This document shows, piece by piece, positions 1 to 26,215 of a stretch of DNA of 26,215 nt. Made by a program: the position numbers and the translations under genes. The notes under the pieces were generated by a model. The model ran no database searches and was not told where the DNA came from. It was given only the letters and a program-made list of their open reading frames with translations. The DNA is taken from IMG/VR virus record IMGVR_UViG_3300009637_000006, positions 1 through 26,215 of that record; one strand, given 5' to 3'. This DNA is from a virus. Numbering within the stretch: the stretch's first letter is position 1; each line of letters opens with the position of its first letter.

Positions 1-1
1 C

Positions 2-286
2 ATCGTAATGAAGCGCGCCAGCGACGAATATAAACTCCTCGAGGCGGCCGGCAAGTTGAGGAGCACGCTGGTCACGGTCGCAGTGGCGCACCTGATGGAC
101 CTTTAAAAGCGCGGCGTCTACGGCACTTGGCACCACGTCAGCGCAAAGCATGTTGCGCGGTACGTCAATGAAGTCACCTTCCGGCTGAACGCTGGCAATG
201 TGGCCAATCACACCTTGGCTCGGCTGGATTCGTTCATCGCCGCAGTTGATGGACAACGTTTGACTTACAAGAGGTTGACAGCATGA
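2..286 (+). pseudogene. Remnant of an IS1595/ISXO2-type transposase (3' end, interrupted)
   Basis: The frame at 107-286 encodes KRGVYGTWHHVSAKH, then a segment with RYVNE and FRLN, which matches the C-terminal end of the DDE domain of IS1595/ISXO2-family transposases (K-R-G-x-x-G-x-x-H-H-V-S-x-K-H followed by R-Y-x-x-E-x-x-F-R). The same frame is open from base 2 but is broken by TAA at 104-106, exactly where the family normally has Leu-Leu-Lys-Arg-Gly; a single base change (TTA to TAA) would explain it. The residues before the stop resemble the family only loosely, so an additional deletion is possible. The left end lies outside the window. Its TGA (284-286) overlaps the ATG of the next small ORF as ATGA. 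I infer a decayed mobile-element gene, not an active one. Confidence 0.55.
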
Positions 287-414
287 AAGAAACGCCCGAA
301 GTGTTGGACAAGATAACCGATGTTGTACTGGCCTATAAGCCAAAACCGAAGAGCAAAGCAGCCGGGAAACGGAAGCGGAAAGAGAAGAAACTTGAAAATC
401 CTGATCGCGTGTGA
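283..414 (+). CDS. Small basic protein, 43 aa, unknown function
   Basis: The ATG at 283 overlaps the transposase stop (ATGA), which suggests translational coupling inherited from an intact arrangement. The product starts MKETPEVLDKITDVVLAYKP; residues 1-17 can form a short amphipathic helix. The rest is Lys/Arg-rich (KPKPKSK, then GKRKRKEKK), so it is probably nucleic-acid-binding or simply disordered. It overlaps the following methylase-like gene by 23 bases if that gene starts at TTG 392. I do not recognise a family. Support is gene packing and composition only. Confidence 0.5.
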   Translation: MKETPEVLDKITDVVLAYKPKPKSKAAGKRKRKEKKLENPDRV

Positions 415-961
415 GTTCTCTGGCGCGGTCAGACGCGCCTTTCGTGAGCGGGGCCATGATGCGTGGTCCCTTGATATTCTTCCGGCTGCGGATGGGAGCG
501 AGTTCCATATCGTAGGTGACGCTTGGGATGCCTTGCTTCCGTACACCTACCAGTGGGACATGATGATTGCCCATCCGCCTTGCACCCACTTGACCGTTAG
601 CGGCGCTAGATGGTGGAAGGATCGGCAGGACGAGCAAATACAGGCGATAGACCTGTTCATGCTTTTCGCCAATGCCGATATTCCGAAGATCGCCATCGAA
701 AATCCCATCGGCCTGATGTCTACACGTTGGCGCAAGCCAGATCAGATCATCCAGCCTTGGCAGTTCGGGCATGGCGAGATCAAAGGGACGTGTCTTTGGC
801 TGAAAGGTTTGCCGCTTCTCCAGCCGTCCAACATCGTCGATGGAAGAGTACCGAGGGTGCATTATGAATCTCCTGGAATCAAGAACGGTCTTACCCGACA
901 GCAACGGCGCTCAATCACCGACCCAGGCATTGCTGACGCAATGGCCGAGCAGTGGGGCTGA
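392..961 (+). CDS. Minimal C5-cytosine-methyltransferase-like phage protein
   Basis: The protein (189 aa) has the order of C5-cytosine methyltransferase core motifs: an N-terminal AdoMet-binding strand and turn, LKILIACEFSGAVRRAF (motif I-like F-S-G), then SLDI (acidic residue at the end of strand 2), AHPPCTHL (motif IV Pro-Pro-Cys, with the catalytic-type Cys), and IAIENPIG (motif VI-like Glu-Asn). It lacks the length for a target-recognition domain and motifs VIII-X, since true 5mC methylases exceed 300 aa. Short phage proteins of this kind are known and are often annotated as DNA methylase, but their activity is unclear. I choose TTG 392, preceded by GGAAAGAG at 377-384; an in-frame ATG at 320 would overlap nearly all of the 43-aa ORF. 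It converges on the late operon. Confidence 0.7.
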   Translation: MKILIACEFSGAVRRAFRERGHDAWSLDILPAADGSEFHIVGDAWDALLPYTYQWDMMIAHPPCTHLTVSGARWWKDRQDEQIQAIDLFMLFANADIPKIAIENPIGLMSTRWRKPDQIIQPWQFGHGEIKGTCLWLKGLPLLQPSNIVDGRVPRVHYESPGIKNGLTRQQRRSITDPGIADAMAEQWG

Positions 962-991
962 TTCATGGCCCACGGAAGTCAAGTATATAAT

Positions 992-1017
992 TCCCTTTAA
1001 AAGGGACTTGAGTCCCT
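992..1017 (-). terminator. Double palindrome between converging genes, likely terminator of the late operon
   Basis: Two perfect inverted repeats share the central GGGA: TCCCTTT-A-AAAGGGA at 992-1006 and AGGGACT-TG-AGTCCCT at 1002-1017. Read on the minus strand, the AGGGACT stem overlaps the TAG stop (1018-1016) of the last late gene and is followed directly by TTTT, a short U-tract. The plus-strand methylase-like gene ends 30 bases away on the other side. The two hairpins are mutually exclusive because they share bases. The U-tract is short, so terminator strength is uncertain. Confidence 0.45.
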
Positions 1018-1327
1018 AGTACCCGTTGCTTCCGTTGCTTTGCCAGCGATCTTGCCCCTCATCGTGATGAGGCTTATATCCCATCACGATGAGGGATTGC
1101 ATGGTCGCAACCAGTGTTCGTCCAAACTCGCGTGTGCCCGCAAATGTGCAGAATCTAGCACCGTGAACCCGCGATTCATGGTCTATCGGTGCCCGACCTG
1201 CCAGAATTTCCTCGTCCATGGGCAGCATTTCGTGACAATCAGGACACTCGAACAAAAACGAGCAAGAAGTTCCATCGGTGACCTCTCGGAACTGCCCAAG
1301 TTCTGTGTCAACAAGTCTGCTCATCAT
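1016..1327 (-). CDS. Small CxxC phage protein, 103 aa, unknown function
   Basis: This is the last gene of the leftward late operon. Two ATG codons stand in tandem (1327 and 1324), preceded by AAGGGGAAGTGA, a good ribosome binding site. The protein has ECPDCHEMLP (C-x2-C at about residues 28-31) followed by His 50, His 55 and Cys 60, a spacing that could make a single small zinc site. The C-terminal part reads MGYKPHHDEGQDRW. I do not recognise a family; the length and CxxC are typical of accessory phage proteins. The 3' part of the gene contains a long perfect inverted repeat (1056-1095), described separately. Confidence 0.6.
   Translation of the reverse strand: MMSRLVDTELGQFREVTDGTSCSFLFECPDCHEMLPMDEEILAGRAPIDHESRVHGARFCTFAGTREFGRTLVATMQSLIVMGYKPHHDEGQDRWQSNGSNGY
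1056..1095. repeat. 14-bp perfect inverted repeat with 12-base loop inside a coding region
   Basis: CCCTCATCGTGATG at 1056-1069 is the exact reverse complement of CATCACGATGAGGG at 1082-1095, separated by AGGCTTATATCC. The hairpin lies wholly inside the last late gene, where it encodes SLIVMGYKPHHDEG on the minus strand. There is no T-run beside it, so it is not a classical terminator; it could be an RNA-processing or stabilising hairpin, or a protein-binding palindrome. Confidence 0.75.
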
Positions 1328-1351
1328 TCACTTCCCCTTTAAAAACCGCGC

Positions 1352-1612
1352 TCACTTCCCCACAAAGTGCAGGCCGATGTTGATGGCTGCAGCTGCCAGC
1401 AGGCTCACCAGCAGCCAGATAGCTTTATTTGAATTTTTCGTGAATCGCGCCACAGCGTCCTCGACCAGCAAAAGCCGCGAGCTCATTGAAGGATTCTCCT
1501 TGTCTGCCCCAACGTAAAGATCGGTGAACATTTTGTTGACCTTATCTTCCAATGGGCAATCCTCCGACGAATTGCAGACGACTGCCCCGCGGTCCAAGCC
1601 CCGATATGCCAC
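1352..1612 (-). CDS. Small membrane protein with one C-terminal helix (possible lysis accessory)
   Basis: An 86-aa product starts at GTG 1612 behind AAGGAG with a 5-base spacer, a strong site. Residues 1-60 are soluble and polar, then AIWLLVSLLAAAAINIGLHF (about 64-83) is a single membrane segment ending in Val-Gly-Lys. A soluble N-terminus with one C-terminal anchor is the plan of XhlA/hemolysin-like proteins that assist holins, and the place after the fibre genes is where lysis genes commonly sit. No dedicated endolysin is found beside it. The lysis role is only a positional guess; it may be any tail-anchored membrane protein. Confidence 0.6.
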   Translation of the reverse strand: MAYRGLDRGAVVCNSSEDCPLEDKVNKMFTDLYVGADKENPSMSSRLLLVEDAVARFTKNSNKAIWLLVSLLAAAAINIGLHFVGK

Positions 1613-1652
1613 GTTTGCTCCTTGACCTTCAAAAAGAAGACTCCTACGGCAA

Positions 1653-2204
1653 TTATGGTTTCGCCGGGTTGTAGGTCCCTGAGACCGTCGGCAAGCTAGG
1701 CGCCTTGGGAGCCGGAGCCTGAACCGGCGCCGAACTCCCTGTCACACCCGCCCGCGTCGTTGCAGGAGCACTCGCCAACGGGCTTGATGCCTCGTACGAG
1801 CCCGAGATCGTGGGCGCTGCAGGCGACGGGATCGATGCCTCAAAGAAAGCCGATGGACGAGACGCCGCGCCTCCGGAGGCAAGAGTTACGGTCGCGTAGT
1901 AGCAGTAGGTCGTGCCAGCAAGGATCGTCGAATCTGCGTAGGTCCAGGCGGTATTGACCATGCCGGTGGCGACCACCTGCGTGCTCGTCAGGGCCGTGTA
2001 CGCCGAGCTCCCAGGAGCTGGGCAAGAGGTCGTGCCCGTCGCGAGCGCGGCGCGATAAAGCTCGAGCGCGCAGGGCTGGGCCGTCGTACAACTGCTATCG
2101 ATGATCGTGAGGGTTTCATTTGCCGCCTGGGCCTGAGCCCGCGGCGCGAAGCCGGCCAGGATGAGCAAAGCCGACAGGGTGAGCAAAACGTTCCGCATTT
2201 TCAT
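1653..2204 (-). CDS. Secreted protein with signal peptide, beta-domain and Pro/Ala-rich tail
   Basis: The 183-aa product begins with a textbook Sec signal: Lys/Arg start (MKMRN), hydrophobic VLLTLSALLILAGFA, and a likely cleavage after A-Q-A at about residue 26. The mature part (about 28-130) has a fibronectin-III-like pattern: an internal Cys pair (Cys 39, Cys 45), AWTYADSTILAGTTYCYYAT and a following ASGGAASRPSA. The last 55 residues are Pro/Ala/Ser-rich and contain two copies of a short ISGSYEA / VSGTYNP motif (about 133 and 174), possibly a linker or cell-wall-spanning tail. The start ATG overlaps the previous gene's stop as ATGA. An extracytoplasmic protein inside a virion operon is unexpected; it might change the host surface or be carried on the particle. 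Confidence 0.65.
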   Translation of the reverse strand: MKMRNVLLTLSALLILAGFAPRAQAQAANETLTIIDSSCTTAQPCALELYRAALATGTTSCPAPGSSAYTALTSTQVVATGMVNTAWTYADSTILAGTTYCYYATVTLASGGAASRPSAFFEASIPSPAAPTISGSYEASSPLASAPATTRAGVTGSSAPVQAPAPKAPSLPTVSGTYNPAKP

Positions 2205-2398
2205 AGTGTCCTCATTCGTTGGTTCATTACTTTCAGCGCCTCGATGCGCGCGATGCAGTCGTCAAGCCGTTTCAGGATCCAGCCCTCGCACAGCGCGTGC
2301 GGCGGCTCTTTCGCCAGCGCAGCCTGCAACGCGTCAAGCCGCAGCACGATCCGCTTCACTTCCGCCCGGTCGTCCACGCCTCGCGTCCCGTTCGTCAT
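2201..2398 (-). CDS. Small helical protein, 65 aa, unknown function
   Basis: It starts at ATG 2398, 8 bases after the stop of the glycine-rich protein gene, and its TGA overlaps the next ATG (ATGA), so it is packed exactly like the other late genes. The product (MTNGTRGVDDRAEVKRIVLR..., then LDALQAAL, ILKRLDDCIARIEAL) is strongly helical with heptad-like hydrophobic spacing, compatible with a small coiled coil. Longer upstream starts in this frame run through the low-complexity glycine-rich gene and are not credible. The ribosome binding site is weak, so expression probably depends on coupling. No family recognised. Confidence 0.55.
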   Translation of the reverse strand: MTNGTRGVDDRAEVKRIVLRLDALQAALAKEPPHALCEGWILKRLDDCIARIEALKVMNQRMRTL

Positions 2399-2406
2399 CG
2401 CCGCGC

Positions 2407-3417
2407 CTATGGAGTGTACGTGATTACCACGATCCCCTGGCCGCCATTGCCGCTGCTGCCTGCGGTATAGGCACCGCCGCCCCCGCCGCCGCCGTACAGG
2501 CCGCCCGTGCCGCCATTGCCGCCGGAGTTGACTGCGTTGCTGCCCGCGCCCCCCGCGCCGCCTCCAGAGCCGTAAGCGCCCCACTCCAGACCCGCGCCGC
2601 CGTTTCCGCCATACAGGCCCGTGTTGGAACCGCCGCCGCCGCCGCCTGAAGCGCCGTTTGCGTCTCCGCCGCCGTTCCCTCCGTTGGCTGAGACGAGGCC
2701 CGCCGCGCCGCCCGTAACGCTGCCGGTGTAGTTAGCCCCTCCAGCGCCAAATTCAATACCGGCGCTTCCTCCGCCAGACCCGCCGCCGCCGGCACCGACC
2801 GCATTCGACAGCCCGTATGCCGCGCCACCGTTTGCGCCCGCGCCGTTCGGGCCGCCAGCGCCCCCAGCGCCACCGGGGATATCATTCCCGTTCCCAAAGC
2901 CGTTGCCGCCGTTTACGCAGGTGCCCGTGCCGCCTGTTCCGCCGCTAATCGTGCCCGCGGGGCCGCCTGCCCCTCCCCCTTTTGCAATCACTGAGGAGCC
3001 GAAGGAGCTCTGGCCGCCAGCCGTGGACGTGACGCCATTCGCACCCCCAACACCGCCTGCGCCCACGGTCACGGTGATGTTCGCCCCTGACGCGTAGCTG
3101 ACAGAGATGGACTTGCAGTATTCTCCGCCGCCGCCGCTCGACTGGCAGCAGCCTGATGCCCCACCCGCGCCGCCGCCGCCGATGGCTTCGACCGTGATGT
3201 TCGCGCCGTTGGTCGTTGCATGCCAGGCAGACTGGGTGCTGGTGCAAAATTCCCGCTGCTGAGACCCTACGACGACACACGCGCAGACCGGCGAATTGAT
3301 GCAGACCGCAGAGCCCGCTGCGACCGCAACCCTGTGCCGCCCCGGCCCCACGTTCTGCGCGAGAGCCGCGACAGATAAGAGCAGGAAACCTGCAAGCCAC
3401 TTCTTATTTCGTTCCAT
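2407..3417 (-). CDS. Glycine-rich tail adhesin-like protein with signal peptide
   Basis: The likely start is ATG 3417 (336 aa), 14 bases inside the end of the preceding fibre gene. The N-terminus MERNKKWLAGFLLLSVAALA is a Sec-type signal with a predicted cut after ALA, before Gln-Asn. Residues about 30-75 hold several Cys (SAVCINSPVCACVV, then CTST), followed by about 240 residues of Gly-Gly-x and Gly-Gly-Gly blocks including CCQSSGGGGEYC, closing with GGQGIVVITYTP. That glycine-rich plan and ending are widespread in phage tail-tip and receptor-binding proteins; polyglycine type II helices form the adhesin of some T-even-like phages. The role as receptor-binding tip is inferred. The GCC/GGC repeats open spurious frames on both strands. 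Confidence 0.65.
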   Translation of the reverse strand: MERNKKWLAGFLLLSVAALAQNVGPGRHRVAVAAGSAVCINSPVCACVVVGSQQREFCTSTQSAWHATTNGANITVEAIGGGGAGGASGCCQSSGGGGEYCKSISVSYASGANITVTVGAGGVGGANGVTSTAGGQSSFGSSVIAKGGGAGGPAGTISGGTGGTGTCVNGGNGFGNGNDIPGGAGGAGGPNGAGANGGAAYGLSNAVGAGGGGSGGGSAGIEFGAGGANYTGSVTGGAAGLVSANGGNGGGDANGASGGGGGGSNTGLYGGNGGAGLEWGAYGSGGGAGGAGSNAVNSGGNGGTGGLYGGGGGGGAYTAGSSGNGGQGIVVITYTP

Positions 3418-5098
3418 AGATTTCCACCGTAATAGTCTTTGCCGTGCCGTCGGGCGAAGGCGTCCATTTGATGTAGCCGCCAGAGCTGATCGTCGTGGTA
3501 CTTCCGGGGGCGATCGCCGTCGCAAAACCGCTGGCACAGGTCAAAGTCGAGGCCAATAGGTTGTTCCCGCTTCCGTCCGTGATGGTGATGGTCGTACCGG
3601 TCCCCGCGTCCACTGAGCACGTTGCGCCCGTGATTGTCCAGGTCACCCCGTCTTTGTTCTGGCAAATCTGATTTGTGGCGTAGGTGCCCGTCGCAAGCGC
3701 CGCCGTTCCTCCGCCGACGCCGTCGCCGCAGTACCATTTCTTGTACTGCGCAGGCACCGAAGGAGCCTGATAAGTCGGCATCGCACTAAGGCCGTTGCCG
3801 GTGAGAGGATCGCCGACGGGCCCTGCGGGCAGGCGTACAACGTTGCCGCCCGGTCCGACGATGAAAATGTCGCCCACTGTGAACGCGCTGGAATTCGTCG
3901 TCGGCTTGAGCGCCAGGATCCCAGCCTGCATGTTGTAGAGGCCGCCCGTCACAAAGGTTATCGTGTCGGAGAGGCTTCCGGCGCCACCCTTGGTCCCGTA
4001 GAAACTCGTGTAGCTAAGCGCCCCATCCACATATCCGGAGGTCTGCAGCGCAATATAGCCGTTTGCCTCCGTCATGGTCGTCACGCCCGCGGCGCGATTG
4101 CTGCCGGAGACGAAAATCAGGTCATTGGCTACCGTCGTCGTGATCGATCCGGTCGACAGGGTTTGCGAAGAGGCAAAAGTGTGGGTCGCTGAGGCTATGG
4201 TGTGGGCATCGATGCAGGAAGAGTTAGCGACGTTGGCAAATTCATAAGCCGACACGATGTTGTAGCCGTTAGTTACGCCGTTGATCGTGGCCGTCGTAGA
4301 GCCGCCCACCGCGCCGCAGGCCACAAACTGCTGTATATCGAATTCGCCGGAGAGCAGATTGCTGTTGGCGAGGGTGAAGGTGTCCCCCTGGGCGTCGCTG
4401 ATTGTGGGCGTGCCGGTGCCGTCGTTGTGCATGAGCTCGACGACGAGCGCATCGCCTGGATTCACGTTCGCGGTCAGAGTGATCGAGGTGCACGGGGGAC
4501 CGCCGCTCGTGCAGTCAGCCACCAGCTTGCTTTGCACCAGCGCGGGAACCACATTGCTCCCGGTGATAATCCCGCCTTCGTTCACGTGGTAGTTGGTGCC
4601 GTCTGACCAAATCGAGACGCCCATCCCTGGAATCAGCGAGCCGGTGCCGAGCGCTACGCCCAGCGCGCCCAGCAGGCTCGATCCGCTCGTGGGGAGCACG
4701 GAAAACGCCGCAAGGCCCTCATTCGAGACAAAAATCATCCACGGCGCGGCAGGCACAGAGGTGGGCAGCGTGAGTCCGCAAGCCGCCGCGCAGTTGAACA
4801 GGATGGCCTTGTTATTGTCCCCTGAGACGGCCGTGTAACTGCCGGTCTGAACGTTTACGCCGTTCAGGCCGCCCCCGCCCCCGCCGCCGCAACCGCTAAA
4901 GACGCCGGCGGCCGAGATGGTGCATCCGGTCGCCGTTTTAGGCGCGTACTTTCCAGTCGACTGGCCGACCATGATCTGACCGGCCGACGGGGGCGTGCTA
5001 CTGCCGGTTCCGCCGTTCGCAGGCTGCTGGACCTGACCCCAGAGGAGCGCCGGCCAAAGAACGACTAAACCGCCAAGGATTCGCTTAAAACTCGCCAT
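3404..5098 (-). CDS. Tail-fibre-like multidomain protein with signal peptide
   Basis: From ATG 5098 the product is 564 aa. Residues 1-22 (MASFKRILGGLVVLWPALLW) look like a Sec signal ending at G-Q. Then comes ANGGTGSSTPPSAGQIMVGQ (28-46), the NGGTG...GQ motif typical of phage tail fibres; a beta-domain at about 83-175 (SYTAVSGDN, GLTLP, SDGTNYHV); a second domain at about 185-400 (PGDALVVEL, SDAQGDTFTLA, SAYEFANV); and a C-terminal Cys-containing domain at about 452-564 (KKWYCGDG, VTWTITGATC, GYIKW). A fibre or host-recognition role is inferred from order and motifs. It overlaps the previous gene by 34 bases. The ribosome binding site is weak; an upstream in-frame start at 5134 exists but would bury the signal peptide. 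Confidence 0.65.
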   Translation of the reverse strand: MASFKRILGGLVVLWPALLWGQVQQPANGGTGSSTPPSAGQIMVGQSTGKYAPKTATGCTISAAGVFSGCGGGGGGGLNGVNVQTGSYTAVSGDNNKAILFNCAAACGLTLPTSVPAAPWMIFVSNEGLAAFSVLPTSGSSLLGALGVALGTGSLIPGMGVSIWSDGTNYHVNEGGIITGSNVVPALVQSKLVADCTSGGPPCTSITLTANVNPGDALVVELMHNDGTGTPTISDAQGDTFTLANSNLLSGEFDIQQFVACGAVGGSTTATINGVTNGYNIVSAYEFANVANSSCIDAHTIASATHTFASSQTLSTGSITTTVANDLIFVSGSNRAAGVTTMTEANGYIALQTSGYVDGALSYTSFYGTKGGAGSLSDTITFVTGGLYNMQAGILALKPTTNSSAFTVGDIFIVGPGGNVVRLPAGPVGDPLTGNGLSAMPTYQAPSVPAQYKKWYCGDGVGGGTAALATGTYATNQICQNKDGVTWTITGATCSVDAGTGTTITITDGSGNNLLASTLTCASGFATAIAPGSTTTISSGGYIKWTPSPDGTAKTITVEIYGTK

Positions 5099-5601
5099 AG
5101 TGAACCATCCCAGTAGAACTGAGCTGCCTGCCACTGATTCAGAATAAATGAAGCATTGTTGTCAATGTTCCCGCTTGACGCCTGTACCGTGCATGCCCCG
5201 CTCCCGACGTTTTTAACCCAGAGAGCGAAACCCGTCGAAAAGGTGACTGGCAGCGTGACGGTCACCGCCGACGATGAGTTCTCTTGAATGATGGCGCCGA
5301 GGTCCGTCGAGAGCGCGGCATAGCTCGCCGTTTGCGGGTTGATCGTCAAAAGCCCAGCGCCGGCAGGGACGGCAAAGGTGCCGTCCGCCTTGAGAAATTT
5401 CCCCGCCGCGGCCGACCCAGCCGGCGGCGCCGGGACGTTGCCCGCTTTGCCTCCGGAGCCCGAGTCGCCCACCATCACCGGGTCGGTGGCTGAGATGTTG
5501 ACAGTTGGCGAGCCGCTGTCGTCGGCAAAAACCACGTTCTGCAGGCCGGTGGCAGGGGCCGGCGTGGTGGCGTTGAGGTTGACTGTCGTCGCAAGGCTCA
5601 T
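5065..5601 (-). CDS. Small tail/fibre-associated protein, 178 aa
   Basis: Start ATG 5601 follows AAGGAG with a good spacer, 10 bases after the hub gene. Residues 1-60 carry Ala/Pro/Gly-rich low-complexity sequence (SATDPVMVGDSGSGGKAG) and a short AAAGKFLKADGTFAVPAG motif, of the kind found in phage fibre proteins where a stem meets a domain. Residues about 87-178 form one beta-domain (ASYAALSTDLGAI, VTVTLP, VKNVGSGACTV, FYWDGSLWRVLSE), which recurs in the following fibre protein and in the gene at 21893-22321. It probably joins the fibre to the hub or is a short side fibre. Not assigned to a named family. Confidence 0.6.
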   Translation of the reverse strand: MSLATTVNLNATTPAPATGLQNVVFADDSGSPTVNISATDPVMVGDSGSGGKAGNVPAPPAGSAAAGKFLKADGTFAVPAGAGLLTINPQTASYAALSTDLGAIIQENSSSAVTVTLPVTFSTGFALWVKNVGSGACTVQASSGNIDNNASFILNQWQAAQFYWDGSLWRVLSESLAV

Positions 5602-5611
5602 CGTTGGCTCC

Positions 5612-8600
5612 TTAAGCCGCGCCAGGCACGCCGGTGGGCACGTAAATGTATGGTGTCACATCGGCCAGAGACTGGAGCGCAGCGCCGAAGGTGTTGAACG
5701 TACAGATTTTGAAATAGAGCACCTGGCCGATGTAGGCAGGCGGCATGGTCATCTTCAGGATTCCCGCCTGGCTCGGGCCCACCACGGCGAAGCGCATGCC
5801 GGCCGGATGGTCGATCCCCGGGCCGCCCGAATTCGGCGCCAGGAAGATCGAACGGCGCAGGGAGTTCCCAACGCCCGTCGCCTCGAGAGTGTAGGCATTG
5901 GGGCCTGTGAGCGTGGCCACCGCGTAGCTCATGAGTTCGTAGCCGAACCCGGCGCCGCTCGGCGAAGCCACTGCCGAGCCGGCGACCTCGATGGTGCCCG
6001 CAAGACCCACAGGAGAGCCGGCGACGTTCACCTGGAGCGGATCGCCTGCAGCCACGATCGTGCCGTTCACGTCGACAATGAGCGCGCCGCCCTCGACGTA
6101 GCACGGTACTTCGAAGTTGTTTTCAACCGTTGTGGAATAGGACTCAAGCGCCCCGTCCGATTCGGCCAGGTTGACCTCGAGGTTGTTCGTCGAGTCTGGA
6201 TCGGCAGCGGCTGGCCAGTCGGCAGTGACCTCGCCTGTGACGGCCGAGCCGATCACGATGTTCGAGTTCGCGTCTGCGCCTCCAGGAGCCGGGTTGTAGC
6301 TCACGCCGCCATCGGTCGAAACGAAGATCTGCGCGCCGCCATAGTTCGCGTCGTTGCTCGAAACCACCACCCAGATCTCATCGCCGGCCGAGCCGGGATA
6401 GAGGCCCGGCGTCGGCTCGAAAATGATCGGCGCGTTGGCATTGCCGGCGCTTTGCTGGGGATTGACCGGGGTCGGCGCGGGCGTGGTCGCGGGGAGCAGC
6501 GCGGGTGCGCACATCCCGTAAACGAAGGGCTCGGCCGTCACGGCGAAGCTGCCGTCGTCCTGTTCGTTGTAGCTGGTGATTCGGACCGGGACCCCGATGA
6601 TGCCCTGGAGCTCATCGGTGAGCGTCACGAGATCCATGGGCGAGAGCAGCGACCAGCGCGCGGTCGTTCTGAAGCTCCACACATCGCCGCCGTACTGATT
6701 GCGCCGCACTTGGATCCCGAGAATGGTGCGCGCGATCGAGGGATCCTGGACCGCATTGTTGGTGACCGGATCATCCTTGCGGACCCCATAAAGCCCGAGC
6801 GTGGCCGGATCCGGCGTCTGCACGGTGACCTGGGCATAGTTCGCGTTGCGGTCGACGCACTGCATCTGAAGCACGTTCGGCAGATCGATGCGCACTGCGG
6901 TATCGAGCGAAGGGCAGTCCGAGAGTACGAAGTCGCCAGCATCGGCGTCGAGCTCGGCGACGGGCCCGGCGGCCGAGGGCGCCTGGTAAAACGCTCCGTT
7001 GCCCGCGGCCGAGACCTCGGAGTAGGGATAGAGGTAGAACTTGGCGCCTAGAAACACCGGGGCGGCATTGGCAGCGCTGCAGAGCGTCTTGATCCAGTCC
7101 GACGCCGCCGACTGCGAATTCATCGTGAGCGAGCCCCAGAGGCCGTTGGCGCGGCATTGCGCGCGCACCAGGTCAAAGGACGGGATGTCGACGAAGTCCC
7201 CGAGCGGTCGTGGATAGGGCACCGGCTCGGTGGCCTTGATGGCGAGCAGACAGATCGAAGCCGGCGAGCCAGCTGCTCCCGCAGCCGCGAACGCACCAGG
7301 TGAGTGAATGATGCGCTCCTGCATTTGGAATGTGCTCGGGGACCGCCCGGGGAAGTTCGCCGGGGTCACCGCGCGCCACAGGGGCTCGTCCGCGACCGGT
7401 GAGGCCCCGCCACCGGGATAAAGCGAGATGGCCAGCAGGTAACCAGGCAGGCCCTCGGCGACGCTGCTAGAGGCCTGCGCGGGGCCGCTTGAGGAGGTCG
7501 CCACGGCGTCGACCGTCTCGCCGCCTAGATAGCCCGGGGGAATGCTGTACGAGACAAGCAACCCCACCTGGGTGACCACCATATTCCCGGAGTAGTTCGA
7601 AAGCTGAACGGTGGCGTTGAACTGAAAATTAAAGCTGGCGGCCTCGAGCGCAGGCGCCGTCGTGCCGAAGCTGGGGCCGGTCCACACCCCAGAAAATGGC
7701 GGCGGCGGGAAAGAGCCCGATGGGACGCTGGCAGAGAACTCCAGTGAGCTGTTGTCAGTCGTGAGCGTCGAAACAAAGGTCACGACCGGCTGGATGGCGG
7801 TGACCACGACACCGGCTGGCAAAGCAGGCCACTCAAATCCACCCCATTCAAGGACCGTGTGCACATTCTCGTAGAGGTTGAACGGCGGGTAAACGCCGCT
7901 AACTGCCATCATCCCGCCGTCCACCGTTGCGCTGGCGGTGGCAGTGTTTGTGGGACCGGCCGAGGCGCTGGCGCCGCTCGTGGTTGGCGGAACGAAGATA
8001 GTGCTTCCGGTGGAAGCGCCTACCCCGCCGATCTCAAGGATTCCCATGCCCCAGGGAGCCGACGCGCCGGAGACGGTGACCGTGTTCGGACCCCCGACCG
8101 CATAGGCGTACCAGACCTGGTAGCCGAGCCCGTCGCCATAGACCTTGGTCCAGGTTTCGCCGTTCGTCGAGCTGATCCCGAGCGTGCCAGAGCCGGTGGC
8201 CGTCGCGATGAGAATATTGCCGGCGGCGTTCGGCATGTCGTACATCATCGGGGGCAGACCCACGGTGGCGCTGGCGTCGACCTTCTTCTGGATCGTGCCA
8301 GGCAGGTCGTAGCTCGAGAGCCCGCGCTCCATCTGGGTCGCCGCCGGCTGGGGCTGCACGGAGGTCTCGGCCGCGATCGCCGCCTGCGCCATGCCCGACT
8401 TATAGATGTCCTCGATCATGTCCACAAAATCGGCATCCCCGCTCGAGTACACCCCCCACTTAAATGCAACCTCCGGATTCAGCTGCGGGATCGCGCCCGA
8501 GGCCCCGAGGTCGAGTTCCGAGCTCTGCAGGCCCGCGAAATGTGGATAAACGATCTGCTGAGAGCTAAGGCCGGCGTTCGCGTACTCGTCGCCCGAGCCG

Positions 8601-9280
8601 AGCTGGGGCTCGAAGGCCATGGCGAGCCTTGCGATCGGGGGCTGGTTCGAGGTCGCTGCGGTGAGCTGGGCGTAATACACGTTGACCGTGCCGGCCGGGA
8701 ACGACTCGGCGTCCAAATAGACGGTGGCGCCCATGCCCTGCTGCCAGCGATAGCAGAACGGCCAGGTCCGGTAGCTCATCGGATTGGTCGGATCCGGCCC
8801 GACCTCAAGCTCGTTCCAGAGCGGGATTTCCCAAGAGCCCGAGAGCGTCTGCGGCCCCTGGCCACCGTAATCGTCGACCGAAAAACTGTAGCTCGCGGTG
8901 AGCGTGACGGCGATCACGAAGTAAAAGTTCGGGTCCGTGACCGTCAAAGACTGCCGGCCGCCGGCGCCGGCAAACGACTGCTCCTGAAAGGCCAGGGGCG
9001 CGTTCGACCCATTGTTCATCACCTGGAGCACGCCGCGGATCGGATTGTGTCCAAGGAGAAAGTCTATGTTTTCACAGTAGTTAGTGATGCCCTTCTTCAG
9101 TTGCTTGAACTTTTTGGTACCGGCGCCGCCTTGCCGAAGGTTCGCCGCCCAGATGGCGAGCAAGTTGGACTGCGTTTGACCGTACCCAACCGGGATCGTC
9201 GCGCCATACGCCGAGGCCTGCAGAAGCGAACCCATAGCGGTGGGGCGCTGCGCTGCCTGATCTTTGAAAGTGACCGTCAT
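5612..9280 (-). CDS. Tail hub / tip attachment protein (J-like, GTA gp15-like)
   Basis: The largest gene encodes 1222 aa at the end of the tail module, after the NlpC/P60 peptidase, with an ATGA overlap. Residues 1-330 are the N-terminal hub part (TIPVGYGQTQSNLLAIWAAN near 28-47). Residues about 345-600 are an adhesin-like insertion (GNILIATATGSG, SSTNGETWTKVYG, MGILEIGGV). Residues about 695-930 carry the J/tail-hub core: DIPSFDLVRAQCRANGLWGS, LCSAANAAPVFLGAKFYLYP, AVQDPSIARTILGIQ, LSPMDLVTLTD and VPVRITS. Residues 950-1222 look like sequential beta-sandwich fibre domains. It should form the baseplate hub that opens the tail tube and carries receptor-binding parts. The N-terminus and core fit the family; the domain limits are estimates. 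Confidence 0.82.
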   Translation of the reverse strand: MTVTFKDQAAQRPTAMGSLLQASAYGATIPVGYGQTQSNLLAIWAANLRQGGAGTKKFKQLKKGITNYCENIDFLLGHNPIRGVLQVMNNGSNAPLAFQEQSFAGAGGRQSLTVTDPNFYFVIAVTLTASYSFSVDDYGGQGPQTLSGSWEIPLWNELEVGPDPTNPMSYRTWPFCYRWQQGMGATVYLDAESFPAGTVNVYYAQLTAATSNQPPIARLAMAFEPQLGSGDEYANAGLSSQQIVYPHFAGLQSSELDLGASGAIPQLNPEVAFKWGVYSSGDADFVDMIEDIYKSGMAQAAIAAETSVQPQPAATQMERGLSSYDLPGTIQKKVDASATVGLPPMMYDMPNAAGNILIATATGSGTLGISSTNGETWTKVYGDGLGYQVWYAYAVGGPNTVTVSGASAPWGMGILEIGGVGASTGSTIFVPPTTSGASASAGPTNTATASATVDGGMMAVSGVYPPFNLYENVHTVLEWGGFEWPALPAGVVVTAIQPVVTFVSTLTTDNSSLEFSASVPSGSFPPPPFSGVWTGPSFGTTAPALEAASFNFQFNATVQLSNYSGNMVVTQVGLLVSYSIPPGYLGGETVDAVATSSSGPAQASSSVAEGLPGYLLAISLYPGGGASPVADEPLWRAVTPANFPGRSPSTFQMQERIIHSPGAFAAAGAAGSPASICLLAIKATEPVPYPRPLGDFVDIPSFDLVRAQCRANGLWGSLTMNSQSAASDWIKTLCSAANAAPVFLGAKFYLYPYSEVSAAGNGAFYQAPSAAGPVAELDADAGDFVLSDCPSLDTAVRIDLPNVLQMQCVDRNANYAQVTVQTPDPATLGLYGVRKDDPVTNNAVQDPSIARTILGIQVRRNQYGGDVWSFRTTARWSLLSPMDLVTLTDELQGIIGVPVRITSYNEQDDGSFAVTAEPFVYGMCAPALLPATTPAPTPVNPQQSAGNANAPIIFEPTPGLYPGSAGDEIWVVVSSNDANYGGAQIFVSTDGGVSYNPAPGGADANSNIVIGSAVTGEVTADWPAAADPDSTNNLEVNLAESDGALESYSTTVENNFEVPCYVEGGALIVDVNGTIVAAGDPLQVNVAGSPVGLAGTIEVAGSAVASPSGAGFGYELMSYAVATLTGPNAYTLEATGVGNSLRRSIFLAPNSGGPGIDHPAGMRFAVVGPSQAGILKMTMPPAYIGQVLYFKICTFNTFGAALQSLADVTPYIYVPTGVPGAA

Positions 9281-9756
9281 GCGGGCTCCATCTTAGCGAA
9301 GGGGTCAAAGATCTCCATGGGCCGAAACGCCGTGAGCCTATGCGTCGTGAGGGTGATTTCATGCACGCCGTCGACGCCGGCATGCACGCCGCGGGGCCAG
9401 GAGGTCACAATCGCGCCATGGTTGAAGACTTTGCTCTGTATCACCCGGAAGAGCACCAGGTCGCCCGGCTCAGCTTTCGAGTCCGCCCGGCAAAGGCAAA
9501 GGGAGCGAGCGCCGTCGACGCCAAAGCGCACCAGGCCGCGGAGGTAGCGCTCGTGCGAGCCGTGCAAAAACCAGTCGTGCCGATAGGGATCCTCGAGTCC
9601 ATCCCAAAGATCCGGCTGTGCGGTGCCGATCTCAATCAGGTAGCAGCCGAGCAAAGTGGCGCAATCGACGCCGGCGCCCTTCATCCGGCCCCCAAGGACA
9701 TAAGGCGTCCCGATGAACGAACGCGCGATTTCGACTGCCTCGGCCCGCGTTTTCAT
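9277..9756 (-). CDS. NlpC/P60-family tail peptidase (GTA gp14-like)
   Basis: A 159-aa NlpC/P60 cysteine peptidase of the tail-tip type. The catalytic Cys is in GAGVDCATLLG (Cys 32), the His is in VFNHGAIV (His 113), and the third polar residue is probably His 125 in RGVHAG. TPYVLGGRMK (17-26) precedes the Cys as in the family, and EPGDLVLF (96-103) is the usual strand before the His. In gene transfer agents and siphophages this gene always stands between the DUF2163 protein and the hub, as here. Known members cut peptide bonds in peptidoglycan during DNA entry. It is the only cell-wall hydrolase recognised in the window. Gap to the previous gene is 3 bases, with an ATGA overlap with the hub. 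Confidence 0.88.
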   Translation of the reverse strand: MKTRAEAVEIARSFIGTPYVLGGRMKGAGVDCATLLGCYLIEIGTAQPDLWDGLEDPYRHDWFLHGSHERYLRGLVRFGVDGARSLCLCRADSKAEPGDLVLFRVIQSKVFNHGAIVTSWPRGVHAGVDGVHEITLTTHRLTAFRPMEIFDPFAKMEPA

Positions 9757-9759
9757 GGC

Positions 9760-10695
9760 TCAGACCGCCTGCGTTGGATTTGGAACGAACGGGAACCCGG
9801 AGTATCCCTCGTCGCCCAGGTTGATCGGCGCCGTCGTCGAAACATAGAACGTATCGACACCGGGCGTGGGCGGCCAGGGCAAAGGCGAGTAGATCACGAA
9901 CTCGGAATGGTGGTTGCCGTCGCCGTCGGTCCACTCGCCGTTCTGGCCGATAGCGGACCAGGCGCCGGCAAGCGTTGCTCCCGGACCGGAAAGGAAAACC
10001 ATGTAGCCGCCAGAGAAAAGGTCGCCCGAGTAGATCCTTCCAGCCGATGGCGACGTACAGTCCGCCACGATGTAGGTCTCGGTCGACGGCCGGATGCAGC
10101 TGAAAACCGGAATAGACGGGTCGCCCGGTGGCAAGGTCACCGCAGCCGTCGACGCGAGCGTGTTGGTCACCTCTACCACGGTCGAGGGCACCTTTTGCTT
10201 GAGCACGTCCAAATAGCTCTTGGTATTGAAGATCAACTTGTTGCGCGCGATTTTGCAATTCTGGACCCGGCCGCCGTACCACTCTGCGCAGCCCAGAGTG
10301 TCGGCGTCGCCGGGCGTGGGCATGAAGCACCGAAGGATCAGCGCCGGCCAGTTGTCATAAAAATGCTGGGCGGCCAGCTGGTAGGGAGATGCCGTCGCGG
10401 TGCTCGCCGTTTTGGAAGCCTGCGCGCTGGCCCCAGGCGACCAGGTGATGGCCAGGGCCTGGGCGTCAAGCCCCACCTTCGCCTCAACGCCGGCGCGCGA
10501 TACCACAGCCGGATTGAAGAGCCCATAGGGCTTGTAGAGCACCGGAGCCTCGTGGTTGGTGAGATAGAGCGCGTTGGGGCTCTCGGGCGGCCCGATGAGG
10601 ATAAGATCGCGGATGATCGGATCGTCGGTCGAATTCAGGTAGGCCTGGGTGGCGACCGTCGTGTCCGAACCATCGCCGCCGATCGTCCGCCTCAT
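9760..10695 (-). CDS. DUF2163-type tail tip protein (GTA gp13-like)
   Basis: From ATG 10695 (ATGA overlap with the distal tail gene) the product is 311 aa. Its middle part has the features of the DUF2163 / phage BR0599-like family: IIRDLILIGPPES (near 28-40), LRCFMPTPGDADTLGCAEWYGGRV with the family's G-R-V element, and NKLIFNTKSYLDVLKQKVPSTVVE (near 155-178). Cys residues at CAEW, NCK, FSCI and ADCTS may make disulphides or a metal site. The C-terminal half (TYIVADCTSPSAGRIYSGDLFSGGYMVF, then HHSEF) matches the C-terminal BR0599-type domain. In the GTA-like module it links the distal tail ring to the hub. A longer in-frame start exists but lacks the coupling overlap. Confidence 0.75.
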   Translation of the reverse strand: MRRTIGGDGSDTTVATQAYLNSTDDPIIRDLILIGPPESPNALYLTNHEAPVLYKPYGLFNPAVVSRAGVEAKVGLDAQALAITWSPGASAQASKTASTATASPYQLAAQHFYDNWPALILRCFMPTPGDADTLGCAEWYGGRVQNCKIARNKLIFNTKSYLDVLKQKVPSTVVEVTNTLASTAAVTLPPGDPSIPVFSCIRPSTETYIVADCTSPSAGRIYSGDLFSGGYMVFLSGPGATLAGAWSAIGQNGEWTDGDGNHHSEFVIYSPLPWPPTPGVDTFYVSTTAPINLGDEGYSGFPFVPNPTQAV

Positions 10696-11846
10696 GAGGG
10701 CACCGGCCTTGCAGTCCGGAGCACCAGCGTCCCGGATCCGTTCTGCGATTCTGAGCCGCCGACGGTCCAATAGCCGCCGCCCTGCCCGGCTGGTGGCTGG
10801 CCGGCCGAGGAGCCGATGCCAGCAAACTTCTCGAAGTCCTGTGAGTCGGCGTCGAAGCGCACCCGAAAATAGAAGTGAAACTGCGCGGTAACCGGCGCCG
10901 CGGGGCCGGCGTAGTAGCCCTGGTCTTCCCAGATCAGCGTTCCCGCGCCGTCGGGCGTGGCGCCGCCGGCGTCATTGAATGCAGGGGCTGAGGCCCCCGA
11001 GGTTCCGGCGCTGCCCCCAGCGCTGCCCTGGTCAGTCCAGACCGCCATTGTGCCGCCCGTGCCGTCGTTCGTGGTCCCCCCGGAATCGTTGAAGGTGGGA
11101 ATGGTAGCGCCCAGCGTGCCAGCGGTCGTGATCTTCTGGATATGCCCGGCCGGATCGACGATCTCGTAGCCGAGGGCAACCACGGCAAGGGCAGACCAGG
11201 CCCGCGCCGTTGCCTTCTGGATGTGACCGGCGGGGTCGAGGATCTCAGTATTCAGCGCATAGACATGCATGGCTGCCCAGGCGGGGGCACCAGGCCCCCA
11301 CTTGAGCACCATGCCCAGCCAGGAGTAACCAGGGATGGCAAGGCCAGGACCATCGAGGGTGTACTCATTGGCGCCGCTGCCGGCAGTGGCCAGCGTCCCA
11401 TCAAGATACACCGATATGGCGCCGTTGAGGTCCGTGATGTCCTCATAGCTCGCGCCGTCGAGCGTGCGCTGCACCGGCGAGTAGTAGGCGCCAGCCCCAT
11501 CCGAAACCAGGGCAAGCTCTGCGAGAGGCGCGTTCGGCGAGCCAGAGACCAAAGCCGGCCCGACATAATTGTCGTCCGGATCCGTGTAAAGGAACGGCGC
11601 GGCCGAGCCGTACTGATCGTTGAAAAAGCCCATGAGCGTCCGGAGCTCGCTCACCGTCGTGAAGCTGCCCCAAAAGAAGTCGTGCAGGAAATCGAAAATG
11701 AGCGTCCAGGTCCAGATTGGATTCACATACTGCGGCAGGCGGACTTCGTAGCCGTTCGACCCCTCTTCGTTGAGCGTTTTGAAGCCCGGCGCCTTCAATG
11801 AGGTATACGTGAGGCCAGGCAGGCTCGGAAATACAGGCAGGCTCAT
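10692..11846 (-). CDS. Distal tail protein (DUF2460 / GTA gp12-like) with inserted repeats
   Basis: The N-terminus MSLPVFPSLPGLTYTSLKAP, then FKTLNEEGSNGYEVRLPQY and PIWTWTLIFDFL, is the signature start of the DUF2460/TIGR02217 distal tail protein family, which forms the ring between tube and hub. The family C-terminal strand FYFRVRFDADSQDFEKF is at about 326-341. Between them (about 187-312) is an insertion not present in simple members: DPAGHIQKATA (204-214) and DPAGHIQKITTAG (231-243) repeat, then two copies of a P-x-F-N-D-x-G-G...D-G...W-x-D-x-G unit (250-274 and 288-310). Such units are common in phage tail proteins and may be carbohydrate-binding. GGAGG before ATG 11846; ATGA overlap with the tape measure gene. 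Confidence 0.8.
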   Translation of the reverse strand: MSLPVFPSLPGLTYTSLKAPGFKTLNEEGSNGYEVRLPQYVNPIWTWTLIFDFLHDFFWGSFTTVSELRTLMGFFNDQYGSAAPFLYTDPDDNYVGPALVSGSPNAPLAELALVSDGAGAYYSPVQRTLDGASYEDITDLNGAISVYLDGTLATAGSGANEYTLDGPGLAIPGYSWLGMVLKWGPGAPAWAAMHVYALNTEILDPAGHIQKATARAWSALAVVALGYEIVDPAGHIQKITTAGTLGATIPTFNDSGGTTNDGTGGTMAVWTDQGSAGGSAGTSGASAPAFNDAGGATPDGAGTLIWEDQGYYAGPAAPVTAQFHFYFRVRFDADSQDFEKFAGIGSSAGQPPAGQGGGYWTVGGSESQNGSGTLVLRTARPVPS

Positions 11847-14287
11847 GCGAAGGCCTCCGGGCGAAGCATGGACTTGAGCCGGTTGATGGTATGCGCGGTC
11901 TGTGCCTCGTGCATCTCCTTGGTGGGCGCACCCCCGTAGTTGTTGGTCTGGTGGAGATGCGCGACTCGGCTGCCCCCGTTGTTGACCAGACTTTCGAAGT
12001 TCGAGGTTTGCGATGGCGAGAGCACCCGCTCGGCGCTCCCCGAGGTGTTAAAAGCGAAGCCCATGTGCGGCATCATGCCGCCGGTGTCCATGACGGCGTA
12101 AGCCATGGTCTCGGCGAACTGCAGCGCAGCCATCGCCGGGGCCTCGGGCGGATTGATCGCGGAGTAGTACGCCATCGCTCCCGCCGCGGCAACACCGGCG
12201 TCGCTCGAGACCATTGCGACGTTTGCGGTCTTCTGGACTGCAACCTGGGTGGCCATCCCCGAGACCTGCAGGAGCTTATCCATCGCCCACATTTCTGCCT
12301 TCTGGAGAATCCACCTCGCCACGAAATCCACAACCTGCAGTTCCATGTCGCCGAGCATATGACCGAACGCCTGGCCTGCCGTCTGCGACTTGGTCGCCCA
12401 CTCATTGAAGGCCCGGGTGAAGTCGGCATTGAACTCGTTCGCGGCCTTTTTGTAGGCCTGCTCCATTTTGGTCGCTTCCTGCTGAACGATACGTTCCCGT
12501 TCGAGCGCGGCGCGCTGCGCCTCCTTCGTCATCTGATCTTCGAGTTTTTTGTACTCGATGGCTTCCTTTTCACCAGCGATCGGGTTAAAAAGCCCCTGCT
12601 CGGTCTTGAGCGCGCCCTGGGTCGTGGCCTCGCGGAGCTTCAGCGCGTCGAGCAACCGCTGCTCGGCCACCCGGTGCGAAATAATGCCGAGCTCTTCCTG
12701 GCCGCGGATCTCGACCTGGGTGCGTTCGAATTCCTGGTCGGCCGCCTCAATCAAAGCCGCCGCGGTCTCACGGGCTGCGTTGATCTGCTCTTCCCGGGTG
12801 CGGTTGGCGTTTTCGACTTCGACCCGGGTCTGCTCTTCGGCGCGCCGGCGGGCGGCCTCGTCCTCCTTCTGCTGGGCTTCAAAAGTGGCATTCATCTGCT
12901 CCTTGCCGAGCGCGGCGATCTTTTCCTTGGCCTGCGAAAGGGCCACCTGGTTCTCCAGCACACGAAGGGTCTCCCGTTCGGCCGCCGTGCCTTCCTTTGA
13001 GGTCGTGGCCTTGAGGTTATTGAGCTCGATTTGTTTGTCCATCGCCGCGATGATCTGCTGCTCGACGCCAAGCTGGGCATCGTCGGCATGCGCGGCCTCG
13101 ATCTGAGCGCGGGCGATCTGCTCGGGAAGATTGTCGGAGGCAGCCCTGCCACCACCAGTCTTTCCGGCGCCGGTCAGTTTTTCGTGCTCCTGCTGGGCAT
13201 CGCGCAGGCGCATCTGCTCCTCGATGGCCGCGGTTTCCTTCTTCGTGTCCGCGATCAGGAGTTCGGTCGCGGTGACTTCGTTGTTAAGGGGGGTCGGATC
13301 GACGCTCATGGTCTGCTGGGCGTGCAGATCCAGGAGCTTCTTCTCTTCCACGGCCGTGAAACTTTTCGCCTCGGCGAGCTGACCCTCGAGCGCGACCGCC
13401 TTCTCCATCCAAAGCGCGTGCTGCTCGAGGTCGACTTGTTCCTGGCGCGTCCCGGTGGTACTCGTCATACGCTGCAGCGTTGAGCCGGCCAGCGACTGCA
13501 TCTTCAGAAGCGACTCCTCCTTGTCGATCAGCCCCTGTAGCTTGGCGTTCATTTTGTCGGCTTCGACCAGAGCGTCGTCGATCGCCTCTTTGATGGCGTT
13601 GGGGTTGGGCTTGTGCTCGAGCTTCGCGTTGGCCGCCTCGATCTTGTCGGCCTCGAGCGAGGTTTCGTCAATCAGGGTGCGATAGGATCCGTCGAGCGAG
13701 GAGAGCTTCTGCTCGAACTCGCGCGCGCCCTCGCCGCCCATGTCGAAGGCCTTGTAAAGCGCCTCGCCAAGGTCGTAAAGCAGGAACACGCCCGCGGCGA
13801 AGATTGCCACCGGGACCATGGCGGCCAGCATCGGGCCAACCACGGAGGATCCCGCGGCAACTTTTGCCAGGCCCGTCTCCATCATGTAAGCCGAGCCGGT
13901 CATAGCCCCCATGCTCACCTTCGCCGCCTCCATCGCCTCGGAGTGGCTGTAGGTTGCCACGGTGTCGACGCGCTGGGCGGCAGCGTTCGAAAGAGTTGCG
14001 GCGGTGTTTGCTTCCTCGCTGGCGGTGAGCTGCTGGACCGCGGCGGTGGCCATCGTACTCGCTTGCGCGTATTCCTGGATGATCGCCGCGGCCTGGGCGT
14101 TGCCACCCTCAGCGGCGGCTCCCAACTGAACCTGCGCTTCCGTAAGCGCCTTCGTGGCGGCGGTGGCCTTGGCCTGCGCTGCGGCGATCTGGTCGGCAGA
14201 CGATTCGACGGCTGCCGTAGCCTGGGCGACCGCGGGCCCGACCCCGCTCGCGTCGGCTGTGATAATTACTCGGAGTTCGTCCGCCAT
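11843..14287 (-). CDS. Tape measure protein
   Basis: 814 aa, directly downstream of the frameshifted chaperone genes, the conserved place for the tape measure. The sequence is mostly long helix and coiled coil: Ala-rich heptads at 20-110, a hydrophobic stretch at about 146-172 (VGPMLAAMVPVAIFAAGVFLL), then charged coiled coil at about 200-620 (many EEQ, AERE, RRRAEEQ segments). The end (about 620-814) has a second amphipathic region (FTRAFNEWATKSQ, VVDFVARWILQKAEMWAMDK), which may cross or contact the membrane. It fixes tail length; at about 1.5 angstrom per residue, the family rule predicts a tail near 120 nm. GGAGCGGGA precedes ATG 14287, and the gene overlaps the T frame by 22 bases. Confidence 0.85.
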   Translation of the reverse strand: MADELRVIITADASGVGPAVAQATAAVESSADQIAAAQAKATAATKALTEAQVQLGAAAEGGNAQAAAIIQEYAQASTMATAAVQQLTASEEANTAATLSNAAAQRVDTVATYSHSEAMEAAKVSMGAMTGSAYMMETGLAKVAAGSSVVGPMLAAMVPVAIFAAGVFLLYDLGEALYKAFDMGGEGAREFEQKLSSLDGSYRTLIDETSLEADKIEAANAKLEHKPNPNAIKEAIDDALVEADKMNAKLQGLIDKEESLLKMQSLAGSTLQRMTSTTGTRQEQVDLEQHALWMEKAVALEGQLAEAKSFTAVEEKKLLDLHAQQTMSVDPTPLNNEVTATELLIADTKKETAAIEEQMRLRDAQQEHEKLTGAGKTGGGRAASDNLPEQIARAQIEAAHADDAQLGVEQQIIAAMDKQIELNNLKATTSKEGTAAERETLRVLENQVALSQAKEKIAALGKEQMNATFEAQQKEDEAARRRAEEQTRVEVENANRTREEQINAARETAAALIEAADQEFERTQVEIRGQEELGIISHRVAEQRLLDALKLREATTQGALKTEQGLFNPIAGEKEAIEYKKLEDQMTKEAQRAALERERIVQQEATKMEQAYKKAANEFNADFTRAFNEWATKSQTAGQAFGHMLGDMELQVVDFVARWILQKAEMWAMDKLLQVSGMATQVAVQKTANVAMVSSDAGVAAAGAMAYYSAINPPEAPAMAALQFAETMAYAVMDTGGMMPHMGFAFNTSGSAERVLSPSQTSNFESLVNNGGSRVAHLHQTNNYGGAPTKEMHEAQTAHTINRLKSMLRPEAFA

Positions 14288-14927
14288 TCCCGCTCCATGT
14301 CCGCAATCATTTTCAGCTGATCTGGCGTGCGCAGGAACGCCGGCATGTCGGCCAGCTTTCTGACGTTTCTGCGCGGCGGCATCTTGCTAAGCGCCTCGGA
14401 ATTCATCCTAGCAGCCTCGCGCATCGATGGCCTTCCCCGCTTGCCGTCGCGGCCAGGAGCCTTGTAGTGGAGGTAGGCACCGACCAGAATGTCGGCTGGC
14501 GGGTGCTCGGCCATGAAGGCGTCAAGCATCCAGAAATCGGTGAGCAGGAGCAAGCGCGCGCGGTCCGGCGGGATCCCGTGCCAACGCGCCAGCGACCCAA
14601 AGATGTACTCGAGGTCTACTCGGCTGCCGGTGCCGCCGGCGCCGGTGCGTTTTTTTCCGACATCCGCTTGAACCCGTTCACCTCGTTGGCCGCATTGAGC
14701 AGGAGTTGAAACGGAGCCTCGCCGCCCTCGGGGTCGAAGGCATGCACGGAGCGAACCCAGGCCTCGGTGCCGCGCTCCGCGTCGCCGGCCGCAAGGATCG
14801 ATGCGGCAATCATGGCGATGTTGAACTTCCGGCCCGACTTGCCCGTAAGATCGATGGTTTCGAGATCGCCGACCGTGATGGTGGCGAGAATGACTTCCTG
14901 ACCTTCGATGAGAACCGGCTTCTGCAT
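14266..14927 (-). CDS. Tail assembly chaperone G-T fusion made by -1 ribosomal frameshift
   Basis: The frame between the G gene and the tape measure (about 14266-14650) has no good start of its own but is open upstream and joins the G gene exactly at the slippery heptamer A AAA AAC (14655-14649). A shift by -1 there gives a 220-aa fusion: about 93 residues of G, then 127 residues of T (RTGAGGTGSRVDLEYIFGSL, RWHGIPPDRARLLLLTDFW, DILVGAYLHYK, ending DMEREWRTNSE). In lambda-like siphophages the G and GT products bind the tape measure and recruit tail tube subunits. Size, position and slippery site all agree with this. A separate TTG start at 14553 is the alternative but has no ribosome binding site. 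Confidence 0.8.
14616..14927 (-). CDS. Tail assembly chaperone, G-type (unshifted product)
   Basis: Start ATG 14927 stands 7 bases after AAAGGAG; an in-frame upstream ATG (14969) lies in the terminator region and is not used. The 103-aa product starts MQKPVLIEGQEVILATITVG, followed by DLETIDLTGKSGRKFNIAMIAASI, the pattern of phage tail assembly chaperones (gp10-like in gene transfer agents). It ends in a short Ala/Pro-rich tail after the frameshift site (KNAPAPAAPAAE). The GC-rich palindromic stretch just after the heptamer (GCGCCGGC at about 14636-14643) could act as the stimulating RNA structure. Most ribosomes should make this shorter form. Confidence 0.8.
   Translation of the reverse strand: MQKPVLIEGQEVILATITVGDLETIDLTGKSGRKFNIAMIAASILAAGDAERGTEAWVRSVHAFDPEGGEAPFQLLLNAANEVNGFKRMSEKNAPAPAAPAAE
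14649..14655 (-). promoter_or_regulatory. Slippery heptamer A AAA AAC for -1 frameshifting
   Basis: On the minus strand the G gene reads TCG GAA AAA AAC GCA, so the heptamer A AAA AAC is in the canonical X-XXY-YYZ phase. Slippage by -1 continues as CGC ACC GGC GCC..., the phase of the T frame, which then stays open to 14266. Seven consecutive A in a GC-rich gene stand out. Confidence 0.85.
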
Positions 14928-14945
14928 CGGGTCTCCTTTCAATTC

Positions 14946-14983
14946 AAAAAACGGGGTGCGGGCTTTCAAATGGCTTCGCCCCG
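14946..14983 (-). terminator. Intrinsic-terminator-like hairpin after the major tail protein gene
   Basis: On the minus strand CGGGG (14983-14979) pairs with CCCCG (14956-14952), with further GCGGG/CCCGC pairing possible in register, and TTTTTT follows at 14951-14946. It sits between the major tail protein stop (15033) and the chaperone's ribosome binding site. A partial terminator here would raise tail tube protein output relative to downstream genes. Stem is short, so moderate support. The rest of the 105-base gap holds nothing else I can identify. Confidence 0.45.
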
Positions 14984-15032
14984 CCTCGCTCCATCTCTCG
15001 ACGGTGCGCGACGGGGCTCTCTTTGGTTTAAC

Positions 15033-15815
15033 TTAGAAGGCCTGGTAGCTGATGAACGGAACGCCGTTCGGCCCCGCGAAGCCCTCGTAGTCGGTCGTGT
15101 ACATCGTGTAGTCCTCGAGCTTGGTGGCGATGTCGATCTTGCCCAGGCGCACATTGGGGAGATAAAAGCCCAGGCCGCCGCCTTCATACGGGAACACGAG
15201 ATTGAGCGCGATGAGCGGACCCCAGCCCATGGGGTGGGTCTGCGCGGTCAGCGTCGAGCCACCGCTCGCCGGCGTCCAGCTGTAGTTGATCAGAACCGCG
15301 TCGCCAGCCAGGCTGAAGGCCGGATCGAAGGTGTAGACGCCGGTCGCGAGATTCACCTTGTACTGGCCCGCGCCGGGCGTGCCCGTAACGGCCGTCAAGG
15401 CGACACCGGTCGCTGCCACGGTCACCCCGTAGTCGACCAGGGGCGTCAGAGCCTCGTTGGTCACCGTGACGGTCTGCGCCGTGGGGCTGGCAGGCAGCGT
15501 GTGCGACTCACCAGGGTAGGTCGTCGTGTCGACCGTTCCGGCGGCGGCGGCGTCGCCAAAGAAGAGCTGGCTCATCAGCAGGTTCGAGATCTGCGCGAAC
15601 TCAAACGAGCCCTTGATCGAGCGCTTCCCGATGGCGGTGTCGACGGCCCACTGATCGATGCCGTAGAGCGACTTGATGTCGGCGCCCAGGGTGAGCTTGA
15701 TGTTCTGAAGGACGCCGAGCGCCACCGGCGTCGGATTCGGGGCCGGATTGCCGGAACTGGGCTGCGGGGCTGCGAGAGCGACGCCGGTGCCAAACATCAA
15801 ACCAGGAAGCTGCAT
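15033..15815 (-). CDS. Major tail (tube) protein
   Basis: 260 aa, in the conserved slot before the chaperone and tape measure genes, with AAGGAG in front of ATG 15815. The ends are tube-protein-like: LGVLQNIKLTLGADIKSLYG (about 33-52), KRSIKGSFEFAQISNLLMSQLFFG (about 65-87), and near the C-terminus GLGFYLPNVRLGKIDIATKLEDYTMYTTDYEGFA. Residues about 114-185 are an inserted beta-domain (TVTVTNEALTPLVDYGV, GAGQYKVNLATGVYTFDPA, VLINYSWTP), which probably projects from the tube surface; the same domain is in the connector protein. No sequence-named family can be given with certainty, but position, size and terminator-like hairpin after it support a highly expressed tube subunit. Confidence 0.78.
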   Translation of the reverse strand: MQLPGLMFGTGVALAAPQPSSGNPAPNPTPVALGVLQNIKLTLGADIKSLYGIDQWAVDTAIGKRSIKGSFEFAQISNLLMSQLFFGDAAAAGTVDTTTYPGESHTLPASPTAQTVTVTNEALTPLVDYGVTVAATGVALTAVTGTPGAGQYKVNLATGVYTFDPAFSLAGDAVLINYSWTPASGGSTLTAQTHPMGWGPLIALNLVFPYEGGGLGFYLPNVRLGKIDIATKLEDYTMYTTDYEGFAGPNGVPFISYQAF

Positions 15816-15881
15816 GATCTAACTCCTTGGCCGGCTAAATGTGGCGCTGGGAGGCGCGGTTGTGTCCATTCTACTTCGTGC

Positions 15882-16103
15882 CTAAATCGACACCTTGTTC
15901 TGAATCGCCGCCGGCATCCCGGAGAGCACGACCCGGGCGGTCTGAAGGCCTAACAGATAGCCCGCCGAGACCTCTTCCGTTGCCTGCGCGCCAATAGCCG
16001 TGTGAAGTTCTTTCAGCTGGTCGGCGCGATCCCCGTCGGCGAGGGTTTTCACCTGGTCGAGGGCTGTCTCGATAAACATCGCCGCCGGTATGAGCATTTC
16101 CAC
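15882..16103 (-). CDS. Small helical protein of the tail module, 73 aa
   Basis: Probable start GTG 16103 (MEMLIPAAMF...), with ATG 16097 as alternative; the SD-like GCGGGG lies just before the GTG. The product is helical: FIETALDQVKTLADGDRADQ, LKELHTAIGAQATEEVSAGY, LLGLQTARVVLSG. It sits between the probable tail terminator and the major tail protein with an 11-base gap on its upstream side. No family recognised. It is followed by a 66-base gap before the tail protein start in which I see only that gene's ribosome binding site. Confidence 0.5.
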   Translation of the reverse strand: MEMLIPAAMFIETALDQVKTLADGDRADQLKELHTAIGAQATEEVSAGYLLGLQTARVVLSGMPAAIQNKVSI

Positions 16104-16113
16104 CCCGCTGAAA

Positions 16114-16626
16114 TTACTGCCCGCTCAAAATTGAGACCGGAAAGATCAGGCCGCTCCGGTTGTTCTGCAGGCCCTCGTTTAAGAGGATCCGGCCCTTCAC
16201 TCTTGCATGATACACAACGCCGCCGAGCGTCTGTTTCTCGCCGCCCAGGAGCGGGATCACCGTCGTGCCGTCGGCCTTCAGGGTCTGCTGCTGCATCTGG
16301 TAGAGCACAGCGTCGCGCAAGCCGTTTACCTGGGTCGACGCGATCGCGGTCTCGCCGCCGGTGATTTCGCAAAGCACGGCCGCCCAGCAGTGGAGCTCAT
16401 ATTTCGGAAGCGGGAGCGCGTTCTCGATCACATCCTGGTCGCCTTCCACAATCCAGAGCCCAGGCAGGATGGCCGGCGTGATGGCGTCGCGCTGGGGCAT
16501 GCGCCGGCCGGTAGCCGTCGGGTTCTGAAACACCGGGCCGCCCGAGGGTGCACCGGCCACCAGTAGCTGGGTCTGCGAGAGCAAACTATACAGATTTTGG
16601 AAGATCGTCTCGGTGGCGGTCATCAT
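16114..16626 (-). CDS. Probable tail terminator / tail completion protein
   Basis: 170 aa, with an ATGA overlap to the previous gene. Its position between the HK97 gp10-like protein and the tube protein is the usual place of the tail terminator, the ring that ends the tube at the head side. The sequence has the expected alpha/beta content: MTATETIFQNLYSLLSQTQL (N-terminal helix), PGLWIVEGDQ, KYELHCWAAVLCE, VNGLRDAVLYQMQQQ and RVKGRILLNEGLQN followed by a final strand SGLIFPVSIL. Exclusion from other slots is strong, but I see no diagnostic motif, so the call rests mostly on synteny, size and fold pattern. Confidence 0.6.
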   Translation of the reverse strand: MMTATETIFQNLYSLLSQTQLLVAGAPSGGPVFQNPTATGRRMPQRDAITPAILPGLWIVEGDQDVIENALPLPKYELHCWAAVLCEITGGETAIASTQVNGLRDAVLYQMQQQTLKADGTTVIPLLGGEKQTLGGVVYHARVKGRILLNEGLQNNRSGLIFPVSILSGQ

Positions 16627-16844
16627 AGCTGTTTCTCGTGGAAAACCATGTGCACATAGCTCATGACGTAATCGTCGCGGCGGGCCTCGGTTTCAAAGGA
16701 GGCGCGCTGCGGTAATAGCCGGCCCGATTTGATGCCATCGATGACCTCTTGAAGCGCGGCGATCACCTTGGTCGGGTCCATGCTGAAACGGTACTGGTTA
16801 TCCTGCCCGACCGGGACGGCGATGTCGTACGCGCTGTGTCGCAT
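16623..16844 (-). CDS. Small unknown protein of the neck module, 73 aa
   Basis: ATG 16844 stands 6 bases after GAGG, and the TGA overlaps the next ATG (ATGA). The product (MRHSAYDIAVPVGQDNQYRF, then VIAALQEVIDGIKSGRL and DDYVMSYVHMVFHEKQL) is mixed helix and strand. No family recognised. Its fixed place between the gp10-like neck protein and the tail terminator suggests a small structural or assembly factor. Confidence 0.55.
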   Translation of the reverse strand: MRHSAYDIAVPVGQDNQYRFSMDPTKVIAALQEVIDGIKSGRLLPQRASFETEARRDDYVMSYVHMVFHEKQL

Positions 16845-16862
16845 GAACGCCTCGGAGCCATT

Positions 16863-17450
16863 CTACTCTGCCAGCACTCCCGCCAGAGCATCGGAAATCT
16901 GGAACCGCACCGTCTCCCGCACCTGATCGAGCGATGTGCGCATATAGCGGAATTCCCGAGACGGTGGGTGGTCAACGCGCTTCGCGAAAACCATGCCGCC
17001 GCCCTCGCCAATCCAAGCCAGCGTCCGCGGCAAACGCCCCTCGGCCAGCGCGATCGACTCCTCGGCCGAGAACATCGATTCCTTCCCGAATTCCCGCGAC
17101 GGGCCCAGGAACTCGGCGAAGCGGTCCATCAGGGGCACGATCTCGTAGCGGTGGGTGCCGCCGAACTCGAGGACCATGCCCACCAGGTGCTCGAAGGATC
17201 CGTCGTCGGGGATCTCGCACCAGACCGAGGCCACCGGGCCATCGCTGACCACCGGCGAGAGCACAACGGAAGAGGAGAGCAGGCCGGTGCGCGCCTGGAT
17301 GATGCCCCCGGTCATGTTGTACATGATCGCTTCGTAGAGCGATTCGCCGGCCAGGCCCATGGCCTCGGCGATCACCTCGATCAAACGGTCGCCCCTGGCC
17401 GCGAGCGCCTCGGCGACCTCGTCGCTGTTGATGGTGTAGCGGAGAATCAA
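16863..17450 (-). CDS. HK97 gp10-like neck protein
   Basis: 195 aa with the marks of the HK97 gp10-like family: an N-terminal helix (ALAARGDRLIEVIAEAMGLA), a TGGIIQARTGLLSSSV strand-turn, FEHLVGMVLEFGGTHRYEIVP at about 85-105 (the family's E-x-G-G-T-x-x-Y/H element), and FAKRVDHPPSREFRYMRTSL near the C-terminus. Members join the head connector to the tail. The start is TTG 17450, overlapping the connector's TGA (TTGA), with GAGG nine bases upstream; the TTG start implies translational coupling. The insertion around 110-150 (FLGPSREFGKESMFSAEES) is a little longer than in small family members. Confidence 0.78.
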   Translation of the reverse strand: MILRYTINSDEVAEALAARGDRLIEVIAEAMGLAGESLYEAIMYNMTGGIIQARTGLLSSSVVLSPVVSDGPVASVWCEIPDDGSFEHLVGMVLEFGGTHRYEIVPLMDRFAEFLGPSREFGKESMFSAEESIALAEGRLPRTLAWIGEGGGMVFAKRVDHPPSREFRYMRTSLDQVRETVRFQISDALAGVLAE

Positions 17451-18382
17451 GCCGGGAACCTCATCCGGTAGCGCTCGATGGTCATGGCGGTCCCGATCTC
17501 GACCTCGAGTTGCGAATAAGCCGTCGTCCCGATGCCAGGCTGCACCTGGGAGCTTTGACCGATCCAGGTCCTTTTGCGGTACATCTGGGCCACCAGCCGG
17601 GCCGCGGCCTCCTGGAGATCGAAGGGGGGCGCACCGTAGGTATACGCCAGAAGCACAGAAGCGCCCGCCTGTGCGGCGTTGAACGTGTAGACCCCGGCGG
17701 GCAACACCCCGCGCTGCGGCGGCTGGTACTGCCCTGCAGCGGGCGCCGACGCCCCGCTGGAGACGAGTGGGGTTCCGTTTGCTAGGAGTACTCCCTGGTC
17801 GCTATAGAACGTCGCCCCGTTCGCGGCGGCCACAGCGTAAGGCCCAGGGCCCGCTGGCACGGTTCCGGCCTCAGCAGGCACGGCGATCGTGTAGCCGGCG
17901 GTGTAGGCCACCGCCACGTTCTGGATGCCCTGAACGAAACGTAGGGCCGAATAGCCCAGGGGCGGCGCGTTGCCGTAGGATCCCCAGCCACCAGGCCGCA
18001 CGCCCCACCGCTCATCTGGATAGTCGCTCCAGCCAGAACCATTCGAGATCAGGGCAATATTACAGATCGAGCCCTCAGTGTCGATCACGTAGCCGGACTG
18101 CAGGTAATCGGGGCTCGCCGGGATGGCGATCCCGTTCACCGAGAGCGACGCGACGGCCAGGATGGGATAGTTGCGGATCGGTAGCTCATTCGACCCGTTG
18201 CCGTTGTAGCGCTCGACATAGGAGCGCACCCCGGAAAGGAAGCCGCGGCCGGTCCTGGTGAGGATGTTCTGAGAATAGGCGGTGATTTCAGACTGAATGA
18301 GCGCCGCGTCGGCGGCCGGATCCTGAGCCAGAATGGCGTTCACTGCCGCGACGGTCGTGAGGTCGATTACGTTAGCGCCCAT
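17447..18382 (-). CDS. Head-tail connector (adaptor) protein with inserted beta-domain
   Basis: 311 aa. The N-terminal helices (VNAILAQDPAADAALIQSEI, TAYSQNILTRTGRGF) and the central ERYNGNGSNELPIRNYPI and VASLSVNGIAIP are those of the gp6-type connector/adaptor family, where I-x-N-Y-P-I is a recurrent strand after the first helices. The C-terminal helix PFDLQEAAARLVAQMYRKR (about 264-282) closes the fold. Between them (about 175-260) is an inserted beta-domain (AVAAANGATFYSDQGVLLA, PAAGQY, LPAGVYTFNAAQAGASVLL). The protein should ring the portal and carry the neck. Gap of 86 bases to the capsid gene holds a terminator-like hairpin; AGGTGAG precedes ATG 18382. Confidence 0.75.
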   Translation of the reverse strand: MGANVIDLTTVAAVNAILAQDPAADAALIQSEITAYSQNILTRTGRGFLSGVRSYVERYNGNGSNELPIRNYPILAVASLSVNGIAIPASPDYLQSGYVIDTEGSICNIALISNGSGWSDYPDERWGVRPGGWGSYGNAPPLGYSALRFVQGIQNVAVAYTAGYTIAVPAEAGTVPAGPGPYAVAAANGATFYSDQGVLLANGTPLVSSGASAPAAGQYQPPQRGVLPAGVYTFNAAQAGASVLLAYTYGAPPFDLQEAAARLVAQMYRKRTWIGQSSQVQPGIGTTAYSQLEVEIGTAMTIERYRMRFPA

Positions 18383-18392
18383 CGCTCACCTG

Positions 18393-18429
18393 AAAAGGGG
18401 TGGCCAGGAGGTCTCCCAACCCCCTGGCC
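18393..18429 (-). terminator. Terminator-like hairpin after the major capsid gene
   Basis: On the minus strand GGCCAGG (18429-18423) pairs with CCTGGCC (18408-18402) around a 14-base loop, and TTTT follows at 18396-18393 after ACCCC. It is about 40 bases downstream of the capsid stop, the usual place for a partial terminator that sets high capsid expression. The U-tract is short and set off from the stem, so strength is uncertain. Confidence 0.4.
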
Positions 18430-18468
18430 TGGATTTGCGCCGCGCCGGTGGCAACGCTCCTCCGCTCG

Positions 18469-20238
18469 TTAAAACACGTTGGTGGCGCCGAACTTGCCCA
18501 GACCCGTGATGAAGGCGATCAGGTTGGGCGTCTTGATTGCAAGCACTTCCTCGGAGAACACGCCGAAGGGGTACTTGCGGCTTGTCTGCGCGAACTCGAT
18601 GCCATAGGTGTCGCGCCGCACAAAGACGCCGCGCGTTTCGCCCAGCCGGGAGTTCGCGTAGGTCTCCTGGAGCTTGTCGACATCGAAGAGGATCGTGCCA
18701 GCAGGCAGGTACGGATGCTGAAGCACGTCCACGAACTCGCCGCCAGGCAGTCCGAAGATGTTGTGGTACTGCGCCACCCGGCCGTTGACCGCGATCCCGG
18801 ATCCGTCGCCGTTCGGGCCGCCGTTCGGGAAAAAGTAGTTGAGCGCGGTCGAGCTCGAGGAGCCGACCATGAACGCCGACCGGAAGGCAGGCACCTGGTC
18901 CGTCGAGAGATAGATCTTCGTCGGGCCGGTCAGAGCCGCCTGCTGGATCTGGTAGAGAATCGAATCGATCTCCGTGATCGATCCCACCAGGCCGCCGTTC
19001 GTGAGCCCGGCGCCGTGGTTGTTCCAGCCGTTCGAGCCAACCGCCGTACCGAAGCTATTCAGATTGAACGTGGGCACGGGGAGCCCGGTCATATAGGCCG
19101 TGTTCGAGGCGATGGTGAGCATGCCGTCCATGTCGAGCGCATTCGTCGACAGGTCGGTCGCAAAGCCCGCGTAGCCGCCCGAGCCGGCATAGGCCGCTGT
19201 CTGTGTGCCCTGGGTCTGCCCGTAGATGTTGACCCAGGAGTTGCCCACCGTGATCGCCGTGAGCTTGGCGCTCGCTGCGGCCGGGGAAAAGGTCGTCGTC
19301 GCGTTGATTTCCACAAACCACGCATAGCCCCATGCGCCAGCTTGCGGGGTGCAGTAGAACGTCACGGTCTTGGTTGCGTTGACCGTAGGTCCAACCACAT
19401 TCGAAGGTGCCGACACGATGGCGGTGCCGCCGTTGATCTTGTCTGAGGAGCCGTCGGCGTTGGTGCGTAAATATTGGGTCGTGATGCCCAGCGCGACGGT
19501 GTTGTTCGGATTGGTCGCCGCGCGATAATTGAGCGCCACGGCGTAGGCGGCGGCGTAGGAGCCCACCGGCAGAACGCCAGTGACGTAGCTGGCATTGTTG
19601 AGTAAGGAAAGAACACCGGTGGGCGTGTTCGTCGTCGTGATCTGCAGCGCGCCCCTCGAGGCCGTGGTGCCAGCGCCGCCAATGTAGCTGCGCTCCTGCT
19701 GCCGGATGAACCGGAGCAGCTGCCACATCTTACCGTCGCCCAGCGCGTCCTCGTAGCCCTCGGACGCCGAGATCGACTCGTAGGTCACAAAGTCGTCCGT
19801 GCCCAGGGTCACGTAAGGCGAGCTGAAATCGACCTCGGTGAACTGACCATTCGAGTTCGTGTTGCCCTCAGAGACGCCGGGGAACTGATTTCCGGCATCG
19901 ATCGCGGTTACCGCCTTCCATTGCGGCTGGACGCCGTAACCGGCGTTCACCTTGTCCCAGCGCGGCGTGGTGTTGCGGATGTGGGCGAAGATCGGGTCCA
20001 ACATGTAAGCCGGCGCCCGGAGATCGATGAAGTTCAAGCCCAGGCCCGTGGTGATGCCGGTGCTCGAGGCGTCCTTTACAAGCGACTTGCCGTGCATCTT
20101 CACGAACTGCCGCCAGGCGTCCGCGCCGTTCTGTTCCACCAGGCGCTCGATTTTGCGCATGTCGGTTTTGGAGATCAGTTGAGCGAACTGCGCCTGCGAA
20201 ATGCCATTGTGACCGTCTGACACCGCCGAAGGGTGCAT
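18469..20238 (-). CDS. Major capsid protein (HK97-fold) with a large inserted domain
   Basis: 589 aa, placed after the protease-scaffold gene and preceded by GAGGAG before ATG 20238. The first 70 residues (MRKIERLVEQNGADAWRQFV...) are helical. The core contains LGLNFIDLRAPAYMLDPIFA, HIRNTTPRWDKVNAGYGVQP and TYESISASEGYEDALGDGKM; the C-terminus has TKIYLSTDQVPAFRSAFM, GLPGGEFVDVLQHPYLPAGT, ETRGVFVRRDTYGIEFAQTS and RKYPFGVFSEEVLAIKTPN, as in HK97-fold capsids. Residues about 210-370 (GSYAAAYAVALNYRA, TVTFYCTPQAGAWGYAWFVE) look like a fibronectin/Ig-type surface insertion, explaining the length compared with about 300-400 residues for simple members. Family placement rests on pattern and synteny, with good agreement. 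Confidence 0.85.
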   Translation of the reverse strand: MHPSAVSDGHNGISQAQFAQLISKTDMRKIERLVEQNGADAWRQFVKMHGKSLVKDASSTGITTGLGLNFIDLRAPAYMLDPIFAHIRNTTPRWDKVNAGYGVQPQWKAVTAIDAGNQFPGVSEGNTNSNGQFTEVDFSSPYVTLGTDDFVTYESISASEGYEDALGDGKMWQLLRFIRQQERSYIGGAGTTASRGALQITTTNTPTGVLSLLNNASYVTGVLPVGSYAAAYAVALNYRAATNPNNTVALGITTQYLRTNADGSSDKINGGTAIVSAPSNVVGPTVNATKTVTFYCTPQAGAWGYAWFVEINATTTFSPAAASAKLTAITVGNSWVNIYGQTQGTQTAAYAGSGGYAGFATDLSTNALDMDGMLTIASNTAYMTGLPVPTFNLNSFGTAVGSNGWNNHGAGLTNGGLVGSITEIDSILYQIQQAALTGPTKIYLSTDQVPAFRSAFMVGSSSSTALNYFFPNGGPNGDGSGIAVNGRVAQYHNIFGLPGGEFVDVLQHPYLPAGTILFDVDKLQETYANSRLGETRGVFVRRDTYGIEFAQTSRKYPFGVFSEEVLAIKTPNLIAFITGLGKFGATNVF

Positions 20239-20275
20239 GGGTGTTCTCCTCTACCGGCGGCCTGAGTTTGTCGAT

Positions 20276-20292
20276 CGCGCTGGGAGAGCGCG
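20276..20292 (-). promoter_or_regulatory. Hairpin in the leader of the major capsid gene
   Basis: CGCGCT at 20276-20281 and AGCGCG at 20287-20292 form a perfect 6-bp stem with a 5-base loop, lying between the protease stop and the capsid ribosome binding site. There is no U-tract on the downstream side, so an mRNA-processing or stabilising hairpin is more likely than a terminator. Function inferred only. Confidence 0.35.
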
Positions 20293-20306
20293 CACTGCAA
20301 AAACTT

Positions 20307-21896
20307 TTACTTCGCTCCGATGAGCTCGCCGAACTGCTGGTCGATTGTGAGCCCCTTGCCCACTTCGCCCGCTCCGGAGTGCGGGATCGCCGCCGGGGCC
20401 GGAGTTGTCGCGATCTTCTTTTTGAGCTCTTCGATCTCCGCGGTCAGAGGCGCCAGGGCTGCAGCAACGGCCTTTGCCACCGGATCCGCGGCATCGGCGG
20501 CGGCCTTCTCGGCGGCGACCCGCGCGGCCTTCTCCTGCTCGCTCTCGCCATCCTCACCAGCGCCCGCGTCCTTGGCGGCCTTCATGCACTTTTCGCAGTG
20601 ATCCATCATTGCCTGCGAGCTCTTAACGAGGGCGTGATCTTTCGACAGTGTGCCCTCGAGCTTTTCATGGTGGGCTTTGTGCATTTCCATGTGCTTTTCG
20701 AGATGCTCATGGATCGACTTCGCTGCCTTCGTGAGACCGGCCTGATCGGTGATTTTCATGCCCTTCGCTCCTTTGCCGCCCGCCGCGGCCAGTTCGTCTG
20801 CTTCCTCGATCGCCATGACCTTAAATTGGGCCAGGAGCTCGAGCCACGCCTCGCGCAACCCCTCCGGAACTTTGCTGCCGTCATCTTCGAGGTCACGCTC
20901 GAATTCAGTGGAGAGGCAGAGCCAATTCAGGCTCTCGACGAGGTCGCCGAGCCACCCGACCTCGTACATCCCCTTTTTCAAAGCGATCTTAGCACAGGCT
21001 CGTGTGATGGCCGCCTTGTCGGCGTCGGAAACCTCGATGCCGTGCTCCTTGGCCGCCGCCACTATCTTCTTCTTCGCCTTGGCCTTTTCGTCCGCGCTCA
21101 TGCCCTCGGTCTGCTCGAACCGCGCCAGGGCGTTGCGGATGTGCGACTTGGTCTTCTCCTCGTCGCCGGGGAACTTGATCGGGAGCTTCCAGGTCGACGT
21201 GTCCTCCGGATCCCCGACGTGCGCGAAACAATCCGCGGTGAGGTCAACGTCGTCGACGCGCTTGGTCTTTTTCTCTTTCACGAGCGCAAAGATGCCGGCG
21301 AGCTGGCGTTCGAGCTTCTCATAACGCAGATCGCTGAGGGTCGGGATCAGCAGGGGCACGGCTTCAGTCGTGCCGTTCGCCTTGCTGAGCTCCACCATTC
21401 GCCCCTTCATGGTTTCGACCAGCGCCGAGGGCAGGCAGGGAGAGTCGACCGCGGAGACCTCCGCGGGATCTGCGATATATCGCTTGCAGCCCTTGTGCAC
21501 CGGATCGGGCAACGGGTCGCCCACGTAGGCGCCGCCCTGTGAGAACCCGATAAGTACCCCCTTTTTAAACTTCTGAATGGCGACCGGCTCGACGACGTTG
21601 AACCCCATTTTGATGGTCTTGTTGGCATCGTCGAACTCGATGGTGCGACCCGCACCGATCGCGATCAGCTGGTGCATTTCCCGCATCGGCATGATCGATG
21701 GCTCCATGCCCTCGACCGATGAGGTCAGCTTGAACATGCTGGCCACTTTGGCCTGGTAAAAGGGCTTCGTGCCGGCGTAGTCGCAGACTTCATTGTCGAG
21801 ATCCGGCTGCTCGGCCGTGACCACTCCAAAAACGTTGAGCGAGCCGTCGCCCTGCTCTTCCATCTTGGTCAACGGGATGAACTTCTGGAGCTTCAT
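20307..21896 (-). CDS. Prohead serine protease fused to a scaffold-like C-terminus
   Basis: From ATG 21896 (ATGA overlap, GGAG 8 bases upstream) the product is 529 aa. Residues 1-165 are prohead-protease-like: LNVFGVVTAEQPDLDNEVCD (substrate-side strand), PMREMHQLIAIGAGRT with probable catalytic His 75, VLIGFSQGGAYVG with Ser 119, and ADPAEVSAVDSP with an acidic third residue at 146 or 151. Residues about 220-300 resemble the DUF6582-type segment (LPIKFPGDEEKTKSHIRNAL, ARFEQTEGMSADEKAKAK). The rest is a long Lys/Glu/Ala-rich helix (HEHLEKHMEMHKAHHEKL, EKCMKAAKD) ending GLTIDQQFGELIGAK, as in scaffolds. It should build and then process the procapsid. Fusion of protease and scaffold is known in other phages. 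Confidence 0.75.
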   Translation of the reverse strand: MKLQKFIPLTKMEEQGDGSLNVFGVVTAEQPDLDNEVCDYAGTKPFYQAKVASMFKLTSSVEGMEPSIMPMREMHQLIAIGAGRTIEFDDANKTIKMGFNVVEPVAIQKFKKGVLIGFSQGGAYVGDPLPDPVHKGCKRYIADPAEVSAVDSPCLPSALVETMKGRMVELSKANGTTEAVPLLIPTLSDLRYEKLERQLAGIFALVKEKKTKRVDDVDLTADCFAHVGDPEDTSTWKLPIKFPGDEEKTKSHIRNALARFEQTEGMSADEKAKAKKKIVAAAKEHGIEVSDADKAAITRACAKIALKKGMYEVGWLGDLVESLNWLCLSTEFERDLEDDGSKVPEGLREAWLELLAQFKVMAIEEADELAAAGGKGAKGMKITDQAGLTKAAKSIHEHLEKHMEMHKAHHEKLEGTLSKDHALVKSSQAMMDHCEKCMKAAKDAGAGEDGESEQEKAARVAAEKAAADAADPVAKAVAAALAPLTAEIEELKKKIATTPAPAAIPHSGAGEVGKGLTIDQQFGELIGAK

Positions 21897-22321
21897 TGCG
21901 AGTACTCCGTGAGCCACCAGTGCACGCCGTCCCAGGCAAGCGTGGCAATGCCGCCCACCGCTGCGCCGCCGGGGATCGTGAATAGCTGGGGATTGCCGGC
22001 GTACTCGGCCGCGTTGCCCGTGGTGACATTGAGCGCCGACGCACCGGTGTCGGTCGAGGTGACCTTGACCGTGATCGTCTTTCCCGCCGCCACGCCTACG
22101 GTGGGCAGGGTGATGCCCTGGGAGCCGTCCATGACGCCCGAATAAAAAATCACGCTGTCGGTCGGGAGCGCGGTGTAGCTGGCCGATACCGACTTGGGCG
22201 ATGGCGTCGCCGGGGCAACAGCTGCCAGCGTTTGCTCATCCTCGAGGACCGCGGTCACAAGCATCTGCAGCGTTTGATCGGGCGGGCTGGGATTCTGGAG
22301 TAGCCTCTGCAGGTTCGTCAT
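21893..22321 (-). CDS. Small head-region protein with a repeated virion beta-domain
   Basis: 142 aa, GAGG 9 bases before ATG 22321, and an ATGA overlap with the protease gene. Residues 1-40 are helical (NLQRLLQNPSPPDQTLQMLV). Residues about 43-142 form a beta-domain: SYTALPTDSVIFYSG, GITLPTVGVAAGKTITVKV, FTIPGGAAVG, and WDGVHWWLTE at the end. The same plan occurs in the fibre-associated proteins at 5065-5601 and 3404-5098. The place beside the protease and decoration-like genes suggests a minor head or head-fibre protein. No named family. Confidence 0.6.
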   Translation of the reverse strand: MTNLQRLLQNPSPPDQTLQMLVTAVLEDEQTLAAVAPATPSPKSVSASYTALPTDSVIFYSGVMDGSQGITLPTVGVAAGKTITVKVTSTDTGASALNVTTGNAAEYAGNPQLFTIPGGAAVGGIATLAWDGVHWWLTEYSQ

Positions 22322-22374
22322 GAAGCGTTACCCTCGCCTTGAATCGTAGCACGGGGCGCGCCGTAACCCTCCCG

Positions 22375-22872
22375 CTATCGGGCGGCGAAACCGCCGAAGG
22401 GAGCCTGCTTTTTGCCGGGAACAGGCGCCGACTGCGCAGCCGGCTTGGCTTCAACCGGCGCAACCGACAAGGCAACGCCGGTCGACGCGCTCACATACCA
22501 GAGGCCGTCGAAGGCATCGAACGTGATCGATTCGCCGATTTTGCCGCCGAAGGTGACCAGATCGACCTCCCCATTGATGCCCTTGACGCCCGTTTTCACG
22601 GTGTACCTGAAGGCATCGATGGCAATGATCTTCATGGTCGCGCCGTCGCTCCCGTTCTCGATCTGGGGGCCCGGCGCCGGCTGGCCAAGAGTCATCGCAG
22701 CCGCCTTGCCGGCCTTGAGGTAGGCCTTTCCGCCAGGCGCGATCGCGCCAGCCTCGGTGTAGAGCGCGACGGCATGATGATTCACTTCGTCGAGATAGAC
22801 CGCCGACTGGATGGACGAAACACGGTCACCGGCCTGCGCCGGATCAACGGTTCTGAAGTTCACTTCCTGCAT
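22375..22872 (-). CDS. Capsid decoration-like protein
   Basis: 165 aa with AGGAGG ahead of ATG 22872. Residues about 75-135 (DGATMKIIAIDAFRYTVKTG, LVTFGGKIGESITFDAFDGL, then WYVSASTGVAL) match a beta-domain pattern often seen in siphophage proteins encoded near the capsid, where it is taken as a head decoration or short fibre. The N-terminal part (SSIQSAVYLDEVNHHAVALY, IAPGGKAYLKAGKA) could bind the capsid lattice. The last 30 residues are Pro/Ala/Lys-rich and look disordered. The 52-base gap after it holds only the next ribosome binding site. The decoration role is by position and fold pattern. Confidence 0.55.
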   Translation of the reverse strand: MQEVNFRTVDPAQAGDRVSSIQSAVYLDEVNHHAVALYTEAGAIAPGGKAYLKAGKAAAMTLGQPAPGPQIENGSDGATMKIIAIDAFRYTVKTGVKGINGEVDLVTFGGKIGESITFDAFDGLWYVSASTGVALSVAPVEAKPAAQSAPVPGKKQAPFGGFAAR

Positions 22873-22910
22873 TGGGGATGCCCTCCTGCTTCAAAGTGAA
22901 TCCTAGCACG

Positions 22911-23231
22911 CTACATCACCTGCCGGGCCACCCTGCGCAGGCGCTTCCGTTGCCGGCCACTCACGCCCCGAGGCCGGCGAGCGATCGCCGCAAGCTGCGC
23001 CTGGTCTCGAATCTGCCGCGCGCCCCGGTAAAACGACGCCCGCTGCTTTTCCGCAGCGATGGCCAGCCGCGCGCGCGCCTGGAACTCGGGATCCGTGACG
23101 CGATCTATCAAGTCCTGCGGCATGCCCTCAAGCTGCGCCGGGTCGATCGAGCCGTCCTCGTTGAAAGTGAGCGAGCGTTGATGCTGTTTCTTTTCTTCCG
23201 GTTCGCGCTCGCCCAGCGTTGCGTCCGTCAT
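22911..23231 (-). CDS. Small basic protein of the head module, 106 aa
   Basis: ATG 23231 begins 1 base after the previous stop. The N-terminus is charged (TLGEREPEEKKQHQRSLTF), followed by DGSIDPAQLEGMPQDLIDRV, a helix FQARARLAIAAEKQRASFYR and a strongly basic tail (RRPRGVSGRQRKRLRRVARQ). The tail suggests nucleic acid contact or binding to acidic head proteins. I recognise no family. Its packing and codon use match the neighbours. Confidence 0.55.
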   Translation of the reverse strand: MTDATLGEREPEEKKQHQRSLTFNEDGSIDPAQLEGMPQDLIDRVTDPEFQARARLAIAAEKQRASFYRGARQIRDQAQLAAIARRPRGVSGRQRKRLRRVARQVM

Positions 23232-23232
23232 G

Positions 23233-23484
23233 TCAAGCCCTGTTTTTTAGAGGTACCGGCGGCATCGGCCGGCGCCGGTGGTTGCCGTTTCCGTTCGACT
23301 CCTCGGCCGGCTCGCGCAGCCTGAAAACCAGGACCGCCTCGATGCGCGCGCCGAACCCGCTGCCGACCTGGTGCGAGCTCATGGCCACCAGATCATAATC
23401 CTCGGTGAGTGCCCCGAGTGTGCTCTCGATATCTCTGATCAAACAGGTTTCTACGACGTGCGGGGCTTTGGGAGCAACCATCAT
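23233..23484 (-). CDS. Small unknown protein, 83 aa
   Basis: Starts at ATG 23484 with an ATGA overlap to the portal gene. The product has an alpha/beta pattern in its first 55 residues (HVVETCLIRDIESTLGALTE, YDLVAMSSHQVGSGFG, RIEAVLVFRL) resembling the small DUF4177-like fold, though similarity is only at pattern level. The last 28 residues are Glu/Asn then Arg/Pro-rich and probably disordered. No function can be given. Confidence 0.55.
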   Translation of the reverse strand: MMVAPKAPHVVETCLIRDIESTLGALTEDYDLVAMSSHQVGSGFGARIEAVLVFRLREPAEESNGNGNHRRRPMPPVPLKNRA

Positions 23485-25796
23485 TCCTCTCCGGCGATTT
23501 TAGTGACCGTAAGCCAGCACCGGCAATTCGGATGAGCCCCCGGCGCGTAAATGAACGGCGCGAACTGATAGCCAGCCGGGACCGGGCCGAGCGCCGAGAA
23601 GCTGGCGCAAAGCGCACAGCAACCCAGGTCCATGACGGTCCACTGATATTCGAGAATCTTGCCCGAAGACATCCACGAGCGCAGGTGGCCAGAAACCTGC
23701 TGCCTGGCGATCTCATTGTCGGCGATCAATTCCCCGTGCTCCGGGGTCCAAACCACGCTGACCTGAAGAACAGCCTCGAGCTGCTGGGGCGTCCAGCCCT
23801 CCTCGATGGCCTGTTTCAAAGTGGCCAGAACGCTTTCCTTGGCCGTGGTCGAGATCGCCCAAGCCGGCGCCGTGGCCTCGGTAAGCGAGCCGTCCTCCTC
23901 GAGGTCGAAGCCCACCATCTCCGCAGCGCGCTCGTCCGCGGCTTGTTTGGCCGCCGGAAGCGCTTCGGCCAGGGTGCCCTGGAGCGACGCGCCCAGGTTC
24001 GCCGCCGCCTGGTAGGCTCCGGCGTGCACACCCTCCTCGGCCGCGATTTCAAGATAGGGCGCCGAGATCCCGTAAAGCGTCTCGTAGTCCCAACCGAGCA
24101 GGGCGATGAGTTCGGCGAGGCGCCGATCACGCTCGTCGGTCGAGTCCCTGTCCTTGAAAAGTGTTCCACGTGAAACCTTTAGGTAGGCCGCGAACTCCTG
24201 CGCGGCCTTCTTCGAGACCCGCATCTTCTGATCGGCCAGGAACTTCTTCAACTGGCGCGCAAAGTCGTTTCTGGTCTGCCGACTGCGCGGGGTCAGATCC
24301 CCGGCCCGCGCCTTCAAGGTTGCGATCTTGCGAACCTTTACCGGCGCCGCCCGCCCGGCAATGGGGGGCTCGTCCTCGTCCTCGTCTTCGTCGTCGGGGC
24401 CAGCGCCTGGCTTCGCGGCCGGCTTTTCGCCGATCGACATCCAACCCGTGGCCGTCATGCTGCCGAGCTCATTCGCCTGGGGCTCGGGCCGCGGATCGTC
24501 GCCGCGCGCCTCGCGGGTTTCGTTGATGCTGTAGATCATGTTCTTTACATAGAGCGCGTCGACCGTCGCCTGCTTCACGGGGTCCATCTCCCGCTCATCC
24601 TGGAAGGCGAACTCAACGTCATCGATCTTCATCTGCCGCTCGATCACCTGGCCGTTCATGACGTTCTCGATGTGCTTCAAATAGGGCTCAAGCCCCTCAA
24701 TCTGCGCGACATCAGAGGATTCCTTCGCCGTGCCGCGGTTTACCTGTTTGATCAGATTCTGGGGCGAGATCGAAAAAGCGTAGGCAACCACCCGGGTCAG
24801 GTAGTCGTCGGTGACGTCCACCAGGGCCTCTTGCTTGGTGAGCAGGGGCTCGTGTTTCGCGTCGGGGATCATGATCATCCGCCGGCGCATTTTCAGATTG
24901 CCAGCCAGCATCGAATCAAACCATTTCTGAAAGTCCTTGATCTGCTGAGACGTCCAGCCGTCCGGCATCGGCAGCAGACCCTCAGGCACGTTGCCCGAGA
25001 CGTAGAAGTCGCGCAGGAACTGCTGGCGGTTAGCGCCGATCGAGAGCGTCGTGATGATCTGTTCGACGGGCCCAAAGCCCCAGCGTGAGTCAACCCGGGG
25101 ATTCCGCGGCGAATAGATGAGTTGGTCGACGGTGTACTTTTTCTCGGCGGCCGAGGCGGCGATGTTGGCCGTGGGGATCCCGAGAATGATCTGCTGGTAG
25201 GCCGGCGACGGGGGCTGCGGAATGAACCCGTGCTGATCGAGCAAGGGTGTGATGGTAGCCCCGGATACCAGGCGAAGCGAGAGCAGATCGCCGCCGATGG
25301 ATTTGATGGGATAGATACAGGGCGCATCAAAGACCAGAAGCTGTTCGAGCCACATCCGGATCCAGAGATCGAAGCCGTGCACGCCGTCGGGGAACTTGAG
25401 CAGGTTCGTAACCTTGGCGACGTTCGAATTCTTCAGCTGCCGATCGGCCGCGCTCTTCTTCGTTTCCCCAGGCTGGGCCTTGACGCGGATCACCCACGGG
25501 CGGTTGACCACCTGGTCCTTCCGGGTCTCAATCATCAGCCGACAAAGGTCGAAGGAATTCGAGACGTTCCAGAGCTGGGGGAACTTAATCGCGACGTCGC
25601 CGCGGGGCGTGAACTGCAGGTTGATGCCAGGAGTGAAGTCCCACTGCCGGATCCCGACGCCAAGCTGCAGCGTGGGCCGGATGGGGTTCTGAGGGCCGGC
25701 CCAGGAGCCAGGCTCGACGCCCTCGATGAGATTGCCAGTGGGGCGGAAAACCGGAGAGAACGCGTCGGCGATCGTCTTGACGATGCTGGTGGCCAT
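23481..25796 (-). CDS. Portal protein fused to a Mu gpF/SPP1 gp7-like head morphogenesis domain
   Basis: 771 aa with GGAGGAG ahead of ATG 25796. Residues 1-450 are portal: NVSNSFDLCRLMIETRKDQV, PCIYPIKSIGGDLLSLRLVS, DQLIYSPRNPRVDSRWGFGP with VEQII, YVSGNVPEGLL, and YAFSISPQNLIKQVNRGTAK. An acidic linker (PDDEDEDEDE, 467-476) follows. Residues about 490-771 are a MuF-type domain ending LGCCALCASF (724-733) and APGAHPNCRCWLTVTKI (751-767), the C-x-x-C...H-P-N-C-R-C signature of minor head proteins. The portal is the DNA gate; MuF proteins are injected or help assembly. Separate genes are usual, so the fusion fixes a 1:1 copy number. A parS-like sequence lies within the coding region (24162-24177). 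Confidence 0.85.
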   Translation of the reverse strand: MATSIVKTIADAFSPVFRPTGNLIEGVEPGSWAGPQNPIRPTLQLGVGIRQWDFTPGINLQFTPRGDVAIKFPQLWNVSNSFDLCRLMIETRKDQVVNRPWVIRVKAQPGETKKSAADRQLKNSNVAKVTNLLKFPDGVHGFDLWIRMWLEQLLVFDAPCIYPIKSIGGDLLSLRLVSGATITPLLDQHGFIPQPPSPAYQQIILGIPTANIAASAAEKKYTVDQLIYSPRNPRVDSRWGFGPVEQIITTLSIGANRQQFLRDFYVSGNVPEGLLPMPDGWTSQQIKDFQKWFDSMLAGNLKMRRRMIMIPDAKHEPLLTKQEALVDVTDDYLTRVVAYAFSISPQNLIKQVNRGTAKESSDVAQIEGLEPYLKHIENVMNGQVIERQMKIDDVEFAFQDEREMDPVKQATVDALYVKNMIYSINETREARGDDPRPEPQANELGSMTATGWMSIGEKPAAKPGAGPDDEDEDEDEPPIAGRAAPVKVRKIATLKARAGDLTPRSRQTRNDFARQLKKFLADQKMRVSKKAAQEFAAYLKVSRGTLFKDRDSTDERDRRLAELIALLGWDYETLYGISAPYLEIAAEEGVHAGAYQAAANLGASLQGTLAEALPAAKQAADERAAEMVGFDLEEDGSLTEATAPAWAISTTAKESVLATLKQAIEEGWTPQQLEAVLQVSVVWTPEHGELIADNEIARQQVSGHLRSWMSSGKILEYQWTVMDLGCCALCASFSALGPVPAGYQFAPFIYAPGAHPNCRCWLTVTKIAGEE
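24162..24177. promoter_or_regulatory. parS: parS-like ParB-binding palindrome inside the portal gene
   Basis: TGTTCCACGTGAAACC matches the bacterial chromosomal parS consensus TGTTNCACGTGAAACA at 15 of 16 positions if N is free; the core GTTNCACGTGNAAC is perfect. It codes for Val-Ser-Arg-Gly-Thr (portal residues 541-545) using GTT TCA CGT GGA ACA, a run of A/T-ending codons in an otherwise G/C-ending gene, as expected if the DNA word itself is selected. No parA or parB gene is in the window. ParB binding is inferred from sequence only. Confidence 0.5.
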
Positions 25797-25834
25797 CTCC
25801 CCGGTCTCCTCCTGGTGCTCAGTTTACGGCCGCC

Positions 25835-26215
25835 TTACTTCCTTTTGGCCGCGGCAGCTGCCCCGGGCGCGGGATAGAACGCCAGCGACAGGCCGAACGT
25901 GTTCACAGGGCTCGCCGGGCCGATCGAGAATGCGACCGTCTCCGTGACCGTACTCCCGTCCGGCGCCGTGGCGGTCACGGTGATGTCATCGGGAACGCCG
26001 ACGGTATCGCTCGTCGAATCGGTGACCAAGAACTGCTGGGCCAGGGGAACCAGGCCGCCGGTGATGTCCGCCGTGGCCGGCACGATCGAGACGTTCGGAT
26101 CGTCCGAGGTCGCCGAGGGAGAGAAGGTGTAGGGTGGGGCTCCTGCCGGCGCCACATACGGGGCGTTGTTTTCGAGGAGCTGGGCAACGAGTTGCGCGCT
26201 GCCGCCGAGCGGAAG
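25835..26215 (-). CDS. Partial gene, Ig-like beta protein (5' end outside window)
   Basis: The frame is open from the right edge (codons from 26215) to the stop at 25835, at least 126 residues. The visible start LPLGGSAQLVAQLLENNAPY is followed by PPYTFSPSATSDDPNVSIVP, QQFLVTDSTSDTVGVPDDIT and VTATAPDGSTVTETVAFSIG, the strand pattern of an Ig-like or bacterial cadherin-like domain, then an Ala/Lys-rich end (PGAAAAAKRK). A GTG at 26155 could be an internal start, but the residues before it continue the same style. It stands just upstream of the portal gene, 38 bases away; a structural or head-associated role is likely but unproven. Confidence 0.55.
   Translation of the reverse strand, partial: LPLGGSAQLVAQLLENNAPYVAPAGAPPYTFSPSATSDDPNVSIVPATADITGGLVPLAQQFLVTDSTSDTVGVPDDITVTATAPDGSTVTETVAFSIGPASPVNTFGLSLAFYPAPGAAAAAKRK

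Follow-up and report, generated by a model that had tools for sequence, protein, structure and literature searches.

The present data suggest that parts of the host-recognition apparatus of a group of tailed phages may be made outside the cytoplasm, as predicted Sec-type signal peptides are found on tail-region proteins in the window (the whole stretch of soil-phage DNA analysed, 26,215 nucleotides), in many of its relatives and in two cultured Acidobacteriota phages unrelated to it and to each other; no tailed phage is known to make its fibres in this way. It is well supported by the sequences compared that such signals stand on non-homologous bodies within the tail operon, that these bodies are enriched in cysteine and that they have split and fused equivalents; the predicted export of fibre-region proteins is likewise well supported. 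The reading that best accommodates these data, to which we give about even credence, proposes that late-made distal fibres or adhesins would be exported, mature in the periplasm and join cytoplasm-assembled tails at lysis. Within it we infer signal cleavage and disulfide formation and, most of all, that fibres once exported dock on the particle and become part of the virion.

Three open reading frames carry this arrangement in the window, all on the minus strand: P0001 (3404..5098, tail-fibre-like, 564 aa), P0002 (2407..3417, glycine-rich and adhesin-like, 336 aa) and P0003 (1653..2204, 183 aa). The proposal of an earlier, sequence-only reading that each begins with a Sec signal peptide was borne out, as each has a basic n-region and an uncharged run of 14–16 residues (15 in P0001, 14 in P0002, 16 in P0003), with Gln possible at +1 in all three; substrates of Sec and signal peptidase I are expected to show a basic n-region, a hydrophobic core of about 7–15 residues and small residues at -3 and -1. 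The predicted signal peptides comprise residues 1–21 of P0001 (5036..5098, minus strand; MASFKRILGGLVVLWPALLWG/QVQQPANGGTG, the slash marking the proposed cut, here G21/Q22), residues 1–20 of P0002 (3358..3417, minus strand; MERNKKWLAGFLLLSVAALA/QNVGP, site A-L-A/Q) and residues 1–25 of P0003 (2130..2204, minus strand; MKMRNVLLTLSALLILAGFAPRAQA/QAANE, site A-Q-A/Q). The site type ascribed to all three is small-X-small/Q; that of P0001 itself (L-W-G/Q) is weak and non-canonical, and at the same place the close relatives L036, L045 and L091 have the canonical A-A-A/Q or A-S-A/Q. The NGGTG fibre motif of P0001 (residues 28–32, 5003..5017, minus strand), which the same reading had placed just after the signal, indeed starts six residues past the proposed cut. 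Shine-Dalgarno-like sequences (GGTG/AGGA type) precede P0002 and P0003. Signal peptides were called by a hand-written rule that is also passed by 3.3% (12/365) of upstream head and tail genes, some of them probably with real signal peptides, and that scored P0001 on another, less likely site than L-W-G/Q. Whole-protein shuffles passed in 2.0% (P0001), 1.1% (P0002) and 4.0% (P0003) of trials, and apart from these three proteins no gene product among the roughly 24 called in the window passes. The label "adhesin-like" suits P0002, which scores 23.9 bits against Gly_rich_2, just below the curated Pfam cut-off of 24.3, and matches PHROG 863 (E 9e-11). A better description of P0003 would be a small, predicted secreted protein in which a putative FN3-like domain precedes or accompanies a Pro-rich tail; profile comparison matched the FN3-like 3mpc (E 0.0028), the best Foldseek match was 6zva (E 0.008, with none below 0.001), and a Pfam search gave no match. 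The structure model of P0001 is poor (pLDDT 38.7), with values mostly of 54–70 within a beta-sandwich module (about residues 80–175, 4574..4861, minus strand) that is homologous to gene 1 of the window (36%), to gene 1 of L100, L108, L109 and L115 (33–42%) and to signal-less fused fibres.

These genes directly follow the hub within the late tail operon, as fibre genes would. The tail hub or tip protein P0005 (5612..9280, minus strand, 1222 aa; Pfam Phage-tail_3, E 9.7e-12; PHROG 1101 tail protein, E 1.8e-15) is followed by gene 1, P0004 (5065..5601, minus strand, 178 aa), a putative cytoplasmic fibre adaptor or stalk that has no signal peptide and ends in a Phage_depo_C-like beta sandwich (Pfam PF25692, E 1.1e-6). 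P0001 overlaps gene 1 by 34 nt and P0002 overlaps P0001 by 14 nt; in ten relatives the overlap with gene 1 is 23–34 nt, which implies co-expression with the tail operon. Between 1000 and 9500 no promoter-like site was found by a sigma-70 consensus only, and the genes thus do not resemble a moron with its own promoter apart from the late operon. A programmed frameshift joining gene 1 and P0001 was considered and rejected, as the frame offset is not conserved, given overlaps of 34 nt versus 23, 29 and 32 nt, and several relatives have strong ribosome sites.

The search of related phages that had been recommended found the same arrangement. Among 62 relatives, collected by alignment of the hub gene, signal-peptide-like N-termini occur in 33 of 79 non-redundant genes at positions 2–4 past the hub, compared with the 12 of 365 upstream head and tail genes (Fisher p 1.7e-18), and the bodies that bear them differ; gene 1 passes the rule in only 2 of 37 non-redundant cases. 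On the hub tree, the distribution of big signal-bearing fibres needs about seven gains or losses, at least five of them forced. Several relatives have a conserved motif, I/V-x-P-x-Q-I-x-W, at the predicted mature N-terminus directly past the signal, which is not taken as proof of docking because the window lacks it. Single-protein searches of viral contigs with P0001 and P0003 returned near-identical contigs only, and P0001 had no match in a phage collection. Host origin of the whole fibre was rejected, as P0001-type bodies match just 2 of 396 Acidobacteriota genomes; one match is a related prophage (L069), and another, in the same MAG, is a signal-bearing protein on non-prophage-looking sequence with one module in common.

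A pair of sister phages links the signal-bearing proteins, by domain homology, to fibres in which the tail-attachment part is present. L109 has one fibre, a gene 1 of 554 aa without a signal, whereas in L115 the adaptor half has no signal and the distal half is a separate gene with one; gene 1 of L109 matches gene 1 of L115 at 72% over residues 1–157 and the signal-bearing gene of L115 at 43% over 270 aa. L074 and L039 form a second, weaker case (35% over 181 aa). Extra cysteine, the adaptation expected in an oxidising compartment, is seen as well: homologous domains have 2.21 cysteines per 100 residues with a signal versus 0.65 without, the signal-bearing member having more in 17 of 19 pairs and fewer in none, although the pairs are not independent, and the overall values are 1.92 versus 1.00 and 0.49 per 100. 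In a suggestive look at raw counts, the number of cysteines was even in 21/29 versus 76/194. As judged from sequence comparison, the split and fused pair and the cysteine gain speak for a genuine export of fibre material.

Cultured phages of Acidobacteriota extend the pattern to genes that were annotated independently of this analysis. The podophage Tunturi_1 has signals on gp12, gp13, gp14 (annotated as tail spike), gp16 and gp17, including all long fibre or spike candidates in the block downstream of gp11, and the siphophage Tunturi_4 has them on gp113 and gp114; Tunturi_1 gp17 shares 50% identity with Tunturi_4 gp114 over 593 aa, although the two phages are otherwise unrelated. Like the window proteins, Tunturi_1 gp12–17 and Tunturi_4 gp113–114 are large, cysteine-rich, signal-bearing and located in the tail region, and several are annotated as tail or virion structural proteins; however, the two phages belong to lineages different from that of the window phage and the bodies are mostly different. 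The main text of the paper describing the Tunturi phages does not mention signal peptides. The fibres examined in Tunturi_3 and Tunturi_5 showed no signals; as Tunturi_3 and Tunturi_1 share a host strain, that host does not oblige its phages to export fibres.

In the preferred reading, P0001, P0002 and probably P0003 would be recognition proteins that belong to the virion or associate with it; made late, they would be exported via Sec, lose their signal to signal peptidase I and fold in the oxidising periplasm, where disulfides are possible. Assembly of the head, the tail, the hub and the short adaptor encoded by gene 1 would meanwhile proceed in the cytoplasm, and upon failure of the inner membrane at lysis the mature fibres would attach to gene 1 or to the hub. 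Relatives with a fused fibre, L109 among them, would have no need of export, the distal domain being the C-terminus of gene 1. A broader form, to which we give rather less than even credence, extends this to Acidobacteriota tailed phages, with cytoplasmic heads and tails joined at lysis by Sec-exported, disulfide-bearing periplasmic fibres whose signal-bearing distal halves are repeatedly gained or lost, related ones occurring across morphologies.

The sequence-only reading was right that export needs explaining, and the evidence now reaches well past the window. Its proposal that proteins and particle come together at the envelope or beyond it fits best, given the split and fused pair, the cysteine gain and the Tunturi_1 spike candidates, whereas its two other proposals, display on the lysogen and uncleaved anchors, are disfavoured. 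The main rival, possible but on the doubtful side, is that the proteins are exported and act off the virion, as free fibres or adhesins in the periplasm or on the cell surface late in infection, where they may make receptors inaccessible, cleave or loosen exopolysaccharide, or stop progeny sticking to debris, host recognition being left to other, signal-less virion proteins. Signals and cysteines are expected equally in this scenario, and L088, L100 and L108 do possess a long signal-less gene 1 plus separate small exported proteins. However, the distal domain of the fused relatives is missing from gene 1 in the split cases (the window, L115 and L039), so that the virion would lose it, and in Tunturi_1 no long candidate downstream of gp11 is free of a signal. 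A published parallel exists in gp40 of Xanthomonas phage PBR31, an esterase with a signal peptide and similarity to phage tail-associated hydrolases, which was proposed as a lysis aid and discussed alongside spanins (PMC10975493); unlike the window set, it is a single esterase.

It is improbable that the hydrophobic N-termini are virion membrane or hydrophobic anchors, or trimerisation aids, retained rather than serving as export signals. Long hydrophobic runs with no clear cleavage site in L120 and L104 would suit such a role, but most cores are short, the predicted sites have Ala at -1 in 27/31, Ala at -3 in 20/31 and Gln at +1 in 17/31, and a gain of cysteine is not predicted. Lysogenic conversion, in which a prophage would express the proteins for display on the lysogen (receptor masking or biofilm adhesion), is highly improbable: Acidobacteriota genomes do contain related prophages (L069, with a signal-bearing fibre, and G410), but the overlaps of 14–34 nt within the tail operon and the lack of a promoter-like site by sigma-70 consensus between 1000 and 9500 speak against it, and Tunturi_1, which forms clear plaques and has no reported or annotated integrase, has the strongest signal set. 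The chance that wrong start codons or fortuitous hydrophobic N-termini created the pattern is close to negligible, even though the Shine-Dalgarno sequence of P0001 is weak and a longer GTG start is possible; the pattern recurs on many unrelated bodies, ribosome sites are strong in relatives such as L042, L078 and L069, and the survey contrast together with the Tunturi genes refutes artefact as a general explanation.

The known fibres of tailed phages are synthesised and attached within the cytoplasm and lack a signal peptide. The window fibres share with ordinary NGGTG/Phage_depo_C fibres the position after the hub, the modular turnover of bodies, the NGGTG motif and the gene-1 beta-sandwich module, but differ in their signals, which the examined fibres of same-hub Proteobacteria phages (Acinetobacter, Brevundimonas and Pseudomonas) lack; they are thus a variant rather than the ordinary fibre. 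The coat proteins pIII and pVIII of filamentous phages also pass through Sec and signal peptidase before they enter the virion, and these virions assemble in the membrane, whereas the window encodes an ordinary capsid and tail operon of the cytoplasm-assembled kind. T5 Llp and lambda Bor, Lom and Cor are phage-encoded, Sec-exported proteins that act at the envelope, but they are small, not fibre-like and in their own transcription units, unlike the window genes, which form part of the tail operon and have counterparts in fused fibres. No documented tailed phage that adds Sec-exported fibres at lysis was found in the literature.

If exported fibres reach virions, tail assembly would not be confined to the cytoplasm; the host-recognition apparatus would be partly added at lysis, and disulfide bonds could toughen it for acid soil. 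Searches for receptor-binding proteins would also change, as a gene with a signal is readily dismissed as a host gene or a moron. If the proteins instead act off the virion, they would constitute a new group of phage proteins that are exported late and located at the surface of the host. In either case the question concerns phages of Acidobacteriota, among the commonest soil phyla, and cultured hosts and phages (Tunturi_1 and Tunturi_4) make the export idea directly testable.

In the 26,215-bp IMG/VR record, the late operon runs on the minus strand from portal and capsid through the tape measure to a 1222-aa tail hub (5612-9280) and then the fibre block. The block opens with gene 1 (P0004, 5065-5601, minus strand), a signal-less 178-aa protein with a C-terminal Phage_depo_C-like domain, followed on the same strand by the tail-fibre-like P0001 (3404-5098), the glycine-rich adhesin-like P0002 (2407-3417), a 65-aa ORF and the FN3-like P0003 (1653-2204). 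Overlaps of 34 nt between gene 1 and P0001 and of 14 nt between P0001 and P0002 make it very probable that the block and the tail genes are expressed together. At 5065-5098, P0001 codons 1-11, including the signal n-region, are overprinted on the gene 1 3' end; among relatives, this overlap measures 23-34 nt, with differing frame offsets. Beyond the block lie an 86-aa ORF (1352-1612, minus strand) whose hydrophobic C-terminal segment may point to a holin or membrane protein and for which a family search gave no convincing match, and, opposite to the operon, a DNA methyltransferase-like gene (320-961, plus strand; PHROG 757, E 1.5e-63).

The signal-like N-termini that the sequence-only reading had described on P0001, P0002 and P0003 are all present, each with a basic start, an uncharged core (15, 14 and 16 residues, respectively) and a small-X-small site followed by Gln. 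No other called gene of the window passes the simple hand-written signal rule that these three satisfy; 1-4% of their whole-protein shuffles satisfy it by chance. The P0001 site is weak (LWG↓Q), and the aligned site in relatives is canonical (AAA↓Q, ASA↓Q). The arrangement also recurs in related phages, as that reading had suggested checking. A hub-alignment scan yielded 63 viral loci (~33-100% identity) and prophage L069 in an Acidobacteriota MAG, and a phylum-level search added a further strong prophage, G410. With genes called by our own caller, gene 1 hardly ever scores as signal-like (2/37 non-redundant), and the three positions after it do so in 33/79 non-redundant cases vs 12/365 upstream genes (Fisher p 1.7e-18), or 22/79 vs 3/365 at the strictest setting. 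Of 31 cleavage sites, 27 have Ala at -1, 20 have it at -3 and 17 have Gln at +1, and the bodies behind them vary widely (P0001-type, INPNQIxW-type, beta-rich, small FN3-like). That Sec-type signals lie in the late tail operon and are kept while bodies change is well supported at the sequence level. In same-hub phages of Acinetobacter, Brevundimonas and Pseudomonas, fibre-region genes are without signal, the only scoring genes being short and membrane-protein-like.

Several observations stand beside this pattern. A short INPNQIxW-like motif, possibly a docking peptide, occurs at the mature N-terminus right after the signal in L039, L042, L046, L069, L090 and L120, whose bodies otherwise differ, and almost only in signal-bearing proteins. 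Upstream of its hub, locus L098 (2506-9063) encodes a signal-bearing protein of 2185 aa and 47 Cys, flanked by tail genes on one side and the peptidase on the other. L107 (480 aa) and L117 (669 aa) likewise have a signal-bearing gene that lies between the tape measure and the hub; exported proteins have here a second site of insertion. At L143 (~7938-9461, G016:C9), non-prophage-looking sequence of the Acidobacteriota MAG encodes a signal-bearing protein that has a module in common with P0001 (E 6e-11); the signal or the module may have come from there.

The fibre occurs in fused and split forms. After the hub, L109 has a single signal-less 554-aa gene. Its sister L115 has two genes instead: the gene-1 part, 72% identical, is cut short, and 10 bp further downstream a second gene, which bears a signal, matches the L109 C-terminal part (43% over 270 aa). 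In a second, weaker case, the signal-bearing fibre C-terminus of L039 matches that of fused L074 (35% over 181 aa). By the usual fused-gene argument, the separate products belong to one structure. The existence of exported copies of fibre domains is well supported at the sequence level. The distribution of large signal-bearing fibres over the hub tree calls for about seven gains or losses, of which five or more are forced. Cultured phages of Tunturiibacter (PMC11924767) serve as an independent test. Among the tail-region genes of the podovirus Tunturi_1, five bear signals: gp12 (1190 aa, 20 Cys), gp13 (675 aa, 10 Cys), the annotated tail spike gp14 (919 aa, 21 Cys), gp16 and gp17 (1184 aa, 32 Cys). 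The siphovirus Tunturi_4 has gp113 and gp114, the latter 50% identical to gp17 over 593 aa, in unrelated genomes (PMC11924767), and an exported protein of hub relative L103 also matches this pair. No signals are present on the fibre genes inspected in Tunturi_3 and in the first 50 kb of Tunturi_5; as Tunturi_1 and Tunturi_3 share a host strain, export is an option, not a requirement. Signal peptides go unmentioned in the main text of the Tunturi paper (PMC11924767).

These data allow a model in which signal peptides would be cleaved, disulfides would form in the exported fibres, and, at lysis, the fibres would dock on gene 1 or the hub. What argues most strongly for docking is that split phages would otherwise be without the distal domain present in fused relatives, and that the long spike candidates of the Tunturi_1 block are all signal-bearing. 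The main rival is that exported proteins act off the virion; its best evidence comes from L088, L100 and L108, in which small exported proteins accompany long fibres that lack a signal. Export itself, rather than retention as a membrane or hydrophobic anchor as had been proposed, is favoured by cysteine content, as adaptation to an oxidising compartment predicts enrichment and an unexported anchor does not. Exported downstream proteins carry 1.92 Cys per 100 residues, other downstream proteins 1.00 and upstream proteins 0.49; in homologous-domain pairs, which draw repeatedly on four exported proteins and lack independence, the exported copy is richer in 17/19 and poorer in 0/19 (2.21 vs 0.65 per 100). 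Display on the lysogen surface, also proposed earlier, is disfavoured by the placement of the genes within the tail operon and by Tunturi_1, which has clear plaques and no annotated integrase.

No account of tail fibres exported through Sec turned up in a search of the open-access literature, with subscription literature and preprints outside its scope, the nearest published case being the signal-bearing, tail-hydrolase-like esterase of Xanthomonas phage PBR31 (PMC10975493). Signal-bearing fibres can be classed as a variant of tail fibres, and two-compartment virion assembly is, from the sequence evidence, credible but unproven.

Follow-up and report, generated by a model that had tools for sequence, protein, structure and literature searches.

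A perfect host-type parS site in the portal-MuF gene of a phage: a candidate target of the host segregation protein ParB

In Bacillus subtilis a parS site alone reportedly lets the chromosomal ParABS system stabilise a plasmid, a result said to have been obtained by Lin and Grossman in 1998. With respect to phages, the literature that we searched yielded a single statement on the use of host ParB, which concerns phi29: a passage in PMC9437464, citing Meijer et al. 2005, has the entrapment of the phi29 genome in spores depend on Spo0J, the ParB of Bacillus. Apart from the phi29/Spo0J case as given in that passage, we came upon no account of a virulent phage that uses the chromosome-segregation clamp of its host. 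The phi29 genome (L297) contains four perfect copies of TGTTTCACGTGGAACA, dispersed over the genome at 10446, 15904, 17244 and 18761, and a further site with one mismatch at 11797. The copy at 10446 lies within gene 10, which codes for the connector/portal, in the same frame and with the same V-S-R-G-T peptide as the site presented here, and several phi29-like phages likewise have a V-S-R-G-T parS in their portal genes. The preliminary description of the DNA under study, which was aware of no established function for a parS inside a portal gene, thus needs correction: the perfect site in phi29 gene 10 belongs to a phage for which that passage of PMC9437464 reports Spo0J-dependent entrapment. 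Below we analyze a comparable site in a viral stretch of 26,215 bases, hereafter the window.

The parS core and the portal-MuF gene that carries it

The core, GTTCCACGTGAAAC, occupies positions 24163-24176 of the plus strand, just where the preliminary description had placed it, and reads GTTTCACGTGGAAC, its reverse complement, on the coding strand. It is a full match to GTTNCACGTGNAAC, the core of the chromosome-type site TGTTNCACGTGNAACA, and the enclosing 16-mer at 24162-24177, TGTTCCACGTGAAACC, departs from the latter at one outer base. This is the sole perfect copy of GTTNCACGTGNAAC in the window; none was recovered in 100 dinucleotide shuffles (0/100), and the count expected in a window of such composition is about 0.001, in agreement with the earlier estimate of around one window in several hundred. 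As the scan covers many windows, this expectation does not on its own settle whether the site arose by chance; that question is settled by the comparative test across relatives given in the next section, which we regard as the decisive evidence. The word CACGTG is scarce in these GC-rich phages: the window has only two copies, at 4583 and 24167, with the second forming the center of the parS.

The gene bearing the site (23481-25796, minus strand) encodes a portal-MuF fusion of 771 residues, whose identity as a portal is indicated by matches to Pfam Phage_portal (PF04860; 2.3e-17 over residues 131-431) and to the PHROG 2662 portal family (5e-68). It forms part of a structural module on the minus strand of the window, together with further head and tail genes, including one with a tape-measure match. 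On the gene strand, the codons at the site are AAG GTT TCA CGT GGA ACA CTT (residues 540-546), of which GTT TCA CGT GGA AC constitutes the core and specifies V-S-R-G-T (residues 541-545). In the alignment, which shows indels in this region, the peptide is placed in a variable linker that connects the portal domain (approximately residues 1-435) to the C-terminal MuF-like part. The preliminary description was right both in that the site is written in A/T-ending codons and in that the gene otherwise prefers G/C-ending ones: the four successive codons GTT TCA CGT GGA (24165-24176, minus strand) are rare A/T-ending forms, kept across relatives, in a gene with a GC3 of 0.81, and the probability of the core given the peptide and the codon usage of this gene is 3e-5.

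Conservation of the DNA word among portal relatives

Relatives of the portal were gathered in two scans of viral contigs and range in identity from 100% down to 57-58%; all are metagenomic fragments, and those with an intact site represent four clades only. These are the window's own species, L139/L140 (88-89%), L141/L142 (86%) and L148 (74%), and the differences between their cores fall at the N position of parS. In L141/L142 the core takes the form GTTCCACGTGGAAC, with Pro in place of Ser, yet NCA is retained; across the group Ser, Pro and Ala are swapped at the site while the subsequent CA stays.

The codon test was performed on one representative of each of these four clades, i.e. the window and relatives at 74-88% amino acid identity. 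For identical residues, the other clades keep only 51-67% of the codons used in the window, and just 25% of the 284 amino-acid-invariant columns with 4- or 6-fold degenerate codons have the same codon in all four representatives. At 364 columns every representative has a free third base, and a mere seven of these columns share the same A or T throughout. The site, with its run of four adjacent codons, supplies four of these seven, an outcome that was reached in 0/20,000 permutations, and the adjoining Thr and Leu codons are variable. When computed from the peptide and the codon usage of each gene, the probability of the core is between 3e-5 and 1.6e-4 per gene. Since the homologues hold the synonymous codons at the site while varying them elsewhere, these alignments indicate that it is the DNA word, and not merely the peptide, that is under selection. 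This was the main claim of the preliminary description, which would have been contradicted by freely varying synonymous codons at this place in homologous portal-MuF genes; the alignment displays the opposite.

Some other members of the group have a decayed, changed or lost site, and the site is accordingly not essential in the group. The core shows one-base decay in L143-145 and L146, with GTGGCACGTGGAAC and GTTCCACATGGAAC being the decayed forms found among the relatives; a symmetric variant, GTTCCGCGCGGAAC, stands in place of the core in L153 (62%); and L147 and L150-152 lack both the site and its peptide segment. When mapped on the portal tree, the label of the site requires three changes, which may correspond to one gain and two losses. 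At the homologous place in L157 (G017, 12719-12732), the symmetric GTTCCGCGCGGAAC could be either a product of decay or a site adapted to a ParB of another specificity. In L147 an intergenic ATTCCACGTGGAAC, with one mismatch, was seen at 6397-6410, just upstream of a small HTH-like gene and some 2 kb from the portal gene on its upstream side; with the portal site lost from the same contig, this is a possible case of site turnover.

Candidate readers of the site and parS in other phages

No ParB_N domain was recovered at E<=0.01 in 21 related records and no HTH_ParB above the cut-off in the relatives searched, all of them fragments that could have a ParB elsewhere, and the ParB_N profile overlooked one divergent ParB-like domain. 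The relatives jointly span most of a gene map of about 40 kb (L155/L156, 39 kb; L157/L158, 40 kb; L159/L160, 35 kb). Two of them encode an N6/N4 DNA methylase to which a ParB-like domain is fused (L156:9769-11148, plus strand; L159:4973-6451, minus strand), a known type of fusion (PMC12704722). These genes adjoin the small terminase region, lying directly upstream of it; the fusion was not seen at this place in the window's own species, and no parS-reading HTH was seen in it in the two relatives. Because the relatives are without a detected parS-binding ParB, the host ParB would be the likely, and the simplest, reader of the site. Thus, of the two sources of ParB considered in the preliminary description, the host and the phage itself, the former is favored by what the fragmentary relatives encode, with the binding itself being a prediction.

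Neither tyrosine integrase (PF00589) nor resolvase (PF00239) was detected in 10 records of relatives, and an integrated prophage is accordingly unlikely; a search for integrated relatives in bacterial genome contigs returned none with the portal and only distant matches with TerL. The TerL relatives (47-56%) come from metagenome-assembled genomes (MAGs) of Alphaproteobacteria, Rhodospirillales and Caulobacteraceae, along with one of Chloroflexi, and the best portal matches among isolated phages are those of Brevundimonas phages; the host is probably, on weak evidence, an alphaproteobacterium. These Brevundimonas phages, with portals 35-37% identical, showed no parS over the 24 and 41 kb that were read. 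A perfect parS located 0.7 kb from TerL in a Caulobacteraceae contig (L169) is flanked by genes that look chromosomal and was taken to be a host parS. As for further hints at the host in the window, CtrA boxes, which would point to regulation as in alphaproteobacterial phages, show no excess, and tRNA genes were not found. Separately, the early region of one relative encodes a stand-alone response-regulator receiver domain protein (L159:10981-11403, plus strand), with similar proteins in G012 and G020, and a small protein with the repeated peptide SDADRWALWSGL is found at L137:2-190 (minus strand) and L159:9625-9918 (plus strand).

Beyond the portal relatives, the 16-mer TGTTTCACGTGAAACA is present in at least 120 viral contigs, as against five and zero for two palindromes composed of the same letters. 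In 120 viral contigs retrieved with a degenerate parS pattern, the outer base that the pattern leaves open was T at 98 of the 135 sites (73%) versus 26% expected; this T bias of the candidate sites is as in genuine parS. A two-site parS query in BLAST matched 363 isolated-phage records, a count that includes related records and matches that are not all perfect sites, versus one for a control of nearly the same letters. The 100%-identical rows in an even sample of this list come from phages of Bacillus, Gordonia, Microbacterium, Arthrobacter, Pseudomonas, Stenotrophomonas, Acinetobacter, Listeria, Enterococcus and Lactobacillus, from microviruses and from unassigned phages; no Enterobacterales phages are among these rows. 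Escherichia rV5-like phages rank high in the same search, but the example read has an imperfect site, TGTTTCACGTGGAAGA, which fits their host group, as this is one without chromosomal ParABS.

The ORFs bearing these sites are ordinary phage genes, such as those for the terminase, portal, polymerase and lysin, and the V-x-R-x-T frame is used in 72/115 site-bearing ORFs of at least 150 residues and in 33/44 of at least 400 residues. Host contamination was rejected as the main source of the parS-positive viral contigs, given that the overlapping ORFs match phage families and that ParB_N was found in none of the 30 records tested. At the lower end of the size range, the 5.9 kb inovirus L299 (PQ006135.1) has six perfect copies of TGTTTCACGTGAAACA, at 636, 663, 1415, 2858, 4097 and 5629, five of which are located just after or between genes, and the microviruses L301 and L304 have perfect sites too; genomes of this size are too small to accommodate their own ParABS. 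Between five and 12 perfect cores each were also observed in the stretches examined of four other viral contigs (L067, L186, L213 and L284); in the record of L067, the one of the four that was checked, ParB_N was not detected, and HTH_ParB is seen only below threshold.

The occurrence of the parS tag far above chance in so many unrelated phages suggests that phages borrow ParB, the DNA-segregation protein of their hosts. A broader proposal, on which we are evenly divided, is that non-integrating phages (tailed phages, microviruses and inoviruses) would have convergently acquired orphan host-type parS sites as a widespread device, which recruits the host ParB clamp, and via it ParA/SMC, to phage DNA, and is coded mostly as a tolerated V-[S/P]-R-[G/E]-T; the window would then be one instance, from a phage group that is probably alphaproteobacterial.

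Possible roles of the site and comparison with known systems

As to its role, we consider it moderately probable that the site functions as a host-type 'orphan parS', present in one copy, which loads the ParB of the host on the genome of a non-integrating phage and serves in partition. That it has been selected as a target of ParB is very probable, and we place less confidence in the partition role specifically. The phage would have placed its parS in the indel-tolerant portal-MuF linker, where, in this frame, the sole cost would be the mild peptide V-[S/P]-R-G-T. Once the cell is infected, the host chromosomal ParB is predicted to be loaded at the site in the form of a CTP clamp, to slide into the flanking DNA, and to connect the genome of the phage with the ParA/SMC of the host. 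Most likely, the phage would benefit from the positioning or segregation of its non-integrating genome with the host nucleoid, by which that genome may be inherited or kept under slow or deferred lysis, as stated for phi29 and Spo0J in the passage mentioned above. Points that speak against this partition reading are the single site versus the four of phi29, the decay, change or loss of the site in some relatives, and the fact that entrapment in spores could not as such occur in a host that does not sporulate.

ParB titration, late-gene silencing and the organization of packaging share their first step with the partition reading. In the first of these, the replicating parS-bearing genomes would act as a sponge for the limited host ParB, disturbing host segregation or division to the benefit of the phage. 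Such titration requires the same recruitment of host ParB, might be aided by a copy number that could become high in a phage without a detectable integrase, and is in keeping with small phages with many copies, such as the inovirus with its six perfect sites in 5.9 kb; we nevertheless deem it unlikely, as in its pure form it would favor many sites per genome, whereas the window has one at a fixed place. We likewise assign a low probability to the idea that ParB/SMC at the site organizes or regulates phage DNA, be it by silencing late genes, by compacting concatemers for packaging or by protecting the DNA from nucleases. Compatible with such a function are the location of the site inside the head/packaging module and the occurrence of parS elsewhere, both in the MuF fusion of Arthrobacter phage Beagle and in genes for the terminase or the portal in other phages; however, by our estimate terminase and portal genes show no clear over-representation once their length is considered, the phi29 sites are scattered through the genome, and the near-match in one relative is intergenic, 2 kb upstream.

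Very improbable, in our assessment, is an operator for a non-ParB regulator of phage or host, or a conserved RNA hairpin. One relative does retain the symmetric GTTCCGCGCGGAAC, and the near-perfect intergenic copy of another is just upstream of a small HTH-like gene, but the word agrees with the general consensus for parS, down to its free N, its ACGT center, which would be the unpaired loop of a hairpin, is invariant in the four clades, and unrelated phages contain this word in vast excess. Least credible and strongly disfavored is chance combined with protein constraint, whereby a V-S-R-G-T conserved for the protein happens to be spelled as parS: there is but one site, decayed or absent in several relatives, and V, R, G and T are largely conserved wherever the segment exists, but the rare A/T third bases persist in four clades next to varying Thr and Leu codons, account for four of the seven such columns in the entire gene, and are accompanied by a CA that is kept through changes of Ser, Pro and Ala.

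The conservation of a parS in a non-integrating phage whose host group differs from that of phi29, and the very large excess of such sites in ordinary phage genes, lead us to propose that host ParB is probably a common target of phages. This has a bearing on the persistence of non-lysogenic phages in slow-growing soil bacteria and gives reason to watch ParB and SMC loading during infection; the site also offers an experimental handle, in that a single synonymous change abolishes it with the protein untouched.

In terms of known systems, the chromosomal ParABS centromere has the identical 14-bp core GTTNCACGTGNAAC, but there the sites form an origin-proximal cluster near parAB, whereas the site in the window is single, phage-borne and embedded in a late coding sequence of the portal, with no neighboring parAB and no parB detected. 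As in the phage-plasmids P1 and N15 and the extrachromosomal mycobacteriophages, ParB-parS would serve the maintenance of a phage genome; those phages, however, have their own ParA and ParB and a private parS, none of which was detected in this phage group, where the ParB-like domains of two relatives are DNA methylase fusions. Arthrobacter phage Beagle provides a parallel in the form of a perfect TGTTTCACGTGAAACA, in frame as V-S-R-E-T, within a MuF fusion (MuF-protease) gene, but it is a 70 kb phage of an actinobacterial host with a separate portal gene. With respect to phi29, the differences are its four perfect sites, its sporulating Firmicute host and the Spo0J dependence reported in the passage cited at the outset, as opposed to one site, a probably alphaproteobacterial host and a portal-MuF of a different family in a phage known from sequence alone. 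What the two have in common is a non-integrating genome (here, no integrase in 10 records), the lack of a parS-binding ParB of their own (here, in fragment records and with a divergent ParB-like domain missed by ParB_N), and host-type parS, with one site in the portal/connector gene.
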